Assembly: GCA_017503645.1 (NCBI GenBank)
Contig: JAFVSR010000039.1
Span: 30,729-94,728, forward strand
Length of the DNA stretch: 64,000 nt
Origin: Bacteroidaceae bacterium
Lineage (GTDB): Bacteria; Bacteroidota; Bacteroidia; Bacteroidales; Bacteroidaceae
Direction of reading: 5' to 3'
The position numbers and the translations under genes are program-made. The notes under the pieces are model-generated. The model had not been told where the DNA came from. It saw only the letters and a list, made by a program, of their open reading frames with translations, and searched no databases. Shown piece after piece: positions 1 through 64,000 of this stretch (positions are counted from its first letter, which is position 1; every line of letters begins with the position of its first letter).

Positions 1-87
1 TTATTAGTAATTTAGCACATTGCATAGCTAAAGCGAGTACGCACGCGCTGTGCAACAAGTTATTTACAACTATAAAAAAGTGAAATT

Positions 88-2247
88 ATGGCAAAGAAAG
101 GTGGAAAATCAAAGGGGAGAATGAACAAGCGGGTGCTTGTGGATATGCTTGTGGAGTTCTTTAACAGGCACGAAGGTGAGCAGATAAGTACAAAGGAGAT
201 TTTCAAGGAGCTTGCCCTCACATCGTCGTCGGCACGCACATTGTGTGTGAGCATTCTCGACGACCTTGTGTTCGATGGTTATCTCATTGAGCCGGCCTTC
301 CGTCGCTACCAGCTTGCCAACAGCAGCACCTCTATGCTGGGCACGTTCCAACGCAACAATAACGGCTACAACCTCTTTTACCCCGACGACGACAGCGAGC
401 CGGTGATAGTGACCGAACGCAATTCGGGCCACGCACTCACCGACGATTATGTGCGCCTTGCGCTCTTTGCCAACCGCCGCGGGCGTGGCCGTGAGGGCGA
501 GGTGGTGGAGGTTCTCAAACGTGCGCACGATACTTTTGTGGGCGAGCTGCACGTGGAGAAGCACTATGCCTTCCTGCTCACCGAAAATCGTTTGATGCCC
601 TTCGATATATTTATTCCCAAAGACTTGTTGAAGGGTGGAAAGAATGGTGACAAGGCTGTCGTGAAACTGCTTGAATGGCCTGCCGAGAGCAAGAATCCAG
701 TGGGCAAAGTGTTGGATATATTGGGTAAGGCAGGCGAGAACGATACCGAGATGAACGCCATTCTTGCGGAATTCGGCCTGCCCTATACATACCCTGCCGC
801 GGTGGAGCAGGCTGCCGAGAGGCTGCAGGTGGGTATTACCCCCGAGGAGATAGCCGCCCGCGAGGATTTCCGCAATGTAACCACATTCACCATAGACCCC
901 GACGATGCCAAGGACTTTGACGATGCACTGTCGGTGCGCTCTCTTGCGGGCGGTTTATGGGAGGTGGGTGTACACATTGCCGATGTGTCGTTCTACGTTA
1001 CCGAGGGTGGTACCATAGACAAGGAGGCTTTCAAGCGTGCCACATCAATCTATCTTGTGGACAGAACAATACCTATGCTGCCCGAAAGGCTCTGCAATTT
1101 CCTCTGCTCGTTGCGCCCCCGCGAGGACAAGCTCACCTATTCCGTCATCTTCACAATGAACGAAAAGGCCGAGGTGAAGGATTACCGCATTTGCCGTTCG
1201 GTGATAAACAGCGACCGTCGTTTCTGCTACGACGAGGTGCAGCAGATTATTGAAAAGGGCGAGGGCGAGTTTTACAAGGAGATTTCTCTGCTCAATTCGC
1301 TTGCGCAGATTATGCGCAGCAAACGTTTCGATGCGGGCGCCATAGATTTCCAACAGGCCGAGGTGCATTTTCGTCTCGACGATGCAGGCAAGCCTCTGTC
1401 GGTCTATTTCAGCGAGAGCAACGAGTCGCACCAGCTTATAGAGGAGTTTATGCTCCTTGCCAACCGCACCGTGGCCGAAAGAATAGGCCGCCGTGCCCCG
1501 GGCAACACGCCCAAAACATTTGTCTATCGCATACACGACCAGCCCGACCCCGAAAAACTTGCAATGCTATCTAAATTCGTGAGCAAACTGGGCTACAAGA
1601 TGCGCAGCGGTTCGGGGCGCACCACATCGGCCACGGCTATGAACAATCTGCTAAAAGAGGTGCACGGCACCAAAGAGCAGAACGTGATAGAGCAGATATC
1701 GGTGCGCACAATGCAAAAGGCGCGTTACTCCACCGAGAACATAGGGCACTATGGCCTTGCCTTCCGCTACTACACGCACTTTACTTCACCCATACGCCGC
1801 TACCCCGACCTTCTTGTTCATCGCCTGCTCACGCGCTACCTGTTGCAGGGTTCACGCTCGGTGAGCCTTCCCAAGTACGAGGATTTTTGCGACCACTGTT
1901 CGGCACAGGAGCAGGTGGCAGCCAATGCCGAGCGTGCAAGCATCAAGTACAAGCAGGTGGAGTTTATGAGCGAGCACATAGGCGAGGAGTTCGATGCCGT
2001 GATAAGCGGTGTCACCGAGTGGGGCATATATGCCGAGATAAACGAAAACAAGTGCGAGGGTATGATACCCGTGCGCACTCTGCAAGACGATTACTACGAA
2101 TTCGACGATGCCAACTACTGCCTTGTGGGCCGCCGCAAGCACGGGCGCTACACCATAGGCGATGCGGTACGTGTGCGCATAGCGCGTGCCAACCTCGACC
2201 GCAAGCAACTCGATTTCGACCTTGTGGAACATTACGGCAGCCTCTGA
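88..2247 (+). CDS. rnr: Ribonuclease R (RNB family 3'-5' exoribonuclease)
   Basis: A 719-residue cytoplasmic RNase that degrades structured RNA processively from the 3' end. In order: an N-terminal winged-helix region (about residues 10-75, RVLVDMLVEFFNRHEG), cold-shock domains, the RNB catalytic core with the acidic metal-binding motif IDPDDAKDFDDA near residues 268-280, and a C-terminal S1 domain starting near residue 630 (VISGVTEWGIYAEI). Length is that of the RNase R/VacB family; the winged helix separates it from RNase II. The start follows an A/T-rich leader and is the first ATG of the frame. It is the first gene of the window, on the same strand as the two-component system, but a separate promoter lies between them. 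Family assignment is secure. Confidence 0.96.
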   Translation: MAKKGGKSKGRMNKRVLVDMLVEFFNRHEGEQISTKEIFKELALTSSSARTLCVSILDDLVFDGYLIEPAFRRYQLANSSTSMLGTFQRNNNGYNLFYPDDDSEPVIVTERNSGHALTDDYVRLALFANRRGRGREGEVVEVLKRAHDTFVGELHVEKHYAFLLTENRLMPFDIFIPKDLLKGGKNGDKAVVKLLEWPAESKNPVGKVLDILGKAGENDTEMNAILAEFGLPYTYPAAVEQAAERLQVGITPEEIAAREDFRNVTTFTIDPDDAKDFDDALSVRSLAGGLWEVGVHIADVSFYVTEGGTIDKEAFKRATSIYLVDRTIPMLPERLCNFLCSLRPREDKLTYSVIFTMNEKAEVKDYRICRSVINSDRRFCYDEVQQIIEKGEGEFYKEISLLNSLAQIMRSKRFDAGAIDFQQAEVHFRLDDAGKPLSVYFSESNESHQLIEEFMLLANRTVAERIGRRAPGNTPKTFVYRIHDQPDPEKLAMLSKFVSKLGYKMRSGSGRTTSATAMNNLLKEVHGTKEQNVIEQISVRTMQKARYSTENIGHYGLAFRYYTHFTSPIRRYPDLLVHRLLTRYLLQGSRSVSLPKYEDFCDHCSAQEQVAANAERASIKYKQVEFMSEHIGEEFDAVISGVTEWGIYAEINENKCEGMIPVRTLQDDYYEFDDANYCLVGRRKHGRYTIGDAVRVRIARANLDRKQLDFDLVEHYGSL

Positions 2248-2260
2248 TTTTTGCAAGGGG

Positions 2261-2296
2261 ATTTCAAATTCTTTTCAAAATCGGGTTGTACGTTTG
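2261..2296 (+). promoter_or_regulatory. Promoter of the two-component operon with a 23-nt regulatory box
   Basis: TACGTTTG at 2289-2296 fits the Bacteroidota -7 element TAnnTTTG; transcription would start close to the ATG at 2315. Just upstream, 2261-2283 carries a box of pattern TTTCA-A-n-TTC-n-TTTCA-n-AATCG, two TTTCA copies 11 nt apart, as expected for an OmpR-type dimer on one DNA face. A box identical at 20 of 23 positions lies at 4537-4559 with the same distance to its -7 element. Inference: the regulator controls its own operon and the PepSY genes. Confidence 0.6.
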
Positions 2297-2314
2297 CGGT
2301 AAATACTTTTTACT

Positions 2315-2998
2315 ATGAAACTGCTTATAATAGAAGACGATGCCTCGTTGAGTGAGATAATGTGCCGCGCACTGCGCAGCGAGGGCTATGTGGTGGAGTG
2401 TGCCGCCACCTTCTTCGATGCCGACGACAAGATAGCGGGTTACAGTTACGACTGCATTCTGCTCGATATAATGTTGCCCGATGGCAACGGCCTCAAACTA
2501 CTGGAGCACATAAAGGCGCTCGACAAGGGCGACCGCGTGATAATAATATCGGCACGCGACTCCATTGACGACAAGGTGGCGGGGCTCGACCTGGGTGCCG
2601 ACGACTATCTTGCCAAGCCGTTTTATATGGCCGAGCTGTCGGCGCGCATAAAGAGTGTGCTGCGCAGGGGTAGTGCAGCGGTGTCAAAGCAGATGTGTGC
2701 GGGCAATATTGAGTTGAGCATAGAGAGCCGCCGCGTGGTGGTGGGTGGCAGCGATGTGCCACTGCTTAAAAAGGAGTTCGATATTCTGCTCTATTTTATG
2801 CAGCGCCCGGGCCACATAGTGGACAAGGCTGTGTTGGCGGAATCGGTGTGGGGCGACCACATTGATGCTGCCGACAATTTCCAGTTTGTCTATGCACAGA
2901 TAAAGAATTTGAGAAAAAGGCTTGCCGAGGCGGGTGCCACATTCAACATCAAGGCAGTCTATGGTTTCGGTTATAAATTTTGCGAGGTGGAGCTATGA
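2315..2998 (+). CDS. OmpR/PhoB-family response regulator
   Basis: A 227-residue DNA-binding regulator. The receiver domain (1-115) has the acidic pocket E7-D8-D9, the phospho-acceptor D51 in CILLDIMLPDG, and conserved K101 in DDYLAKPF. The C-terminal half (about 125-225) is an OmpR-type winged helix (LLKKEFDILLYFMQRPGHIV; VYGFGYKF at the end). It is followed by its histidine kinase with a 4-nt ATGA overlap, so the two are translationally coupled. The shared promoter box upstream of this gene and of the PepSY genes at 4.66 kb suggests autoregulation and those two genes as targets; this is inferred from sequence similarity only. Confidence 0.95.
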   Translation: MKLLIIEDDASLSEIMCRALRSEGYVVECAATFFDADDKIAGYSYDCILLDIMLPDGNGLKLLEHIKALDKGDRVIIISARDSIDDKVAGLDLGADDYLAKPFYMAELSARIKSVLRRGSAAVSKQMCAGNIELSIESRRVVVGGSDVPLLKKEFDILLYFMQRPGHIVDKAVLAESVWGDHIDAADNFQFVYAQIKNLRKRLAEAGATFNIKAVYGFGYKFCEVEL

Positions 2999-4257
2999 AA
3001 CTGTTGAATACCGTGCTTGCGCGCCTGGCGGTGGCGCTGTTGCCCATTCTGGCTCTTTGGTCGGTAATCTTCTACTTTGCAATGGTAGAGGAGATAAACG
3101 ATGAAACCGATGACAGCCTCGAGGGCTATGCCGAACTTATAATACGCCGCACATTGGCGGGCCGCGAACTGCCTGCAGTGGGCGACGGCAGCAACAACAG
3201 CTACACGCTGGAGTTTCTTGGACATAACACTGCCGTTGTGCCCTCTATGCAATACAGCGACTCGCTTGTGTATATCCACGAAAAGAAAGAGACCGAGCCT
3301 GCGCGCGTGCTCACCGCTCATTTTGCCGATGCTGAAGGGGCTATGTACCGCCTGCTGGTGACTATGCCCACGTTTGAGCGCGAGGACCTCCTCGCCTCGG
3401 TGTTCTGGCACATTCTGGTGCTTTTCTTAGCGGTGGTGCTTACAATATTCCTTGCCACAATATTTGTGTTTCACCGCAGTATGCGGCCACTCTATGGCCT
3501 GCTCGGCTGGCTCGAACGGTACACACCAGGCAAGGGTGTAAACAATTTCCCTTCATCGCCGTCGGTGGTGGAGTTCCGCAAGCTCATTGATTCGGCAAGG
3601 GCTACAATAACGCGCGCCGAGAGCCATTTCGAACAGCAAAAACAGTTTATAGGCAATGCGTCGCACGAACTGCAAACACCGCTTGCCGTGCTTGGCAACC
3701 GCATAGAGTGGATGCTCGACAACACGGCATTGAGCGACGAACAGGCTGCCGAATTGAATAAAATGCAGCAGGCGCTGCGCCGTTTGGTGCGCCTGAACCG
3801 CACCCTCTTGTTGCTTGCAAAAATAGATAACGGGCAGTTCCCCGATGTGGCCGATGTGGATATTGCCGCTCTCATAAGGGATGAGGCAGAAACCTATTCC
3901 GAAATATATGCCGCACGTGGTATCGAGTGCGTGGTTGATTTGCCGCAAAGCATTGTGCTGTGTATGAACGAGGAGCTTGCCGCCATTCTTGTTACCAACC
4001 TGTTGAAGAATGCTTTCCTCCACTCGCCCGAGGGCGGCAAGATTTTGATATACGCCGCAGGCGGCACAATCTTTTTTACCAATAGCGGTAGTGAACCGCT
4101 CGATTCCACACGCCTGTTCCATCGTTTTTACAAGCAGGGTAAAACGGGTAACACCGGTTTGGGGCTTGCTCTTGTGGGTTCCATTGCGCGTAGTTATAAA
4201 ATGGATGTCAGATACTCATTTGAGGCTGGCAGACATATATTTGCGCTGTGCCGGTAG
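2995..4257 (+). CDS. Sensor histidine kinase of the OmpR-type pair
   Basis: A 420-residue membrane kinase. TM1 is about residues 8-30 and TM2 about 134-159, framing a periplasmic sensor of roughly 100 residues with no recognised domain. A HAMP-like linker leads to the H-box with H224 (FIGNASHELQTPLAVL), the N-box (LVTNLLKNAFLHSPEGGK) and a glycine box (GNTGLGLALVGSIA). An upstream in-frame ATG at 2980 exists, but the start at 2995 gives the coupling ATGA overlap with the regulator and a normal signal-anchor start. Signal sensed is unknown; envelope stress is plausible given the exported PepSY-like proteins that appear to share its regulation. Confidence 0.93.
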   Translation: MKLLNTVLARLAVALLPILALWSVIFYFAMVEEINDETDDSLEGYAELIIRRTLAGRELPAVGDGSNNSYTLEFLGHNTAVVPSMQYSDSLVYIHEKKETEPARVLTAHFADAEGAMYRLLVTMPTFEREDLLASVFWHILVLFLAVVLTIFLATIFVFHRSMRPLYGLLGWLERYTPGKGVNNFPSSPSVVEFRKLIDSARATITRAESHFEQQKQFIGNASHELQTPLAVLGNRIEWMLDNTALSDEQAAELNKMQQALRRLVRLNRTLLLLAKIDNGQFPDVADVDIAALIRDEAETYSEIYAARGIECVVDLPQSIVLCMNEELAAILVTNLLKNAFLHSPEGGKILIYAAGGTIFFTNSGSEPLDSTRLFHRFYKQGKTGNTGLGLALVGSIARSYKMDVRYSFEAGRHIFALCR

Positions 4258-4290
4258 TGGGTACTGCTTATAATAACTAATGATTGTCAT

Positions 4291-4459
4291 ATGAAGATGA
4301 CTAAAAAGTGTATTTTTGCGTTACGCTTGCCTTCAAAATCCTCATTTACGCTTAGTAAACTGCGGTTTTTCAGGCTGCGCAAGCCTTAAACTACATCTTT
4401 TTATTCATCTCCCTGCAACAAGAGGCTGCTAAAAAATACTTTTTAGTCAGCCTCTTGTT
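4291..4459 (+). repeat. 169-nt intergenic repeat, copy 1
   Basis: This stretch recurs at 29422-29589 in the same orientation with five differences in 169 nt. It begins ATGAAGATGACTAAAAAGTG and ends in a strong hairpin (4417-4459). TGACTAAAAAGT at 4298-4309 is the exact reverse complement of 4438-4449, so its ends can also pair with each other. An inner stem AGGCT/AGCCT lies near 4372-4386. A 32-codon frame runs 4291-4389 in both copies; whether it is translated cannot be told. No transposase is present. It occupies most of the 401-nt gap after the kinase. Confidence 0.9.
4417..4459 (+). terminator. Hairpin at the end of repeat copy 1, probable terminator
   Basis: An outer stem pairs 4417-4428 with 4448-4459, T4447 is bulged, and an inner stem pairs CTAAAAA with TTTTTAG around a 4-nt loop. 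It lies downstream of the histidine kinase and upstream of the PepSY promoter. There is only a short T run after it, so termination is likely but not certain. Two of its outer pairs are swapped as pairs in copy 2 (A:T to T:A, C:G to A:T). Confidence 0.65.
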
Positions 4460-4536
4460 TAATGGGATAGTATAAAGAATAGAACCTGGTTTGTGAATAA
4501 GTGTTAAAAATGAAATAAATTCTCATTTTACTTTTT

Positions 4537-4572
4537 ATTTCAATTTCATTTCAGAATCGTATATAACCTTTG
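4537..4572 (+). promoter_or_regulatory. Promoter of the PepSY gene pair with the shared regulatory box
   Basis: The box at 4537-4559 (ATTTCAATTTCATTTCAGAA then TCG) matches the one before the response regulator at 20 of 23 positions. The -7-like AACCTTTG at 4565-4572 has its TTTG ten nt after the box, exactly as at 2261-2296. TTTCA occurs three times in the box. The long leader to the ATG at 4659 contains nothing else recognised. Confidence 0.55.
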
Positions 4573-4658
4573 CATCAGAAATAATGCAGAAAGGGTGTAA
4601 ACAGAATATCTCTTTCGCTTGTTAAAGTAGAAAATGAAACTAATTAAAAACTGAAATT

Positions 4659-5099
4659 ATGAAAAAGATTTTATTTGTATTTGCTGCGATTCTTTCACTG
4701 AGTGTATTAACTGCAAGAGCCGATAATGACAAGATTATCTCAAAAGGTATGCTCCCCGCCGAGGCTCAAACATTTATAAGTACCCATTTTGGCGACCTTA
4801 AAATATCTTATGCAAAGGAGGAGCGCGATTTTCTGGAGCATTCATACGAGGTGGTGTTTGCCGACGGCTCTAAAGTGGAATTCACCCGCAAGGGCGCTTG
4901 GAAGGATGTGGATTGCCGCTACAACGAGGTTCCTGCCGCGATAGTTCCCGAGGCCATAAGAGATTATGTGAGCGCGAACTACCCCGATGCCAAGATATTG
5001 AAGATTGAGCGCGATGCCAACGATTACGAGGTGAAACTATCGAACCGTCTTGAACTCACTTTCGATAAGAAATTGAATATTATAGATATCGACAATTAA
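4659..5099 (+). CDS. Exported PepSY-like protein
   Basis: A 146-residue protein with a signal peptide (MKKILFVFAAILSLSVLTARA) followed by two copies of a short alpha-beta unit (LPAEAQTFISTHFGDLKI... and VPEAIRDYVSANYPDAKILK...), the pattern of the PepSY-like/DUF2874 family common in Bacteroidales. These are small periplasmic or surface proteins of unclear biochemical role; the fold resembles beta-lactamase-inhibitor-like modules. It precedes a lipoprotein of the same family by 32 nt and shares a promoter box with the adjacent two-component system, so it is probably one of that system's outputs. Family assignment is by visible repeat pattern. Confidence 0.8.
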   Translation: MKKILFVFAAILSLSVLTARADNDKIISKGMLPAEAQTFISTHFGDLKISYAKEERDFLEHSYEVVFADGSKVEFTRKGAWKDVDCRYNEVPAAIVPEAIRDYVSANYPDAKILKIERDANDYEVKLSNRLELTFDKKLNIIDIDN

Positions 5100-5131
5100 G
5101 AGAATAACTAAACAACTAAGAAAGAACTATT

Positions 5132-5575
5132 ATGAAAAGAGTATTTTATTATCTGCTTTTGTTGCCTGCAATAATATTTGCATCTTGCAACGACGACGAT
5201 AACTCGCACGCCATAGAATTGAGCGACACGGTTAAGAGTTTTATTGAGACGAAGTACCCGGGTGCGGTTATCACAGAAACCGAATGGGCCGGTAACGGGC
5301 TGATTGAGGTTGATATAACGCACGATGCCAAGAGAAAGGAGGTTTACTTTACACGCACCGACGAGTGGGTGCGCACCGAGTGGGACGTAGCTCCCTCTGC
5401 CCTTGCGCAGGAGGTGAAAAATGCCATAGCAACTGCCTACCCCGATTATGTGATTGACGATGTTGATTATGTTGAGGCTCCCGCCGGTGACTATTACGAG
5501 GTGAACATTGAGAGGGGTAATTTTGAGAAATATTTGAAGGTGTCGCTCGACGGTGCTGTGATTGAAGAGCTTTAG
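5132..5575 (+). CDS. PepSY-like lipoprotein
   Basis: A 147-residue protein with a lipoprotein signal peptide (lipobox FASC, Cys19) and an acidic CNDDDNS start after the cysteine; acidic residues there often accompany surface export in Bacteroidota. The body holds two PepSY-like units (VKSFIETKYPGAVITETEW; VKNAIATAYPDYVIDDVDY), like the upstream gene, from which it may have arisen by duplication. It closes the two-gene unit: a GC-rich terminator follows at 5602. Function unknown. Confidence 0.8.
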   Translation: MKRVFYYLLLLPAIIFASCNDDDNSHAIELSDTVKSFIETKYPGAVITETEWAGNGLIEVDITHDAKRKEVYFTRTDEWVRTEWDVAPSALAQEVKNAIATAYPDYVIDDVDYVEAPAGDYYEVNIERGNFEKYLKVSLDGAVIEEL

Positions 5576-5601
5576 TGTTGATAAATAATATGTGTGTATT
5601 C

Positions 5602-5630
5602 CCGCGCTCCCTTTTGGGGGCGCGGTTTTT
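5602..5630 (+). terminator. Intrinsic terminator after the PepSY pair
   Basis: CCGCGC-TCCC pairs with GGGG-GCGCGG around a short T-rich loop and is followed at once by TTTTT. It lies 27 nt after the stop of the lipoprotein gene. Confidence 0.85.
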
Positions 5631-5713
5631 CTGTTATAGTGGTGTAGCCCACTTTTGAATTTATGCCGCTAAAAACAGCAAAATTTATTTTGTATTTCGC
5701 TCGCTTGCATTAT

Positions 5714-5733
5714 TTTTGTAATAAATTACAAAA
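5714..5733 (+). promoter_or_regulatory. Inverted repeat upstream of metF, candidate operator
   Basis: TTTTGTAATAAATTACAAAA is a perfect 9-bp inverted repeat with a 2-nt centre. A further half-site TTTGTAAT is at 5753-5760. A -7-like CATATTTG lies at 5749-5756, so the palindrome sits where a repressor would cover the -33 region. No regulator gene is nearby. Confidence 0.4.
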
Positions 5734-5785
5734 TAGGCTCAATGTGCCCATATTTGTAATGCGTATAAAACAACCTGCAAACAAA

Positions 5786-6730
5786 ATGAACGTAATAGAT
5801 AGCTTAAACAGTTGCGACAAAACAGCCTTTTCATTCGAGGTGCTGCCACCCATCAAGGGCACAGGCACCACCAAGCTGTTCAGCAACATCGAGCGGCTTA
5901 TGGAATTTAAGCCCAAATACATAAATATAACCACTCACCACAGCGAGCCTGTATATACCGATATGGGCGATGGTACATACAAGCGCAGCACCATACGCCG
6001 CCGCCCGGGTACCGTGGCAGTGGCCACCGCCATTCAACACCGTTTCGGTGTGCCTGTGGTGCCGCATATTTTGTGCAACGGTTATTCGCTCGAGGAGACC
6101 GAGTATGTGCTCATCGACCTGCAGCTGTCGGGCATAAACGATATTCTTGTGTTGCGTGGCGACAGATGCAAAGAGGGGTCTGCACGATGTAAATCCCACG
6201 CCCACGCAATAGACCTCTTGCACCAGGTAAACCGCTTCAACGAGGGCTTTTTTATCGATGGCTCGCCTATGAAGGAGCGTGGCGAGGGCTTCACCTGCGG
6301 TGTGGCCTGCTACCCCGAGAAGCACGAGGAGGCACCGAACCTCGAAAGCGACCTTGCAGTCCTTAAACAAAAGGCCGATGCGGGCGCCGCCTATGCAGTT
6401 ACGCAGATGTTCTTCGACAACGAAAAGTATTTTGCCTTTGTGGAGCGCGCCCGTGCAATGGGTATAAACATCCCTATAATACCCGGAATAAAGCCTATGC
6501 ACCGCCTCTCGCAGTTGAATATTCTGCCCAAAACCTTCCACGTGGATTTACCCGTGGACCTTGTTGCCGCAATGCAGCAGTGCAAAGACGATGTGGCAGC
6601 AGCGCAGGTGGGGCGCGAATGGGCTGTGGCTCAGTGTCGCGAACTTATGGCAAAGGGTGTTCCAAGCATTCATTTCTACACGATAAATGCTATGGATAGT
6701 GTTTATGAAATAGCAAAAACCATTTACTGA
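5786..6730 (+). CDS. metF: Methylenetetrahydrofolate reductase
   Basis: A 314-residue FAD enzyme reducing 5,10-methylene-THF to 5-methyl-THF, the methyl donor for methionine synthesis. The frame opens 41 codons earlier, but the family start is at MNVIDSLNSCDKTAFSFEVL, where the conserved FSFEVLPP motif with the catalytic Glu lies close to the N-terminus. Other family signatures are NITTHH, ILVLRGDR and AVTQMFFDN. The stop codon overlaps the holB start by one base (TGATG), so the genes are co-transcribed. metK at 37 kb and luxS/mtnN at 17 kb work in the same methyl cycle. Confidence 0.95.
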   Translation: MNVIDSLNSCDKTAFSFEVLPPIKGTGTTKLFSNIERLMEFKPKYINITTHHSEPVYTDMGDGTYKRSTIRRRPGTVAVATAIQHRFGVPVVPHILCNGYSLEETEYVLIDLQLSGINDILVLRGDRCKEGSARCKSHAHAIDLLHQVNRFNEGFFIDGSPMKERGEGFTCGVACYPEKHEEAPNLESDLAVLKQKADAGAAYAVTQMFFDNEKYFAFVERARAMGINIPIIPGIKPMHRLSQLNILPKTFHVDLPVDLVAAMQQCKDDVAAAQVGREWAVAQCRELMAKGVPSIHFYTINAMDSVYEIAKTIY

Positions 6731-7872
6731 TGGCACTCACCTTTGGCGACATAATAGGACAGCAGAAGGTTGTGGAGCAACTCAAACGCAGTGTCGATGA
6801 GAACCGCCTTGCGCACGCTCTTCTCATAACCGGTCCACGCGGCAACGGTAAGTTGCCCATTGCTGTGGCTCTTGCCCATTATTTGCTATGTGGAAACAGA
6901 GAGGGTGGTGATGCTTGCGGCACCTGCCCCGCGTGCGTGAAGATGAACAAGCTCATACACAGCGACCTGCACTTTGTGTTTCCGGTGAAAAGAAAAAAGA
7001 GCGGTGGTTCCGACAGCGCACCCGTGAGCGATGACTACATTGCCGAGTGGCGCGAACTATTGCTCAAGAATCCCTATTTCAGCTACGACGATTGGTTGCA
7101 AAAGCTCGACCTCGACAATCAGCAGCCTATGATATACGAGCGCGAGAGCGGCGAGATATTGCAAAAGCTATCAATGAAATCGCGTGAAGGCGGGTGGAAG
7201 ATTGTTATCATATGGCTGCCCGAGAAGATGAAGGATGTGGGTGCCAACAAACTGCTTAAGATAATAGAGGAGCCACCACAGGAGACGCTCTTTATGCTGG
7301 TATCCGAGGAGCCTGCGCAGATAATATCCACCATACTGAGCCGCACACAGCGCGTGGAGGTGCCACGCATTATGCAGCAAGATATAGAAAAAGCACTCAT
7401 TGCCCGCCACGGCCTCACACCGGCCGATGCTGCCCGTGTGGCACAACAGAGCGGCGGTAACTGGGAGGCTGCCGAGGAGATGCTCTCGCTTGATAGCGAC
7501 AAGGCGCTCTATCTCGACCTCTTTTCGCAACTTATGCGCATAGCGTATGCCCGCAACATACAGGAGATGAAACGTTGGAGCGAGCAGGTGGCAGCTATGG
7601 GCCGCGAACGCCAAAAACGCCTGCTTGGCTATTGTCAGCGTATGATACGCGAGAACTTTATAATGAACTTCAAGCGCGATGAGATGCTCTGCCTCTCGCC
7701 CGAAGAACGAAACTTTTCGGTGCGTTTTTCACCCTTTGTGAACGAACGCAACATCTTCGGCATTATGGATGAGCTGTCCGAAGCGCAGAGACACATAGAA
7801 CAGAATGTTAATGCAAAAATGGTCTTTTTCGATATGTCGTTGAGAATGATCGTTTGGATAAAAAACCGTTAA
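6730..7872 (+). CDS. holB: DNA polymerase III delta' subunit
   Basis: A 380-residue AAA+ clamp-loader subunit. N-terminal HALLITGPRGNGKLPIA is the P-loop region; the usual Thr/Ser after GK is Leu, fitting a delta' subunit that does not hydrolyse ATP. A zinc module follows (CGNREGGDACGTCPAC), then the sensor region LLKIIEEPPQETLFMLVSEE and SRTQRVEVPR. It starts on the metF stop and ends directly against the PSP1 gene, so the three genes form one unit. The C-terminal third is less conserved but of normal length. Confidence 0.93.
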   Translation: MALTFGDIIGQQKVVEQLKRSVDENRLAHALLITGPRGNGKLPIAVALAHYLLCGNREGGDACGTCPACVKMNKLIHSDLHFVFPVKRKKSGGSDSAPVSDDYIAEWRELLLKNPYFSYDDWLQKLDLDNQQPMIYERESGEILQKLSMKSREGGWKIVIIWLPEKMKDVGANKLLKIIEEPPQETLFMLVSEEPAQIISTILSRTQRVEVPRIMQQDIEKALIARHGLTPADAARVAQQSGGNWEAAEEMLSLDSDKALYLDLFSQLMRIAYARNIQEMKRWSEQVAAMGRERQKRLLGYCQRMIRENFIMNFKRDEMLCLSPEERNFSVRFSPFVNERNIFGIMDELSEAQRHIEQNVNAKMVFFDMSLRMIVWIKNR

Positions 7873-9039
7873 ATGGAGGAAAAACTTAAATATAAAGAAC
7901 AGAACCACAATTCGGGTATATGTTGCAAGGGGTGCGGCAAGATGGATGCACCGCTTAACACGTTCGACTGGCTTGCCGACGTGCCCGGTAACGAGGAATA
8001 TACCGACATTGTGGAGGTACAGTTCAAGAACACCCGCAAGGGATATTACAGGAACTGCAACAACCTGCCCCTGCAAAAGGGCGATATAGTGGCCGTTGAG
8101 GCTACCCCCGGGCACGATATCGGCAAGGTTACTATGACAGGCCGCCTGGTGCTGTTGCAGTTGAAAAAGACGCGCCTCACGCCCGAGAGCGAGTTCAAAC
8201 GCATATACCGCAAGGCCAAGCCTGTGGATATGGAGAAATACGAGGAGGCCAAGGCTCGTGAGCACGATACAATGATACGCTCGCGCCAGATAGCCAAGGA
8301 GCTGGAACTCGATATGAAGATAGGTGATGTGGAGTATCAGGGCGATGGGCAAAAGGCCATCTTCTACTACATAGCAGACAACCGTGTCGATTTCCGCCAG
8401 CTCATAAAGGTGCTTGCCGACACTTTCAAGATAAAAATCGAGATGAAGCAGATTGGTGCACGCCAGGAGGCAGGCCGCATAGGTGGTATAGGCCCCTGCG
8501 GGCGCGAACTGTGCTGTGCCACCTTCACCACCAATTTTATTTCGGTATCCACATCGGCTGCCCGTTTTCAGGATATATCATTGAACCCGCAAAAGCTGGC
8601 AGGGCAGTGTGCCAAGCTCAAATGCTGCCTGAACTACGAGGTGGATTCATACGTTGAGGCATCGCGCACCCTTCCCCCACGCGATGTGGAGCTTGAAACC
8701 ACCGATGGCACATATTTCTTCTTCAAGGCCGATATTTTGCGTGGCGAGGTGACATACTCCACCGACAAACATATCCCTGCTAACCTTGTGACCATAAGCG
8801 CCCGCCGTGCCATAAACATAATTGAGATGAACAAGCGTGGCGAGCGCCCCGAAAGCCTCGATGCATCGGGCATTAGCGACAGCAAGCGTTCTATGGATAT
8901 ATTGGAGCAGGATAACATAAACCGCTTCGACAACACAGGCAGGGCCAAAAAACGCAGGAAGAAACAGGGTGGCAAGCCTCGAAACGACAACCGTAATGAA
9001 AAGGGAGAAAAGGGTGGCAAGCATAAAAAGCCCGAATAA
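7873..9039 (+). CDS. PSP1-domain protein, RicT/YaaT-like
   Basis: A 388-residue cytoplasmic protein. After a Cys-containing N-terminus (CCKGCGK) comes the PSP1 domain (about residues 50-280), with the cysteine signatures GPCGRELCCATF and AKLKCCLNYE that bind Fe-S in Bacillus RicT. The basic, low-complexity tail (KKRRKKQGGKPRNDNRNEKG) is typical of Bacteroidetes members. RicT works with partner proteins in mRNA maturation in Bacillus; its Bacteroidales role is not established. The ATG follows the holB stop with no gap, and its last 44 nt overlap gldH. Confidence 0.88.
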   Translation: MEEKLKYKEQNHNSGICCKGCGKMDAPLNTFDWLADVPGNEEYTDIVEVQFKNTRKGYYRNCNNLPLQKGDIVAVEATPGHDIGKVTMTGRLVLLQLKKTRLTPESEFKRIYRKAKPVDMEKYEEAKAREHDTMIRSRQIAKELELDMKIGDVEYQGDGQKAIFYYIADNRVDFRQLIKVLADTFKIKIEMKQIGARQEAGRIGGIGPCGRELCCATFTTNFISVSTSAARFQDISLNPQKLAGQCAKLKCCLNYEVDSYVEASRTLPPRDVELETTDGTYFFFKADILRGEVTYSTDKHIPANLVTISARRAINIIEMNKRGERPESLDASGISDSKRSMDILEQDNINRFDNTGRAKKRRKKQGGKPRNDNRNEKGEKGGKHKKPE

Positions 9040-9511
9040 CATTGTGCTGTTGCTGCTGGGTGTGCTGCTGCTATCGTGCGGCGACTACAGCCTGCATACC
9101 TACCAATCGGTGGGCGGTGAGTGGCATAGAGGTCGCTCGCTTGCCTTTGTACAGGATTCCGCTTTCTCCTCGGCAGCCGATTCGCTTGCTCTTTATGTGG
9201 GCGTGCGTTACAGTGCCGCCTATGAATATAAAAATCTATGCCTGCAGGTAACCACACTTGACGCCGGCGACAGCATCATATTGTGCGACACTGTGTGCTG
9301 CGATATATATGACAATGCAGGCTTGCGCCGTGGCTCCACTGCCGGTGCTCTCTACCAAGCCGAGTATTATGTTGCCTCGCTGCCTGTATCGAATGTCACT
9401 GCTCACACAATATCTCTGCAGCATATTATGCAGGATTCTTTGTTACAAGGGATTTACGATGTGGGCATTAAACTCGTGCCTCTCGGTCGGCATCTATGCG
9501 CAGGAATGTAA
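8996..9511 (+). CDS. gldH: Gliding-motility lipoprotein GldH
   Basis: A 171-residue lipoprotein: the signal sequence after a basic N-terminus ends in a lipobox (VLLLSC) and is followed by GDYSLHTYQSVGGEWHRG, which resembles GldH. GldH is needed for gliding in Flavobacterium and is kept in many non-gliding Bacteroidales near holB/PSP1 genes. The ATG at 8996 overlaps the PSP1 gene by 44 nt; an earlier in-frame ATG at 8969 would only lengthen the cytoplasmic basic stretch. Its 3' end overlaps the convergent rodA end by 44 nt. The ending IYDVGIKLVPLG looks like the family's natural C-terminus with a few extra residues. Confidence 0.85.
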   Translation: MKREKRVASIKSPNNIVLLLLGVLLLSCGDYSLHTYQSVGGEWHRGRSLAFVQDSAFSSAADSLALYVGVRYSAAYEYKNLCLQVTTLDAGDSIILCDTVCCDIYDNAGLRRGSTAGALYQAEYYVASLPVSNVTAHTISLQHIMQDSLLQGIYDVGIKLVPLGRHLCAGM

Positions 9512-10937
9512 ACAGCAGGATGGAAAATCCTAAGAACGACGAACCGCCGTAGCTGAAGAAGGGTAGCGGAATACCTATCACCGGCATAATGCCTATAACC
9601 ATACCTATGTTTATGGTAAAGTGGAAAAAGAATATGGAGGCTATGGCATAGCCATATACCCTGCCGAATATGTCGTTCTGTCGTTCGGCAAGTGCAAACA
9701 GGCGCAGAATGAATGCCGCAAACACCATAAGCACCACGGCCGAGCCTGCAAAGCCCTGCTCCTCGCCTATGGTGCAGAATATAAAGTCGGTGTCTTGTTC
9801 GGGAACATACTTCAGCTTGGTTTGTGTGCCGTTCAGGAATCCCTTGCCAAACACTCCTCCTGACCCTATTGCAATCTTCGACTGGTGTACGTTGTAGCCG
9901 GCACCTGCAAGGTCCTCCTTGAGGCCCAATAGAACCTCTATACGCACCCTCTGGTGCGGTTTAAGTACATTGTGCAGCACATATTCGCAGGAGCTGAAGA
10001 AGGCGAGCGCGCCCACTATGTAGGCTGCCACCCACACATTGCGCATCTCCTTGTTTATGCGCGCCCTCACAAGCATATATCCCACATTGAACGCAAGCAG
10101 CAGGTACTGCACAATCATCAGATTGAAGGCTATCAGATACACCGCTATCCAGTACGACAGAAGCGACACGCACACGTTTACCAGCAACATAGTCTTGAAT
10201 GTGTCGCCGTGCTTGCACCACCATTTCATCATAGCAAGCGAGAAGGCCTGTATGAGTATGGTCACCGCATAGGGGCCCACCATCATAGTGGGCAGGGCTG
10301 CCGAGGGTGTTTCGCCATATCTTATTCCCACAACAAAATATACCACGGCGCTTATTACCATAAGCAACGTAATGCCGCTCATTCCCTCGCGGTAGAGCAC
10401 AAGAAAGAGCGACAGATAGACAAGTGCGCTGCCTGTTTCGTTCTGCCCTACAATCACCAGCATTGGCAGCATTATTATTCCCACACACTTGAAGAAATCG
10501 CTGTTGTCGGTAATCTTGAAGCCGTAGCGCCCCATAAACGATGCGAGGGCAAGCGTGGTTGCGAACTTCATAAACTCGGCGGGCTGTATGCTGAACGAGC
10601 CTATTGTAATCCACGAATGTGAACCCTTTATGTCACGCGCTATGAATATGGTGAGAATACCAAGCAGTATGGCTCCTATGTAGATGAACGGCGACAGGTC
10701 TTTGTAAGTGTTCTTGTCGATGCACAGCAGCACCAGGCCGGCCACAATGGATACCCCCATCCACATAGCCTGCTTACCGGTCCTCTCGCCGGGGCTGAAG
10801 AACTCGAAGATATCGGTCTCTATGTAGCTGTAGCTTGCACCGCATATGGAGAGCCACCCCATTACCGCCAAAGCGATGAACAGGGCTATAGTCCACCAGT
10901 CAATACGGTTGAATATGTTACCTCTCGTCCGTTCCAT
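9468..10937 (-). CDS. rodA: RodA, SEDS peptidoglycan glycosyltransferase
   Basis: A 489-residue multi-pass membrane enzyme that polymerises lipid II for side-wall growth together with PBP2. SEDS motifs are visible: GSHSWITIGSFSIQPAEFMK and, near the C-terminus, FHFTINIGMVIGIMPVIGIP followed by PFFSYGGSS. It is longer than E. coli RodA (370) owing to extra loops and helices in the middle, usual for Bacteroidetes. The start overlaps the end of mrdA by 20 nt, so it is the last gene of the purH-mre-mrdA-rodA run. No terminator separates it from gldH, whose end it overlaps. Confidence 0.95.
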   Translation of the reverse strand: MERTRGNIFNRIDWWTIALFIALAVMGWLSICGASYSYIETDIFEFFSPGERTGKQAMWMGVSIVAGLVLLCIDKNTYKDLSPFIYIGAILLGILTIFIARDIKGSHSWITIGSFSIQPAEFMKFATTLALASFMGRYGFKITDNSDFFKCVGIIMLPMLVIVGQNETGSALVYLSLFLVLYREGMSGITLLMVISAVVYFVVGIRYGETPSAALPTMMVGPYAVTILIQAFSLAMMKWWCKHGDTFKTMLLVNVCVSLLSYWIAVYLIAFNLMIVQYLLLAFNVGYMLVRARINKEMRNVWVAAYIVGALAFFSSCEYVLHNVLKPHQRVRIEVLLGLKEDLAGAGYNVHQSKIAIGSGGVFGKGFLNGTQTKLKYVPEQDTDFIFCTIGEEQGFAGSAVVLMVFAAFILRLFALAERQNDIFGRVYGYAIASIFFFHFTINIGMVIGIMPVIGIPLPFFSYGGSSFLGFSILLFTFLRIDADREARV

Positions 10938-12759
10938 AATAAATAATCCTCTCCTCTATTGCTTTTGCCTTCTCCTTGCTCTCTTCGCTCAATTCGCCGT
11001 TTAGGTATTGCTCCATAATAAGTGCTCCTATGGGCACGCCATAGACCGCACCGAAACCGCCGTTCTCCACATACACGGCAATGGCAATCTTGGGGTTATT
11101 CATAGGTGCAAAGCCCATAAACGCGCTATGGTCCTTGCCGCGGTTCTGTGCTGTTCCTGTTTTGCCACATACCTCCCAGCCCGGGATGTTTGCACCACGG
11201 CAGGTGCCGTTGAGCACGGCCTCGCGCATACCTTGCACCACGGTTTCGTACGCCTCTCTGCCTGCCATAGTCTTTTTGCGTGTGCGGTACTCTTCCTTGA
11301 GTGTGTCGCCTTCAATCCTGCTCACCAAGTGTGGTGTTACATACTCACCTCGGTTGGCAATGGTGGCTCCCAAATTGGCTATCTGCAAAGGGGTGAGTGT
11401 AACCTCGCCTTGCCCAATGGAGATACTCACCACAGTGGTTGCTTTCCAATATTTTCCCAGGTGCCTGTCGTAGAATTTGGAGTTGGGAATCATTCCGCGT
11501 ACCTCGCCGGGAAGGTCCACGCCCAGCCTGTAACCAAATCCCATAGATACCATATAGTCGCGCCAGGTGTCCGTAGCCTCCTGTATGCTGGCGTATTTGC
11601 TTGAACCGAACATTCGGTGCAGGCCCCAGCAGAAATATGCGTTGCACGATGTTGCAATGGCGGGTACAAGCGGAGTGGGCGACGAGTGTGCGTGGCAACC
11701 GAGTTTGAACCCTTTAAGCACAAAGCCTCCGTGGCAGGGGAATGCGGTTTGCGGTGTTATGGCTCCCTCTTGCAGAAAGGTGAGTGCCTGTGAGGTCTTG
11801 AATGTGGAGCCGGGCGGGTATGTTCCCATAATGGCACGGTTGAGCAGAGGCTTGCGTTTGTCTTTCGACAGCTTCTTGTGCGTTTCGCTTCGGGCACGGC
11901 CTGTGAGCAGGCGCGGGTCGTACGATGGTGCCGATACCATACACAATATTTCGCCTGTTGCAGGCTCAATGGCCACTATACTGCCTATCTTGTTCTTCAT
12001 AAGCCGCTCACCCAGACGTTGCAATTCTATGTCAAGGCCCAACGTGAGGTCCTTTCCACGCACGGGCAGCGTGTCGAGTGCGCCGTCGCGGTACTTCCCC
12101 TGTATGCGGCCGTGTGCATCGCGTAACAGCATTTCTGTTCCCTTGCGGCCACGCAGTTGCTCTTCGTATGAAGCCTCCAACCCCTGCGTGCCTATGTAGT
12201 CGCCGCGTTTGTAATATGGGTCCTTGTCTATTTTCTTCTGCGAAACCTCGCCTATGTCGCCAAAGAGCACACCGCCGGCATCGTATTCGTACTGCCTTAT
12301 GGAGCGTTTGCGGGCATAGAAACCGTGGAAACGGAACAACTTCTCCTGGAACTGCGCAAACTCTTCGGTGGATAGCTGTGTCATAAACTCCTGCTCGGTG
12401 TATGATGAATAGCCGCGCCTTTTGCGTGCCTTTTTCATATATCCGTCGAACTCCTCGCGTGTGATATTGAGGGCACGGCACAGCTCAAGCGTATCGAGCC
12501 CGTGTTTCTTCACCTCGCGCGGCACGAATGTGATATCGTATGCGGGGCGGTTATATACAAGCAGTTTGCCGTTGCGGTCGTATATGAGGCCGCGGGTGGG
12601 GTAGAGCGTCTTTTTGTAGAATGCGTTGCTGTCGGCCTTCGATTTGTACTGGTCGCTCAGAATCTGCAGGTTGAACAGCTGCACAATGTATGTGATGAGC
12701 ACCAACAGAACAGCCCCGCCAAGTATATATTTGCGTTTGTCGTATCCGTGTATGTTCAT
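10918..12759 (-). CDS. mrdA: Penicillin-binding protein 2, elongasome transpeptidase
   Basis: A 613-residue class B PBP. One N-terminal membrane helix (about 12-30) leads to a dimerisation domain (RGLIYDRNGKLLVYNRPAYD) and the transpeptidase with SxxK (GSTFK), SxN (SCN in ATSCNAYFCW) and KTG (CGKTGTAQN). It crosslinks peptidoglycan made by RodA, its downstream partner. mreD ends four nt before this gene. The lysine-rich C-terminus after NGELSEESKEKAKAIEERI is ordinary. Confidence 0.96.
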   Translation of the reverse strand: MNIHGYDKRKYILGGAVLLVLITYIVQLFNLQILSDQYKSKADSNAFYKKTLYPTRGLIYDRNGKLLVYNRPAYDITFVPREVKKHGLDTLELCRALNITREEFDGYMKKARKRRGYSSYTEQEFMTQLSTEEFAQFQEKLFRFHGFYARKRSIRQYEYDAGGVLFGDIGEVSQKKIDKDPYYKRGDYIGTQGLEASYEEQLRGRKGTEMLLRDAHGRIQGKYRDGALDTLPVRGKDLTLGLDIELQRLGERLMKNKIGSIVAIEPATGEILCMVSAPSYDPRLLTGRARSETHKKLSKDKRKPLLNRAIMGTYPPGSTFKTSQALTFLQEGAITPQTAFPCHGGFVLKGFKLGCHAHSSPTPLVPAIATSCNAYFCWGLHRMFGSSKYASIQEATDTWRDYMVSMGFGYRLGVDLPGEVRGMIPNSKFYDRHLGKYWKATTVVSISIGQGEVTLTPLQIANLGATIANRGEYVTPHLVSRIEGDTLKEEYRTRKKTMAGREAYETVVQGMREAVLNGTCRGANIPGWEVCGKTGTAQNRGKDHSAFMGFAPMNNPKIAIAVYVENGGFGAVYGVPIGALIMEQYLNGELSEESKEKAKAIEERIIYYGTDER

Positions 12760-12763
12760 CGCT

Positions 12764-13267
12764 CTACTTTTTGCGGGTGAAACACTCTATGACAAGCGTA
12801 AACAGCAGTGTGAGCAGGGTGCTTGCGGCAATGCTTGCAAGCAGTGTCAGCGGGTAGTGTATGGTGAAGAGCTCCAACAGAAAGAGCACTGAATAAAAGA
12901 GCAGCAGGCACAATGTGGCATACATAATGTAGCCCGCCACGTTTATGGTGTGTATGCCGGGAACAAAATCGTCGGCTACCCCCTTTTGCGTGAACGATTC
13001 GAGGATGTAGCCACGCGCAAATGCCATTGCAGTGGCAGCACAGGCGTTTATGCCGGGTGTGTTACCGAAGATGTCCACCACAAGACCGAAGAGGAAGGCC
13101 CATAGCATCTGTTCGTTGCGCGATGTGAAGCGTGGCAATTTGAGCAGGAATATGAGATATATGTGCGCAGTGGCATAGCCAAACAGGTGTATTTGGCTGA
13201 ATATCAGCACCTGAATAAATGCCAATATCACAAAATTGCGTATGCGTATGAGGTTGTTGCTTGTCAT
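12764..13267 (-). CDS. mreD: Rod shape-determining protein MreD
   Basis: A 167-residue protein made of four or five hydrophobic helices, similar in size to MreD and placed between mreC and mrdA. MreD sits in the inner membrane and regulates the MreC-PBP2-RodA complex. Its start overlaps the mreC stop by 4 nt. MreD is poorly conserved, so the identification relies on size, membrane profile (HLFGYATAHIYLIFLLKLP) and gene order. Confidence 0.88.
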   Translation of the reverse strand: MTSNNLIRIRNFVILAFIQVLIFSQIHLFGYATAHIYLIFLLKLPRFTSRNEQMLWAFLFGLVVDIFGNTPGINACAATAMAFARGYILESFTQKGVADDFVPGIHTINVAGYIMYATLCLLLFYSVLFLLELFTIHYPLTLLASIAASTLLTLLFTLVIECFTRKK

Positions 13268-14103
13268 TCCTTGCTTATGCTGTTTTCAAGTTCCCATTGC
13301 TCTTTGCGCCCCTCGTTGCCCACAATGTAAACTTTTCGCAGGGTGGCAAAGTTGGTAAATAGTTCCACGCGTGCCTGTGCAAACATACCGTCATCGGAGT
13401 CCTCGGTTCTCTCAATTATTCCCACGGGAATATCGGCGGGGAAGATGGATGAGAAACCGCTGGTGACAACGGTGTCGCCTATTTCGAATTTGGTGTAGCG
13501 GGGCAGGTCCACGAGGTATGAGTAGCGGGTGTCGCAGCCATCCCATTGCAGGGTGCAGAAGCTGTCGCTTCCCTTTACGCGGCAGCTGATGCTGCTCTTG
13601 CTGTTGAGCAGGGGTATCACTACCGAATAGTGCTCCGATGCTGTGTATATGATACCCACCACGCCTTCGTTGCAGAACACGCCCATTTCGGCCTCCACGC
13701 CGTCGGCTGTGCCTTTGTCTATGGTTATGTAGTTGTTCACGGCGTTAAGCGCGTTGTTCACCACGGTGGCACTGTTGTAGAAGAAACCGTTTGCTTTGTG
13801 TGGTAATGTGGCAACCATTGCGCTGTCATGGTGTTGCGCAAGGCGGGCCTTCAATGCGGTCACCTGCCCGTTGAGTTCTTTATTGTATTGCAGCAGCTGC
13901 GCATTCTCGCTTTTGAGAGCGAAATAGCTGTTTACATCGGTTATTGCAGCAAACAGGTTGCCTGCCACACTGTTGGCCGATGTAAACATCTTGGCGTTCT
14001 GGTAGTTGTTAAACTGCACAATAAGCATAACCCCGATTCCCTCCAGCAATAGGAACAGGAACCAGTGATTATGCTTAATGAAGAAGTTTAACAGTGTATG
14101 CAC
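13264..14103 (-). CDS. mreC: Rod shape-determining protein MreC
   Basis: A 279-residue bitopic protein: a cytoplasmic stub, one helix (about 12-32), a coiled coil (about 65-100, SENAQLLQYNKELNGQVTAL) and the periplasmic beta domain ending in VRVELFTNFATLRKVYIV-like sequence. MreC links the MreB filaments to PBP2. It starts 12 nt after mreB and overlaps mreD by 4 nt. The motif GVVGIIYTASEHYSVVIPLL is typical of the family. Confidence 0.93.
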   Translation of the reverse strand: MHTLLNFFIKHNHWFLFLLLEGIGVMLIVQFNNYQNAKMFTSANSVAGNLFAAITDVNSYFALKSENAQLLQYNKELNGQVTALKARLAQHHDSAMVATLPHKANGFFYNSATVVNNALNAVNNYITIDKGTADGVEAEMGVFCNEGVVGIIYTASEHYSVVIPLLNSKSSISCRVKGSDSFCTLQWDGCDTRYSYLVDLPRYTKFEIGDTVVTSGFSSIFPADIPVGIIERTEDSDDGMFAQARVELFTNFATLRKVYIVGNEGRKEQWELENSISKE

Positions 14104-14115
14104 GGTTTTCTCTTT

Positions 14116-15132
14116 TTATCGCATCAAGAATGGATAATTGAGGTCGTTGAGTGCAAGTGCTGTACCCTTGGCAACGCAGTAGAGGGGGTTCTCGGCGATG
14201 TGGAAGGGTATGTTTATCTTGTTCTCCAAACGCTTGTCGAGGCCGCGAAGCAATGCACCACCGCCTGCAAGATATATACCATTGTGTACAATGTCGGCAT
14301 ACAGTTCGGGCGGGGTGGCCTCCAGGGCGCTTATGATAGCGTTCTCAATCTTCATAATAGATTTGTCGATGCAGTGTGCAATCTCCTGGTAGCATACAGG
14401 TACCTCGATGGGCATAGCTGTTATGCGGTTAGGACCGTGTACTATGTAGTCCTGGGGAGCCTCGTCGCCCAGGTCGGTGAGTGCCGAACCTACGTGTATC
14501 TTTATGCGCTCTGCCATACGCTCACTCACGCGCACATTGTGCTGGCGGCTCATATACTCCTGAATGTCGGCTGTGAAGTCGTCACCTGCAGTGCGCAGCG
14601 AACCGTTCGATACAATGCCGCCAAGCGAAATTACCGCAATCTCGGTGGAACCACCACCTATGTCAACCACCATATTGCCCTCGGGAGCCAACACATCGAG
14701 ACCTATACCGAGTGCCGAAGCCATTGGCTCATAAATGAGATATACGTCGCGACCGCCGGCGTGCTCGGCTGAGTCGCGCACAGCACGGAGCTCCACCTCG
14801 GTTGAACCGTAGGGAACGCCAATGACCATACGCAACGAGGGGGTAAACAGTTTGTTACCCATATTCACCTTCTCTATGAGGCCGCGCATCATCATTTCGC
14901 AGGCATAGAAGTCGGCAATAACACCGTCGCGCAAGGGACGTATTGTGTTAATATTGGGGTTGGTCTTTTCGTGCATCTGCTTTGCACGCTCACCAACGGC
15001 AATCATCTTCTTTGAACTGTCAATTGCAACCACCGAGGGCTCGTCTACAACAATCTTTCCATTATAGGAAATGATGGTGTTGGCGGTGCCAAGGTCAATT
15101 GCTACATCTTGTGTGAATGAAAAAAGTCCCAT
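14116..15132 (-). CDS. mreB: Cell-shape actin homologue MreB
   Basis: A 338-residue cytoplasmic ATPase that organises side-wall synthesis. Actin-fold nucleotide motifs are clear: phosphate-1 IDLGTANTIISY near the N-terminus, phosphate-2 MVVDIGGGSTEIAVISLGG, and the adenosine motif GIYLAGGGALLRGLD. Length is normal. It lies 21 nt downstream of purH and directly before mreC. Nothing unusual is seen. Confidence 0.97.
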   Translation of the reverse strand: MGLFSFTQDVAIDLGTANTIISYNGKIVVDEPSVVAIDSSKKMIAVGERAKQMHEKTNPNINTIRPLRDGVIADFYACEMMMRGLIEKVNMGNKLFTPSLRMVIGVPYGSTEVELRAVRDSAEHAGGRDVYLIYEPMASALGIGLDVLAPEGNMVVDIGGGSTEIAVISLGGIVSNGSLRTAGDDFTADIQEYMSRQHNVRVSERMAERIKIHVGSALTDLGDEAPQDYIVHGPNRITAMPIEVPVCYQEIAHCIDKSIMKIENAIISALEATPPELYADIVHNGIYLAGGGALLRGLDKRLENKINIPFHIAENPLYCVAKGTALALNDLNYPFLMR

Positions 15133-15153
15133 TGTCTTTTCTTGGTAATTAAA

Positions 15154-16677
15154 TTAGTGTTTGAAATGGCGGAATCCGGTTATCACCATAGACACGCCGT
15201 TGGCGTCGCAGTAGTCAACCGACTCCTTGTCGCGGATGGAGCCGCCCGGGTGGATAACCGCTGTAACGCCGGCCTCGTGAGCAATCTGCACGCAGTCGGG
15301 GAAGGGGAAGAATGCGTCGCTGGCCATTACGCTGCCCTGCAATGAGAAACCGAAGTTGCCGGCCTTCTCAATTGCGTGGCGCAGAGAATCTACGCGCGAT
15401 GTCTGTCCCACGCCGCTTGCAATGAGCTGTTTGTTCTTTGCAAGTACAATGGCATTACTCTTGCTGTGCTTTACAATTTTGTTTGCAAAGAGCATATCCT
15501 CAATCTCGCTTGCTGTAGGCTCGGCCTTCGAAACGGTTTTCAAATCCTCGGGTGTCTCAACCTTCTCGTCGCGGTCCTGTACAAGCACGCCGTTAAGCAC
15601 GCTGCGGTAGGTCTGCGAGGGGAGAGCGGTCTCCTTCTGCACAAGGATTATGCGGTTCTTCTTCTGTGTGAGAATCTCCAAAGCCTCCATATCGTAGTCG
15701 GGGGCAATGATTACCTCGAAGAAAATCTCGTTAATCTTCTCGGCTGTAGCCTTGTCGATAGCCTTGTTTGCAATGAGCACGCCGCCAAAAGCCGATACGG
15801 GGTCGCCTGCAAGGGCAGCCTCCCAAGCCTCCAGCAGTGTGGGGCGCGATGCAAGGCCGCAAGCATTGTTGTGCTTGAGGATGGCAAATGTGGTTTCGCC
15901 TGCAAAGTCGTTGATAAGCTCCACAGCTGCGCTTATATCGAGCAAGTTGTTGTACGAAATCTCCTTGCCGTGTATCTGGTTGAACATCTTGCCGAAGTCG
16001 CCATAGAAGGCACCCTTCTGGTGGGGGTTCTCACCATAGCGCAGCGACATAGGGCAATCTTTTGCGTTGCGGAACGCGCTCTTGTCCTCCTTGTCGAAAT
16101 AGTTGAAGATTGCAGAATCGTATGACGATGACACTGCAAACGCTTCGCGTGCGAAGAAACGACGCTCCTCCAGTGTGGTCACGGCACCATTGCTCTGCAA
16201 AATGTCGAGCAGGGGCTTGTACTGTGCCTTGCTGGCAACGATTACCACATCGTTGAAATTCTTTGCCGCGCCGCGTATGAGTGAAATGCCACCTATGTCA
16301 ATCTTCTCTATGATGTCGGCCTCGGGAGCACCCGATGCCACAGTCTGCTCAAAAGGATAGAGGTCCACAATTACAAGATCTATCGCCGGAATCTCAAATT
16401 CCTGCATTTGCGCCTGATCTTTTTCGTTCTCTCTGCGGCCCAGAATGCCACCGAACACTTTGGGGTGCAGTGTCTTTACGCGGCCACCCAGGATAGAGGG
16501 ATAGCCTGTGAGGCTCTCCACTGCGGTGCAGGGGATGCCGAGCGACTCAATGAACTGCTGTGTGCCACCTGTTGAAATTAACTGTACCCCCTCGGCGTGC
16601 AGGAGCTTTATAATCTCGTCGAGCCCGTCTTTGTGAAAAACAGACACCAATGCCGATTTAATTCTCTTTGTTGACAT
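15154..16677 (-). CDS. purH: Bifunctional AICAR transformylase / IMP cyclohydrolase
   Basis: A 507-residue enzyme for the last two steps of IMP synthesis. The N-terminal cyclohydrolase/MGS-like domain has RIKSALVSVFHKDGLDEII and LISTGGTQQFIESLG; the transformylase domain has the catalytic Lys-His motif AILKHNNACGLA and the ending VIHPGGSIRDKESVDYCDAN. The ATG at 16677 is used because the frame beyond it begins only with TTG. It is the first gene of the strand run leading into mreBCD-mrdA-rodA. A -7-like TATCTTCG in its upstream region may be the promoter. Confidence 0.96.
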   Translation of the reverse strand: MSTKRIKSALVSVFHKDGLDEIIKLLHAEGVQLISTGGTQQFIESLGIPCTAVESLTGYPSILGGRVKTLHPKVFGGILGRRENEKDQAQMQEFEIPAIDLVIVDLYPFEQTVASGAPEADIIEKIDIGGISLIRGAAKNFNDVVIVASKAQYKPLLDILQSNGAVTTLEERRFFAREAFAVSSSYDSAIFNYFDKEDKSAFRNAKDCPMSLRYGENPHQKGAFYGDFGKMFNQIHGKEISYNNLLDISAAVELINDFAGETTFAILKHNNACGLASRPTLLEAWEAALAGDPVSAFGGVLIANKAIDKATAEKINEIFFEVIIAPDYDMEALEILTQKKNRIILVQKETALPSQTYRSVLNGVLVQDRDEKVETPEDLKTVSKAEPTASEIEDMLFANKIVKHSKSNAIVLAKNKQLIASGVGQTSRVDSLRHAIEKAGNFGFSLQGSVMASDAFFPFPDCVQIAHEAGVTAVIHPGGSIRDKESVDYCDANGVSMVITGFRHFKH

Positions 16678-16859
16678 AGTTATCAAGTTTTATTGTAATG
16701 TTTCCGTCTGATTATCAATGGGTTATTTGTGCACCGATAGGTGCTGCCCCAATTTTACGCGAAGATAACTTTTTTTGCGCGATTTTGCACAATAAAAAGG
16801 TGCTTATTTATCAACATTATTTGGTATAATTCACCCTTCCATTTTTAGTGAAGTATATG

Positions 16860-16889
16860 TTGCCAAATGTTCAAATTTATTTAACTTTG
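16860..16889 (+). promoter_or_regulatory. Canonical promoter of the mtnN-luxS operon
   Basis: TTG at 16860-16862, 19 nt spacer, TAACTTTG at 16882-16889: an exact match to the Bacteroidota -33/-7 pattern. Predicted start of transcription is about 7 nt further, giving a leader of some 15 nt before the ATG at 16911. Confidence 0.8.
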
Positions 16890-16910
16890 TAGCATAAGAA
16901 AAACGGAAAT

Positions 16911-17606
16911 ATGAAAATTGGAGTTTTAACGGCAATGCAGTCGGAGTTTGAGCAGTTGGCCGCCCTGCTTGGCAATGCCCGCGAGTGTGTTCACTGTGGC
17001 TTTTCCTATCTTGTAGGCACGTTGGGTGCCAATGAAATAGTGCTGATGCGTTGCGGAATAGGCAAGGTGAATTCAGCGGTAGGTGCTGCAGAACTTTTAC
17101 GCGCATTCTCGCCCGATGCGGTGGTGAGCACAGGTGTTGCCGGTGGCATAGATGAGTGCCTCGGTGTTATGGATGTGGTGGTAAGTTCATCTATAGTATA
17201 TCACGACGTGTGGTGCGGTATGGGTTGCGAGTATGGCCAGATTCAGGGAATGCCCGCAGTGTTCCCCGTGGCGGAACATTTGTGGCAGTGTGCCCTGGAA
17301 CTTAACGGAAACACAGGCAACAGCACAAAAATACACGCCGGCCTCATTTGCACGGGCGACAAGTTCATCACCAACCGCGAGGAGCTGAACGAGATAAAAT
17401 CCAACTTCCCCGCAGGCTTGGCAGTGGATATGGAATCGGCCGCAATAGCACAGACGTGCCATATATATGGTGTGCCGTTTGTCAGTTTCAGAATAATAAG
17501 CGACACACCCGGTGTCGATAAGCACATAGAGCAGTATGAAAATTTCTGGGGCGAGATGGCCAACCGTTCCTTTGGCATCACCCGTATGTTCCTTTCAAAT
17601 CTTTAA
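16911..17606 (+). CDS. mtnN: 5'-methylthioadenosine/S-adenosylhomocysteine nucleosidase
   Basis: A 231-residue phosphorylase-fold enzyme that cleaves the glycosidic bond of SAH and MTA, giving S-ribosylhomocysteine (the LuxS substrate) or methylthioribose. Signatures: MKIGVLTAMQSEFEQLAAL at the start with the catalytic Glu, VVSTGVAGGIDECLGVMDVV, and VDMESAAIAQTCHIYGVPF followed by the base-binding Asp in RIISDTPG. luxS begins 2 nt after its stop, making a two-gene activated-methyl-cycle operon. Confidence 0.96.
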   Translation: MKIGVLTAMQSEFEQLAALLGNARECVHCGFSYLVGTLGANEIVLMRCGIGKVNSAVGAAELLRAFSPDAVVSTGVAGGIDECLGVMDVVVSSSIVYHDVWCGMGCEYGQIQGMPAVFPVAEHLWQCALELNGNTGNSTKIHAGLICTGDKFITNREELNEIKSNFPAGLAVDMESAAIAQTCHIYGVPFVSFRIISDTPGVDKHIEQYENFWGEMANRSFGITRMFLSNL

Positions 17607-17608
17607 TT

Positions 17609-18088
17609 ATGAAAAAGATACCAAGTTTCACGATAGACCATTTGCGCCTTAAACGCGGCATATATGTGTCGCGCCACGACAATGTGGGCGGCGAAGTCGT
17701 TACCACCTTCGATGTGAGAATGAAGGAGCCTAACCGCGAACCGGTGCTCAGCCCCAGTGCAATACATACAATTGAGCATCTTGCAGCCACCTTTCTGCGC
17801 AATCACGCCCAATGGGGCAGTCGCATCATCTATTGGGGCCCTATGGGTTGCCTCACAGGCAACTATCTAATAGTAAAGGGTGACGTTTCGTCGGCCGAAA
17901 TTCTGCCGCTTGTGAAAGAGGTTTTTGAGTTTGTGGCTGCATACGAGGGCGAGGTGCCCGGTGCATCGGCACGCGATTGCGGCAACTACCTTCTGATGAA
18001 CCTGCCCGAGGCGCGTTGGGAGGCCCGCAAGTACTTCACCGAGGTGCTCTCTTGTGCCACAGAGGAGAATTTGAATTACCCTGTATGA
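17609..18088 (+). CDS. luxS: S-ribosylhomocysteine lyase (AI-2 synthase)
   Basis: A 159-residue Fe(II) enzyme that converts S-ribosylhomocysteine into homocysteine and DPD, the precursor of AI-2. Metal ligands are seen in IHTIEHLAATFLR (HxxEH) with a later Cys/His; the catalytic Cys is in GPMGCLTGNY. The pairing with mtnN is functional: each feeds the other. It ends before a 24-bp terminator stem. Whether AI-2 acts as a signal here or is just a by-product cannot be told. Confidence 0.97.
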   Translation: MKKIPSFTIDHLRLKRGIYVSRHDNVGGEVVTTFDVRMKEPNREPVLSPSAIHTIEHLAATFLRNHAQWGSRIIYWGPMGCLTGNYLIVKGDVSSAEILPLVKEVFEFVAAYEGEVPGASARDCGNYLLMNLPEARWEARKYFTEVLSCATEENLNYPV

Positions 18089-18095
18089 TGTAAAT

Positions 18096-18146
18096 GAGCT
18101 AACAAAAAATAACCGAGCCAACGGCTCGGTTATTTTTTGTTAGCTC
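18096..18146. terminator. Bidirectional terminator between luxS and nadB
   Basis: A perfect 24-bp stem (18096-18119 with 18123-18146) around the loop AAC, with A-rich 5' and T-rich 3' arms so that it works in both directions. The nadB stop codon (18140-18142) lies inside the stem. Confidence 0.93.
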
Positions 18147-19708
18147 TTCTTTGGGTGGTCTATGTTATAGTGCAGGCCTCGGCTCTCTTTGCGCTCTATT
18201 GCCTGGCGCATAATGAGATAACCAACGTTTATGATATTGCGCAGCTCGCATAGCTCACGGCTCACAACGCTCTGCTTGAACAGCTCCTCGGTCTCTTCGT
18301 AAAGCAGGTCGAGGCGGTTCCAAGCGCGCTTCAGGCGCAGGTCGCTGCGCACGATGCCTACGTAAGTACTCATAATCTGTCCTACCTCCTTTACATCCTG
18401 TGAAATGAGCACCATCTCCTCGTTCATCTTGGTGCCCTCGTCGTTCCACTGCGGTATGTTCTCGTTGAAACTGTATTCATTTATGTGTTGTAGTGAGTGT
18501 TTGGCTGCGGCATCGGCATATACCACTGCCTCAATGAGCGAGTTGCTTGCGAGGCGGTTGCCACCGTGCAGGCCCGTGCAGGAGCACTCGCCCACGGCAT
18601 ACAGCCTGCGAATGCTCGATGCTGCGTTCAAATCTACCTTAATACCACCGCACAGGTAGTGTGCTGCGGGTGCCACGGGTATGTAGTCTTTTGTTATGTC
18701 TATACCTAAAGAGAGGCACTTTTCGTAAATATTGGGGAAGTGTCGTTTTGTCTCCTCGGGGTTTTTGTGGGTGACGTCGAGATATACGTGGTCCTCGCCT
18801 CGGGTTTTCATTTCATTATCTATGGCACGTGCCACAATGTCGCGTGGTGCAAGCGAGAGGCGCTCGTCGTATTTTTGCATAAACTCCTTGCCGTCTATTG
18901 TGCGCAGTATGCCGCCGTAGCCACGCATAGCCTCGGTTATTAGGAATGATGGGCGGTCGCCGGGGTTATAGAGGGCAGTGGGGTGGAACTGTACAAATTC
19001 CATATCCTTTACCGTACCTTTGGCACGATATACCATTGCTATGCCGTCACCTGTTGCCACAAGCGGGTTGGTGGTGGTTTTATATACCGCGCCACAGCCG
19101 CCGGTAGCCATCAGTGTAACCTTGCTCAGGAAGGTGTGCACCTCGTTGGTGGCAATGTCCAGCACGTATGCACCGTAGCACTCTATGTCCGGCGTCTGGC
19201 GGGTGACTGTTATACCCAGGTGGTGCTGTGTTATTATCTCAATGGCAAAATGGTTGTCGAGAATGGTGATGTTGGGGTGTTTGCGCACGGCTCTTATGAG
19301 CGACTCCTGTATCTCGGCGCCGGTGTTGTCGGCGTGGTGCAGAATGCGAAATTCCGAGTGTCCGCCCTCGCGGTGCAGGTCGAAATTGCCATTTTCATCC
19401 TTGTCGAAACTTACACCCCAATTTATGAGCTCCTGAATCTGCGATGGTGCTTCGCGCACCACTTTTTCTACCGCCCGGCGGTCGCTTATCCAGTCGCCTG
19501 CAATCATTGTGTCCTCGATGTGCTTTTCAAAATTATCCACGGCCAGGTTGGTGACCGATGCCACACCGCCTTGTGCAAAATAGGTGTTTGCATCCTCGAG
19601 TGTGGTTTTGCATATTATTGCAACCTTGCCCTTTTCGGCAACTTTAAGCGCATAGCTCATTCCGGCAATTCCGGAACCGATAACCAAAAAGTCGAATCTC
19701 TTAATCAT
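18140..19708 (-). CDS. nadB: L-aspartate oxidase
   Basis: A 522-residue flavoprotein, first enzyme of de novo NAD synthesis (aspartate to iminoaspartate). N-terminal FAD motif VIGSGIAGMSYAL; succinate-dehydrogenase-like core with LMATGGCGAVYKTTTNPLVA, EFVQFHPTAL and the C-terminal FAD region YAVGECSCTGLHGGNRLASN; a helical C-terminal domain follows. nadA and nadC, its usual partners, are not adjacent. It is a single-gene unit between two oppositely oriented neighbours. Confidence 0.96.
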   Translation of the reverse strand: MIKRFDFLVIGSGIAGMSYALKVAEKGKVAIICKTTLEDANTYFAQGGVASVTNLAVDNFEKHIEDTMIAGDWISDRRAVEKVVREAPSQIQELINWGVSFDKDENGNFDLHREGGHSEFRILHHADNTGAEIQESLIRAVRKHPNITILDNHFAIEIITQHHLGITVTRQTPDIECYGAYVLDIATNEVHTFLSKVTLMATGGCGAVYKTTTNPLVATGDGIAMVYRAKGTVKDMEFVQFHPTALYNPGDRPSFLITEAMRGYGGILRTIDGKEFMQKYDERLSLAPRDIVARAIDNEMKTRGEDHVYLDVTHKNPEETKRHFPNIYEKCLSLGIDITKDYIPVAPAAHYLCGGIKVDLNAASSIRRLYAVGECSCTGLHGGNRLASNSLIEAVVYADAAAKHSLQHINEYSFNENIPQWNDEGTKMNEEMVLISQDVKEVGQIMSTYVGIVRSDLRLKRAWNRLDLLYEETEELFKQSVVSRELCELRNIINVGYLIMRQAIERKESRGLHYNIDHPKKS

Positions 19709-19916
19709 ACTTTCTTTGATTTTTGCAGGGGTGGTGTGTGGCTATGGGTTGTAGAAGCTCAAAGGCGTGCATCGAGCCCCGCATATTATATGGTTTGTGC
19801 AAAATTATAAAATTCTTGGTTAATAATATCGTGTTGTTTCAAATAAATATAGCTTAGTGCTCCTCTATTTTGGTAAATAATGAGTAGTTTTACCGAAATT
19901 TTTCTGCAACACCTAT

Positions 19917-21272
19917 ATGAACAACCGATTTTATTCCATAATATGCGCACTGTTTGTATCGCTGCTTGCCGTGGCGCAGCCTTCGAAGAAGGAGCTGTCG
20001 GCTCTGTTGAGCGACGATTTGCTCACTTACAGTGATGCCTCGCTTGTGGTTTACGACCTCACTGCCGATTCTCTGCTCTTTTCGCACCGTGAACACAAAC
20101 TCACCCGCCCCGCATCGGTGCTTAAAATAATCACATCGGTTGCGGCGCTCGAGCGGTTGGGCGATGATTATACAATAGACACCTATCTGCTGCGGCATGG
20201 TAATTTGCTATATTTCAAAGGTGCAATAGACCCGCTTTTTTCGTTTGATGATTTGTGTGGTATGTTGCAAAGCGTTTCCGGTGATGCGGTTGTAGATACT
20301 CTGTTTGCCGACTGCTCCTTTATGGATTCCCTCTATTGGGGGCCCGGCTGGGCTTGGGACGATACCCCGTGGGAATTTCAGCCATATATTTCGCCGCTTA
20401 TGCTTTGCGGTGGCTGTGTAGAGGTTACAGCAAAACCTGCTGTTCGTGGTGCAGCGCCTATGGTGGAGTGTTACCCGCCATCGGCTTTCTATTCTATTGA
20501 GAATGAGGCTGTGAGCAGGGGTGGTACAGGCGAAAAATTTACCATCTTGCGCGATTGGCTTTACGGAACCAATGTTATCCGCCTGCGTGGCGACTGCACT
20601 GCTGCCAAAAGCGAGAAGATGAATATGTACCCCTCGCAGGACTATTTCATTGCCGTGGCTGCCGAGCAACTTGCTGCCCGCGGTGTAGTGGTTAAAAATG
20701 TTGCCGACGGTGTGGCTCCATATGCGTGCGACACTTTGGCGGTTGTGCGCAGGGCTGTGGGTGATGTTGTGTCCGAGGCGCTTATGGAGAGCAATAATTT
20801 GTGTGCCGAGGCTATGTCATACCACTTGGGTGCGCTCTATGGCCGCCTGCCTGTGCGGCAGGCTATGGGGCCCAAAATAGTGAAAGGCTTTTTGGAATAT
20901 GCACTCGATATGCCGCAGTGGTACGATGTTTGCGACGGTTCGGGCCTTTCGCCCTACACGCTTGTGTCGGCCGATATTATTATGCAGGTTTTGAGATTTG
21001 CCCATTCTCATCCGCACATCTATGAAAAGATATTATGCGGCTTGCCGCAGGCAGGTGTGAGTGGCACTATGAAGCACCGTGCCAAGGGCACAGCTGCGTA
21101 TAAAAAGGTTTTTGCAAAAACAGGCACGGTCACCGGTGTGTGTACCCTTGCGGGCTATGCTGTGGCATCCAACGGCCACAATTTGGCATTTGTTATTCTT
21201 AACGAGGGCTCGCCCAAGGCACGTCCCGTGCGTGTGTGGCAAGACAAGGTGTGCGAGGTGCTGTGTAAATAA
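19917..21272 (+). CDS. dacB: D-alanyl-D-alanine carboxypeptidase/endopeptidase (PBP4 type)
   Basis: A 451-residue exported class C PBP with a signal peptide (SIICALFVSLLAVAQ). Catalytic motifs: SxxK in RPASVLKIITS, SxN in MESNNLCAEAMSYH, and KTG in FAKTGTVTGVCTLAGY. It trims peptide stems and splits crosslinks during wall remodelling. It ends 5 nt from the convergent queG with no visible terminator between them. Not linked to the elongasome operon, but works on the same wall. Confidence 0.95.
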   Translation: MNNRFYSIICALFVSLLAVAQPSKKELSALLSDDLLTYSDASLVVYDLTADSLLFSHREHKLTRPASVLKIITSVAALERLGDDYTIDTYLLRHGNLLYFKGAIDPLFSFDDLCGMLQSVSGDAVVDTLFADCSFMDSLYWGPGWAWDDTPWEFQPYISPLMLCGGCVEVTAKPAVRGAAPMVECYPPSAFYSIENEAVSRGGTGEKFTILRDWLYGTNVIRLRGDCTAAKSEKMNMYPSQDYFIAVAAEQLAARGVVVKNVADGVAPYACDTLAVVRRAVGDVVSEALMESNNLCAEAMSYHLGALYGRLPVRQAMGPKIVKGFLEYALDMPQWYDVCDGSGLSPYTLVSADIIMQVLRFAHSHPHIYEKILCGLPQAGVSGTMKHRAKGTAAYKKVFAKTGTVTGVCTLAGYAVASNGHNLAFVILNEGSPKARPVRVWQDKVCEVLCK

Positions 21273-21277
21273 GGGGG

Positions 21278-22201
21278 TTAGCGTTGCTTTTTTATCTCGT
21301 TGATGTTTCTCACAAGCTGTGCGTAACCCGCACGTTCCACGGCGCTCTCTTTGAATAGAATGTTGTATTTCTCTTCGCTCAGTGTAAACCACTCCTCGTC
21401 ACTCATTTCCGATAGTTCCGCGCTTGGCAGCAGCTCGTCGGCAGTTTCCTGTTCGTTGTTGCCGTTATGGGGGCACGAGGCATTGCATCTGTCGCAACCA
21501 TAAAAGCAATTACCCATCTTTTTACCGATGTTTTCGGGCAGTTCGCCGCGATGCTCAATCGTGAGGTACGAAAGGCATTTGCGTGCATCGAACCCGGTTT
21601 TTGTTAGGGCACCTGTGGGGCAGTTTATGATGCAGCGGTTGCAGTTTATGCACAGATTGTGGTCAATGGGTGTATCGGCCTCGGCCTCTTGGTCTATGAA
21701 AAGCTCGCCGAGGAAGAAGAAGGTGCCAAGCCCGGGAATTATAAGTTGGTGGTTAAGCCCCACACGTCCTATTCCCGCCTGCTCGGCCCAATAGTGCTCG
21801 AGCACGGGTGCGGAATCGCAAAAGGCGCGCCCTCGGGCGCCTGTGGCCTCGTTTATGCTTTTAAGCAAGGCGTGCAATCTATCTTTTACCACTCTGTGAT
21901 AATCCTTTCCTCGGGCATACCGCGACAGGTGCAGGCGGTTTGTCGGTGTGGCGGGCTGTGCGTAGCTCATAGCCACGCATATTATGCTCTTGCAATCGGG
22001 CACAAGCAGGGTGGGGTTTTCCCGCTTGTCGTTGTTGCGTTCAAGATAGCTCATTGTGCCGTGGTTGCCGCCCTCTATCCACTCTGTAAACCTTTTTACC
22101 TCCTCCTGCGGCACCACGTCTGCTTTAGCTATGCCGCAAACGGCAAAGCCGAGGCGTTTGGCCTCGGCTTTTATGTAAAGGGATAGTTCTTGCGGTGTCA
22201 T
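21278..22201 (-). CDS. queG: Epoxyqueuosine reductase
   Basis: A 307-residue cobalamin- and Fe-S-dependent enzyme for the last step of queuosine synthesis in tRNA. The N-terminal domain has RYARGKDYHRVVKDRL and APVLEHYWAEQAGIG; two [4Fe-4S] motifs follow (CINCNRCIINCP and CDRCNASCP). The ATG at 22201 overlaps the preceding stop by one base (TGATG). queA at 39 kb acts one step earlier. The B12 it needs fits with the cobalamin adenosyltransferase at 36 kb only in that both handle corrinoids. Confidence 0.95.
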   Translation of the reverse strand: MTPQELSLYIKAEAKRLGFAVCGIAKADVVPQEEVKRFTEWIEGGNHGTMSYLERNNDKRENPTLLVPDCKSIICVAMSYAQPATPTNRLHLSRYARGKDYHRVVKDRLHALLKSINEATGARGRAFCDSAPVLEHYWAEQAGIGRVGLNHQLIIPGLGTFFFLGELFIDQEAEADTPIDHNLCINCNRCIINCPTGALTKTGFDARKCLSYLTIEHRGELPENIGKKMGNCFYGCDRCNASCPHNGNNEQETADELLPSAELSEMSDEEWFTLSEEKYNILFKESAVERAGYAQLVRNINEIKKQR

Positions 22202-22812
22202 CACTCAAAAATCTTGAACGTGTAACCCTGCTCCAGCAGCCAGTCTATTGCACGTGGCAAGGCATATCGCAGGTTGCTTTCGGAACGCAGTGAGTCGTGG
22301 AAGGTTATTATGGAGCCGTTGCGCGTGTAGCGTTTTACGTTGGCAAGCACGTCCTCGCCATACATATGAATACTATAGTCGCGCGTAACAAGGTCCCACA
22401 TCACAAATTGGTATCTTTCGCTCAGTTCGTTGTACTGCTGCCTGCGCAGAACACCGTGCGGTGGACGAAACAGGTTGCTGTGTATGAAGGCATCGGCCTG
22501 GTCCACGTTTTCGATATACTTTTTTGTGCTTGTGAGCAATCCTTTAAGGTGGTTAAATGTGTGGTTGCCAAGCCTATGGCCGCCCTCGACAACCTGCATA
22601 TACTCCTGTGGAAATTTGTGCACGTTGTCGCCCACCATAAAGAAGGTTGCCTTTATGTTGTTTCGCTCCAGCAGCTCCACCACCCAGGGGGTGATGACGG
22701 GTATGGGCCCGTCGTCGAAGGTGAGATATACCGCCTTCTCATCGGGGTTCATTCGCCACAAGGCCTTTGGATATAGGTTACGGAAAAATTCGGGAACCTG
22801 TTCTATAAACAT
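22201..22812 (-). CDS. Polysaccharide deacetylase (NodB homology, carbohydrate esterase 4)
   Basis: A 203-residue NodB-fold hydrolase. Motifs: TFDDGP (catalytic and metal Asp), HTFNH (metal His pair), RPPHG and a later WDLVTRDYS, then the C-terminal IITFHDS His motif. No clear signal peptide is seen, so location is uncertain. The substrate may be N-acetylated peptidoglycan or another glycan. It lies 13 nt downstream of the DUF2723 gene and is coupled to queG. Confidence 0.88.
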   Translation of the reverse strand: MFIEQVPEFFRNLYPKALWRMNPDEKAVYLTFDDGPIPVITPWVVELLERNNIKATFFMVGDNVHKFPQEYMQVVEGGHRLGNHTFNHLKGLLTSTKKYIENVDQADAFIHSNLFRPPHGVLRRQQYNELSERYQFVMWDLVTRDYSIHMYGEDVLANVKRYTRNGSIITFHDSLRSESNLRYALPRAIDWLLEQGYTFKIFE

Positions 22813-22825
22813 AAATATCCTTATA

Positions 22826-25800
22826 TTAGTTTAGTCGCTCTTTCCACGCGTTGAAAAGCGTAGATAGTTCTGTGTTGTAGTCGGCTGCCGCGGCTTTGCA
22901 GGCCTCGTCGCCATCCTTTAGTTCGTCAATCATAAGTTTGGCTATCTCAATGGCCATATAGCTATCCTGCATTGTGGCATTGAAACGGCTGCCGCTGAGG
23001 CTGCTGTACCATTTGATGTACTCCATCTGCTCGTCGAGTAGCTCGCCCATTATCTTGCGCCCTTTCTCGTACTCGCCCAGGGCTATGTAGAGGCGTGCTA
23101 TGTCCATACCGCCGGTCAATGGGTTGTGGGGCACGATACTTGATGGCAGCTCCTCCTCAATGAGGTTTAGCAGGTTCAGTGCCTTGTCGTTCTTGCCTTC
23201 GTTGTAGAGCTCGGTGGCAAGCGAGGCAATCACGCGGCGGTGTGTATATACCATACGGCTTATTGTTTCGTCGGAGTAGTAGCGGGGGTTCTCCTTGAAA
23301 CCGCCGAACTTAAAGCGGTTTACAACGTTGTCGTAGAATTTCTCGGTATCCACAACTATTGAATTACCGCTGCTGTAGCCAAGCTCCACCCAGTTGAAGG
23401 GGGTTATGCGGTAGGCAAGTCCTTCGTGTACGAAGAAATCCTTGAGGCAACTAAGGTAGTTCTCGTCGCCCACGGTCATTGACATATACAAAGGACGCTC
23501 CCAGTTACACTGCGACAGCATCTCCAGCATCATAAGGTCGGCACGGGTGATGGCTCTGCGTTCGCCAAGCGGTATCTTCATATAGCGTGGCATAGAGTCG
23601 ATGTACTCTGCGGGAATTACCATTCCCGAGCGTATGACGGCTTCGCGGTCGATTTCTATATATACCGTGTCTGTGGGTATGTAGTGCAGTTTCTCGTTGC
23701 GCGAGCACACCCAGTTTTTCATAATGTTCTTCACCTCGAAGGGGTTCTCGCCAAAGCGTTTTTTTGCACCCTCGGGGTTCTCGGCGTAAACCGATTCTAT
23801 ATACTCCCTAACCTCGGGCCTTATCTCTATGTCGTCGTTTGCAGTGCCGGCATAGTCTATTCTCTCCCACTTTATGGGTATTGAGGGCGAGTCGTATGCG
23901 GGACGGCGCATCTGGTCTATGTACCAGTCGGTTTGCAGATACGACAGGTTGCATACACGTGCATCGGTGCGCACACCCTCAACCTCCTGGTTGTACCATA
24001 ATGGGAAGGTGTCGTTGTCGCCGCAGGTGAATATTATGGGGTTGCCCTCTTCGGGGATGGATGCAAGGTAGTTCTGCCCGAAATCGCGGCAGGCATAGCG
24101 GCCGCTGCGGTCGTGGTCGTCCCAGGTTTGCGATACCATCTGCACGGGAACGAGCAGGCAGGCTGCTGCCACGGCAAGGCTCACTGCCGTGTTCTGCTTC
24201 TTAATCCACTCGGTGATGGCGGCCACTCCCATTCCAATCCATATTGCAAATGCGTAGAACGAGCCCGCGTAGGCATAGTCGCGCTCACGTGGCTGCAGGG
24301 GTGTCTGGTTCAGGTAAAGAACTATGGCGATACCGGTCATAAAGAAGAGCATAAACACCACAAGGAACTGCTGTGTGCCCTCCTTACCGCGACGTGCCTG
24401 CCACACCATACCCAATATACCAAGTATCAACGGCAGAGCATAGAATACGTTGCGGCCCTTGTTGTTCTTAAGTGACGATGGCAATGTATCCTGGTTGCCC
24501 ACAAGCAGGTTGTCTATGAACGAAATGCCTGTAATCCAGTTGCCCTTCTCCATTTCGCCGTGGCTTTGCAGGTCGTTTTGCCTGCCCACAAAATTCCACA
24601 GGAAATATCGCCAGTACATATGGTTAAGCTGGTAGTTGATGAAGAATTGCAGGTTCTCCCACTGTGTGGGCATATTCACATTCATTGTTTCGCCCCAGGA
24701 TGTCCTGTATCGTACGTTGTGCCCCTTTATCTTGCCGCCGCACCATTGTGCATAGAGATTAATCTTCTTGGGGCCGTAGCTGCCGTGCTCCATACTGTGC
24801 ATACGGGGGAACAGCATATTCGTTGCAAAAATATAGTCCTTGTCATAGCCTATAATCTCGTACGAATCCTTTTCGTCGGCATTACTCTTCTCCTTTGGTG
24901 CATATTTGGGTGCGCCAATCTTTGTCTTTGCTACCAAATATTGCCCCTGAGGCACGCGGTCGAGTTCCGAACTGTATGCCTGGCCGTAGAGCAGGGGGCG
25001 TTTGCCGTATTGTTCTCGGCCAAGGTATGCTCCAAGAGTGAATATATCCTCGGGCGAGTTCTGGTCCATAGGCGTGTTGGCTGCCGAGCGCACCACAATG
25101 AGCGCATAGGAAGAGTATCCAATCATAATCACCAGCATACATAGCAGCGATGTGTTGAACAAACGCAGGTTCATAAGGTACTTTTCGCCCTTGCGGTAGA
25201 TGGCTGCAACGAAGAGCGCTGCAAGCACGGCTATGCCGGCAAGCACGCTAATTGTACCATATCCGTAGAAGGGGATGCCCAGAAGGCCCACCGATGCCAC
25301 AAAGGCGATGGCAAGTCTTTTGCGGCTCTTTCCCTTTTCGCTCTCTACGAGGCCCCAAATGAGGGCGGCACACAAAAGTATGATGTATGTTATAAGGCCG
25401 CTGTTAAATGGCAGGCCCATTACGTTTACAAAGAGCAGTTCGAACCAGCCGCCCACTTTTACCACGCCGGGTACAATGCCGTAGAGCACCACGGCCACGA
25501 GTGCTGCCGAAAAGAGCAGGGCAAGCAGTGTACCTTTGAGGTTGGCATTAGGGGTGCGTTTGTAGTATGCCACAAGCACAATGGCGGGGATGCACAGAAG
25601 GTTCAACAGGTGCACGCCTATGGATAGTCCTGTGAGGTATGCTATAAGCACCAGCCAACGGTCGCTGTGTGCCTCGTTGGCTTGCTCCTCCCATTTGAGA
25701 ATGAGCCAAAACACTACGGCGGTGAACAGCGATGAGTAGCCATAAACCTCGCCTTCGACGGCGCTGAACCAATAGGTGTCGCTCCAAGTATAGGCAAGCG

Positions 25801-26179
25801 CGCCCACGGCTCCTGCACCCATTATGGTTACAAGCTGCCTTGTGGATATATCGTTGCTGCTGCCCACAATGAGCTTGCGTGTGAGGTGGGTGATGCTCCA
25901 AAAGAGGAACAGTATGCCGCCTGCACTCAAAATTGCACTCATATAGTTTACCATAAGTGCCACGTTCTGCGGCTCGGCAAAAAGCGAGAAGAAGTTTGCT
26001 GTGAGCATAAAGAAGGGTGCACCGGGCGGGTGTCCTACCTCCAATTTGTTACCCGAAAGGATAAATTCGGGGCAATCCCAGAAACTTGCGGTGGGCTCCA
26101 CGGTGAGGCAGTATGTGGCTGCCGCAACAAGAAATATGAGCCAACCGAAAATGTTGTTTACGGTTTTGAATCGTTTCAT
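22826..26179 (-). CDS. Large DUF2723 membrane protein (TMEM260-like)
   Basis: A 1117-residue protein. The N-terminal ~650 residues are a polytopic membrane region with about 11-13 helices, starting MKRFKTVNNIFGWLIFLVAA and carrying FWDCPEFILSGNKLEVGHPP, the DUF2723 signature with acidic residues as in GT-C glycosyltransferases. The remainder is extracytoplasmic (FTCGDNDTFPLWYNQEVEGV) and ends in a TPR-like helical stretch. The eukaryotic homologue TMEM260 is a protein O-mannosyltransferase; a glycosyl-transfer role here is inferred by family only. It has its own promoter downstream of priA and heads a run with the deacetylase and queG. Confidence 0.85.
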   Translation of the reverse strand: MKRFKTVNNIFGWLIFLVAAATYCLTVEPTASFWDCPEFILSGNKLEVGHPPGAPFFMLTANFFSLFAEPQNVALMVNYMSAILSAGGILFLFWSITHLTRKLIVGSSNDISTRQLVTIMGAGAVGALAYTWSDTYWFSAVEGEVYGYSSLFTAVVFWLILKWEEQANEAHSDRWLVLIAYLTGLSIGVHLLNLLCIPAIVLVAYYKRTPNANLKGTLLALLFSAALVAVVLYGIVPGVVKVGGWFELLFVNVMGLPFNSGLITYIILLCAALIWGLVESEKGKSRKRLAIAFVASVGLLGIPFYGYGTISVLAGIAVLAALFVAAIYRKGEKYLMNLRLFNTSLLCMLVIMIGYSSYALIVVRSAANTPMDQNSPEDIFTLGAYLGREQYGKRPLLYGQAYSSELDRVPQGQYLVAKTKIGAPKYAPKEKSNADEKDSYEIIGYDKDYIFATNMLFPRMHSMEHGSYGPKKINLYAQWCGGKIKGHNVRYRTSWGETMNVNMPTQWENLQFFINYQLNHMYWRYFLWNFVGRQNDLQSHGEMEKGNWITGISFIDNLLVGNQDTLPSSLKNNKGRNVFYALPLILGILGMVWQARRGKEGTQQFLVVFMLFFMTGIAIVLYLNQTPLQPRERDYAYAGSFYAFAIWIGMGVAAITEWIKKQNTAVSLAVAAACLLVPVQMVSQTWDDHDRSGRYACRDFGQNYLASIPEEGNPIIFTCGDNDTFPLWYNQEVEGVRTDARVCNLSYLQTDWYIDQMRRPAYDSPSIPIKWERIDYAGTANDDIEIRPEVREYIESVYAENPEGAKKRFGENPFEVKNIMKNWVCSRNEKLHYIPTDTVYIEIDREAVIRSGMVIPAEYIDSMPRYMKIPLGERRAITRADLMMLEMLSQCNWERPLYMSMTVGDENYLSCLKDFFVHEGLAYRITPFNWVELGYSSGNSIVVDTEKFYDNVVNRFKFGGFKENPRYYSDETISRMVYTHRRVIASLATELYNEGKNDKALNLLNLIEEELPSSIVPHNPLTGGMDIARLYIALGEYEKGRKIMGELLDEQMEYIKWYSSLSGSRFNATMQDSYMAIEIAKLMIDELKDGDEACKAAAADYNTELSTLFNAWKERLN

Positions 26180-26249
26180 CTATAAAATCTTATTCGTATT
26201 TCTCTTGTGTAATGCACAAAAAGGGGCGCAACTATCCCCTAAAGTGGTG

Positions 26250-26280
26250 CAAAGTTACCTAAATGACGGCATATGAACAA
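26250..26280 (-). promoter_or_regulatory. Promoter of the DUF2723-deacetylase-queG unit
   Basis: On the minus strand TTG (26280-26278), 20 nt spacer, TAACTTTG (26257-26250). It lies between priA and the DUF2723 gene, giving a leader of about 60 nt. Confidence 0.7.
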
Positions 26281-26311
26281 AATATTATATGCCAAAAACG
26301 TATAAACTCTG

Positions 26312-28558
26312 TTAAAGAGGGTCCACGTCGTAGTACATTGTGATGGAGCGGTAGCGTTGGCCGGTGGTGAGTGCCTGCTGCAGTGCTTGCAGCGCCTCGT
26401 TCACTTTGTATTGCGACAGCCCGTTTTCCACCTTCAACACAATTTTTCGTATGTACAGTTCCTTTACGCGTGCTACGGGCGGCAGGTCGGGGCCCAGGAT
26501 GCGGTTTTCGAATATTTTTCGCAGTTGCTGCCCCATAAGTTCCGAGAACTCCTCCAGCACGGCTATCTCGCGGTGTTTCATATATATGTAAACCAACCGA
26601 TAAAAAGGAGGATAATGAAACATCATACGCTCGCTCAGCTGGCTGTTGTAGAACTGTGTATAGTTGTTATCCACAATATGCGGTATCACCGGTGCATCGG
26701 GAATTTTTGTTTGCAGAAACACCTTGCCCTGCCCGCTCTTGCGGCCGGCACGGCCTGCCACCTGCGCCATAAGCTGGAAGGCTCGCTCGGTGGCTCTGAA
26801 GTCGGGGTAGTTGAGCAGGCTGTCGGCATTTATTATGCCCACCACTGCCACGTTGTCAAAGTCGAGCCCCTTGGACACCATCTGTGTGCCAATGAGTATG
26901 TCGGTCTTTCCCTCCTGGAAGGCTGTTATTATTTTTTCGTATGCAGTGCGGGTGCGTGTGGTGTCGAGGTCCATACGGGCAATGCGAGCCTCCGGGAATA
27001 GGTTTTGCAGGTCATCCTCTATCTTTTCCGTGCCGTATCCGAGGTTCACAAAATTGTTCTCCTCGCAGTTGGGGCAGTATTTGGGTGCGGGTATGGTGTA
27101 ACCACAATAGTGACAGGTGAGCTTATCGGCGTTCTTGTGCAGTGTGAGGCTCACATCGCAGTGCTTGCACTTGGGCACCCAGCCACAGGTGCGACACTCC
27201 AGCAAGGGCGCGTAGCCGCGGCGGTTCTGGAACAATATTATCTGCTTGCCATCCTTCAGCGCCTCGCTCATAGCATCGGTAAGAGGGTCGCTGAATGGGC
27301 CTGTCATACGCTTGCGGTGCTTCATATCCTTGATGTCCACCACCTCTATGTGCGGCAGTTGCACGGCGCGGTGGCGAGTGGTGAGGCTCACAAGGCCGTA
27401 TTTGCCCGTTGTGGCATTGTAGTAGCTCTCTATCGAGGGAGTGGCAGTGCCAAGCAGGGTTTTTGCCCCATAGAACGATGCAAGCACTATGGCTGCATTG
27501 CGGGCATTGTAGCGCGGTGCAGGCTCCTGTTGCTTGTAGCTGTTTTCGTGCTCTTCGTCAACAATTACAAGTCCGAGTTTCTTGAATGGCAGGAACACCG
27601 ACGAACGCACGCCAAGGATTATATCGTAGGGGGTGTCGCTCATCTGTTTCTTCCATATCTCCACCCGCTCGGCATCGGAAAATTTAGAGTGGTAGAGCCC
27701 TATGCGGTTGCCGAACACCCGCCTCAAGCGCTCCACTATCTGCTTGGTGAGGGCAATCTCGGGCAGCATATAAAGCACCTGCTGGCCGCGTGCGAGCGCC
27801 TCGGTAATCAGGTGTATGTATATCTCGGTTTTTCCTGCCGACGTCACGCCGTGCAGCAGGGTTACGTTCTTTTGTGCAAAACTCTCTTTTATATCCTCAA
27901 ATGCTCTCTTCTGTGCATCGCTCAAGCTGTTCAGCGGCACTACAGGCTCGGCATTTGTGTTAAGCCGCCCAATCTCCACCTCGTAGCTCTCCAAGAAGCC
28001 CTTGTCGGTGAGCTCCTTGTATATATTGGGCTGCACCTGTGCCTGCTCCAGCAGTTTATGCTTCGATACCTCTATGCGCTGCCCGCTGTGGAATTGCGAC
28101 ATTTGCAGGTAGGTGTCGAGCAGGCGTTTCTGGCGCGGGGCACGCGACAGTGATTGCAGCACCAGTGCCACCGCTTTTTCGTCGCGGCAGTGCTTTGTGA
28201 GCCTTGTGCGTATTTCGGTGCGGGGTTTGAATTCCCCCTTGAGCCCTTGCGGAATGGCAGCCTTGTATATGTCGCCCATACTGCACAGGTAGTAGCGTGC
28301 TATCCATTCCCACAGTTTCAGTTGGGTGGGGAGTATGATTGGTGCTTCGTCGAGAAGTTCCTCTATTGGGCGCACCTTGCAGTCGGTGGGCTCGTTGTCG
28401 TGAGAGGCCACCACTATTGCGGTGTAATGCTTTTTGGGGCCGAGTGGAACGCTCACGCGACACCCTGCCTGCACACTCCCTTCCCACTGCGGCGGTATGC
28501 TGTATGTGTAGCTTGTGGGTAGGGGCAATGGTAGTATTACATCTGCAAATTTTGCCAT
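26312..28558 (-). CDS. priA: Primosomal protein N', replication restart helicase
   Basis: A 748-residue superfamily 2 helicase that reloads the replisome at stalled forks. N-terminal DNA-binding domain MAKFADVILPLPLPTSYTYS; Walker A LLHGVTSAGKTEIY; Walker B IVDEEHENSYKQ; a zinc module with eight Cys (CRTCGWVPKCKHC and CHYCGYTIPAPKYCPNC); helicase motifs V/VI near GTQMVSKGLDFDNVAVVGII and AGRAGR. The ATG at 28558 is used because the frame extension begins with GTG. dnaG at the other end of the window works in the same process. Confidence 0.96.
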   Translation of the reverse strand: MAKFADVILPLPLPTSYTYSIPPQWEGSVQAGCRVSVPLGPKKHYTAIVVASHDNEPTDCKVRPIEELLDEAPIILPTQLKLWEWIARYYLCSMGDIYKAAIPQGLKGEFKPRTEIRTRLTKHCRDEKAVALVLQSLSRAPRQKRLLDTYLQMSQFHSGQRIEVSKHKLLEQAQVQPNIYKELTDKGFLESYEVEIGRLNTNAEPVVPLNSLSDAQKRAFEDIKESFAQKNVTLLHGVTSAGKTEIYIHLITEALARGQQVLYMLPEIALTKQIVERLRRVFGNRIGLYHSKFSDAERVEIWKKQMSDTPYDIILGVRSSVFLPFKKLGLVIVDEEHENSYKQQEPAPRYNARNAAIVLASFYGAKTLLGTATPSIESYYNATTGKYGLVSLTTRHRAVQLPHIEVVDIKDMKHRKRMTGPFSDPLTDAMSEALKDGKQIILFQNRRGYAPLLECRTCGWVPKCKHCDVSLTLHKNADKLTCHYCGYTIPAPKYCPNCEENNFVNLGYGTEKIEDDLQNLFPEARIARMDLDTTRTRTAYEKIITAFQEGKTDILIGTQMVSKGLDFDNVAVVGIINADSLLNYPDFRATERAFQLMAQVAGRAGRKSGQGKVFLQTKIPDAPVIPHIVDNNYTQFYNSQLSERMMFHYPPFYRLVYIYMKHREIAVLEEFSELMGQQLRKIFENRILGPDLPPVARVKELYIRKIVLKVENGLSQYKVNEALQALQQALTTGQRYRSITMYYDVDPL

Positions 28559-28625
28559 AACTGTCACGAAGGTATGAAAAAGGGGCGAATGTGCAAAATA
28601 GTTGCGACGCCCCTGGTGTAAAAAA

Positions 28626-28655
28626 CATTGGTGGCAAGCGTGCTTGCCACCAATG
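28626..28655 (-). terminator. Intrinsic terminator after the PorT-like barrel gene
   Basis: A 14-bp perfect inverted repeat (CATTGGTGGCAAGC and its complement) with a 2-nt centre, followed on the minus strand by TTTTTT. It lies 27 nt after the barrel gene stop and upstream of priA. Confidence 0.92.
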
Positions 28656-28682
28656 GATATGTATTAACAGCTGTCTGCTCTA

Positions 28683-29303
28683 TTAGAAGATATATGCAGC
28701 CGATACCTGCCAGGTGTTCACCTTTGAGCCTTTTATGTAGTCCCAACCTGCGCTTGTGGGGTCTGCTTTAAGTTCACCGGTGTTGCCAAGTGCAATGTTG
28801 TAGTTGATGTGCAACTGTATGTGGTTGAGCACGGTGGCACCTGCACCCAGGTTAAGGCTCAGGTTGCTCTTCTTGTATTCCCACTTTGCAACTTCCATAC
28901 CTGACTCTTTCCAGCTCTCGTCGCCATCGCCCATTGTCCAACCGAACTGGGGGCCTACAGCCACAAAGGGCTCCAGGAATTTGTTTACAACGGGGAGTGA
29001 AAGCTCGTAACGCAGGTAGATGGGTACTTCGATGCTGCGACGTGTGATATCCTCACCCTCAAGCTCTGAACTTGTCTGTGAATAGAGAAGGTTACCCTCG
29101 ATGCCCAGGCCCACGATGGGAAGCATAATTTTTGCTGTGGGGCCTACGAAGAAACCGCTCTTTCCTTCGCTCTTTATGTCATCGAGTGAACCGGGCTTGC
29201 TTGCAAGGTTCATACCGGCTTTAATACCCCAATTGAACTGTGCAAATGCGGGAGCAGATGCCAACAAACACAATGTGATTGCAATACCAAAAATCTTTTT
29301 CAT
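28683..29303 (-). CDS. Outer-membrane beta-barrel protein, PorT-like
   Basis: A 206-residue exported protein. Signal peptide MKKIFGIAITLCLLASAPAF then AQFNWGIKAGMNLAS, the opening of the OMP beta-barrel 2 (PorT-like) family. Alternating hydrophobic strands and a terminal aromatic residue (WQVSAAYIF) fit an eight-stranded barrel. The ATG at 29303 is preferred over an in-frame TTG two codons earlier. It lies downstream of gldN but is separated from it by repeat copy 2, whose hairpin probably ends the gld operon. A direct role in type IX secretion is not shown. Confidence 0.85.
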   Translation of the reverse strand: MKKIFGIAITLCLLASAPAFAQFNWGIKAGMNLASKPGSLDDIKSEGKSGFFVGPTAKIMLPIVGLGIEGNLLYSQTSSELEGEDITRRSIEVPIYLRYELSLPVVNKFLEPFVAVGPQFGWTMGDGDESWKESGMEVAKWEYKKSNLSLNLGAGATVLNHIQLHINYNIALGNTGELKADPTSAGWDYIKGSKVNTWQVSAAYIF

Positions 29304-29421
29304 ATCCAATGTTTTTAATGTTATTGATTCTTTCTTTGCAGCCTGCGGCTGTCATTATTGGCGCAAAATAAGTATAAAATTGGTTAAAATGCAAATTTTG
29401 ACCAATTTCTTTATATAACAA

Positions 29422-29589
29422 ATGAAGATGACTAAAAAGTGTATTTTTGCGTTACGCTTGCCTTCAAAATCCTCATTTACGCTTAGTAAACTGCGGTTTT
29501 TCAGGCTGCTCAAGCCTTAAACTACATCTTTTTATTCATCTCCCTGCAAAATGAGGCTGCTAAAAAATACTTTTTAGTCAGCCTCATTT
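29422..29589 (+). repeat. Intergenic repeat, copy 2
   Basis: It matches 4291-4459 at all but five positions. The changes are one loop base (29510), and 29550, 29552, 29586 and 29588, which are the two members of two base pairs in the terminal hairpin. It fills the gap between the 3' end of gldN and the start of the barrel gene, both on the minus strand. The long-range pair TGACTAAAAAGT (29429-29440) with 29569-29580 is kept. Confidence 0.9.
29549..29589 (-). terminator. Hairpin of repeat copy 2, probable gldN terminator
   Basis: AAATGAGGCTG (29549-29559) pairs with 29579-29589, with an inner CTAAAAA/TTTTTAG stem. Read on the minus strand it follows the gldN stop by 8 nt and is followed by TTTTGC, so it can terminate the gld operon. 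Confidence 0.7.
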
Positions 29590-29597
29590 ATGATAAA

Positions 29598-30671
29598 TTA
29601 TCTTCTTGTACGTCTTACCGATACCTTTGCACCGCCCGAGCTGCTTTTACTGCTCTTTTTCTTTTTGGCGCTCTCCTTCTTGTCGCTGCTTTTCTTTTTG
29701 GTGCTGCGGAAGAGGCTCTTTTTCTCGCTCTTCTCTGTTGCCGCGGAGTCGCTTGCAACGGTGGTGCTGTCGGTGGCTGCCGCTACAACGGGCTTGGGAG
29801 TGTTCCACAGGTTGGCACGGAAATCGGCAAGCTGTTTTTCAATGTTAGCCTGCTCTTTCTTCACCGCTGTGCTGTCCTTGCAGTATTGGTTCAGTGCAAG
29901 GTTTCTGAGGTTCACGGTCTTGTATATCTCGCCGTCGTAGCAGTTTTTCACGAAGTAGTCGTTTATAGTCATAGACGACACGTTGTTGTAGCTGCTGGTA
30001 ACGAGTGTCTGCTGTGCAAGCAGGGTGGAAATCTCGTCGTAGTTGAGCCAGAACATAGGATATTTCACAATCTCGGTGCTGAACTCGTTTGCAGTGCGGT
30101 GTAGCACGGGGCAGATTGCCGTCACGCGAGTGTTGTATGTGGCTGTGCGCTGGTCGTAGTAGTTGCTCTCCTTAATGTAGTAGCTCAACACCTCGCCGCT
30201 GGGAACATCGCTCTTGTTCACTACAAAGCCGCCGTCTTGCTCCTCATAGTATATGCGGTAGTTGTCGAGGAGGTCCTTGGGTGCTATCTTGTTCTCCTCG
30301 TCGAACGATTCATAGCCGTCGAGGTTATATTTGTAGGCTGTTATTGTGCCGTCGAGTATAAGGCGGAACACGTATGTAAAGAGGTTCACGCTGCCACCCA
30401 TAGGCTCCACGGGGTAGTAGAGCGATGCGTTTTTCTCGTTCTTCAAGTCGAGCGAGCGGTAGATGTCGCGCTTCCACACAACCTCCTGCGGTACCACGGT
30501 TGCGGGGTACTGGCTCTTTGCACGCTCTGTCATATTCACCGTTACAGTTGCTGTGGCGGCCTTCTGCTCCTTTTTGGCATTCTCTTTTATGCGGGCAGGT
30601 GGCTGTGCAACCGCGTATTGTCCCATAAGGGATACTGCTATGATAACAACTAATTTGCTGACGTATTTCAT
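29598..30671 (-). CDS. gldN: Type IX secretion / gliding protein GldN
   Basis: A 357-residue exported protein (signal MKYVSKLVVIIAVSLMGQYA then VAQPPARI). GldN-type core: VVWKRDIYRSLDLKNEKNAS, YYPVEPMGGSVNLFTYVFRL and EICPVLHRT-like region with FWLNYDEISTLLAQQ. GldN forms with GldK the periplasmic ring of the type IX translocon. The last ~45 residues are very rich in Lys and Ser and end in VSVRRTRR, an extension beyond the usual core. It is the final gene of porP-gldK-gldL-gldM-gldN. Confidence 0.95.
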   Translation of the reverse strand: MKYVSKLVVIIAVSLMGQYAVAQPPARIKENAKKEQKAATATVTVNMTERAKSQYPATVVPQEVVWKRDIYRSLDLKNEKNASLYYPVEPMGGSVNLFTYVFRLILDGTITAYKYNLDGYESFDEENKIAPKDLLDNYRIYYEEQDGGFVVNKSDVPSGEVLSYYIKESNYYDQRTATYNTRVTAICPVLHRTANEFSTEIVKYPMFWLNYDEISTLLAQQTLVTSSYNNVSSMTINDYFVKNCYDGEIYKTVNLRNLALNQYCKDSTAVKKEQANIEKQLADFRANLWNTPKPVVAAATDSTTVASDSAATEKSEKKSLFRSTKKKSSDKKESAKKKKSSKSSSGGAKVSVRRTRR

Positions 30672-30716
30672 AACTCTTTTCTTTTATCCTTTATTTTGTG
30701 GCAGGTGCCCCTGCTG

Positions 30717-32294
30717 TTAGTTGATTATTACCTCGAGTGATGTGGGCAAGAGGCGCTCTACATTGTCGGGGCCTATGGCCTTTACGTGTGATATGTAGAA
30801 TCGCTTGCCGCGGCTCAGGTTGCGGAACATATCTTTTTGACGTGCTGTGAAATTGGCTCCTTGCGACAGCAATGGGATTGCGTTACCCATATTGTCGTAG
30901 AAAACAGTTTCGAACGACAGCACCTTGAAACCTATGTTCAGCAGGCCGTCGTCTATGGCGGCTACAATGCCGTCGGTGCTCATAAGGGCCTGTTTGCTGA
31001 ATGCCGTGCCACCGCGGTAGCGCTGTGTGTTGCCATCCTTGTCCTTGTACTCTATGAAGGGGGTGGGGTTGGGCAACTGGCGCACGCGGAAACTGTATTG
31101 TCCCATACTCTGGCTGCGCCCCTCCTCGTTCTGAGCGGTCACGCCTATCACAATATCTTCTCCCACCTGCGATGGAGTTACCACATAGCCGCCCTTGCCG
31201 TCGCTCTTTAACGAGCCCTTGCCGCTTGCTATGCTTGCGCTTATCTTGTTGGCTGCCACGCCGGGAACCGATATGCTCACGGGGTTTTCGAAGCCTGCAT
31301 AAAGCACGTTCATAAGCGACGCGCTCACTGTGGCGGTGGGCTCCACCACGGTATATTTCTGCGAGAAATCGTAGCGTGTCTGTGCACCGGCACCATCGTT
31401 CACAAGCATATATCCGTTAAGGGTGTAGTCGCCCACGGCGTTGCACAGCTTGCTGTACTCACCGTTTTCAGTCTCAAACAGTTTGTCGTCTATGTATATC
31501 TGCGGGCGCTGTGTGGAATCCACTGCCGCAAGGATAATCTGTGCCGAGAACTCGCTGCCACGTACCACGTTGCGCGATGTGGGTATTACCAACGAACGTA
31601 TCAGGTTCACACGTACGTCGCCCACGTCTATGTTTCTTGCAAGTGTGTGCAGCACCTCGCCTTCGGCATATCTTACGTCGTTCTGCAATTTGGTGAGCAG
31701 TGTGATGGCTGCAATTGCGGGCATACTTTCGAAATGGTACTCCTGCCAGTTCTTGAGCAGCGAAATGTCGCGACGGGGTACCTCGGTGCTGAAGCTGCTC
31801 TCTATTATGGCACGCTGCACCGAATCGGTTACCATCGTTAATATCTCCTCGCGGTACTTGGTTATGGCATCGTAGAGCACCTGTCCCTGTCCGGTGCCGG
31901 GTGCAAGCATCACCGATGTGGCAGCCTCCAAATCCTCGCGGTTCACAAGGTTTCGGTAGTCGCCGTCGGCGCCGTCGGCCTTCTTTGCAATGCGCACCTT
32001 TAGTTTGTCGGCAAGGTTATAAATGGAGTCCGATATCTTTTTAACGTGGGTGGCGCGGTTGTACCACTCGCGCACCTTCTCGGGGTTTTGTGCCATAAAG
32101 GCTTCAAAATCCTTGTATAGCGCCTCGTTCTGCTTGCCTGCGTTCACAGAACTCTTCGAGAGGCTCTCATCGACCAGCGTGAAGCCGTTGAGCACGTCGG
32201 AAGAGACGTTCAGTGCAAGCATCGCCATCAGAAGAACGTACATAAGGTTAATCATCTTCTGACGTGGAGAGACTCTTTGTTTCTTTACCTTCAT
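30717..32294 (-). CDS. gldM: Type IX secretion motor protein GldM
   Basis: A 525-residue inner-membrane protein with one N-terminal helix (MINLMYVLLMAMLALNVSSD) and a long periplasmic part of stacked domains (FIEYKDKDGNTQRYRGG near residue 420). GldM and GldL form the proton-driven rotary motor of the system; GldM spans the periplasm to reach the GldK-GldN ring. It is preceded by gldL (12 nt) and followed by gldN (45 nt). The N-terminal KQRVSPRQKMINLMYVLLMA is a strong family signature. Confidence 0.96.
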   Translation of the reverse strand: MKVKKQRVSPRQKMINLMYVLLMAMLALNVSSDVLNGFTLVDESLSKSSVNAGKQNEALYKDFEAFMAQNPEKVREWYNRATHVKKISDSIYNLADKLKVRIAKKADGADGDYRNLVNREDLEAATSVMLAPGTGQGQVLYDAITKYREEILTMVTDSVQRAIIESSFSTEVPRRDISLLKNWQEYHFESMPAIAAITLLTKLQNDVRYAEGEVLHTLARNIDVGDVRVNLIRSLVIPTSRNVVRGSEFSAQIILAAVDSTQRPQIYIDDKLFETENGEYSKLCNAVGDYTLNGYMLVNDGAGAQTRYDFSQKYTVVEPTATVSASLMNVLYAGFENPVSISVPGVAANKISASIASGKGSLKSDGKGGYVVTPSQVGEDIVIGVTAQNEEGRSQSMGQYSFRVRQLPNPTPFIEYKDKDGNTQRYRGGTAFSKQALMSTDGIVAAIDDGLLNIGFKVLSFETVFYDNMGNAIPLLSQGANFTARQKDMFRNLSRGKRFYISHVKAIGPDNVERLLPTSLEVIIN

Positions 32295-32306
32295 TGTGTA
32301 GTTCTC

Positions 32307-33071
32307 TTAAATTTGAGGCTTGTTCATATTTGTTGTCATCGCCTGTATCATACGGGCATACATAGCATTGAGCTCTTCAATCTGTGCAGCCATCTTCTTT
32401 GTCTGCTCGTTCACACGGTCTATTGCATTGGCCTGGTTACCGGCACTGCGCAACTGTGTTTCGTAGAGAGCGTTTATGCCTGTGAGGTTGCGACCCAGTG
32501 TCTCCATCTCCTCCATATTGCGGCCCAGTGCATCAGCCTGCTCCGATATGTGCTTGATGGCATCGTTAAGCGCACGTACCTTCTCGATGTACTCTTCGGT
32601 AACCTCGTCCATCTGCGGTATGAGGTCGGGGTTGCCTGTGATGGCTGCGCCACCCTGTACCACGGCGGGTGCACCGGTTGCTATGCCTGTGCCTGCTGCA
32701 ACAACGCCTTCGGCAGGGGCTGCAATGTTGCCACCGCTACCTATTGTGCCGTTAATTACAATGGTGCCACCCTGCAGGCCTGCACCCACAATGTTGGTTG
32801 CGGCAGCCCTCTCCTCGGCCTCCTCCTCTTTTTTCTCATCGACAGCCACGTCGTAGGGGCGCTCAAATGCCGAGAAGAAGAACACGATGACCTCGGTTCC
32901 CATACCCACGAAGAGCATAAGGTTGGCACCTGTGATGTGTGTGAGCTTAAAGAGTGTTCCCAAGATAACGATGGCTGCACCCCAACTGTAGAGGTAGTTG
33001 AGAACGGTTTTTCCTCTTGCCGAATCCATAAATGCCTGAATTCGTCTTATTGCGTTTTTATATTTGCCCAT
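32307..33071 (-). CDS. gldL: Type IX secretion motor protein GldL
   Basis: A 254-residue inner-membrane protein. Two N-terminal helices (YSWGAAIVILGTLFKLTHI; ANLMLFVGMGTEVIVFFFSA) include the conserved acidic residue in MGTEVIVFF that is linked to proton flow. A Gly/Ala-rich middle and a coiled coil (about 165-245) complete it. It is the stator/energy partner of GldM. Position between gldK and gldM is the standard order. Confidence 0.95.
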   Translation of the reverse strand: MGKYKNAIRRIQAFMDSARGKTVLNYLYSWGAAIVILGTLFKLTHITGANLMLFVGMGTEVIVFFFSAFERPYDVAVDEKKEEEAEERAAATNIVGAGLQGGTIVINGTIGSGGNIAAPAEGVVAAGTGIATGAPAVVQGGAAITGNPDLIPQMDEVTEEYIEKVRALNDAIKHISEQADALGRNMEEMETLGRNLTGINALYETQLRSAGNQANAIDRVNEQTKKMAAQIEELNAMYARMIQAMTTNMNKPQI

Positions 33072-33116
33072 AGCTTCTTTCTATAATGAATATACTTATG
33101 TGTGAATATGCTTTTT

Positions 33117-34547
33117 TTATTTTCTTCTGTCGGTACCTGCATAGCTGCGCACACAGCGGAAACCAATGTATGAACGCGACTCGTTCTGGTACTCGTAGCT
33201 GCGGGTTGCGCCCTGAATGAAACGCACGGCATCTTTCCACGAACCGCCGCGCACGGTCTTTTTCTTCATACTGTAGGGGTCCTCTTTTGCGGCTTTGTAC
33301 TGCAGGTCGGGGTTCATATCGCTCATTTGCAGCACGCCGGCCTCGGTGTATACAGTAGATGTCCACTCGGCTACGTTGCCGGCCATATCGTAGAGGCCGT
33401 TTGAGTTTGCCGAGAATATTCCGCAACGCGATGTGATGAGGCTGCCATCCTTGGTATAGTTACCCTCTTCGGGCTTGTAGTTGGCATAGTAGCAACCCTC
33501 GTCGCTCTTTGTTTCGTCGCCGTCCCAGGGATATTTGCCGCCCTCTTTGCCACGGGCTGCATATTCCCACTCTGCTTCCGAAGGCAGGCGGTAGCGCTGT
33601 ATCCATTTGGCCTGTGCACCCAAGCCGCGCAGCAGGTAATCGGTGCGCCAGGCGCAGAATGCGTTTGCCTGCTCCCAACTTACGCCCACCACGGGATGGT
33701 TGTTATAGTTGGGATGGCTGAAATAGAGGTTCAGATACATTTCGTTGTTTGCATTGGGGAAATCGTTCACCCAGCAGGTGGTGTCGGGGTATATGTTCAC
33801 AATGTATGTGTGCAGGAAGTCGAACTGGCTCGACAGGGGGCGTGTGATGGTTTCGCGCACAATAACTCCGTCATCGTCTATGTATGCAGTGTCCTTCGAT
33901 ATTATCACCTCGGCTTCGTAGTCGGTGGGAATATCGGTGTTGCGGTTGCGCTCCTCGGGGTTCAGGCGGTTCTTGCGCAATGCAGCCTGTGTGTAGTCGT
34001 AGATGCTGTAACGGTAGTTCATCTGCGATGCATCGAGCATTTTCTCGCCTGTAACGGGGTTGGTGATATAAACGCTCTCTATTGCACGCTGCTCGTCCTC
34101 GGTAGGTCTTTGCCAGGGGATGGGCTTCTTCCAGTTAAGATAGGGCTCGATGGGCTCGCCATACTCGTCCTCGGTTATCTTGTAGGTCTCGTCGCCGCCA
34201 TATGCGGGGTCGGCAAGGCGCTCACGGATAATAGAGTCGCGCACCCAATACACGAACTGGCGATACTTGGCGTTTGAAACCTCGGCCTCGTCCATCCAGA
34301 ATGCATCAACCGAAATCTCCTTTACGGGTGCCGATGTGCCCCACAAAGAGTCGGCCTTCTCCTCGCCCACCTTTATGGAACCGCGTTTTACAAGCACCAT
34401 ACCATAGGGGATGGGCTCGTTTATGCTTGCGGCATTTACGCCTGTAACTTCTCCTCCGTTGGCGTTGCCAAAGCTACGGGGGCTGAGGCACGATGTCGCA
34501 ACGAGCGCCAAAAGAATCATTGGCAGAAAAATTATCTTTTTCATCAT
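33117..34547 (-). CDS. gldK: Type IX secretion lipoprotein GldK
   Basis: A 476-residue lipoprotein (lipobox VATSC) with a formylglycine-generating-enzyme/SUMF1-like fold: VLVKRGSIKVG, VSVDAFWMDEAEVSNAKYRQ-like start, VVGVSWEQANAFCAWRTDYL, RLPSEAEWEYAARGKEGGKY and VRGGSWKDAVRFIQ. GldK anchors the ring to the outer membrane and binds GldN. The start overlaps the porP stop (ATGA); two ATGs are adjacent (34547, 34544) and cannot be told apart. Enzymatic activity is not expected for GldK members. Confidence 0.95.
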   Translation of the reverse strand: MMKKIIFLPMILLALVATSCLSPRSFGNANGGEVTGVNAASINEPIPYGMVLVKRGSIKVGEEKADSLWGTSAPVKEISVDAFWMDEAEVSNAKYRQFVYWVRDSIIRERLADPAYGGDETYKITEDEYGEPIEPYLNWKKPIPWQRPTEDEQRAIESVYITNPVTGEKMLDASQMNYRYSIYDYTQAALRKNRLNPEERNRNTDIPTDYEAEVIISKDTAYIDDDGVIVRETITRPLSSQFDFLHTYIVNIYPDTTCWVNDFPNANNEMYLNLYFSHPNYNNHPVVGVSWEQANAFCAWRTDYLLRGLGAQAKWIQRYRLPSEAEWEYAARGKEGGKYPWDGDETKSDEGCYYANYKPEEGNYTKDGSLITSRCGIFSANSNGLYDMAGNVAEWTSTVYTEAGVLQMSDMNPDLQYKAAKEDPYSMKKKTVRGGSWKDAVRFIQGATRSYEYQNESRSYIGFRCVRSYAGTDRRK

Positions 34548-35485
34548 TTCAATATTCTTATACTGTTATGTTTATTCTTTCCTTTCTTAAATATATCGAG
34601 GTTCATACTGTATCCTATGAATATGTCGTGGTTTCCATTCTTTGCCCCCACCCCCGATGTGTATAGTTCATAGGCATAGCTTGCCGTAATATTCATAAAC
34701 TCGATGCCGAAAAACAGCGCCACAGATGTGTCGTAGCTGTATGTGATGCCACCAAAGTACTCCTTGTCGTCGTGCGTGTATGTGCCTTTTGCGGTAATGT
34801 CGGCACGCCAGGCAACAAGGTCGGTCATCAGCTGAATATAGGGCTGTATCGTTATTAACGTATTTTTTATCGGAATATTGCCTCCTGCTGTAAAATTATA
34901 ATATGGCTCTATCTGAATTTCGTTTGTTTCGCCCAGCAGAATGAGTGGCGAATTAAGGTGGAAACCGGCCAGTCCGGCATAGAAATGCTTGTGTTGGTAC
35001 AGGAATCCCAGGCCCACATCGAACTTGTTGCCGTTGGCACTGCCCGATGGGAAGGCGGGGTCGTTGCTGTCGCCACCGAACTCAATGTTCTTGCTGTCGA
35101 ACTCGCAGTTGAGTATTCCTAACTGCACACCGGCTGCCATACGCCCGCCCAGTAGCTTGAATCCGTAGGCATAGTTTGCATATACGTGCTGGTTGGTGAA
35201 GAGACCTATTGCATCGTTCAGTGCGCCTATACCCAACGAGTGGTCGCCACGCACAAACGGAATGGGCGCATCCACGTTTATGAGCATACTTTTGGGGTTG
35301 TTTTCGAACCCTGTCATCTGGTTGCTGTATGCCGTGTATGCCCATAGCTTGCCTGTGGCACCTGCGCCTGCAGGGTTATAAAAGTTAAGCATATTCCAGT
35401 AGTGTGTATAGTGCACGTCGTACTGCGCGCATACATTGGCAAGCGCACCTGTGACCACTATGAGGAATACAATTAACTTTTTCAT
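34544..35485 (-). CDS. porP: PorP/SprF-family outer-membrane protein
   Basis: A 313-residue exported barrel protein. Signal MKKLIVFLIVVTGALANVCA, then QYDVHYTHYWNMLNFYNPAG, the characteristic PorP/SprF start; the later YSNQMTGFENNPKS and GGNIPIKNTLITIQPYIQLM are strand segments. In Porphyromonas PorP works with PorE in anchoring the secretion complex. The ATG at 35485 is chosen because the frame extends only to a TTG. First gene of the type IX core operon. Confidence 0.92.
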   Translation of the reverse strand: MKKLIVFLIVVTGALANVCAQYDVHYTHYWNMLNFYNPAGAGATGKLWAYTAYSNQMTGFENNPKSMLINVDAPIPFVRGDHSLGIGALNDAIGLFTNQHVYANYAYGFKLLGGRMAAGVQLGILNCEFDSKNIEFGGDSNDPAFPSGSANGNKFDVGLGFLYQHKHFYAGLAGFHLNSPLILLGETNEIQIEPYYNFTAGGNIPIKNTLITIQPYIQLMTDLVAWRADITAKGTYTHDDKEYFGGITYSYDTSVALFFGIEFMNITASYAYELYTSGVGAKNGNHDIFIGYSMNLDIFKKGKNKHNSIRILK

Positions 35486-35705
35486 CTCTTTTTTAACGTG
35501 CAAAATGGGTAATTAGTATTTTGTAGGTCAATAGTCCCGTAATTATAATGCAAATTTCGCAAAAAAAATCAAAAATCCATATTTATGATTGAATTTAATG
35601 CATAGAATACGGCTTTCTGTCAAGTCATAACATATATTGTATATAACCGCCTAATTATATTCGCAAGCATAGGGGTGTGTGGTTTCCAACCCTCACTCTT
35701 GGACA

Positions 35706-35743
35706 ACAAATAATGGGGCGACCGCGGTCGCCCCATTATTTGT
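35706..35743. terminator. 38-nt perfect palindrome
   Basis: ACAAATAATGGGGCGACCG is followed directly by its reverse complement, a 19-bp stem. A-rich and T-rich arms allow termination in either direction. Neither flanking gene needs it: porP begins upstream of it on the minus strand and the DUF2795 gene has its own hairpin, so it may end an unannotated short RNA. Confidence 0.75.
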
Positions 35744-35781
35744 ATTTATGTGAATGGAAAGATAGGGTTCATCCTAAAACG

Positions 35782-35812
35782 ACAAATAGGGCAACTGAGT
35801 TGCCCTATTTGT
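35782..35812 (-). terminator. Terminator of the DUF2795 gene
   Basis: A 14-bp stem (ACAAATAGGGCAAC with its complement) around TGA, followed on the minus strand by CGTTTTAGG. It lies 36 nt after the stop codon. Confidence 0.8.
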
Positions 35813-35847
35813 ATTCTTAAATAATTATTGAATAAGAGGTTAAGAAA

Positions 35848-36069
35848 TCAATACTCCTCCTCATTGAAGAAGAAATCCTCCTTGCTGGGGTAGTCGGGCC
35901 AGATGTCCTCGATGCTCTCATATACATCGCCCTCGTCCTCAATTTCCTGCAAGTTCTCTATAACCTCCAATGGTGCACCTGAGCGTACTGCATAGTCGAT
36001 GAGCTCATCTTTTGTTGCAGGCCAGGGTGCATCCTCCAATTTTGATGCTAATTCAAGTGTCCAATACAT
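35848..36069 (-). CDS. DUF2795 family small acidic protein
   Basis: A 73-residue cytoplasmic protein: MYWTLELASKLEDAPWPATK, then DELIDYAVRSGAPLEVIENL and an acidic tail ending FFFNEEEY. This is the DUF2795 pattern of short proteins found across Bacteroidales; no function is established. It has an excellent promoter (36110-36139) and its own terminator, so it is a single-gene unit that is probably well expressed. Confidence 0.85.
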   Translation of the reverse strand: MYWTLELASKLEDAPWPATKDELIDYAVRSGAPLEVIENLQEIEDEGDVYESIEDIWPDYPSKEDFFFNEEEY

Positions 36070-36109
36070 ATTATAAGATAGTATAAAGTGGTTTTTTATA
36101 TAATGTGTG

Positions 36110-36139
36110 CAAAAGTAGTTTAATTTTGTTTACATACAA
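36110..36139 (-). promoter_or_regulatory. Canonical promoter of the DUF2795 gene
   Basis: On the minus strand TTG (36139-36137), 19 nt spacer, TACTTTTG (36117-36110): exact Bacteroidota pattern. The -33 element lies inside the last codons of the adenosyltransferase gene. Confidence 0.8.
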
Positions 36140-36666
36140 GGCTTTTCCCACTTTTTTTCCACGCCCTCGGCAAGTTGTCGTTGGAGCAGGAAAAAGTAGT
36201 CGGACAGGCGGTTTATGTATGCTGCCGCGCGGGGTGCCGTGGGGCATTCGCGTTGCAGTGTCACAAGGCGGCGTTCGGCGCGGCGACACACGGTGCGGCA
36301 CATATTGGCGCGGGCTGCGGCCTCGTCATTGCCGGGGAGTATGAATTTGTGCATTGGTGGCAGGGATGCTTCGAGCGCATCTATAGCCTGTTCCAATGCG
36401 GCTGTCTCCAGCTCGTCTATGGCGGTGCTGCCGTTCTTTTCATCGGCTATGGCACATCCTATGGTGAGCAGGTTGTTTTCTATCCTCTCTATGAAGGGGT
36501 GCTGCTCGGCGGGCAGGGCTGCGCAAAGCAACCCTATGCAGGCGTTCAGTTCGTCTATTGTGCCGTATGCCTCCACGCGTGGGTGGTCTTTGGGCACGCG
36601 TGTTCCGTGGGTGAGCGATGTGCTGCCATCGTCGCCACTGCCTGTGTATATGGTTGCTTTTTTCAT
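36130..36666 (-). CDS. Cob(I)alamin adenosyltransferase (PduO type)
   Basis: A 178-residue enzyme that transfers adenosyl from ATP to cob(I)alamin. Signatures: MKKATIYTGSGDDGSTSLTH at the N-terminus (ATP loop), VEAYGTIDELNACIGLL, and the helix CRRAERRLVTL followed by INRLSDYFFLLQRQ. The ATG at 36666 fits the family start; the frame extends 22 codons upstream into the neighbour without family similarity. It overlaps no gene and follows the methyltransferase-like gene by 7 nt. Substrate use (methylmalonyl-CoA mutase, queG maturation) is inferred only. Confidence 0.92.
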   Translation of the reverse strand: MKKATIYTGSGDDGSTSLTHGTRVPKDHPRVEAYGTIDELNACIGLLCAALPAEQHPFIERIENNLLTIGCAIADEKNGSTAIDELETAALEQAIDALEASLPPMHKFILPGNDEAAARANMCRTVCRRAERRLVTLQRECPTAPRAAAYINRLSDYFFLLQRQLAEGVEKKWEKPCM

Positions 36667-36673
36667 CCTTTTG

Positions 36674-37321
36674 TTACATTTTAAGTGTATAGTGTTGTTT
36701 CTGCTTCTCGTTGTCGAACAGCAGTATCCCAAAACTATACAGGTCGTATGTCACTATGGTTTGCGGGTTCTCCACGGCCTCTTCCCACTGCCTAAGCCTT
36801 TCGGGGGTGTCGTGTATGCCGTCGGCAATTATTGCCGTGCCTTTGCAGGCGTGTGGCAGCGTGGCTTGCAGCGCATCGGTGATGTCGCTGTCGCGTCCTA
36901 TGAACAGCAGGTGCGGCGCCGTGTGTGCTTGCAGTTGCTGTGACAGTGTGGCGCCGTGTGGTTGGGTGCATCCTCTGCCGGCGAGGTACTGCGCTGCCGC
37001 AGGGGGCAGGGGGCTGTTTGCGGCAATGAGTGCCACGCGGGCTGTGCTTGCTGCGGCCGCAAGGGCACAAAGGGGTGCTGTTGCTTCGCTGCCTATTGCT
37101 ATAATGCTTTTGGGTTGCAAATGGTTTGCCACCCTGAACAGCCTGCGGCACATTTTCTTGCTGTGTGTGCCACAATGTGTGGCTATGCGGTCTATCTGCC
37201 CGTATGCGTAGTAGGGTAGTTTCTCCTTCAGTACCTGGGTTACAAAGAAAAAGGCAGTAGGGGATTGTACTCCGAATCCCCTATTGTGCCTCATTCTGTT
37301 TATCCAGTCGCTGAATTTCAT
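36674..37321 (-). CDS. Conserved Bacteroidales protein, methyltransferase-like
   Basis: A 215-residue protein beginning KFSDWINRMRHNRGFGVQSP, a start shared by a Bacteroidales family usually labelled SAM-dependent methyltransferase. A Rossmann-like run is visible (SIIAIGSEATAPLCALAAAA), then LLFIGRDSDI and a metal-like motif IIADGIHDTPERLRQWEEAV, as in catechol-type methyltransferases. The glycine motif is weak (GSEAT), so activity is uncertain. It lies 7 nt after metK, the gene that makes SAM, which suits a SAM user but does not prove it. Confidence 0.65.
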   Translation of the reverse strand: MKFSDWINRMRHNRGFGVQSPTAFFFVTQVLKEKLPYYAYGQIDRIATHCGTHSKKMCRRLFRVANHLQPKSIIAIGSEATAPLCALAAAASTARVALIAANSPLPPAAAQYLAGRGCTQPHGATLSQQLQAHTAPHLLFIGRDSDITDALQATLPHACKGTAIIADGIHDTPERLRQWEEAVENPQTIVTYDLYSFGILLFDNEKQKQHYTLKM

Positions 37322-37328
37322 TATCTTC

Positions 37329-38621
37329 TTACAGCGCGAAGGCCTCTTTTACCTTCTCTACATAGTCGAGCTTCTCCCAAGTGAACAGCTCCACGGTGAT
37401 GGTCTTGCTATCTAAGTAGCGCGACTCGAAGGTCTTGGTCACTGTCTGCGGTGCGCGGCCAACGTGACCGTATGCCGCTGTTTCGCTGTAGATGGGGTTG
37501 CGCAGTTTAAGACGCTCCTCTATTGCTTTGGGGCGCAGGTCGAACAGCTGCTGCACCTTGCAAGCAATCTCGCCGTCGGTCATATTTACCTTTGCCGTGC
37601 CGTATGTGTTCACAAACACGCTCACGGGCTGTGCAATACCAATGGCGTATGACAGCTGTATGAGTGCCTCATCGGCCACGCCTGCCGCTACAAGGTTCTT
37701 TGCTATGTGGCGTGCTGCGTAGGCTGCGCTGCGGTCCACCTTGCTGGGGTCCTTGCCGCTGAATGCGCCACCGCCGTGTGCTCCCTTGCCACCGTAGGTG
37801 TCCACAATGATTTTGCGGCCTGTGAGGCCGGTGTCGCCGTGGGGGCCGCCGATAACGAATTTGCCTGTGGGGTTCACGTGGTACTTTATGTCGTCGTTGA
37901 AGAGGGCAAGCACCTTGGGCGATGCTATCTTTGCCTTCACGCGGGGGATGAGTATGTTTACAACATCCTCGTGTATCTTTGCCACCTGTGCCTCGTCGGC
38001 TGCCAGCTGTGCGGCAACGCTGCTGTCGGCAGGCTGTATGAAATCGTCGTGCTGGGTAGATACAACAATGGTGTCTATGCGCACGGGCTTGTTCTCGTCG
38101 TTGTATTCGATGGTTACCTGGCTCTTTGAGTCGGGGCGCAGGTAGGTCATCTCCTTGCCCTCGCGGCGTATGTCGGCGAGTTCGCGCAATATGAGGTGCG
38201 AAAGGTCGAGCGACACGGGCATATAGCTCTCGGTCTCGTTTGTGGCGTAACCGAACATCATTCCCTGGTCGCCTGCGCCCTGGTCCATAGGCTGTTCGCG
38301 CTCCACGCCGCGGTTAATGTCGGCGCTCTGCTCGTGAATGGCCGAGAAGATGCCGCACGAATTGCCGTCGAACATATATTCGCTCTTGGTGTAGCCTATG
38401 CGGTTGATTACGCGGCGTGCAATGTCCTGCAAATCTACGTAGGCCGACGATTTTACCTCACCGGCAATTACTACCTGTCCTGTGGTTACAAGTGTTTCGC
38501 AAGCAACCTTCGATTGTGGGTCAAAGGCAAGAAGTTCGTCGAGGACTGCATCGGAAATCTGGTCGGCAACCTTGTCGGGGTGTCCCTCGGAAACCGATTC
38601 TGAAGTGAATAAATATCCCAT
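37329..38621 (-). CDS. metK: S-adenosylmethionine synthetase
   Basis: A 430-residue enzyme making SAM from methionine and ATP. Signatures: [34 protein letters not shown], and the P-loop-like [20 protein letters not shown]. It is longer than the E. coli protein (384), as in other Bacteroidetes, owing to insertions around residues 185-230. The leader carries a SAM-II-type aptamer, giving feedback control by its own product. It heads the unit metK, methyltransferase-like protein, adenosyltransferase. Confidence 0.97.
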
Positions 38622-38725
38622 AATAGTAGTTTTTGGCCCTTTAAGGGGCGGTTAATAATTCATTTATAAACTGTGGAAATGGGATTTTGCAATGCGGCAG
38701 AGTGCCATACGCCCTCGGGAGATGA

Positions 38726-38777
38726 GGTATTTTAGCATTTTTTACCGTGGTTGCAAGCAGCCAAATCTTTCCACACG
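38726..38777 (-). promoter_or_regulatory. SAM-II (metA motif) riboswitch in the metK leader
   Basis: On the minus strand this 52-nt stretch has the SAM-II order: stem GTGG (38774-38771), GATTTG (38767-38762), CTTGCA (38757-38752), closing stem CCAC (38750-38747), an A-rich loop, and GCTAAA (38736-38731). These are the conserved blocks of the compact pseudoknot aptamer that binds SAM, known in alphaproteobacteria and Bacteroidetes. It lies about 105 nt before the metK ATG. The expression platform is not obvious. Confidence 0.75.
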
Positions 38778-38811
38778 AGCCTTGTGGCTCTATTCTTTAT
38801 TTTAGTTGGTG

Positions 38812-38819
38812 CAAAGGTA
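38812..38819 (-). promoter_or_regulatory. -7 element of the metK transcript
   Basis: TACCTTTG on the minus strand, about 35 nt before the riboswitch; transcription would begin just upstream of the aptamer, giving a leader of some 180 nt. No clear TTG at the -33 position. Confidence 0.6.
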
Positions 38820-38906
38820 TATACTTTTTGTGTAAAAGGTATGATTTTTGCCCTATATTTTTATGATTGCTATGTTAAAAAGGCTTTATATGGTGTTCAC
38901 GCTGTT

Positions 38907-39380
38907 TCATTCGGGTAGCAGGGCAAGCAGCTCGCTTATGGTGCGCCCCATAGTCGGGTGTGTGAGCTGCGGTGCTATCTCGTGCAGGGGCTGCAGCACA
39001 AAATTGCGCAGGTGCAGCAGGGGGTGGGGCACGGTGAGGCGCTCGCTTTTTATCAGCTTGTTGCCATAGAAGAGTATGTCTATGTCTATTGTGCGGTCGC
39101 TGTATTGCCCGCCGATGCTCTTTTTTGTGCGTCCCAGGCGGCGCTCTATCTCCTCGGTGGTGTTGAGCAGTTCTATGGGCGACAGGTGGGTGTCGAAGGC
39201 AACCACGCAGTTAAGGAAGCTGTTCTTGGACTCAAAGCCCCAGGGCTCGCTCTCCATAAACGACGAACAGGCCGCGGGCAAGCCAAGAGCGAGCGATAGG
39301 GCCTCTATCGCTCGCTGCAGGTTATCTTGCTTGTTGCCGGAATTGGTACCCAGCCCCAAATATACTCTCTCTCTCCTCAT
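38907..39380 (-). CDS. folK: 2-amino-4-hydroxy-6-hydroxymethyldihydropteridine pyrophosphokinase
   Basis: A 157-residue enzyme of folate synthesis transferring pyrophosphate from ATP to the pterin. Signatures: VYLGLGTNSGNKQDNLQRAI, FMESEPWGF, and the metal/ATP motif DRTIDIDILFYGNK followed by VPHPLLHLRNFVLQPL. The ATG at 39380 overlaps the queA stop as ATGA. It is the last gene of the run from the methyltransferase at 44 kb. folE, an earlier pathway step, is broken at 60.4 kb. Confidence 0.95.
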   Translation of the reverse strand: MRRERVYLGLGTNSGNKQDNLQRAIEALSLALGLPAACSSFMESEPWGFESKNSFLNCVVAFDTHLSPIELLNTTEEIERRLGRTKKSIGGQYSDRTIDIDILFYGNKLIKSERLTVPHPLLHLRNFVLQPLHEIAPQLTHPTMGRTISELLALLPE

Positions 39381-40438
39381 CAATCTATAATGAGCATAGC
39401 ATCGCCGTAGAGACCGAATCGGTAGCCCTCCTTCAGCGCCACCTCGTATGCGTTCTTCACATTATCATACCCACCGAATGCCGATGTGAGCATAAGCATT
39501 GTGGAGTAGGGGGCGTAGAAGTTGGCAATCATACAGTTGGCCACCTGGAAATCATACTCGGGGAAGATGAACTTGCTTGTCCAGCCGTCGTACTCCTTGA
39601 GCATACCGCCTGTGAGGGTTGCTGTCTCCAATACTCTCTGCACTGAAGTTCCCACGGCACATATTCTGCGCCCCTCGGCCTTTGCCTTGTTTATGGTGTT
39701 AACGGCGGCGGTGTCCACGTTTATGAGGTCGCTGTCCATCTTGTGCTTAGTGAGGTCCTCCACATCAATCTCGCGGAAACAGCCGAGGCCGGTGTGCATT
39801 GTAACGTATGCAGTGTCGATGCCTTTAATCTCCATCCTTTTCATAAGCTCGCGGGTGAAATGCAGGCCTGCGAACGATGCAGTAACCGAGCCCTCCTTCT
39901 GTGCAAAGTAGGTTTGGAAGTTCTGCAGGTCCTCGGGCTCCTCTTTGCGCAGACGTTTGAAATCGTCGGGCAGGGGTGCTACGCCAAGCGAGTGCAATGC
40001 CTTCTTGAACTCGTCGTGCGGGCCGTCGTAGAGGAAGCGCAGTGTGCGCCCGCGCGATGTGGTGTTGTCTATCACCTCGGCCACCATTGAGTTGTCCTCG
40101 CCAAAGTAGAGCTTGTTGCCTATACGTATTTTACGGGCGGGGTCCACAAGCACGTCCCACAGGCGGAACTCCTCATTCAGCTCGCGCAGCAGGAATACCT
40201 CAATCTGGGCGTTGGTCTTTTCCTTGTTGCCATAGAGGCGTGCGGGGAATACCTTGCTGTCGTTGAGCACAAAAACGTCCTTTTCATCGAAATAATGGAT
40301 TATCTCTTTGAAGATGCGATGCTCTATCTCGCCTGTCTTTTTGTGCAACACCAGCAGGCGCGACTCGTCGCGGCAGGGCATTGGGTGAAGGGCTATGCGC
40401 TCCTCGGGTAACTTGTACTTGAACTGCGACAGCTTCAT
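39380..40438 (-). CDS. queA: S-adenosylmethionine:tRNA ribosyltransferase-isomerase
   Basis: A 352-residue enzyme that adds the ribosyl of SAM to preQ1 in tRNA to give epoxyqueuosine, reduced afterwards by QueG (21 kb). The family start is MKLSQFKYKLPEERIALHP at 40438; the frame extends 14 codons upstream to 40480, which cannot be excluded as the real start. Other signatures: NDSKVFPARLYGNK, VDPARKIRIGNKL, YVTMHTGLGCFREI and the C-terminal FNTTGGMLKEYDG-like region. Overlaps folK by 4 nt. Confidence 0.93.
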   Translation of the reverse strand: MKLSQFKYKLPEERIALHPMPCRDESRLLVLHKKTGEIEHRIFKEIIHYFDEKDVFVLNDSKVFPARLYGNKEKTNAQIEVFLLRELNEEFRLWDVLVDPARKIRIGNKLYFGEDNSMVAEVIDNTTSRGRTLRFLYDGPHDEFKKALHSLGVAPLPDDFKRLRKEEPEDLQNFQTYFAQKEGSVTASFAGLHFTRELMKRMEIKGIDTAYVTMHTGLGCFREIDVEDLTKHKMDSDLINVDTAAVNTINKAKAEGRRICAVGTSVQRVLETATLTGGMLKEYDGWTSKFIFPEYDFQVANCMIANFYAPYSTMLMLTSAFGGYDNVKNAYEVALKEGYRFGLYGDAMLIID

Positions 40439-40484
40439 ATGCTGCGAGTTGATGTAAAAATTTTCGTCTATCATACTCATAGTA

Positions 40485-41168
40485 CTATGTTTTTTCTAAC
40501 CATTCGGGGAATTCATCGGGGTTTATGCAATCCTCGATGCGGTATTCCCCCACTCTGGTACGGGTTAATCCTGTTAAATATGCTCCGCTGCCAAGTGTCT
40601 CGCCAATGTCACGTGCAAGCGAGCGTATGTATGTTCCTTTGCCACACACGCAGCGTATCTTTATCTGTGGCAAACGGCAATCTATAAGTTCAATCTCGTC
40701 TATCTGCACCTGCTTGGGCGCCAGCTCCATTTCGCTACCCTTGCGTGCGAGGTCGTAGGCTCGTTTGCCATCTACCTTGCAGGCCGAAAAGAGGGGCGGG
40801 CGTTGTGCAATGCAGCCCACGAACTTTTGCAGTGTCTCTTTTACAAGCTCTTCGGTAATGTGTTCTGTGGGGTATGTGGCGTTCACGGGGTGTTCCATAT
40901 CGAACGACGGGGTGGTTGCGCCCAACATAATGTCGGCAATGTACTCCTTGGTGTGGCTCTGCAGTTCCTCTATGCGCTTGGTGGCCTTTCCTGTGCACAC
41001 AAGCAACACGCCCGTGGCAAGAGGATCGAGCGTGCCGGCGTGCCCCACCTTGAACCTTTTTACACCTAATTTGCGGCTCAAGTGGTAGCGCACCTTGTTC
41101 ACTATTTGAAAAGATGTCCAAGTGTATGGCTTGTATATTGCAAGCACCTCTCCAGCTACAAAGTCCAT
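40485..41168 (-). CDS. truB: tRNA pseudouridine-55 synthase
   Basis: A 227-residue RNA-modifying enzyme. The catalytic Asp is in GHAGTLDPLATGVLLVC; other motifs are VLAIYKPYTWTSFQIVNKVR at the start, RPPLFSACKVDGKRAYDLAR, and IRCVCGKGTYIRSLARDIG. It is shorter than E. coli TruB (314) because it lacks the C-terminal PUA-like part, as in other Bacteroidetes. Its ATG overlaps the uppP stop by one base. Confidence 0.95.
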   Translation of the reverse strand: MDFVAGEVLAIYKPYTWTSFQIVNKVRYHLSRKLGVKRFKVGHAGTLDPLATGVLLVCTGKATKRIEELQSHTKEYIADIMLGATTPSFDMEHPVNATYPTEHITEELVKETLQKFVGCIAQRPPLFSACKVDGKRAYDLARKGSEMELAPKQVQIDEIELIDCRLPQIKIRCVCGKGTYIRSLARDIGETLGSGAYLTGLTRTRVGEYRIEDCINPDEFPEWLEKT

Positions 41169-42016
41169 TATGCAACGCTTAAATCGTAACCGGCAAGCAT
41201 CATCGCAAGGATTATGCCGCCTACAACTATTCTGTACCAGCCAAACGCCTTAAATCCATACTTTGTAACAAAGCTGATGAAGAACTTAATGGCCAGCAAT
41301 GCCACTGCGAATGCCACGGCATTTCCAATGAGCAGCGTGCCAATATTCTCCTTGATGATGGCAGCGCCATCGGGCTCCATAAATATCTTAAGCATCTTGA
41401 ATACCGTGGCTGCAAACATTGTGGGCACGGCAAGGAAGAACGAGAACTCGGCAGCAGCCTTGCGTGTGAGTTTCTGTGCCATACCACCCACTATGGTTGC
41501 CATAGAACGCGACACACCGGGTATCATAGATATGCACTGGAACATACCAATCCAAAAGGCGCGCTTCTCGGTGAGCTCGGTCTCTTCGCTGCCTTTGTTG
41601 AAAATCTTGTCGCAAAAGAGCATAAACACACCGCCGATGATAAGTGTGACGGCCACCACGGTAACGCTCTCCAGCATTTCGTCAATAAAGTCGTTGAGCA
41701 GCAGGCCAAGCACGGCTGCTGGTATAAATGCCACAAAAAGTTTCCAATAGAAATCGTACTTGTGCAGGAATTTTTTAAGTGTACCGGCTCCCTCGGGTGC
41801 GGGGGTGTGGTTTAGACGGAAGAAGCGTTTCCAGTAGAGAACAACCACCGATAGTATGGCACCAAACTGTATGATAAACGTAAATGCCTTTACAAACTCG
41901 GTGCTCTTCACGCCCAGGATGTTCTGCGTAATTATCATATGTCCTGTTGAGGATACGGGCAAAAACTCCGTGAGGCCCTCTACAATGGCTATGATTATTG
42001 TTTCAAATGTTGTCAT
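41168..42016 (-). CDS. uppP: Undecaprenyl-diphosphatase
   Basis: A 282-residue membrane protein with about eight helices that dephosphorylates undecaprenyl pyrophosphate to recycle the wall lipid carrier. Active-site motifs: [18 protein letters not shown] near the N-terminus and [16 protein letters not shown] in the middle. The gene order DUF3098-uppP-truB-queA is frequent in Bacteroidetes. Overlaps truB by one base, so the pair is co-translated. Confidence 0.95.
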
Positions 42017-42037
42017 TGTGCAATATGTAATAGTTTG

Positions 42038-42280
42038 TTATTCATTATCCTTTTTGTCTCCTTTGCTTCTGTGAAGAATGGAATATATCACAAACAGAAA
42101 GCCGAAGAAGCAGACCGTGGGCGCCACCTTTATTCTTCTCACGCTGAAGATATCGGGCTCAAAGTGTGTCATAGTGGTCGATGGGCCGCACATAAGAATG
42201 AATCCCACGATTATGATGAGTACACCTGCAAGCAGCAGTATGTAGTTGGTTTTTTCGAAAGCAAATTTTCTTTTATCCAT
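42038..42280 (-). CDS. DUF3098 small membrane protein
   Basis: An 80-residue protein with two helices (TNYILLLAGVLIIIVGFILM; VAPTVCFFGFLFVIYSILHR) and a basic end. DUF3098 is a Bacteroidetes family that nearly always lies between ftsX and uppP. No function is known; the context suggests an envelope or division role. Gaps to its neighbours are 15 and 21 nt. Confidence 0.88.
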   Translation of the reverse strand: MDKRKFAFEKTNYILLLAGVLIIIVGFILMCGPSTTMTHFEPDIFSVRRIKVAPTVCFFGFLFVIYSILHRSKGDKKDNE

Positions 42281-42295
42281 TGTACAATAAGGTTT

Positions 42296-43162
42296 TTAGA
42301 TGAAATAGAGGTCGTTGCTGCGCATACGCAGGAAGCGGTTTACCGACAGGTAGGCACACAGCACGCATATGGCCACTCCGAAAAGGGTTATTCCCGCGGC
42401 CACGGCTGCAAGGTGCGTGGGTGGCAGAATGGTGGCAATGCCGGGTTCGTGCTTCCACACTATGTAGAGTCCGCCCGCCAGCAGTATATTTGCGAGAATG
42501 CCCGACAGCAGGCCTATCTTCATATTATGCAGTATAAATGGGCGGCGTATGAACCCCCAGGTGGCACCCACCAGCTTCATTGTGTGCATAAGGAACCTTT
42601 TCGAGTATATCGACAGGCGCACAAGGTTGCCAATGAGCGACCACGAAATTATTGTGAGCATCACGAGGAACACCAGCAGCACCGCACTTATCTTGCGTAT
42701 GTTGCTGTTAATGGAGTCTATGAGCTCGCGCTGGTATATGATGCTGCCCACCTCCTTGTGTTTCAGCAACTCCTTTTCTATTTGAGCTATGTTGCCGCTG
42801 TTGGCAAAATCGTTCTTCAGTGAAATCTCTATAGAGGAGTCATACGGGTTGTAGCCGAGGAACTCCACCGGGTTGGTGCCCAGCTCCTTTATCTGCTGCT
42901 GCAACACTTCCTCTTGCGATATGTATTTGCTTGCAAGTACATAGCTCCTTTTATCAATGAGTTTCTTGAATTTGAGAATATCGGCCTCGCTCACATCGTT
43001 TTTCATCACTACCGTGAGGGCGAGGTTGTGGCGCACGTGCTTTGCAAGCGAGTCGGCGGTTACAAACAGCAACCCCATAACTCCTAATAACAGCAGCACA
43101 AGCGTGGTGCTTATGTACACGCTTATCGTCTGCACCTTAAACATAGATTTCCTTTTGCTCAT
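42296..43162 (-). CDS. ftsX: Cell-division membrane protein FtsX
   Basis: A 288-residue ABC permease-like protein with four helices: one after MSKRKSMFKVQTISVYISTT and three in the C-terminal half (ISAVLLVFLVMLTIISWSLI; GLLSGILANILLAGGLYIVW; LAAVAAGITLFGVAICVLCA), with a periplasmic loop between. FtsEX controls wall hydrolases at division. The ATG at 43162 is supported by the family start and the 4-nt overlap with the methyltransferase gene. ftsE is not adjacent, as is normal in Bacteroidetes. Confidence 0.92.
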   Translation of the reverse strand: MSKRKSMFKVQTISVYISTTLVLLLLGVMGLLFVTADSLAKHVRHNLALTVVMKNDVSEADILKFKKLIDKRSYVLASKYISQEEVLQQQIKELGTNPVEFLGYNPYDSSIEISLKNDFANSGNIAQIEKELLKHKEVGSIIYQRELIDSINSNIRKISAVLLVFLVMLTIISWSLIGNLVRLSIYSKRFLMHTMKLVGATWGFIRRPFILHNMKIGLLSGILANILLAGGLYIVWKHEPGIATILPPTHLAAVAAGITLFGVAICVLCAYLSVNRFLRMRSNDLYFI

Positions 43163-44058
43163 CTTCTTTTCCTGAATACATATATTATAGAACTGCTTGC
43201 ACCGCATCCGTTGAATGTGGCACAGAATCCCAAAAATCCGTTCCAAAAACCGCGTAGCAGCTGTAGGCGCCTTCCCTTGTAGCGCTCGCTGAGCAGCGAT
43301 ATGTAGAAACCGTCGAACATCATAGGGTATTGCCTCTCCAATATGAACCCGTGCTTCTCGCCCAGTTTCATAATGGTGCTTGGAGAAAAGTGCCACAGGT
43401 GGCGCGGCGTGTCGTATGCCGCCCAATGCTCGCCATAGTTCTCGGCATCGTACGATGTACAGTTGGGCACGGCTATCACGGCAATGCCGGTATCCTCCAA
43501 AATGCGCTTCATCTCCTCCCAAAAGGCATCAATCTGCTGTATGTGCTCCATTACGTGCCACAGCGTTATCACATCCACCGAACTGCTCTCAATCTCCTTC
43601 AATGCCTCCTCGGGCAGCATATCTATCCCAAGCTCCTTTTTGGCATACTCGCGTGCCTGCGGGCTCTTTTCTATGGCTGTTACGTTCCATCCCTGCCTTT
43701 GCATTGCGCGGGCAAAATAGCCTATGCCGGCACCGTAGTCCACAATGCGGCCGTTTTGCAGCAGTGTCAGCTTTTTTATGAGCGACGTTTTGCGTCGCAG
43801 CATAATGCTGCGCACAATGTGGTATATCTTGTTTACAAGCCCTTTATTGGTGTTGCTGTGCGATATATACTCCGACGAGCTGTAGTATAGTGCAATATCC
43901 TTTTCATCGGGTATGTTTTGTGTGAATGCAAACCCACACTCCTTGCAGTGGAAAATGTCGAAAAGTTCCCCTGTGGCAAAGTGGTCCTTGCAGGAGAAAC
44001 GTTTTTCTATGGCCTTGCTTTTGCAAAGCGGGCATTCCTTGTGGGTTATTATATTCAT
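43159..44058 (-). CDS. SAM-dependent methyltransferase with zinc-binding N-terminus
   Basis: A 299-residue protein. The N-terminus has a zinc module (CPLCKS and CKECGF); the class I methyltransferase core has RIVDYGAGIGYFARAMQRQG (SAM loop), an acidic partner in VTAIEKSPQ and motif DVITLWHVMEHIQQIDAFW. The C-terminal part (ESYYGEHWAAYDTPRHLWHF-like, PRHLWHFSP) resembles enzymes acting on sugars or lipid-linked intermediates. It heads the run leading into ftsX and uppP. Substrate unknown. A -7-like TATTTTTG at 44117-44110 may be its promoter. Confidence 0.85.
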   Translation of the reverse strand: MNIITHKECPLCKSKAIEKRFSCKDHFATGELFDIFHCKECGFAFTQNIPDEKDIALYYSSSEYISHSNTNKGLVNKIYHIVRSIMLRRKTSLIKKLTLLQNGRIVDYGAGIGYFARAMQRQGWNVTAIEKSPQAREYAKKELGIDMLPEEALKEIESSSVDVITLWHVMEHIQQIDAFWEEMKRILEDTGIAVIAVPNCTSYDAENYGEHWAAYDTPRHLWHFSPSTIMKLGEKHGFILERQYPMMFDGFYISLLSERYKGRRLQLLRGFWNGFLGFCATFNGCGASSSIIYVFRKRR

Positions 44059-44212
44059 TCTTTTTCCTCTTTTTCATTTGAAAAAGGCATACCTCTCCCA
44101 AACTCGGTACAAAAATATACTATTTAGCCCGAATTTGCGCTCTTTTTTCGAAGATTTACCAAAACAATGCGGAAAATTACATTTTTTAACACATAATAAA
44201 ATCCATTATTTG

Positions 44213-44245
44213 TACTTTTGCGCAAGTTTTTGCGGAGTATCCGCA
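44213..44245 (+). promoter_or_regulatory. -7 element and leader hairpin of the pspC gene
   Basis: TACTTTTG at 44213-44220 fits the -7 consensus; the -33 is not clear. A hairpin TGCGGA-GTA-TCCGCA (44231-44245) lies at the 5' end of the predicted transcript, 34 nt before the ATG at 44279. Confidence 0.5.
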
Positions 44246-44278
44246 TTTAAGGTTACAAACAAATAAAATATAATTACT

Positions 44279-44467
44279 ATGGGAAAGTTGTATCGTTCTA
44301 ACGACAAGGTTATTTCGGGTGTATGTGCAGGTCTTGCAAAGGAGTTCGGCCTCGATGCAAAGCTGGTTCGCATTCTTTATGCTGTTGTTACATTCTTCAC
44401 CGGAATTGTACTTGGTGCAGTTGTTTATGCTATCCTTGCTTTCATTTTGCCTGTTGAGGGTAAATGA
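44279..44467 (+). CDS. PspC-domain small membrane protein
   Basis: A 62-residue protein that is a single PspC domain: KLYRSNDKVISGVCAGLAKE, FGLDAKLVRILYAVVTFF and a hydrophobic helix GIVLGAVVYAILAFILPVEG. PspC domains are linked to inner-membrane stress responses. It is monocistronic, with a 32-nt palindromic terminator after it, and lies between two oppositely oriented genes. Confidence 0.9.
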   Translation: MGKLYRSNDKVISGVCAGLAKEFGLDAKLVRILYAVVTFFTGIVLGAVVYAILAFILPVEGK

Positions 44468-44510
44468 AGGAGTTATACCGATCGTATGAACGAAAGGTTA
44501 GGCAAGAAAT

Positions 44511-44542
44511 AAAAAAGTCTCGGCAGCTGCCGAGACTTTTTT
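44511..44542. terminator. Bidirectional terminator between pspC and miaB
   Basis: A 32-nt perfect palindrome: AAAAAAGTCTCGGCAG followed by its reverse complement. A and T arms serve both converging genes. Confidence 0.93.
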
Positions 44543-44560
44543 ACTTTTATATGGGGATTC

Positions 44561-45892
44561 TTACTCCTCTACAATTTCGCCAAGCAGTGTGGCCGCAGTG
44601 GAGTCGTTTATCTTCACCTTTACAAAATCGCCTATCTTGTGCCCCTTGCGGTCGAAAACCGCGGTGCGGTTCTGTTCGGTGCGGCCGAAGAACTGCTCGC
44701 GCGAGCGTTTCGATACACCCTCTATGAGCACCTCGTAGGTGTGGCCTATGCACTTTTTGTTGTTTGCTGCCGAGCACTCCTGTTGCAGAGCGATAATCTC
44801 GTTAAGGCGGCGCACCTTCTCTTTGTCCTCTATGTCGTCTTTCATATGGCGGCTGGCAAATGTACCAGGGCGTTCCGAATATTTGAACATAAAGGCGGCG
44901 TCGTATGAGCAGTGGCGCATAAGCGACAGGGTGGCCTGGTGGTCCTCCTCGGTCTCCCCGCAGAATCCTGCAATAATATCGGTGGAAAGGCCGCAATCGG
45001 GTACTATGGTGCGTATGGCCTCAATGCGCTCGAGGTACCACTCGCGGGTGTATTTGCGGTTCATTGCTTTGAGCATTGTGCTGCTGCCGCTCTGCACGGG
45101 CAGGTGTATGCTGCGGCACACATTGGGCTCCTCGGCTATCACGCGCAGCGTGTCGTCGCTCATATCCTTGGGGTGCGATGTGGTGAAGCGTATGCGTGTG
45201 GCAGGGGCGTGGCGTGCCACGCGGCGCAGCAGTTCGGGGAATGTGATGTGTGTGCCGTCGCTCTCCTCAAAGTTGTATGAATTCACGTTCTGTCCCAGCA
45301 GTATTATCTCCTTGAACCCTTTTGCCACAAGGTCGTCAACCTCGGCAAGAATGCTCTGTATGTCGCGGCTTCTTTCGCGGCCTCGGGTGTAGGGCACCAC
45401 GCAGTAGTGGCAGAAGTTGTTGCAGCCGCGCATTATCGATATGTAGCCCGACACGTTGCCGCTGCATATGCGCATAGGTATGATGTCGCGGTATGTTTCG
45501 GTGGTCGATAGTTCTATGTTCATAGCCGCGTGCCCCATTTCGGCTTCGGCAATGAGTTGTGGCAGCGACAGGTAGGCATCGGGGCCTGCCACAATGTTCA
45601 CCTTGTATTTTTCTATGAGCTCCTCTTTCACGCGCTCTGCCATACAGCCCACCACGCCTATGAGGATGTTCTTGCCACGGCGCATAGCATTGAGCTGGTC
45701 CAGGCGCCCGTATATCTTCTGCTCGGCATTGTCGCGTATGGAACAGGTGTTAAGCAGTATGAGGTCGGCCTCGGAAATCTCATTGGTCACCTCATATTCG
45801 GCCACTTTCAGTATTGAACCTATTACCTCGCTGTCGGCCACGTTCATCTGGCAGCCATATGTTTCTATAAACAGTTTCTTGCTCTTTTCCAC
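44561..45892 (-). CDS. miaB: tRNA-2-methylthio-N6-dimethylallyladenosine synthase
   Basis: A 443-residue radical-SAM methylthiotransferase. N-terminal cluster cysteines in ETYGCQMNVADSE, LLNTCSIRDNAEQK and GVVGCMAERVKEEL; radical-SAM motif RGCNNFCHYCVVPYTRGRER; C-terminal TRAM domain (YEVLIEGVSKRSREQFFGRT). It modifies A37 of tRNAs reading U-starting codons. Monocistronic. Third tRNA-modification gene type in the window after queA/queG and truB. Confidence 0.96.
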   Translation of the reverse strand: MEKSKKLFIETYGCQMNVADSEVIGSILKVAEYEVTNEISEADLILLNTCSIRDNAEQKIYGRLDQLNAMRRGKNILIGVVGCMAERVKEELIEKYKVNIVAGPDAYLSLPQLIAEAEMGHAAMNIELSTTETYRDIIPMRICSGNVSGYISIMRGCNNFCHYCVVPYTRGRERSRDIQSILAEVDDLVAKGFKEIILLGQNVNSYNFEESDGTHITFPELLRRVARHAPATRIRFTTSHPKDMSDDTLRVIAEEPNVCRSIHLPVQSGSSTMLKAMNRKYTREWYLERIEAIRTIVPDCGLSTDIIAGFCGETEEDHQATLSLMRHCSYDAAFMFKYSERPGTFASRHMKDDIEDKEKVRRLNEIIALQQECSAANNKKCIGHTYEVLIEGVSKRSREQFFGRTEQNRTAVFDRKGHKIGDFVKVKINDSTAATLLGEIVEE

Positions 45893-46004
45893 TTGTGTTA
45901 TGGTTTGAATTTGTGTGCGAAGATAGTGATAAAAACCAAATTCTCGGCAAAAATGGCTCTTCTATTGATGTGCCGCGGGCATAAAATATGTAATGCCATA
46001 TATA

Positions 46005-46050
46005 ATATAACAACCGTAAGGCTTCTACAGAAGCCTTACGGTTGTTATAT
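46005..46050 (-). terminator. Terminator of the tubulin-like operon
   Basis: A perfect 22-bp stem (46005-46026 with 46029-46050) around a 2-nt loop; it follows the stop of the last gene by 16 nt on the minus strand and also faces the upstream region of miaB. Confidence 0.9.
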
Positions 46051-46066
46051 GTGAAGTGTAAATCTA

Positions 46067-46804
46067 TTAGATTGTTATGTCATCGAGTGAGCCTGCATCA
46101 CCTTCGTCCTCAAGGCCCTTCATAATGTCCTCGGTAGTTTTGGACATAGCCTCTACGTTCTCAAAGTCAATACCATCTACATCGGAAAGGTCTGCGTTGG
46201 CATCCTTCATCTCACCCTCCTCGTTGAAGGTCTTTTCGTAAGCCTCGATGGTTTTCTTATACTCTTTGAGCTCGCTGTTCAGCTTTTTTACCTGCTTTAT
46301 CTCGTCACCCGAGAGCACCAAGCCTGTCAATGCACCTGTGGCAGCACCTTTCAATGCATCTTTTTTGTTTCCACCACCCAGAAGAGCGGCACCGGCACCT
46401 GTTAATGCGCCTTTACCCACATTGGCAAGGATTTTTGTAACCTCTTTTGTGCGTGCACTTACAATCTCTTTTGCCTTGTTGGCCGAACATACATTGCCAT
46501 TGGCATCGATGATGTGGTATCTTATTTTTGCTGTACCATCCTCGTTCTTCAATGTGTCACCGGCAGCATTTGTTTCATAAATCTTCTTCACGGTGAAGCT
46601 GATTTTATCGTTCAACAACGCTTTTACGTCAATGGAATCGTTGTTTTCGGCAGCCTCGGTAGTCTCGGCTGTTTCTGTGGCTGCAACTGCGCTGCTAACC
46701 TTTTCAGCAGCTTTGCTGAGTTTTTTCAGGAAACTTTGTGCCATTGCACCATTGCTGAGTGACAGCGCCAATACAAGCACAACTGATTTTAGAATTGTTT
46801 TCAT
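46067..46804 (-). CDS. Exported protein of unknown function with glycine-zipper segment
   Basis: A 245-residue protein; signal peptide MKTILKSVVLVLALSLSNGA with cleavage before QSFLKKL. An acidic/Ala-rich stretch (about 25-55) is followed by a compact region, then a glycine-rich hydrophobic part (about 130-165, ALTGAGAALLGGG and GAATGALTGLVLSG) like glycine-zipper proteins that insert in or span membranes, then a coiled coil (SELKEYKKTIEAYEKTFNEE) and an acidic tail. No known domain is assigned. Last of nine genes in the tubulin-like operon. Confidence 0.8.
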   Translation of the reverse strand: MKTILKSVVLVLALSLSNGAMAQSFLKKLSKAAEKVSSAVAATETAETTEAAENNDSIDVKALLNDKISFTVKKIYETNAAGDTLKNEDGTAKIRYHIIDANGNVCSANKAKEIVSARTKEVTKILANVGKGALTGAGAALLGGGNKKDALKGAATGALTGLVLSGDEIKQVKKLNSELKEYKKTIEAYEKTFNEEGEMKDANADLSDVDGIDFENVEAMSKTTEDIMKGLEDEGDAGSLDDITI

Positions 46805-46836
46805 AGTAATGTAATTAATTGGTTTATTTATTTAGT

Positions 46837-48408
46837 TTATTTTGTAAACATCTTAAGACGGAACTGTCTTTCCATATATGAGCCATTGGAGCGTCTCATC
46901 AAGTCGTCTTGTCCCAAGTAGTAAATCTTTACGTCGTCATTGTCCACGGGGCGGAAGATGAGACCTTTTGGCAGTTTGTTTCTGTTAAGTTCTATCTTTG
47001 CCTTGCCTGCGTAGTTTGTAACGCCTATCTGGGTGTAGTTGTGCGGGTTCTTGTCCTTAGTCTTTCTGAATCGTTTGTCTGTGGAGAACGTGCTCGCTGT
47101 TATGGCTTCTGTGCCATTGTATGCCCATATTTCCACGTCGGCTATGGCATTGCCCTCGTGCAAAGTCTTCCATTCCACAACGGTGAAGGTGATGCACAAA
47201 GGCATATTGTTGAGTATGTTCTCAAGTTTTTCAATGCGGCTCGAATAGAACTCGTCGGGCTTGTATGCGTTGAGAATCTGCAAGAAATCTATTGCGGCCG
47301 ATGTGTAGTCGGCTACCGTGTTCTGTGTGGCCGAGCCGCTCTCTTTCAGCTGGTTTATCTTTCTCAACGCCTTGGCGGCGAGGCTTTCATATCTGATGCA
47401 AGAGTCGCACAATGCAATCGAGGTCTTTATGTTCGACTTTATGCCCTCTGTGGCATCCTTGGCATTGAGTGCATTTTCAAAAGCAACTTTTGCCTCTTTG
47501 AACTTGCGTATGTCGAACAATTTGCCTCCCTCGCTCATATGCAGGCTGCAGTCGGTCTTGTATATCTCTTTCTCTATGATAAGCGGTAGCACCACATAGC
47601 ACTTTTTTGAGCGGGGGCCCATATCCGATATGTCGAGTGTTATCCTGTTGGAGTTGTCGCAATAGACATACACGGTGACAAGCTTGCTGTAGTGCTCCTG
47701 TGCTTTGTTAAGCTCTCTTCCAAGCTCGTCGAGCTTCTCCCACTCCTCGTCCTTGGCGTTGTCGATCTCCTTGAGGTATTTATCAAGTTCGTCGAATGCC
47801 TTCTGCGCATTCTCTACAGCTTTTTCGGCACTCTTTATAACCTCAATGGGAATTATTATAGATGTAATAACGAGGTCGCGGTCGCCATCTTTTTTCGCGC
47901 TCTTCTTTTCGAGTACGATTTGTGGCTCACACTCTATTTGCAGGTTTTCCAACGATGTGGTAAACTCCAGCTCGGCCTTCTCCTCATCGAGAATGGCATC
48001 GTTTGCCGTTGTCTGGTCGTCCATACGGATGGGGTTGGCAACCTCCTCCATACTGTAACCCACAAAGTGCCCGCGCTTTACGCCTGCAATGAAATCTGTT
48101 TTGTAAACATTGCCTCGGCGGTTTATCTCCACCTTGGGCTGTGCCACGTCGGTGAGTATCTCGTATTCATATATACCCAGGCTTTTTACGTGCTTGGGCG
48201 GTTTTATATCGGCTTTCTGTCCCTCTCCGATATTAACGATATTTATCACCAGGTCGTAATGCTTTGCGGCGATTATGATACCGTACATATTATCATCCTC
48301 ACTCGGGAAGTCGAGGCTCTTGTCTCTCTGCACCGAGATATATTCCGATTGTGCCAGCAGAGGCAATGTCAGAAACAGGCTTAATATAAATGTCAATCTC
48401 TTTATCAT
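46837..48408 (-). CDS. Exported protein of unknown function with coiled coil
   Basis: A 523-residue protein; signal peptide MIKRLTFILSLFLTLPLLA then QSEYISVQRDK. The N-terminal ~190 residues look beta-rich, followed by a coiled coil (about 190-240, KAVENAQKAFDELDKYLKEI), a TPR-like helical part containing FKEAKVAFENALNAKDATEG, and a C-terminal beta region (EGNAIADVEIWAYNGTEAIT) similar to carboxypeptidase-regulatory-like folds. No enzyme motif. It lies 32 nt before the glycine-zipper gene and 5 nt after the lipoprotein gene. Confidence 0.8.
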   Translation of the reverse strand: MIKRLTFILSLFLTLPLLAQSEYISVQRDKSLDFPSEDDNMYGIIIAAKHYDLVINIVNIGEGQKADIKPPKHVKSLGIYEYEILTDVAQPKVEINRRGNVYKTDFIAGVKRGHFVGYSMEEVANPIRMDDQTTANDAILDEEKAELEFTTSLENLQIECEPQIVLEKKSAKKDGDRDLVITSIIIPIEVIKSAEKAVENAQKAFDELDKYLKEIDNAKDEEWEKLDELGRELNKAQEHYSKLVTVYVYCDNSNRITLDISDMGPRSKKCYVVLPLIIEKEIYKTDCSLHMSEGGKLFDIRKFKEAKVAFENALNAKDATEGIKSNIKTSIALCDSCIRYESLAAKALRKINQLKESGSATQNTVADYTSAAIDFLQILNAYKPDEFYSSRIEKLENILNNMPLCITFTVVEWKTLHEGNAIADVEIWAYNGTEAITASTFSTDKRFRKTKDKNPHNYTQIGVTNYAGKAKIELNRNKLPKGLIFRPVDNDDVKIYYLGQDDLMRRSNGSYMERQFRLKMFTK

Positions 48409-48413
48409 ATCAA

Positions 48414-48773
48414 TTATTCGCTTATGGTTTCCATAAAGCCCTCAATTCCACCTTGCAGTTGGTGACCGAAGTTTTTAAGCATATTGCCAACCTCGCCCAT
48501 CGATTGCTTGGCAATTGTGGCATACATTTGCCCTTTCAAGCGGCCAATCTCTTTGAGCTCCTCGTTTGTGTAGTGGTGTTTCTCCATCTCTTCACTGATG
48601 CGGGAGAATTCGTCAATGGCCTCTTCCCACTCCTCGGCAGTGTATTCCGCGTACTCCTTTTCGGTCTCTTCAACAAGTGACCTTAAATTGTTTACGGCCA
48701 TCTGCGCCGGGTTGCACGATAGCAGAACCAGTGATAGAAGTATGCTTGAAAAAGCAGATATTATAGTTCTCAT
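48414..48773 (-). CDS. Small lipoprotein with helical body
   Basis: A 119-residue lipoprotein (LVLLSCN, Cys20). The body is almost wholly helical and acidic (YTAEEWEEAIDEFSRISEEM; YTNEELKEIGRLKGQMYATI). The pattern resembles a recurring family of short Bacteroidales lipoproteins (DUF6565-like in my recollection, not checked). Ends GGIEGFMETISE. It lies 12 nt after the NTF2-like gene. Function unknown. Confidence 0.78.
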   Translation of the reverse strand: MRTIISAFSSILLSLVLLSCNPAQMAVNNLRSLVEETEKEYAEYTAEEWEEAIDEFSRISEEMEKHHYTNEELKEIGRLKGQMYATIAKQSMGEVGNMLKNFGHQLQGGIEGFMETISE

Positions 48774-48785
48774 TCCTCAATAATT

Positions 48786-49802
48786 TTATAGATTGAATGC
48801 TCCTAATGTCGAAATGTCGTCGTCGGGCTCCAGTTTCACATCGCCGGCCCATTCGGGCTGCCAGGTGCGCACGTGAATTACCGGTTTGTCTTCCTCTGTG
48901 AAATCCCAAAGGAGGAACAGGTAGCCTGTGTCGCTGTAGTTGCTTGAACGCCACTCTTGGCGCAGGCGTACTCCATACATATTGCTGTTTACCTTTGAGC
49001 GTGTAATGCCGGGGCAGCCACCATCCTCGCCGTTGTCGCCAATCTCGCTGAATTTGACATCAATCCATTTGTTTCTCTTGAAGGCTCTTTCAAGATTTGA
49101 CAAATATTGCTGTTTGTTCTGTTTCTTGTAGTTTACCTTCATTTTGCTGTAGGGGCTTTCGGCATTGCTCACCATAGTGACGTTACCGGTGATGATGAGA
49201 GCGTCGTCGCTGAATATCCGCCTGAGGAACTCTATATCCTTTTTGTTATATGCAGTGCGGAAACGCTCGCAATAGGATAGAATCTTCATCTTGTGCTCCT
49301 GGTCCACGACGCCGCCGCAATTCTCCATACTCTCGGACAGTTGTGCATCTAGCGAGAAACGGAAATCCTTAATCACTCCCTGCTGGTCGAAATCGACAAC
49401 GGCCTCCTGGTATGTACCATTACCGAAGCTCTCGCCATCGACGGTTATGATGAGTGGAATGTGGCTCACCATAAACTCCTTGCCACCATCGAACACCCAG
49501 CATCTTTCCACAACCTCTTCGTCGTCGCAATAAAAATGTATATTTGCCCATAGCATAAGGAGTGCATCCTGTGCATCCTTTGTCATAGGCAGGTTCACAA
49601 TCTTTAGCGGGCGATTCTCCTTGTGTGCGTCGTTAATCTCGGTAAGCACCTTTGACAGGTTCTGCGACATTTTGTTTATTATAGATTTGTTGCTGAAGCT
49701 CTCATCGGCTGTTATAACTGCTGTAACTTCCTGTGCTGCAATGTTGCTGCTCAAAAAAACAGCAAGCAATAGAAAGATAGTTCCTTTACAAAGATTCTTC
49801 AT
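48786..49802 (-). CDS. Exported protein with NTF2-like domain
   Basis: A 338-residue protein; signal peptide MKNLCKGTIFLLLAVFLSSN with AAQEVTAVITADESF after it. An N-terminal region (LKIVNLPMTKDAQDALLMLW) resembles a conserved Bacteroidales exported family. From about residue 185 an NTF2/SnoaL-like part begins: YCERFRTAYNKKDIEFLRRI then FSDDALIITG, ending with YLFLLWDFTEEDKPVIHVRT and WQPE. Such domains bind small ligands or mediate protein contacts. It shares the tubulin-like operon, 22 nt after the preceding gene. Confidence 0.82.
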   Translation of the reverse strand: MKNLCKGTIFLLLAVFLSSNIAAQEVTAVITADESFSNKSIINKMSQNLSKVLTEINDAHKENRPLKIVNLPMTKDAQDALLMLWANIHFYCDDEEVVERCWVFDGGKEFMVSHIPLIITVDGESFGNGTYQEAVVDFDQQGVIKDFRFSLDAQLSESMENCGGVVDQEHKMKILSYCERFRTAYNKKDIEFLRRIFSDDALIITGNVTMVSNAESPYSKMKVNYKKQNKQQYLSNLERAFKRNKWIDVKFSEIGDNGEDGGCPGITRSKVNSNMYGVRLRQEWRSSNYSDTGYLFLLWDFTEEDKPVIHVRTWQPEWAGDVKLEPDDDISTLGAFNL

Positions 49803-49824
49803 AATAGGTTCAATTTATATTTTG

Positions 49825-50571
49825 TTAAAGTTTTATTATCAGTGCTCCTCGTTTTTTGTTGCCTCCTCTGTAGTTGTCGAGGCTGTCGGGTTGTCCCGTT
49901 TTGTAATTGGTGCGCTGTGCGCCGGGCGAGAGAATGGCTTCGATGTTGCCATCTATGTCGTACACAACCAGCGCATATGTCTCTATGTTGGGTGTTTCAT
50001 CGGTGTAACGGCCGAATTTTTTAATTACGCCTTCTGCTTTCAGCTCTTTAATGCAAGCAGCCAGAGCATCGTAATCGGTAAGTGGCAGTATGCGCTCGAT
50101 TGCTTTTGGCAGGGTTGGCTTTTCGGCTTCTTTTTTGCTGTTTATGGTTATTGTTGCGGGCGCCTTTTGTACAGCTGTTTCTACTGCGGGTACTTTTGGC
50201 GTGGCCGTTGCTGTGCCGTTGCTGCCGGCGCCTTCTATAATATTGTCTTTATGCACATATACAAAAGCCCTATACATATTGCCACGCGGCAGTTCTATCT
50301 TTTTTGCCACACTTTCCACGTTGTTGGCGATGGCGTTCCCGTTCTTCTCGGCCCAACTGTTCATCTGCCCTTGCAACGCCTCCATTGCACTGTTTAATGC
50401 CTCGCTCTTGTCGGGCAGGGTGCTCTCGTGATATATGTACTGCGAGTTCTTCTTTATGTTGTTAATCTCTTTTTTAAGCTCGCTGCTCTGCTGTGCTGCT
50501 GCATTGCCTGCAAACAGCGTTAAGAGAGCAAGCAAAAGTGTGGCGTAGTGCTGTTTCATATATGCAATCAT
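49825..50571 (-). CDS. Exported protein of unknown function, Bacteroidales family
   Basis: A 248-residue protein; signal peptide ending FAGNAAAQ. Sequence QSSELKKEINNIKKNSQYIY then HESTLPDKSEALNSAMEALQ, and KKIELPRGNMYRAFVYVHKD resembles a family I associate with Bacteroides clusters that also hold the NTF2-like protein. A Thr/Ala/Pro-rich linker (about 115-155) separates it from a C-terminal part (LTDYDALAACIKELKAEGVI...). The ATGA overlap with the preceding gene supports the start at 50571; a second ATG at 50559 is possible. Confidence 0.78.
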   Translation of the reverse strand: MIAYMKQHYATLLLALLTLFAGNAAAQQSSELKKEINNIKKNSQYIYHESTLPDKSEALNSAMEALQGQMNSWAEKNGNAIANNVESVAKKIELPRGNMYRAFVYVHKDNIIEGAGSNGTATATPKVPAVETAVQKAPATITINSKKEAEKPTLPKAIERILPLTDYDALAACIKELKAEGVIKKFGRYTDETPNIETYALVVYDIDGNIEAILSPGAQRTNYKTGQPDSLDNYRGGNKKRGALIIKL

Positions 50572-51662
50572 TGTATCTTCTTATAGTTGTTCTGGTTGAA
50601 AAATTTCTTGGTTACGTTTTGCATTGGGATATATACGAATAATCGTCCTTTGAGTATGCCTTCTTTCTTCTTTAGTGCTTCAATGGGCATCTCTACGCTC
50701 AGCATATGTGTGTACCCCAACAATTCGTTTGTCCAAAACAGTGTTCCGGTGTATTTGTCCTCTCTTTTCTCTTTAATACCGAAATATGCGGTGCATCCCT
50801 CCTCTTCGCACAACTGCTGCAAAGCTCTTAGGTCGACCGAGCAACTGCTTTCCTTGTAACCATATTTGTCGAGCTTCAGGTTGAGCCTGTAGTTGCCCTC
50901 GGTCTTGCTGCACAGCATTGTGTTCGACAGGCTTTTGTATGCATCCTTTTCGTTTGCTATAAGTTCCCATTTGCCCTCGTTCCGTTGGAAATAGAGGTCG
51001 TTCCTTATGGCATCAATCAAAAAATTATTGCCCTCCTTTACAAAATAGTCCTCCTCGGGGAAGTCTATCTCATAATTTACGGTGTCGTTCTCCTTTACCT
51101 TGTATCTAAGCATCTTTTTCAGGAACAGTTCCTCTAATTGCACGGCATCACAGCCTGTAAGTAGCTGGTAGTCCATCTCGAAGGATATCGACAACACGGT
51201 GCGATTCTCCCTTTTCCATTCAACGGAATAGCTTGTGAACGATTCGCAGGAGTAGTGGAATGTTTCATTGCCTGTGAACCGGAATATCTCGTTGGGTGTT
51301 CCCACGTTGAATTTTACATTGTCAAGCGCAAGTCTCACGGCGTGCTCTGTGTTATCCGCGGCAATTTTTTCCAGCAGATATCTTTCGATGAAATCGTATA
51401 AAACGGTTTCGTTCTTTTGTGCAATGGCACGGTTGAACAATTTGAACCCAATGTGTTCAACCTCCTTCCATTCATTCACCCTTATCGACAGCGGTCGTCC
51501 TTTGTACGAGTAATTGGTGTGCTCGCCAATGGAAAGGGTGTCAACTCCTTTCAGTTCCAGAAAAGCCGCCAATGCCTGCTGGCGTGGTGTGGCATAGTCG
51601 GTTGCCCATAACAGGGCAACCGACCACGCTAACATCACAATAAGGCATAAGCTCCTTTTCAT
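50568..51662 (-). CDS. Exported protein of unknown function
   Basis: A 364-residue protein with a signal peptide (MKRSLCLIVMLAWSVALLWA). The mature part begins TDYATPRQQALAAFLELKGV and alternates beta- and helix-prone stretches; no recognised domain, lipobox or catalytic motif. Contains charged repeats such as FLKKMLRYKVKENDTVNYEI. The start is 7 nt after the zinc-ribbon gene; the end overlaps the next gene by 4 nt. It is likely periplasmic or outer-membrane associated and co-expressed with the tubulin-like protein. Confidence 0.78.
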   Translation of the reverse strand: MKRSLCLIVMLAWSVALLWATDYATPRQQALAAFLELKGVDTLSIGEHTNYSYKGRPLSIRVNEWKEVEHIGFKLFNRAIAQKNETVLYDFIERYLLEKIAADNTEHAVRLALDNVKFNVGTPNEIFRFTGNETFHYSCESFTSYSVEWKRENRTVLSISFEMDYQLLTGCDAVQLEELFLKKMLRYKVKENDTVNYEIDFPEEDYFVKEGNNFLIDAIRNDLYFQRNEGKWELIANEKDAYKSLSNTMLCSKTEGNYRLNLKLDKYGYKESSCSVDLRALQQLCEEEGCTAYFGIKEKREDKYTGTLFWTNELLGYTHMLSVEMPIEALKKKEGILKGRLFVYIPMQNVTKKFFNQNNYKKIQ

Positions 51663-51669
51663 AGCTTGT

Positions 51670-52218
51670 TTACTTGTGGGTAATAATTACCCTGTTGCCA
51701 TCTTTCTGGTAAAGGGTAACAAGGTTCACCTCACCATTCACCCATTTGCCCTGTGCATACTCGCCGGGCTGGGCAACGATGTTGCCTTTTGAGCCGGGAA
51801 CAACACATTTTTTGTTAAACGTCATTGTTCCGTTGCCGTGAGGCTTGCCATTTTGTGTGGCACCTTCATATGTAAAGGGCTCTACGTTGTCGTCAACGAC
51901 CATACCCCCTGTGCTACCGCCATTTTCTTTACCCATTTCCACTTCTGTGTCACCACCTTTTTCGGTGCCACCGCCTGTTTTATCATCTCCAATTGAACTC
52001 AAGCCGATAGCTATACCGCCTATGATTGCTATGGCGCCGATGGCAAGAAGAATCTTCTTGCCGTGTTTTTTTATAACACCTCCACCGTCGTCTCCACCAC
52101 CAAACGGAATAAGTTGCTCGCCGCATTCGGGGCACACAAATTCGGTTTTCTCAACCTCCTGTATCTCGTTGCATTTTATGCAGTCTTCATTTCTGCATAT
52201 ACCTTTTACTTTTGCCAT
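51670..52218 (-). CDS. Zinc-ribbon membrane-anchored protein with MORN-like repeats
   Basis: A 182-residue protein with three parts. Residues 8-32 form a zinc ribbon (Cys8, Cys13, Cys16, Cys29, Cys32 in CRNEDCIKC and CPEC). After a Gly/Asp linker a single helix (about 56-73, ILLAIGAIAIIGGIAIG) crosses the membrane. The outside part, after a Gly/Glu-rich spacer, has two MORN-like units (YEGATQNGKPHGNGTMTF; YAQGKWVNGEVNLVTLYQKD). Topology with the ribbon in the cytoplasm would let it link the tubulin-like protein to the periplasm. It lies 18 nt after that gene. Function inferred from layout only. Confidence 0.8.
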   Translation of the reverse strand: MAKVKGICRNEDCIKCNEIQEVEKTEFVCPECGEQLIPFGGGDDGGGVIKKHGKKILLAIGAIAIIGGIAIGLSSIGDDKTGGGTEKGGDTEVEMGKENGGSTGGMVVDDNVEPFTYEGATQNGKPHGNGTMTFNKKCVVPGSKGNIVAQPGEYAQGKWVNGEVNLVTLYQKDGNRVIITHK

Positions 52219-52236
52219 ATTTTTTATCTGTTTTTA

Positions 52237-55200
52237 TTACAAATCCTGTAACTCCTTGTTGATGATTCCCATTGCAATCTGCCTGTACTCTACGTAGATG
52301 GGGCTGAATTGGTTACCCTCGCACATTGTGGGCAGAATAACTTGCTGAACCACTGCTCCTACCTCTTTTCTGAGTTCTGCCTTCTGGTCGTTGCTGCGTG
52401 CCTTTACAGCCAGCTCTTTTTCCACCTGTTCCACAAGAATTTTAGACTTTCTGTGGTCTTGTACAAGTACATTGAGGCTGCTTGCAAAGTCCTTGCCTAT
52501 CTGCACCCAGTTGTCACCGAATATTTCGTCGGGGATGTTCATTGCATAGAACTTGGCGCCTGTAGTGGGGTCTTGCTGCTGCTGAATGAGCTTGAGCGCG
52601 AATGCAAGTACAAGTTTAGGCTTCATCATTTCCAATTTTTCGCGAGCATCGATTTCAAACAATGCGGGCAATGGCTTTTTAAAGCTCTCCGAGTGCAGTA
52701 CCATTCTGTTGAGGTCCTTTTGAGGTGCGGCCAACAGACGGTCGTATTTCTCTTTGAGAGTAACCATATTCTCCAGATATCTCAATGGGAATGCCGAGTT
52801 TGCATAAACCACTACTATCTGGTTGGGCTTGAAGTTCTCCGAGAGGTCGCCGTCGTTGAAGCTGGGTACGAAACTGGGGAACTTGTTACGGAACGCTGCA
52901 ATCAGTTTATCGGTGAACGCCTTTGCCGAGTCGTTCTCTGCCTTGGGCAGTGCCACCTGCAGCATAGTCATCATCTGTCCTGTGTTACCCTCTATTACCT
53001 TGCTTGTTTCGGCAGGGTTGAACTGAACATATGATTTTGCATAGTCTATAATCTGGTCAACAAATTTCTCTATCTTATCCTCGGTGTTAAGGTCCACTTT
53101 GAGCTTGTCAAGGATGTTCACGCCCACCATCTTCATCAACGGGTCGTTCTGTGCAGTGTTCTCCATAGCATCTATGGCGTTCTTTGTACAGATGTCGAGT
53201 ATGATGTCCGATGCAGTGTCAAGGTCGAGTGTAGAGTAGAGGTGTGCAAATGTGCGCTCGCCCTCCTCGCCAAGGCCTGTCACAATTCTTGCACGAATCT
53301 CGGCAGCATTGCCGTTCTGGTACTCGAAGTTGCATCTGTACTGCTTGATGAGTGAGTGAACCTTCTCGGGGTCGTATCGTTTAACGATAGAGTCATCGCT
53401 TTGGGCATCCTTCTGGCACTTCGATGCAGCCATCTTTGTCACCTGGTCGAGGATGGTGATGAGCTCGTTCTTCATAGCCTGTACACCCTCAATCATGCTG
53501 CCAAGCTCCACAATAATCTCCTGCAACAGCAGAATTGCATATTGGTAAGACTCCATCTTGGTGGCTACAACATAGAAGTTGCACTTTGCGCTCTTGTATT
53601 TTGCAAAAGCCTTCTCCGATGCATTTGTGATGGCATCTCTTATCCAACCGATGTTGTTCCACTCTGTCTCGGCATCCTTGATGGCTCTGGCATACTCCTC
53701 CTGTTGCAGCTCCAGTTTCGAAATCTGCTGTTTGAATGCTGTGATGCGGTCCGAGCAGTCGGCGCGCAAAAGCTGTGCATATTTCTCAATTTCAAGTATG
53801 CTCTTGCTGTCCTTAGTGCCGCTGGCCCATTCGTTGAAAAGCAATCCCTCGATGTGGCGGCGTATGTGGCGTGCATAGCCTTTGAGCTCCTGGCGCTGAA
53901 TATCGAAGAACTTCTTTACACCGTGTTTGCGGAATGTGTCGTTGAAATAGTTGTCGGCAAGTTTTGTAAACTCGGCAAGCCACTGTTTCTTTTCGTATTG
54001 GCCCTGTACCAACCCTGCATCCATCTGTGTGCGGGTTTCCCATGTTGTGCTGAATGGTTTCCAGTTTGCAGTGGCGGGTGAGTCCACAATTTGCTTCTCC
54101 AATGTGAGGTCGGCGTTAGACAACAGCAGATTGCCGCGCTTCTTTATGTCCTTTATCTCGTCGGCAAATCCCATACCCACCTCGTCGAGTGAGCACTCGC
54201 TGTAGCCAGTACCATCCACCCATTTGTTGAATGTGAGCTGGCGTGCGGCCTGTATTGCATAGTTGTATGTGGCAAATTCGCCAATCTCGGTTTCGGGATA
54301 CTCCACTCTGGTGATACCGAACGACATAAACTTGCGGCTGTGTGTGAGGTCGCCGTTCTGGTCGCGCTCGGGGCCCGCACCATCGTTCTCGGCGCCTAAA
54401 AGTCTTGCCATCTTTCCCTTTCCGCCGTTGGTGTTGGCCACAACTATTGTCTGGAACATAAAGTCGGCAACCGATGCGGGAAGGCGATGGCTCAAATCGA
54501 GCATCTTGCCATTCTCGTTCACGTTGCTGTAAATATATGCGGCCTCAAATGTCTCCTGGCCCTGCATAAGTCTTTGTACCTGCTGTGTGAACACATCTTT
54601 TTCGCCGGTAATATCAAGCGGGAGGTAGTGGCCTGTGCTTATGGCGTTGAGCTCGCTCAATGCTGCGTAGCCGTTTGCCTGGTAGAAACCGCTGTCGTGG
54701 TCGGCATATACCATATTGCGCTCGGGCATATATATGAAAAGACGTATTTTGAATGCGTGTGTCGATTGCTGGTAGGGGTATTTCTTTCTAATCTGCGAAA
54801 TGACATCGACGATAGAACCCGAACCTGTACCACCCGCCAAGCCTGCGCAAATGTGGAATGTAACGTCGTTGCTCTCCGATGCTGTCTGCAGTCTCACAAC
54901 GGCGGCCTGCAACATATTGTTGAAGCTGTATTTGTTGTTTCTGTCGGCAAGGTTGTTGGCCATCAGCATACGGCCAAGTCGTCTGCGCTGTCCACCTATA
55001 CCTGCTGTAATCAGCGGCCCCATATGTTGGTCAATCAGTTGCTTGTCCTCTTCTGTAATAAAGCTTTGGAGGCCGGGGTACATACCCAGGTTCTGTATCA
55101 TTGAAGAGTTTATTCCATTGATGTTTACCTTTTGTGCCTCGCCCAGGTGTACGCTCTTGCCCACAACCTTCCAGCCGTCTCTTTTGTTCAGGTCTTCGGG

Positions 55201-55341
55201 TGATGAATCCACATACAGGTAGTCGAGGAATACGTCACCATCGGGGTCGTTGCTGCGAAACTCTTCATAAACACGTTTGCGGAACTCGCGTAGAACCTTT
55301 CCACCGGTACCACCCAATCCAATAATAAGATGATTTGACAT
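52237..55341 (-). CDS. Tubulin/FtsZ-like GTPase family protein (tubulin_2 type)
   Basis: A 1034-residue cytoplasmic protein. The N-terminal ~420 residues have the tubulin/FtsZ nucleotide fold: T1-like loop IGLGGTGGKVLR (7-18), T3-region GIGGQRRRLGR (about 114-124), and the tubulin signature LAGGTGSGS at 168-176. FtsZ itself is about 400 residues and has GGGTGTG here; this protein lacks FtsZ's other features and has a ~600-residue extension, helical with coiled coils near 540-600. Related bacterial families (tubulin-like PF13809, FtsZ-like groups) have been linked by comparative genomics to membrane remodelling. It is second in a nine-gene operon with membrane and exported proteins. Polymerisation is not shown. 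Confidence 0.85.
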   Translation of the reverse strand: MSNHLIIGLGGTGGKVLREFRKRVYEEFRSNDPDGDVFLDYLYVDSSPEDLNKRDGWKVVGKSVHLGEAQKVNINGINSSMIQNLGMYPGLQSFITEEDKQLIDQHMGPLITAGIGGQRRRLGRMLMANNLADRNNKYSFNNMLQAAVVRLQTASESNDVTFHICAGLAGGTGSGSIVDVISQIRKKYPYQQSTHAFKIRLFIYMPERNMVYADHDSGFYQANGYAALSELNAISTGHYLPLDITGEKDVFTQQVQRLMQGQETFEAAYIYSNVNENGKMLDLSHRLPASVADFMFQTIVVANTNGGKGKMARLLGAENDGAGPERDQNGDLTHSRKFMSFGITRVEYPETEIGEFATYNYAIQAARQLTFNKWVDGTGYSECSLDEVGMGFADEIKDIKKRGNLLLSNADLTLEKQIVDSPATANWKPFSTTWETRTQMDAGLVQGQYEKKQWLAEFTKLADNYFNDTFRKHGVKKFFDIQRQELKGYARHIRRHIEGLLFNEWASGTKDSKSILEIEKYAQLLRADCSDRITAFKQQISKLELQQEEYARAIKDAETEWNNIGWIRDAITNASEKAFAKYKSAKCNFYVVATKMESYQYAILLLQEIIVELGSMIEGVQAMKNELITILDQVTKMAASKCQKDAQSDDSIVKRYDPEKVHSLIKQYRCNFEYQNGNAAEIRARIVTGLGEEGERTFAHLYSTLDLDTASDIILDICTKNAIDAMENTAQNDPLMKMVGVNILDKLKVDLNTEDKIEKFVDQIIDYAKSYVQFNPAETSKVIEGNTGQMMTMLQVALPKAENDSAKAFTDKLIAAFRNKFPSFVPSFNDGDLSENFKPNQIVVVYANSAFPLRYLENMVTLKEKYDRLLAAPQKDLNRMVLHSESFKKPLPALFEIDAREKLEMMKPKLVLAFALKLIQQQQDPTTGAKFYAMNIPDEIFGDNWVQIGKDFASSLNVLVQDHRKSKILVEQVEKELAVKARSNDQKAELRKEVGAVVQQVILPTMCEGNQFSPIYVEYRQIAMGIINKELQDL

Positions 55342-55367
55342 AGTTTTATATTTTTAAGTTAATTGTT

Positions 55368-55958
55368 TCAGAAAACGTCGTCGCTGTAATTTGTTGTAAA
55401 TGTAGTGCCCTTTCTATAGCTTGTGCCACCGATGGCGGGCCCGCCACGCCTGAGTGTCTTTATGCCGATGAAGGCTGCCACCACAGTGAATCCAAGACAC
55501 CACAAAAGCCGCCTTCCAATATACCACCACATATATGTGCGTATCCCGTCGGCAATAGCTGCGGGCAGTTCTTGTGCGTTATATCCCTGAAAATACCCAC
55601 CCGCTATGTAGTGCGACAAAAGAGGATATTCTTCGGTTACTTTGTCAATGATGTACTCGGAATCGCGTTTGCTAATCTCCTCCCAGCCTTGGGAAACGCC
55701 ATCTAAGATTCTCTCGACGAACAGCTCGAATTCATCCGTGGAGTTTATTATCTTGATGGAGCCTACGATGAGCGTGCATTGGATGGTGATGAAGAAAAGC
55801 AGTATTATGCCCACAATGTACGATGCGGCGGTGAAGGAGGCGTTCTTTAACCATCCCATAACAATGGTTGCAAACAATGCCACGCAAGCCACAGCTATGA
55901 GTATTCCCCAAAACAGGCTTGAGAAGGAATTTATAAGAATGTCTATTAAAAAATCCAT
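55368..55958 (-). CDS. Three-helix membrane protein, first gene of the tubulin-like operon
   Basis: A 196-residue integral membrane protein: helices about 13-35 (SLFWGILIAVACVALFATIV), 44-67 (AASYIVGIILLFFITIQCTL) and 145-164 (YIGRRLLWCLGFTVVAAFIG), with a ~75-residue loop between the second and third (VERILDGVSQGWEEISKRDS). The C-terminal tail is Gly/Thr-rich and polar. No known family is recognised. It lies 26 nt before the tubulin-like gene, directly behind the promoter region, and is a candidate membrane receptor for it. Confidence 0.8.
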   Translation of the reverse strand: MDFLIDILINSFSSLFWGILIAVACVALFATIVMGWLKNASFTAASYIVGIILLFFITIQCTLIVGSIKIINSTDEFELFVERILDGVSQGWEEISKRDSEYIIDKVTEEYPLLSHYIAGGYFQGYNAQELPAAIADGIRTYMWWYIGRRLLWCLGFTVVAAFIGIKTLRRGGPAIGGTSYRKGTTFTTNYSDDVF

Positions 55959-56045
55959 ATATTCACCGGTTCGTTGCTTTGTGCAACATTTTTACTTTTG
56001 TTGTATAAATAGTTACAAATTATTGCTAATAATTCCAAAATCGCA

Positions 56046-56082
56046 CAAATGTACAAATTACAGGTCTGTAATTACCCCCCCC
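56046..56082 (-). promoter_or_regulatory. Promoter region of the tubulin-like operon: -7 element, palindrome and G8 tract
   Basis: On the minus strand: G8 (56082-56075), then the perfect palindrome AATTACAGACCTGTAATT (56073-56056), then TACATTTG (56053-56046). The palindrome fills the spacer and -33 place, where a dimeric regulator would block or replace polymerase contact. No TTG is found at the normal distance. Leader to the first ATG is about 80 nt. Confidence 0.5.
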
Positions 56083-56155
56083 GATGTTAAGAATTGTTAA
56101 AACAAACTAAAATTGGGAAAATCCCTCTTCTTGGAGGATATTTAACAAACATCAT

Positions 56156-56186
56156 TTGAATTTTTTTGAGATTTGTCCTACCTTTG
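56156..56186 (+). promoter_or_regulatory. Promoter of the glycosyltransferase operon
   Basis: TTG (56156-56158), 20-nt spacer, TACCTTTG (56179-56186). Divergent from the tubulin-like operon promoter 100 nt away. Confidence 0.75.
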
Positions 56187-56243
56187 TACGTAATGCGCTC
56201 GCCCGCGTGGCGCGTTGTTAAAGAATACAGATAAATTGCCTTT

Positions 56244-56984
56244 ATGAAAAGCGATGCAGTAATAATAATACCCACTTACAACGAAAAAGAGAACATCGAG
56301 AAGATGATTCGTGTGCTTATGGCGCTGGAACACTCATTCGATGTGCTTGTGGTCGATGATGGCTCGCCCGACGGCACGGCAGCCATAGTGAAATCCTTGC
56401 AGGCCGAGTTCGCAGGCAGGGTTCACATAATAGAGCGTGAGGGCAAGTTGGGCCTGGGTACAGCCTACATAACGGGCTTCAAATGGGCTTTGCAACAGGG
56501 CTACGAATATATCTTTGAGATGGATGCCGACTTCTCCCACAACCCTGCCGACGTGCCTTTGCTCTACGAGGCTTGCGCCAAGGATGGTTACGACCTCTCT
56601 ATAGGCAGCCGTTATGTGACGGGTGTGAATGTGGTGAACTGGCCTATGGGGCGCGTGCTTATGTCCTATTTCGCATCAAAGTATGTGCGTCTCATCACGG
56701 GCCTGCCTGTTTACGATACCACAGCGGGCTTCAACTGCTACCGCCGCAAGGTGCTCGAAACCATCGACCTCGACTCCATTCGCTTCAAGGGGTATGCCTT
56801 CCAGATTGAAATGAAGTTCACCACCCATATGTGTGGTTTCAAGATAAAGGAGATACCTGTGATTTTTGTCAACCGCGTGCTTGGTACCTCCAAAATGAGC
56901 GGCGGCATCTTCAGCGAGGCGCTCTTTGGCGTTGTGAAGCTCAAGGTGGGCAGCTGGTTCAAGAAATATCCTAAAAAACAATAA
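56244..56984 (+). CDS. Polyprenol-phosphate mannose synthase-like glycosyltransferase (GT2)
   Basis: A 246-residue GT2 enzyme of the dolichol-phosphate-mannose synthase type. GT-A motifs: IIIPTYNEKENIEKMIRVL, VVDDGSPDGTAAIV (metal/nucleotide), FEMDADFSHNPADVP (DxD-like) and the acceptor region FQIEMKFTTHMCGFKIKEIP. Without the C-terminal helices of some members, it would act at the inner face of the membrane. A sugar donor for DUF2723-type transferases (22.8 kb) is possible but unproven. DUF1599 gene follows by 14 nt. Confidence 0.93.
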   Translation: MKSDAVIIIPTYNEKENIEKMIRVLMALEHSFDVLVVDDGSPDGTAAIVKSLQAEFAGRVHIIEREGKLGLGTAYITGFKWALQQGYEYIFEMDADFSHNPADVPLLYEACAKDGYDLSIGSRYVTGVNVVNWPMGRVLMSYFASKYVRLITGLPVYDTTAGFNCYRRKVLETIDLDSIRFKGYAFQIEMKFTTHMCGFKIKEIPVIFVNRVLGTSKMSGGIFSEALFGVVKLKVGSWFKKYPKKQ

Positions 56985-56998
56985 GACGATACACGAAA

Positions 56999-57544
56999 AT
57001 GGCTAACGATACAAACCAGGAATTTGAGCAGGTGCTTGCCATCTGCCGCGAGCTTTTCAGCAAGAAACTCTACGACTATGGTGCTTCGTGGCGCATTATG
57101 CGCCCACAGTCGCTCACCGACCAGATTTTCATAAAGGCCAAGCGCATACGCACCATGGAAACAGGCGCCGAGAATCTTGTAGGTGAGGATATAAACTCCG
57201 AGCTCATAGGCATTGTGAACTATGGAATAATAGCGCTTGTGCAGCTCGACCTCGGATATTCCGACCATTGCGACATCACCCCCGACGAGGCTATGGCCCT
57301 TTACGACAAGAAGGCGCAAACAACCCTCGAACTTATGAAAAAGAAGAACCACGACTATAACGAGGCGTGGCGCGGAATGCGCACCACATCGTACACCGAC
57401 CTCATCCTCACAAAGATATGGCGCACCAAGCAGATTGAGGAGCACGATGGTGCCACACAGGTGTCCGAGGGCGTGGATGCAAACTATATGGATATGATAA
57501 ATTATGCAGTATTCGGGCTCATAAAGAATGGTCTCGCCAACTAA
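56999..57544 (+). CDS. DUF1599 protein (nucleotide modification associated domain 1)
   Basis: A 181-residue protein with two tandem copies of one motif: KLYDYGASWRIMRPQSLTDQ near residue 23 and NHDYNEAWRGMRTTSYTDLI near 117, each followed by I..K..RI/K..E and a later NYGI/NYAVF segment. This is the DUF1599/Nmad1 pattern. The family occurs in phage DNA-modification clusters and, as here, in ordinary Bacteroidetes chromosomes. No catalytic role is known. Its 3' end overlaps the next gene by 17 nt. Confidence 0.88.
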   Translation: MANDTNQEFEQVLAICRELFSKKLYDYGASWRIMRPQSLTDQIFIKAKRIRTMETGAENLVGEDINSELIGIVNYGIIALVQLDLGYSDHCDITPDEAMALYDKKAQTTLELMKKKNHDYNEAWRGMRTTSYTDLILTKIWRTKQIEEHDGATQVSEGVDANYMDMINYAVFGLIKNGLAN

Positions 57545-58838
57545 GAAAATATTGCTCACCACATTGCTCACCAACGCCTGTCGCGTGTTGCTGGCAATCT
57601 CGTTTTTGGTGTCGGGCTTTGTGAAGGCCGTCGACCCCACGGGCTTCTTCTATAAACTCAAGGAGTATGCCGCGGCGTTCGATGTCACCCTCTTTTCCGA
57701 TGCCTGGCTGCTCTTTTTTGCCCTTGTGATAGTGGGTGCCGAGTTTGTACTCGGTTTCTTCCTGCTCACAGGCATCTATCGCAGGCCTGTGGCGTGGCTC
57801 TCCTTTGTGGCAATGCTTTTTTACACCCCCTTCACGCTCTATTTGTGGCTTCAGAACCCCATACCCGACTGTGGCTGCTTTGGCGATGCTATGCGGCTCA
57901 CCAACGAGGAAACTTTTGTAAAGAACCTCTTTCTGCTGCTTATGGCAGCCGTGGTATGCTTCAACACATCGTACTATCGCCGTTGCATAAGCAGCGGCAC
58001 CCGTTGGATAGCGGTACTCTTTGCGCTCTTTTACATAATACTCCTTGAGGGTATGAGCATCGGTCACCTGCCTGTCATCGATTTCCGCCCCTTTGCAATA
58101 GGCACCAACCTGCGCGAGGCCACGGTTGACGTGCCGGCGCAATATGTTACCTATGCCGTTTACGAAAAGGAGGGCGAGCTGCGCAATTTCCCCGAGGACT
58201 CCATCCCCGGCGATGATTGGAGATACTTTGGCAGCCGCGACCAAATAACATCACCCGGCCGCCCCGCGGCAATAACCGATTTCTGCTTTATAGACCTTGC
58301 CACCGGTTACGATGCAGCCGAGGATATTCTCTCCGCCACGGGCTACGTGGCAATCTTGGTGTTGGAGATGGTTGAAAATGCCGACGAGAGCCGTGTTGAC
58401 AAGATAAACGACCTATACGACTACTGCAAGGAGCACAAAATGCCGTTCTATGCCGCCACATCGTCAACCGAGGAGGCTGTGGCACTGTGGCGCAAGCGCA
58501 CAGGTGCCGAATATCCCCTCTATTGGGCCGATAACGATATGCTCAAGACAATGATACGCGCCAACCCGGGCCTTCTGCTTGTGAAAGACGGGGTGGTGGT
58601 GGAAAAATGGAATATCCACGACGTGCCGGCGGTGGACACAATGTCGCAGCAAGGCTCCCTGCTTGGCCGCGACTATGTGAAGATAATGCGCGGCTGGCGC
58701 TTTTGGCTGCTGCTGTTTGCCCTGCCCGTAGCACTTATCCTGTTCATAGATATGTTTGCCGCGCCGCGCAAAAAACAGAAGCAGGCAGCCCCTGCCGTTG
58801 AAGAAAAAACGAGTGATATAAATAATATAAACCCTTAA
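57528..58838 (+). CDS. DoxX/MauE-like membrane protein fused to a thioredoxin-like domain (BT_3928 type)
   Basis: A 436-residue membrane protein. The N-terminal half has a DoxX/MauE-like bundle (SFLVSGFVKAVDPTGFFYKL; a Cys motif in IPDCGCFGDAM), with about five helices. Residues 230-375 look like a thioredoxin-like fold without a CxxC (LLLVKDGVVVEKWNIHDVPA), and a last helix precedes a Lys-rich tail. It matches the BT_3928 family of Bacteroides in arrangement. Redox or envelope role is guessed. It overlaps DUF1599 by 17 nt and precedes tpiA by 12 nt. Confidence 0.8.
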   Translation: MVSPTKKILLTTLLTNACRVLLAISFLVSGFVKAVDPTGFFYKLKEYAAAFDVTLFSDAWLLFFALVIVGAEFVLGFFLLTGIYRRPVAWLSFVAMLFYTPFTLYLWLQNPIPDCGCFGDAMRLTNEETFVKNLFLLLMAAVVCFNTSYYRRCISSGTRWIAVLFALFYIILLEGMSIGHLPVIDFRPFAIGTNLREATVDVPAQYVTYAVYEKEGELRNFPEDSIPGDDWRYFGSRDQITSPGRPAAITDFCFIDLATGYDAAEDILSATGYVAILVLEMVENADESRVDKINDLYDYCKEHKMPFYAATSSTEEAVALWRKRTGAEYPLYWADNDMLKTMIRANPGLLLVKDGVVVEKWNIHDVPAVDTMSQQGSLLGRDYVKIMRGWRFWLLLFALPVALILFIDMFAAPRKKQKQAAPAVEEKTSDINNINP

Positions 58839-58850
58839 AACTTAATTAAA

Positions 58851-59609
58851 ATGAGAAAGAACATTGTTGCCGGAAACTGGAAGATGAATATGAATCTTCA
58901 AGAGGGCATTGCTCTTGCAAAAGAGCTCAACGAGGCTTTGACAGCCGACAAACCCAACTGCGATGTAGTAATCTGCACACCCTTCATCCACCTTGCATCG
59001 GTTACTCCCATCGTTGACTCTTCAATCATCGGTGTAGGTGCCGAGAACTGCGCCGACAAGGTATCGGGTGCTTACACAGGCGAGGTTTCTGCCTCTATGG
59101 TAGCATCTACAGGTGCACAGTATGTAATCCTTGGCCACTCTGAGCGTCGTGCATACTATGGCGAGACAGCAGAGATTCTCAAGGAGAAGGTGCAGCTTGC
59201 TCTTGCCAACGGCCTTACTCCCATCTTCTGCATCGGTGAGGTGAAGGAGGAGCGCGAGCAGGGTATCCAGAACCAGGTTGTTTACAGCCAGCTTGCAGGC
59301 TCGCTCTACGACCTTTCTGCCGAGGATTTCTCAAAAATCATCTTGGCTTACGAGCCCGTTTGGGCCATTGGTACAGGCCTCACAGCCACACCCGAGCAGG
59401 CCGAGGAGATTCACGCCTACATCCGCTCTACCATTGCCGAGAAGTATGGCTACGAGGTAGCCGAGAACACATCAATCCTCTATGGCGGCAGCTGCAAACC
59501 AAGCAACGCAAAAGAGCTTTTCGCCAACCCCAACGTTGACGGTGGTCTCATCGGTGGTGCAGCCCTCAAGGTTGCCGATTTCAAAGGTATCATCGACGCT
59601 TTCAAATAA
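58851..59609 (+). CDS. tpiA: Triosephosphate isomerase
   Basis: A 252-residue TIM barrel, interconverting DHAP and G3P. Signatures: [12 protein letters not shown] (catalytic Lys), [16 protein letters not shown] (catalytic His) and [13 protein letters not shown] (catalytic Glu), with [12 protein letters not shown] near the C-terminus. Its codon choice looks more biased (CTT, ATC, GGT/GGC) than that of its neighbours, as expected of a highly expressed gene. The stop overlaps the SPOR gene start by one base. Confidence 0.98.
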
Positions 59610-60043
59610 TGAAACGTATAACACTGTTTTTATCAATAATGCTCTGTGCCCTCTATGCAGCGGCACAGAGCACTATTGTGCAAGAACTCGAGCGCACCGA
59701 GCCCGGCAAAGGCACCATAACCATAGAACAGCCGGCAAAGCTCGACAGCCTTATGGGCCGGATGTCGGCCAAAACCACCCAGGTCGAGGGCTACCGCGTT
59801 ATGGTATATTCGGGCAATAACTCGCGTGCAGCGCGCGACGAGGCCAACAATTGGGCGCAGTATATGAGGGAGAACTTCCCAGGTGCCGAGGTGTATGTGG
59901 TCTTTGAATCGCCCATACGCTCCTGCCAGTATGGCGACTATCGCACCCGCGAAGAGGCCGAGGCTGTTATGTACAAGCTGAAAGCCACCCGCAAGTTCAA
60001 GGAAATATCCGTGAGAAAGACATTGATAAATCTACCTTATTAA
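59609..60043 (+). CDS. Exported SPOR-domain protein
   Basis: A 144-residue protein; signal peptide [20 protein letters not shown]. The C-terminal half is a SPOR domain ([40 protein letters not shown]), which binds denuded glycan strands at division sites. The start overlaps the tpiA stop by one base (TAATG) and folE begins 4 nt after it. Confidence 0.85.
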
Positions 60044-60047
60044 AACT

Positions 60048-60622
60048 ATGTTGAAAGATTCGGAGAAAGCAAAGGAGATGCTTATGCAAAGTTGCCACAA
60101 TATGTTGCAGGCAATAGGCGAGGATGTAAACCGCGAGGGGCTTGTGAAAACGCCCGACCGCGTGGCTCGTGCCATCCTCGAGGCCACCGCAGGCTACAAC
60201 GAGGACCCCGAGGCCATCTTGCGTGGTGCTATGTTCAAGGAGGACTACAGCCAGATGGTGATAGTGAAGGACATCGATTTCTATTCGCTTTGCGAGCACC
60301 ACCTGCTCCCCTTCTTCGGCAAGGTGCACGTTGCATACATACCCAACGGGTATATTACGGGCCTTAGCAAAATAGCTCGTGTGTAGATGCCTTCTCGCGC
60401 CGCCTGCAGGTGCAGGAGCGCCTCACACTGCAAATAAAAGAGTGCATACAGAATACCTTGAACCCGCTTGGCGTGATGGTGGTTGTTGAGGCTCAGCACC
60501 TGTGTATGCAGATGCGCGGCATCAAAAAGCAAAACTCCATAACCACAACATCCGACTTCTGCGGCGCCTTCAACCAGGCCAAAACCCGCGAGGAGTTTAT
60601 GAATCTGCTGCGTAACAGATAG
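60048..60622 (+). pseudogene. folE: GTP cyclohydrolase I, interrupted by a one-base deletion
   Basis: The first 112 codons (60048-60386) carry the folE N-terminal half with [20 protein letters not shown] (first Zn cysteine and histidine) and stop at TAG just after LSKIARV. The other half continues at once in the next frame (60383-60622): [20 protein letters not shown] and HLCMQMRG (second Zn cysteine). Inserting one G between 60383 and 60384 restores an intact 191-residue enzyme. The truncated product lacks the second Zn ligand and would be inactive. No slippery heptamer is seen, so this is a real mutation or a sequencing error. It is the first enzyme of folate synthesis. Confidence 0.9.
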
Positions 60623-60651
60623 CCCGCTGCGTTGTGTATATATAATAAGGT

Positions 60652-60683
60652 AGGTTGCCCACCACGGGCAGCCTATTTTTTTT
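60652..60683 (+). terminator. Intrinsic terminator after folE
   Basis: AGGTTGCCC pairs with GGGCAGCCT (one G-T pair) around ACCAC, followed by ATTTTTTTT. It ends the glycosyltransferase-to-folE operon. Confidence 0.93.
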
Positions 60684-60717
60684 GCTCGCTTGTTATAAAT
60701 GGTTTTGTTAAAAGATA

Positions 60718-60725
60718 TATCTTTG
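60718..60725 (+). promoter_or_regulatory. -7 element of the acyltransferase gene
   Basis: TATCTTTG, 20 nt before the ATG at 60746, matches the -7 consensus; the -33 is not clear. Confidence 0.6.
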
Positions 60726-60745
60726 CATAAAATAGATAAAATCAT

Positions 60746-61762
60746 ATGCCAAGCAGTATAGATACAAAACGTAAAGTGTGGGTAGATTGGATGAAGGCCC
60801 TAGGAATGTTGGCAATTATTTGGGGACATTGCTTCCCCGATGGTGTTTCGGGTTTCATCTATTCGTTCAATGTGCCGGTGTTTTTCATTATATCGGGTTT
60901 CCTCACCAAGCGCGAGGAGAGTATGAAGGTGTGCTTCCAAAAAACCTGCAGTAACCTCATAATACCATATTTCATCCTTGCCTTCATAAAGGTTGCCGCC
61001 TACATCTTCAAGCACCTCGACGATGGCCAGTGGCTGTGGTCGGTTATTGCCATTTTTGGCGGTTTCCATAAGCTGCACGATGCTTCGGGGTGCAGTAACC
61101 TGTGGTTTGTCTATTCGCTCATCCTCATAAAATTCATATATCAGGCATTTGCCACCGGCAAGGTGCAGATGCTTGCAATATCGGCACTTGCCGTTGTTGG
61201 TGCACTCATATATAATATGCTGGGCCTCGACTGGATGTGGTCTGTAACCAATGTGATGCTTGCCCTGCCATTCTTTATGCTTGGCAATTGGCTTGCAACA
61301 TATGGCCGTGCCCGCTTCGACGAGCTTTTCGCCACCCTTAAGGCATCGCACGGGCGTGTACTGCTTATGCTTGTTTTTGCTCTTGCCATAACAGCCGTTG
61401 TGGGCCGTTACAACGATTCTGCCGATATGTTCCAGAACCAATATGGCAACTACTTTGTTCTCTTTGTCATAGGTTCGCTGTCGGGCTCCTTTATGGTGTT
61501 TCTGCTGTCGGTGTTGCTCGATAATTTTAACTGGAATGCCGTGCGCATAACATCGATGGGCACAATAGTTACCCTGGTGTTTCACAGGGAGTTATTGCAC
61601 TCGCCCCTAAAAATGATTAAACGCTCAGGCTGGGGTATAGTGCCCGAGAACATAGCTATCTTCCTGTTGTCGGTAGCAGTACTGCTTGCCTTCATCCCCA
61701 TAATACTTATTGTAAAACGCATCTTGCCCATAGTCTTTGGCCGGCGAATTAAAAAAGCCTGA
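60746..61762 (+). CDS. Acyltransferase family 3 membrane protein
   Basis: A 338-residue polytopic protein with about ten helices. The N-terminal RKVWVDWMKALGMLAIIWGH holds the conserved Arg and His region of the acyltransferase 3/OafA group, followed by FNVPVFFIISGFLTKREE. Such proteins O-acetylate surface sugars. Acceptor unknown; nothing adjacent names it. dnaG follows by 5 nt and may be co-transcribed. Confidence 0.88.
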   Translation: MPSSIDTKRKVWVDWMKALGMLAIIWGHCFPDGVSGFIYSFNVPVFFIISGFLTKREESMKVCFQKTCSNLIIPYFILAFIKVAAYIFKHLDDGQWLWSVIAIFGGFHKLHDASGCSNLWFVYSLILIKFIYQAFATGKVQMLAISALAVVGALIYNMLGLDWMWSVTNVMLALPFFMLGNWLATYGRARFDELFATLKASHGRVLLMLVFALAITAVVGRYNDSADMFQNQYGNYFVLFVIGSLSGSFMVFLLSVLLDNFNWNAVRITSMGTIVTLVFHRELLHSPLKMIKRSGWGIVPENIAIFLLSVAVLLAFIPIILIVKRILPIVFGRRIKKA

Positions 61763-61767
61763 ACAAT

Positions 61768-63789
61768 ATGATAGACAGGAACACCATAGAGCAGATAATG
61801 GACACCGCCCGGGTAGAAGAGGTGGTGGGCGACTTTGTGGCGCTGCGCAAGCGCGGTGTCAATATGATAGGTCTTTGCCCGTTTCACAACGAGAAAACGC
61901 CTTCGTTCACCGTGTCGCCCGCAAAGAATCTGTGGAAGTGTTTCGGTTGCGGCAAGGGTGGCAAGCCTGTGCACTTCATTATGGAACACGAACAGCTGAG
62001 CTACTACGATGCCCTGCGCTGGCTTGCCAAGAAGTATAACATAGAGATACGCGAGCGCGAACTCACCAACGAGGAGAAGGAGCAGCAGAACCTGCGCGAG
62101 AGCCTTTTTGTGGTGAACCAGTATGCTCAGCAATTCTTCGCAAGCACACTGCACACCACCGAGGAGGGCAAGGCCATAGGGCTCAGCTACCTGCGCCACC
62201 GCGGCCTGCACGACGAAACCATTGAGCGCTTTGGGCTTGGCTACTCACCCGAACGGCGCGATGCCCTTGCCACCACAGCCGTGAAGGCCGGCTACAATGC
62301 CGACCTGCTTGCCAAAACAGGCGTATGCTACAAGACCGACGATGGCAGTCTCAAGGACCGTTTCTGGGGGCGTTGCATATTCCCCGTGCACACAATATCG
62401 GGCAAGGTGGTGGCGTTTGGCGGCCGCATATTGCAGAATAACCCCAAGGCTGCAAAGTATGTGAACTCGCCCGAGTCCGAGATATATCACAAGAGCGACC
62501 ACCTGTATGGCCTCTACTTTGCCAAGCAGGCCATAATGCAAAAAGACCGCTGCATCCTTGTAGAGGGCTACCTGGATGTGATATCGATGTACCAGGCGGG
62601 CATAAAGAACGTGGTGGCATCGTCGGGCACGTCGCTCACCACAGGGCAGATAAAACTCATACACCGCTTCACGGATAACGTCACCCTGCTCTATGACGGC
62701 GACAAGGCGGGCATAAAGGCCTCCTTGCGTGGAACCGATATGTTGCTCGAGGAGGGTATGAACATAAACGTGGTGCTGCTGCCCGACGGCGAGGACCCCG
62801 ACAGCTATGCACAGAGCCACAGCACCGAGGAGTTCGAAGAGTACATAAACCGCAACAAGGTCGATTTCATACGTTTCAAAACCAATCTTCTGCTCGACGA
62901 GGTGGGTGAGGACCCCGTGGCACGCGCCAACCTTGTGGGCGATATAGTAAAAAGCATAGCCGTCATCCCCAACGAGATACTGCGCAGCGAGTACATAAAG
63001 AAGTGCAGCGAAATGCTCAATGTGGGCGAGCAACTGCTTGTGCGCGAAACAGCCAAGATAAGGATGAAACGTAGCGAGGAACTGCAAAAGCGCCAGGCAG
63101 GCGACGATGCGGCACCCGCCACTGCTGTTACCGACGATACAACCGCCTCGCAGCAACCCGCTCCCAACGAGTTCAAGCAGAATATAATAGACAGCTACAG
63201 CAACAACCCCCTGCATAACAAGGAGAGGGCTATCATACAGTTCATACTGCGCAACGGCGATAAACTGGTGCAGGTGCCCGAGAATAGGGCCGAGGGCACC
63301 CCGGCCTTCACAGAAACGGTGATTTCGCACCTCTATTACTCCTTTAAAGACGATGGGGTGGAGCTGAGTCATCCTCTGTATAAGCGCGTCTTTGACGAGG
63401 CGTCGCAGTATGCCGCCGATGTGAACTTCAGTCCCGAGCGCCATTTCCTTGCCCACCCCGACAGCGAGGTGTCGCGCCTTGCGGCCGACTTGTGCGGCGA
63501 GCGCTACATCCTGAGCAAGTTCTTCAGCGAGCAGGCAAGCGGTGAAGAGCGCAACGAAATGGCTATTCTCTTTGAGCAGGCCACCCGCCTCTCCATTGCC
63601 TATAAGCACGCCATCATAGACGAGATGCTCAAGGATACTATGGCTGCCCTGAAGGACCCTGCTAACACATCCGATGCTGCCAAGGTTATGGAGCTTATGG
63701 AGAATTTCAAGTTTCTCAAAGAGACACAACAGGCGCTCAACAACCAGCTGCAGTTCTATGGTTTCGGTTCCGCCGCGTTGAATGTATAA
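61768..63789 (+). CDS. dnaG: DNA primase
   Basis: A 673-residue enzyme making RNA primers for replication. The zinc-binding N-terminus has CPFHNEKTPSFTVSP and KCFGCGKGGKPVHFIMEHE; the TOPRIM core has ILVEGYLDVISMYQAGIKNV and LLYDGDKAGIKAS with the metal acidic residues; the C-terminal domain binds the helicase and here includes a Thr/Ala-rich linker (about 447-475). Length is normal for Bacteroidetes. It lies 5 nt after the acyltransferase gene. Confidence 0.97.
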   Translation: MIDRNTIEQIMDTARVEEVVGDFVALRKRGVNMIGLCPFHNEKTPSFTVSPAKNLWKCFGCGKGGKPVHFIMEHEQLSYYDALRWLAKKYNIEIRERELTNEEKEQQNLRESLFVVNQYAQQFFASTLHTTEEGKAIGLSYLRHRGLHDETIERFGLGYSPERRDALATTAVKAGYNADLLAKTGVCYKTDDGSLKDRFWGRCIFPVHTISGKVVAFGGRILQNNPKAAKYVNSPESEIYHKSDHLYGLYFAKQAIMQKDRCILVEGYLDVISMYQAGIKNVVASSGTSLTTGQIKLIHRFTDNVTLLYDGDKAGIKASLRGTDMLLEEGMNINVVLLPDGEDPDSYAQSHSTEEFEEYINRNKVDFIRFKTNLLLDEVGEDPVARANLVGDIVKSIAVIPNEILRSEYIKKCSEMLNVGEQLLVRETAKIRMKRSEELQKRQAGDDAAPATAVTDDTTASQQPAPNEFKQNIIDSYSNNPLHNKERAIIQFILRNGDKLVQVPENRAEGTPAFTETVISHLYYSFKDDGVELSHPLYKRVFDEASQYAADVNFSPERHFLAHPDSEVSRLAADLCGERYILSKFFSEQASGEERNEMAILFEQATRLSIAYKHAIIDEMLKDTMAALKDPANTSDAAKVMELMENFKFLKETQQALNNQLQFYGFGSAALNV

Positions 63790-64000
63790 TGATTGGTAGG
63801 CTTGTCGCTTGCGGTGTTTCTATCTTTAACACCTCGGTGGCCCGTGAGTTTTTCTTTGTTTAATCTAATCTCTTTTATCTCCTTTTTGTCGCTCAAACCA
63901 ATATAAGAACAAGTTTTTACCCCGGCAGAATAAAAATAAGACCGCAATCGCTATCTTTGGTTTGACGAAGGGGCTAAGTCCCAAGTGTATAACTTAAATC
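63790..64000 (+). other. Intergenic end of the window
   Basis: No gene or strong hairpin is seen after dnaG. TATCTTTG at 63952-63959 fits a -7 element, so a gene on the plus strand probably begins just beyond the window edge. Confidence 0.45.

Follow-up and report, generated by a model that had tools for sequence, protein, structure and literature searches.

A conserved FtsZl1-type operon with a putative membrane adaptor and exported proteins in a Bacteroidaceae bacterium: a possible link between a tubulin-family GTPase and the cell wall

What does a tubulin-like protein do in an operon that otherwise encodes membrane and exported proteins? The question is raised by a locus in a 64,000-nucleotide stretch of DNA (the window) from a Bacteroidaceae bacterium, a gut-type member of the Bacteroidales. 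As a sequence-only reading had claimed, nine co-directional ORFs lie on the minus strand (Table 1), and they are separated by gaps of 26, 18, 7, −4, 22, 12, 5 and 32 nt from g1 to g9. The terminator stem that this reading had placed at 46.0 kb was found as a terminator-like hairpin. Of the promoter region proposed at 56.05 kb there remains one −7 element of the Bacteroidales type, TACATTTG; as no clear −33 partner was found upstream of g1, a promoter at this site is plausible only. Hydropathy and inspection by eye, on which all transmembrane (TM), signal peptide and lipobox calls are based, gave three TM helices in g1, one in g3 and signal-peptide-like or lipoprotein N-termini in each of g4 to g9, in agreement with the earlier division into two membrane and six exported proteins or lipoproteins.

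Table 1. Features of the operon (46067..55958) and of its surroundings in the window
Feature	Position	Strand	Description	Occurrence or support
g1	55368..55958	−	196-aa inner-membrane protein, 3 predicted TM helices	family called in 23/25 type-A loci
tub	52237..55341	−	1034-aa FtsZl1/Tubulin_2 protein, tubulin domain at residues 5–365	PF13809, E 7.8e-49
g3	51670..52218	−	putative adaptor: N-terminal Cys4 ribbon, TM 56–74, MORN-like C-terminus	called in 23/25 loci
g4	50568..51662	−	364-aa exported protein, matches no known family	23/25 loci
g5	49825..50571	−	248-aa exported protein; N-terminal domain weakly LPP20-like (mostly by eye)	called in 22/25 loci
g6	48786..49802	−	338-aa exported protein, NTF2-like domain at C-terminus	24/25 loci
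g7	48414..48773	−	119-aa lipoprotein, accessory	lipobox
g8	46837..48408	−	523-aa exported protein, probable mid-protein coiled coil	20/25 loci
g9	46067..46804	−	245-aa exported protein, Gly-zipper-like stretch (weak)	18/25 loci
Intrinsic-terminator-like stem-loop	46006..46049	−	3' of g9	stem search, 20 pairs (the maximum counted by the search tool)
Candidate −7 promoter element TACATTTG	56046..56053	−	upstream of g1	
Segment without counterpart at the G116 empty site	45954..56154		10.2 kb	

By its profile match (167.2 bits against PF13809, cut-off 27) the tub product is a tubulin homologue of the PF13809/FtsZl1 family, and the family assignment made previously from the sequence is thereby upheld. 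Of the three tubulin loops named at that time, two do not vary in any of the 23 aligned proteins of type A, the group to which tub belongs, namely T1 (G-x-GGTGG) and T4 (GGTGSG); the third, T3, was not established. Residues 223–224, an invariant N-G pair, were picked out by eye as a candidate T6/H7; it has been reported that T6–H7 is not identifiable in the FtsZl1 family (PMC2875224), and it is therefore uncertain whether tub forms filaments. Membership of the cell-division FtsZ family was rejected: the match to PF00091 (24.1 bits, E 5.2e-5) is under the cut-off of 33, and the genome encodes an ordinary FtsZ of its own on another contig. An HHalign comparison with 18 FtsZ proteins aligned T4, but with a probability of 27% or less, and the PDB returned tubulin beta both by sequence (E 0.18) and by profile (E 0.058, a designed helical bundle being slightly better with E 0.04). 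An AlphaFold2 prediction from three sequences (the window, L031 and L032) failed, with a mean pLDDT of 35.7, so that a nucleotide pocket cannot be judged from this low-confidence model. A coiled-coil region and a helical C-terminal domain are features of the FtsZl1 family; in the tub model, helices occupy approximately residues 448–644.

The gene order g1-tub-g3-g4-g5-g6-g8-g9 is constant in 25 type-A loci, some of which have missing or uncalled genes, and its recurrence in other genomes, which takes the arrangement beyond chance, indicates that the operon is conserved. Type-A tubulin is present in 23 of 201 sampled genomes of the same family, and all 23 also encode g4 and full-length g6 (for tub and g4, Fisher p 2e-20, a value that ignores the relatedness of the 201 genomes). 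The neighbours thus do not vary freely, which would have refuted the earlier inference; g7, previously counted with the others, is no constant member, as among type-A loci it occurs only in the window and, at a different position, in L056. Full-length g6 accompanies g4 in 37 of 38 g4-positive genomes. The exported module occurs without type-A tubulin in 15 of these 38 (one of the 15, G066, is a weak partial match), which argues that the tubulin is not essential to the module.

The insert that distinguishes the window from the empty site in G116 is the operon and little else, and the operon was not found in a relative with a 99% identical MiaB. Elsewhere tub is 97% identical where MiaB is only 83%, which is in agreement with a cassette that looks horizontally acquired and has apparently moved between genera. 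The g6 phylogeny rejects the clade of the tubulin (p_AU 0.0006), and on this evidence tub alleles swap against g6. No relatives were found in viral contigs or phage records. It is very improbable that unrelated genes have simply come to lie around a tubulin homologue: the neighbours lack functional annotation and g8 and g9 were not found in some loci, as such a chance neighbourhood might have it; however, the order is kept, the co-occurrence is complete and, where G116 has an empty site, the cassette is present as one block.

How a tubulin-family protein could be connected to exported partners is suggested by g3, whose ribbon cysteines are C8, C13, C29 and C32. Lysine and arginine are richer before than after the TM helix in 16 of 22 g3 members, this positive-inside bias being absent in 6 of the 22, and the ribbon is probably cytoplasmic; a Big_2 domain is present in 6 of the 22. 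In the tub-less genome G065 (L077), g4-g5-g6 are preceded by a Ser/Thr kinase–TM–MORN fusion (kinase E 3e-29). The gene after tub encodes a ribbon–TM–PBP–OmpA protein in G551 (L101; OmpA E 8.5e-17) and, on the L083 megaplasmid from Paraburkholderia, a ribbon–TM–TPR protein. Each of these three swaps comes from a single genome, L101 and L083 being distant loci. Judging from these swaps, the tubulin slot seems swappable and g3 is likely to be the coupling piece, the part that the sequence-only reading had given to a zinc-ribbon/MORN protein. A ribbon profile search of more distant FtsZl1 loci gave no such adaptor, one match aside, namely an FmdB-like ribbon protein beside the L102 tub (E 5e-4), which we discounted. 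In L148 and L149, inspection by eye alone pointed to ribbon-type proteins in the vicinity of tub, and these were left out as well.

Among the exported proteins, g6 may be the one that contacts the wall. With a threshold of E up to 1, DUF4440 was matched by 24 of 25 family members (best E 3.2e-4) and Cds6_C by 17 of 25 (best E 6.5e-6), the window's own g6 scoring 11.0 bits against Cds6_C (cut-off 27, E 0.54). An AlphaFold2 model from the same three sources as for tub is poor (mean pLDDT 47.2); in a Foldseek search with it NTF2-like folds came up, the best at E 3.4e-3 and thus none reaching 0.001, and the best E of the g6 profile against the PDB was 0.18. A 614-aa protein that shares the C-terminal domain of g6 matches Cds6_C over the cut-off and Pgp2 (PDB 6xj7) with E 0.0093. 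These matches suggest that g6 is NTF2-like and weakly of the Csd6/Pgp2 type, a peptidoglycan-binding domain. It appears to share the type of NTF2-like accessory domain found in the cell-shape carboxypeptidases Csd6, Pgp2 and Bd1075; however, g6 stands alone as an exported protein whose operon encodes a tubulin homologue, and the LD-carboxypeptidase catalytic domain is absent among the 16 Pfam families matched by 25 g6 members (E up to 1). Pgp2 has an NTF2 pocket that binds peptidoglycan and is required for helical shape (PMC8038945).

The other exported proteins gave fainter signals: an LPP20 match for one of 21 g5 family members (E 0.0096), weak coiled-coil-type matches around residues 188–247 of g8, and a YMGG Gly-zipper in g9 (E 0.011, under the cut-off) with weak matches of this stretch to OmpA-named models (E 0.33) and to YiaD in NCBIfam (E 0.0018, 18 bits vs 175). 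Pfam and NCBIfam searches recognised no enzyme domain in the exported proteins, so that nothing was seen that could cut or build the wall; no operon protein exceeded the NCBIfam cut-offs, and PHROGs gave weak matches only. These proteins might instead, though this is improbable, be a machine that assembles an appendage or outer-membrane structure or displays it at the surface, the tubulin serving as placement device. Proteins sharing the g6-type C-terminal NTF2-like domain do lie near fimbrillin-like genes in L078 and L081 (Mfa_like_1, E 1e-65 and 5.1e-59) and near BACON/PEGA proteins in L079 and L080. However, this fimbrillin link concerns other proteins with the domain and not the operon itself, and searches of the nine proteins gave no match to a pilin, usher, porin or secretion ATPase.

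Also unlikely, in our opinion, is a conflict or defence system, in which the tubulin-like GTPase would sense or time an assault and exported or Gly-zipper proteins would damage the cell's own envelope. The patchy spread, the apparent transfer between genera and the cassette-like insertion would suit such a system, as would a patatin gene beside the tub-less module copy L077, a protein with a TIR-like start (by eye) beside another such copy (L073, 9167–10462) and a Thermus plasmid on which a tubulin-like gene lies near vWA, TROVE and brxL genes. Tubulin-domain genes are in addition known from predicted GTPase-centred or vWA–MoxR conflict systems (PMC7159879), some of which are multi-gene units whose tubulin-domain proteins end in coiled or helical regions. 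What these systems carry, namely effectors and vWA, MoxR or TRAFAC GTPase partners, was not recognised in the nine proteins. Nor did the nine match vWA, nuclease, NADase or STAND families; six of them are exported, and PADLOC gave weak matches only, the best of which (E 0.0039) covers a 29-residue stretch; membership of a known anti-phage defence system was rejected on this ground.

The FtsZl1 family has been known since 2010, when it was described by Makarova and Koonin (PMC2875224), and a role in membrane remodelling has been predicted for it since then. The operon resembles the published systems in its protein of about 1000 aa with an N-terminal tubulin domain carrying T1 and T4, in its membrane and exported proteins and in the normal FtsZ encoded alongside. 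A vWA gene is present in the majority of FtsZl1 operons, in which kinases, P-loop GTPases or OmpA proteins are also frequent (PMC2875224); here tub is instead partnered by a ribbon–TM–MORN adaptor and by an exported module of which an NTF2-like protein is part. With E up to 1 allowed, none of the nine proteins matched vWA, inspection by eye showed no vWA gene in the flanks, and OmpA-family, P-loop GTPase and protein kinase matches were likewise absent from the nine, the weak Gly-zipper matches of g9 aside. A search that covered listings of open-access papers found no description of this operon type, and it is possible that some of its genes are already listed in the supplementary families A1–A2 and B1–B9 of PMC2875224.

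We tentatively favour a model in which g3 allows the tubulin-family GTPase to drive or position an exported complex associated with the wall. It is based on sequence, namely on the tub family, operon conservation, topology signals, domain swaps and the occupied and empty sites. According to this model, tub would be a GTP-dependent cytoplasmic switch or scaffold, with GTP turnover and polymer formation; g3, through a putative ribbon–tubulin contact, and g1 would keep it at the inner membrane. The periplasmic end of the adaptor would drive or position a complex of g4, g5, g6, g8 and g9, and g6 might bind peptidoglycan through its NTF2-like domain, in which case the output would be local remodelling of wall and envelope or the placing of an envelope structure. 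The outer-membrane assembly that was part of the earlier inference is unproven. A broader idea, which we consider possible though doubtful, is that of a plug-in envelope machine, in which an exported g4/g6-centred module is driven via a one-TM adaptor by interchangeable cytoplasmic inputs (a Ser/Thr kinase or a tubulin-family GTPase) or works with no input at all. A bacterial tubulin polymer would then have a physical connection through the inner membrane to the cell wall, which in the G551 relative the OmpA domain would make directly.

The approximately 10-kb cassette was not found in one very close relative, so that nature provides a pair for comparing cells with and without it. An adaptor whose ribbon is probably cytoplasmic and whose single TM helix leads to a MORN, TPR or OmpA outer end would give the predicted role of FtsZl1 proteins in membrane remodelling a concrete and testable form, and the nine-gene cassette suggests how an internal tubulin-like switch could act on the wall and envelope.

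The sequence-only reading had described a nine-gene operon around a tubulin/FtsZ-like GTPase, and nine ORFs were indeed recovered at 46067..55958, all on the minus strand with intergenic gaps of -4 to 32 nt and ending, as had been proposed, at a long terminator-like hairpin (46049..46006). In transcription order these are g1 (three predicted TM segments), tub, g3 (ribbon-TM-MORN adaptor) and g4 to g9, which encode predicted exported proteins except for the predicted lipoprotein g7. The flanking genes, MiaB-like downstream and dolichol-phosphate-mannose-synthase-like glycosyltransferase upstream (named by eye), both look like housekeeping genes, and the GC content is 46.9% in the operon versus 50.9 and 51.4% in the flanks. 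The tubulin-like nature of the 1034-aa Tub protein was borne out by an HMM search, in which PF13809 (Tubulin_2) scored 167 bits over residues 5-365 and PF00091 stayed under its cut-off; Tub is therefore a member of the FtsZ-like 1 (FtsZl1) family. This protein family is already known: it was described in 2010 by Makarova and Koonin, with a Bacteroides caccae member already in their alignment (PMC2875224), proteins of this kind are named "tubulin-like" in RefSeq-derived plasmid records, and in a 2023 superfamily paper the Tubulin_2 proteins figure as a sparse and divergent group (PMC9871819). For the operon type no description was found in a literature search, whose scope did not extend to the tables supplementing the 2010 study. 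The T1 and T4 loops are invariant in all 23 aligned tubulins of the window's operon type (type A). T6-H7 is given as not identifiable in the family by the 2010 paper (PMC2875224); an invariant block around N223-G224 of Tub is, by eye, a candidate for it. An ordinary FtsZ is encoded on a different contig of the source genome (155.6 bits to PF00091), and PF00091 is above the cut-off in 19 of 21 genomes, the source genome counted; with a separate normal FtsZ present, Tub was ruled out as the division protein.

Of the 201 genomes sampled from the family of the source organism, 32 match PF13809 (28 above the cut-off). Loci were examined in 30 of these, including the window and leaving out the weak matches G121 and G163, and two named Prevotella MAGs, near-identical to one another, were added (L031 and L032). 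The treatment of the genes as one unit was upheld by this neighbourhood survey, as the type-A operon is present in 25 loci, window counted, with gene calls of 23 for g1, 23 for g3, 23 for g4, 22 for g5, 24 for g6, 20 for g8 and 18 for g9; missing calls are partly technical, L051 being truncated by a contig end and the simple ORF caller having overlooked some genes, such as g4 of L055, which was recovered by profile search. Gene order is constant among the called genes; L039 and L041 contain an additional tub copy and L048 an additional g6, and in L054 tub is split. The second homologue of L039 and L041 is perhaps a GTP-binding-deficient heteropolymer partner. Relatives of g7 occur beyond the window only in L056, at a different position, and in the non-type-A locus L059; g7 is an accessory member. 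None of g1, g3 to g6, g8 and g9 was found in the other same-family FtsZl1 loci (L037, L050, L057 to L059), nor any operon gene in the three weak PF13809 loci L060 to L062. A vWA domain adjoining tub scored just under the Pfam cut-off in L057 (22.0 versus 23.8 bits), weakly in L058 and without a match in L037. In a phylum-wide sample of 395 genomes, 13 matched PF13809 (10 above the cut-off) and six the type-A profile, and the complete operon minus g7 was found in one additional family of the order (G545, L100).

Among the 201 genomes of the family, all 23 with a type-A tubulin carry g4 and full-length g6; the Fisher p values for this co-occurrence ignore relatedness among genomes. Full-length g6 is present in 37 genomes and g4 in those 37 plus one weak partial match, and 15 of the 38 g4-positive genomes have no type-A tubulin, so that g4 and g6 form the constant pair and the tubulin is one possible companion. 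Several replacements were seen in the tubulin slot, the first three of those that follow in one genome each. In L077 (G065, which has no PF13809 match) a 548-aa kinase fusion with one TM segment, whose MORN C-terminal stretch is homologous to g3, immediately precedes g4-g5-g6, with FHA, LytTR and patatin genes in the surroundings. G083 has, besides its type-A locus, a second locus elsewhere (L076) in which g4-g5-g6-g8-g9 come after two large proteins that gave ribbon-type matches and a ribbon-TPR-TM protein whose end resembles g3, and in L075 (G127) a lipoprotein-like Big_2 and MORN protein precedes g4-g6-g8-g9. A large exported protein lies ahead of g4 in L063 to L073 (genus g24 and a few others), two of which are additional loci of genomes that also carry a type-A tubulin; of the two such proteins examined, a Sel1/TPR match was above the cut-off in L065 and below it in L073. 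Upstream of the module in L074 nothing was recognised.

The g3 adaptor begins with four invariant cysteines in the alignment, followed by one TM segment. A MORN-like C-terminal region (E up to 0.1) is found in 17 of the 22 members. The Big_2 Ig-like domain of six of the 22 comes after the TM segment in the alignment, which speaks for an external location of this end; in 16 of 22 the stretch before the TM segment is more positively charged than the one after it. In G551, which belongs to a different family within the phylum, tub is followed by a gene whose product has a comparable ribbon and TM segment and then PBP-like (6.7e-28) and OmpA (8.5e-17) domains, on a contig that ends shortly past it. 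On a Paraburkholderia megaplasmid, in a nearly unannotated record, tub shows 27% identity across 95% of its length and the next gene encodes a ribbon-TM-TPR protein. The ribbon and TM segment therefore stay with tub there, while the outer end varies. By profile, no ribbon-TM adaptor was found in the distant FtsZl1 loci L147 to L152, L037, L050, L057 to L059, L102 and L103; an FmdB-like profile match in L102 was not counted as one.

At E up to 1, g6 members match DUF4440 (24 of 25, best 3.2e-4) and Cds6_C (17 of 25, best 6.5e-6; we take the Pfam name "Cds6" to stand for Csd6), the window's own g6 being under the cut-off for both, and by these profile matches g6 is predicted to be NTF2-like. Its C-terminal domain also occurs in ~600-aa frames of other genomes, with an LPP20 domain and Cds6_C above the cut-off in L079 and with WG repeats and Cds6_C at the cut-off in L078. 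The L079 protein found Campylobacter Pgp2 in a PDB search (E 0.0093); in Pgp2 the pocket of the NTF2-like domain binds peptidoglycan and is required for helical shape (PMC8038945). For g5 a likeness to LPP20 was noted by eye, with one weak Pfam match among 21 members. BACON/PEGA proteins lie near g6-type domains in L079 and L080, and fimbrillin-like (Mfa_like_1) genes in L078 and L081; in L081 the domain was placed by profile search and not from the ORF list. These fimbrillin neighbours would fit a rival explanation, that the operon encodes a surface-assembly device.

G116 is the nearest relative in the sample (MiaB 99% identical); its MiaB and glycosyltransferase genes are 195 bp apart, and tub, g4 and g6 have no match anywhere in its genome, which is 91% complete. 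Homology to the window ends at 45953 and restarts at 56155, so that the inserted segment consists of the operon and its signals. The two flanking genes lie within 500 bp in 23 of 41 genus genomes; in the other 17 besides the window the pair is separated, broken or incomplete, and these are uninformative. Neither an integrase nor an obvious target duplication was seen by eye at the insert. Between G094, G160 and G149, of three genera, tub is 93 to 97% identical versus 80 to 83% for MiaB. Tubulin clade I is rejected by the g6 data (p_AU 0.0006, with lnL lower by 164; 23 rows), the tubulin tree being of a quick kind with some long branches, and the tubulin seems to have been exchanged within the operon. 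Such a patchy and mobile distribution would fit another rival explanation, a conflict system, as would the patatin and TIR-like neighbours of the tub-less copies. The gene setting of L151 is in keeping with a conflict context of FtsZl1 proteins other than Tub.

Coordinates of features in loci outside the window
Feature	Locus	Position	Setting
Ribbon-TM-PBP_like-OmpA protein	L101	5354-6916	directly after type-A-like tubulin
Ser/Thr kinase-TM-MORN fusion	L077	2472-4118	tubulin/adaptor slot
Second tubulin homologue, 774 aa, T1 loop degenerate	L039	5652-7973	before tub
Second tubulin homologue, 774 aa, T1 loop degenerate	L041	5652-7973	before tub
Tub-less exported operon (large exported protein, g4, g6, distant g8)	L064	4860-12100	example of L063 to L070, recurrent in genus g24
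431-aa protein, TIR-like N-terminus (by eye)	L073	9167-10462	opposite strand, adjoins tub-less exported module
72-aa and 405-aa ribbon-like-cysteine proteins, vWA-like protein (by eye)	L149	6491-12740	near distant FtsZl1 gene
TROVE, vWA and brxL genes	L151	5628-15279	around tubulin-like gene, Thermus oshimai plasmid
OmpA-family, caspase-family, DUF4384 and PEGA genes	L152	4313-18753	around tubulin-like gene, Azospirillum plasmid

In the simplest account, every step of which past the sequence is an inference, Tub would be a GTP-dependent tubulin-family protein located at the inner membrane, and its state or polymer would be passed on via the g3 adaptor. The strongest individual point in favour of g3 as coupling element is the kinase-TM-MORN fusion. 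The recipient would be an exported complex, probably wall-bound, and what speaks most strongly for the cell wall as target is the OmpA-ended adaptor.
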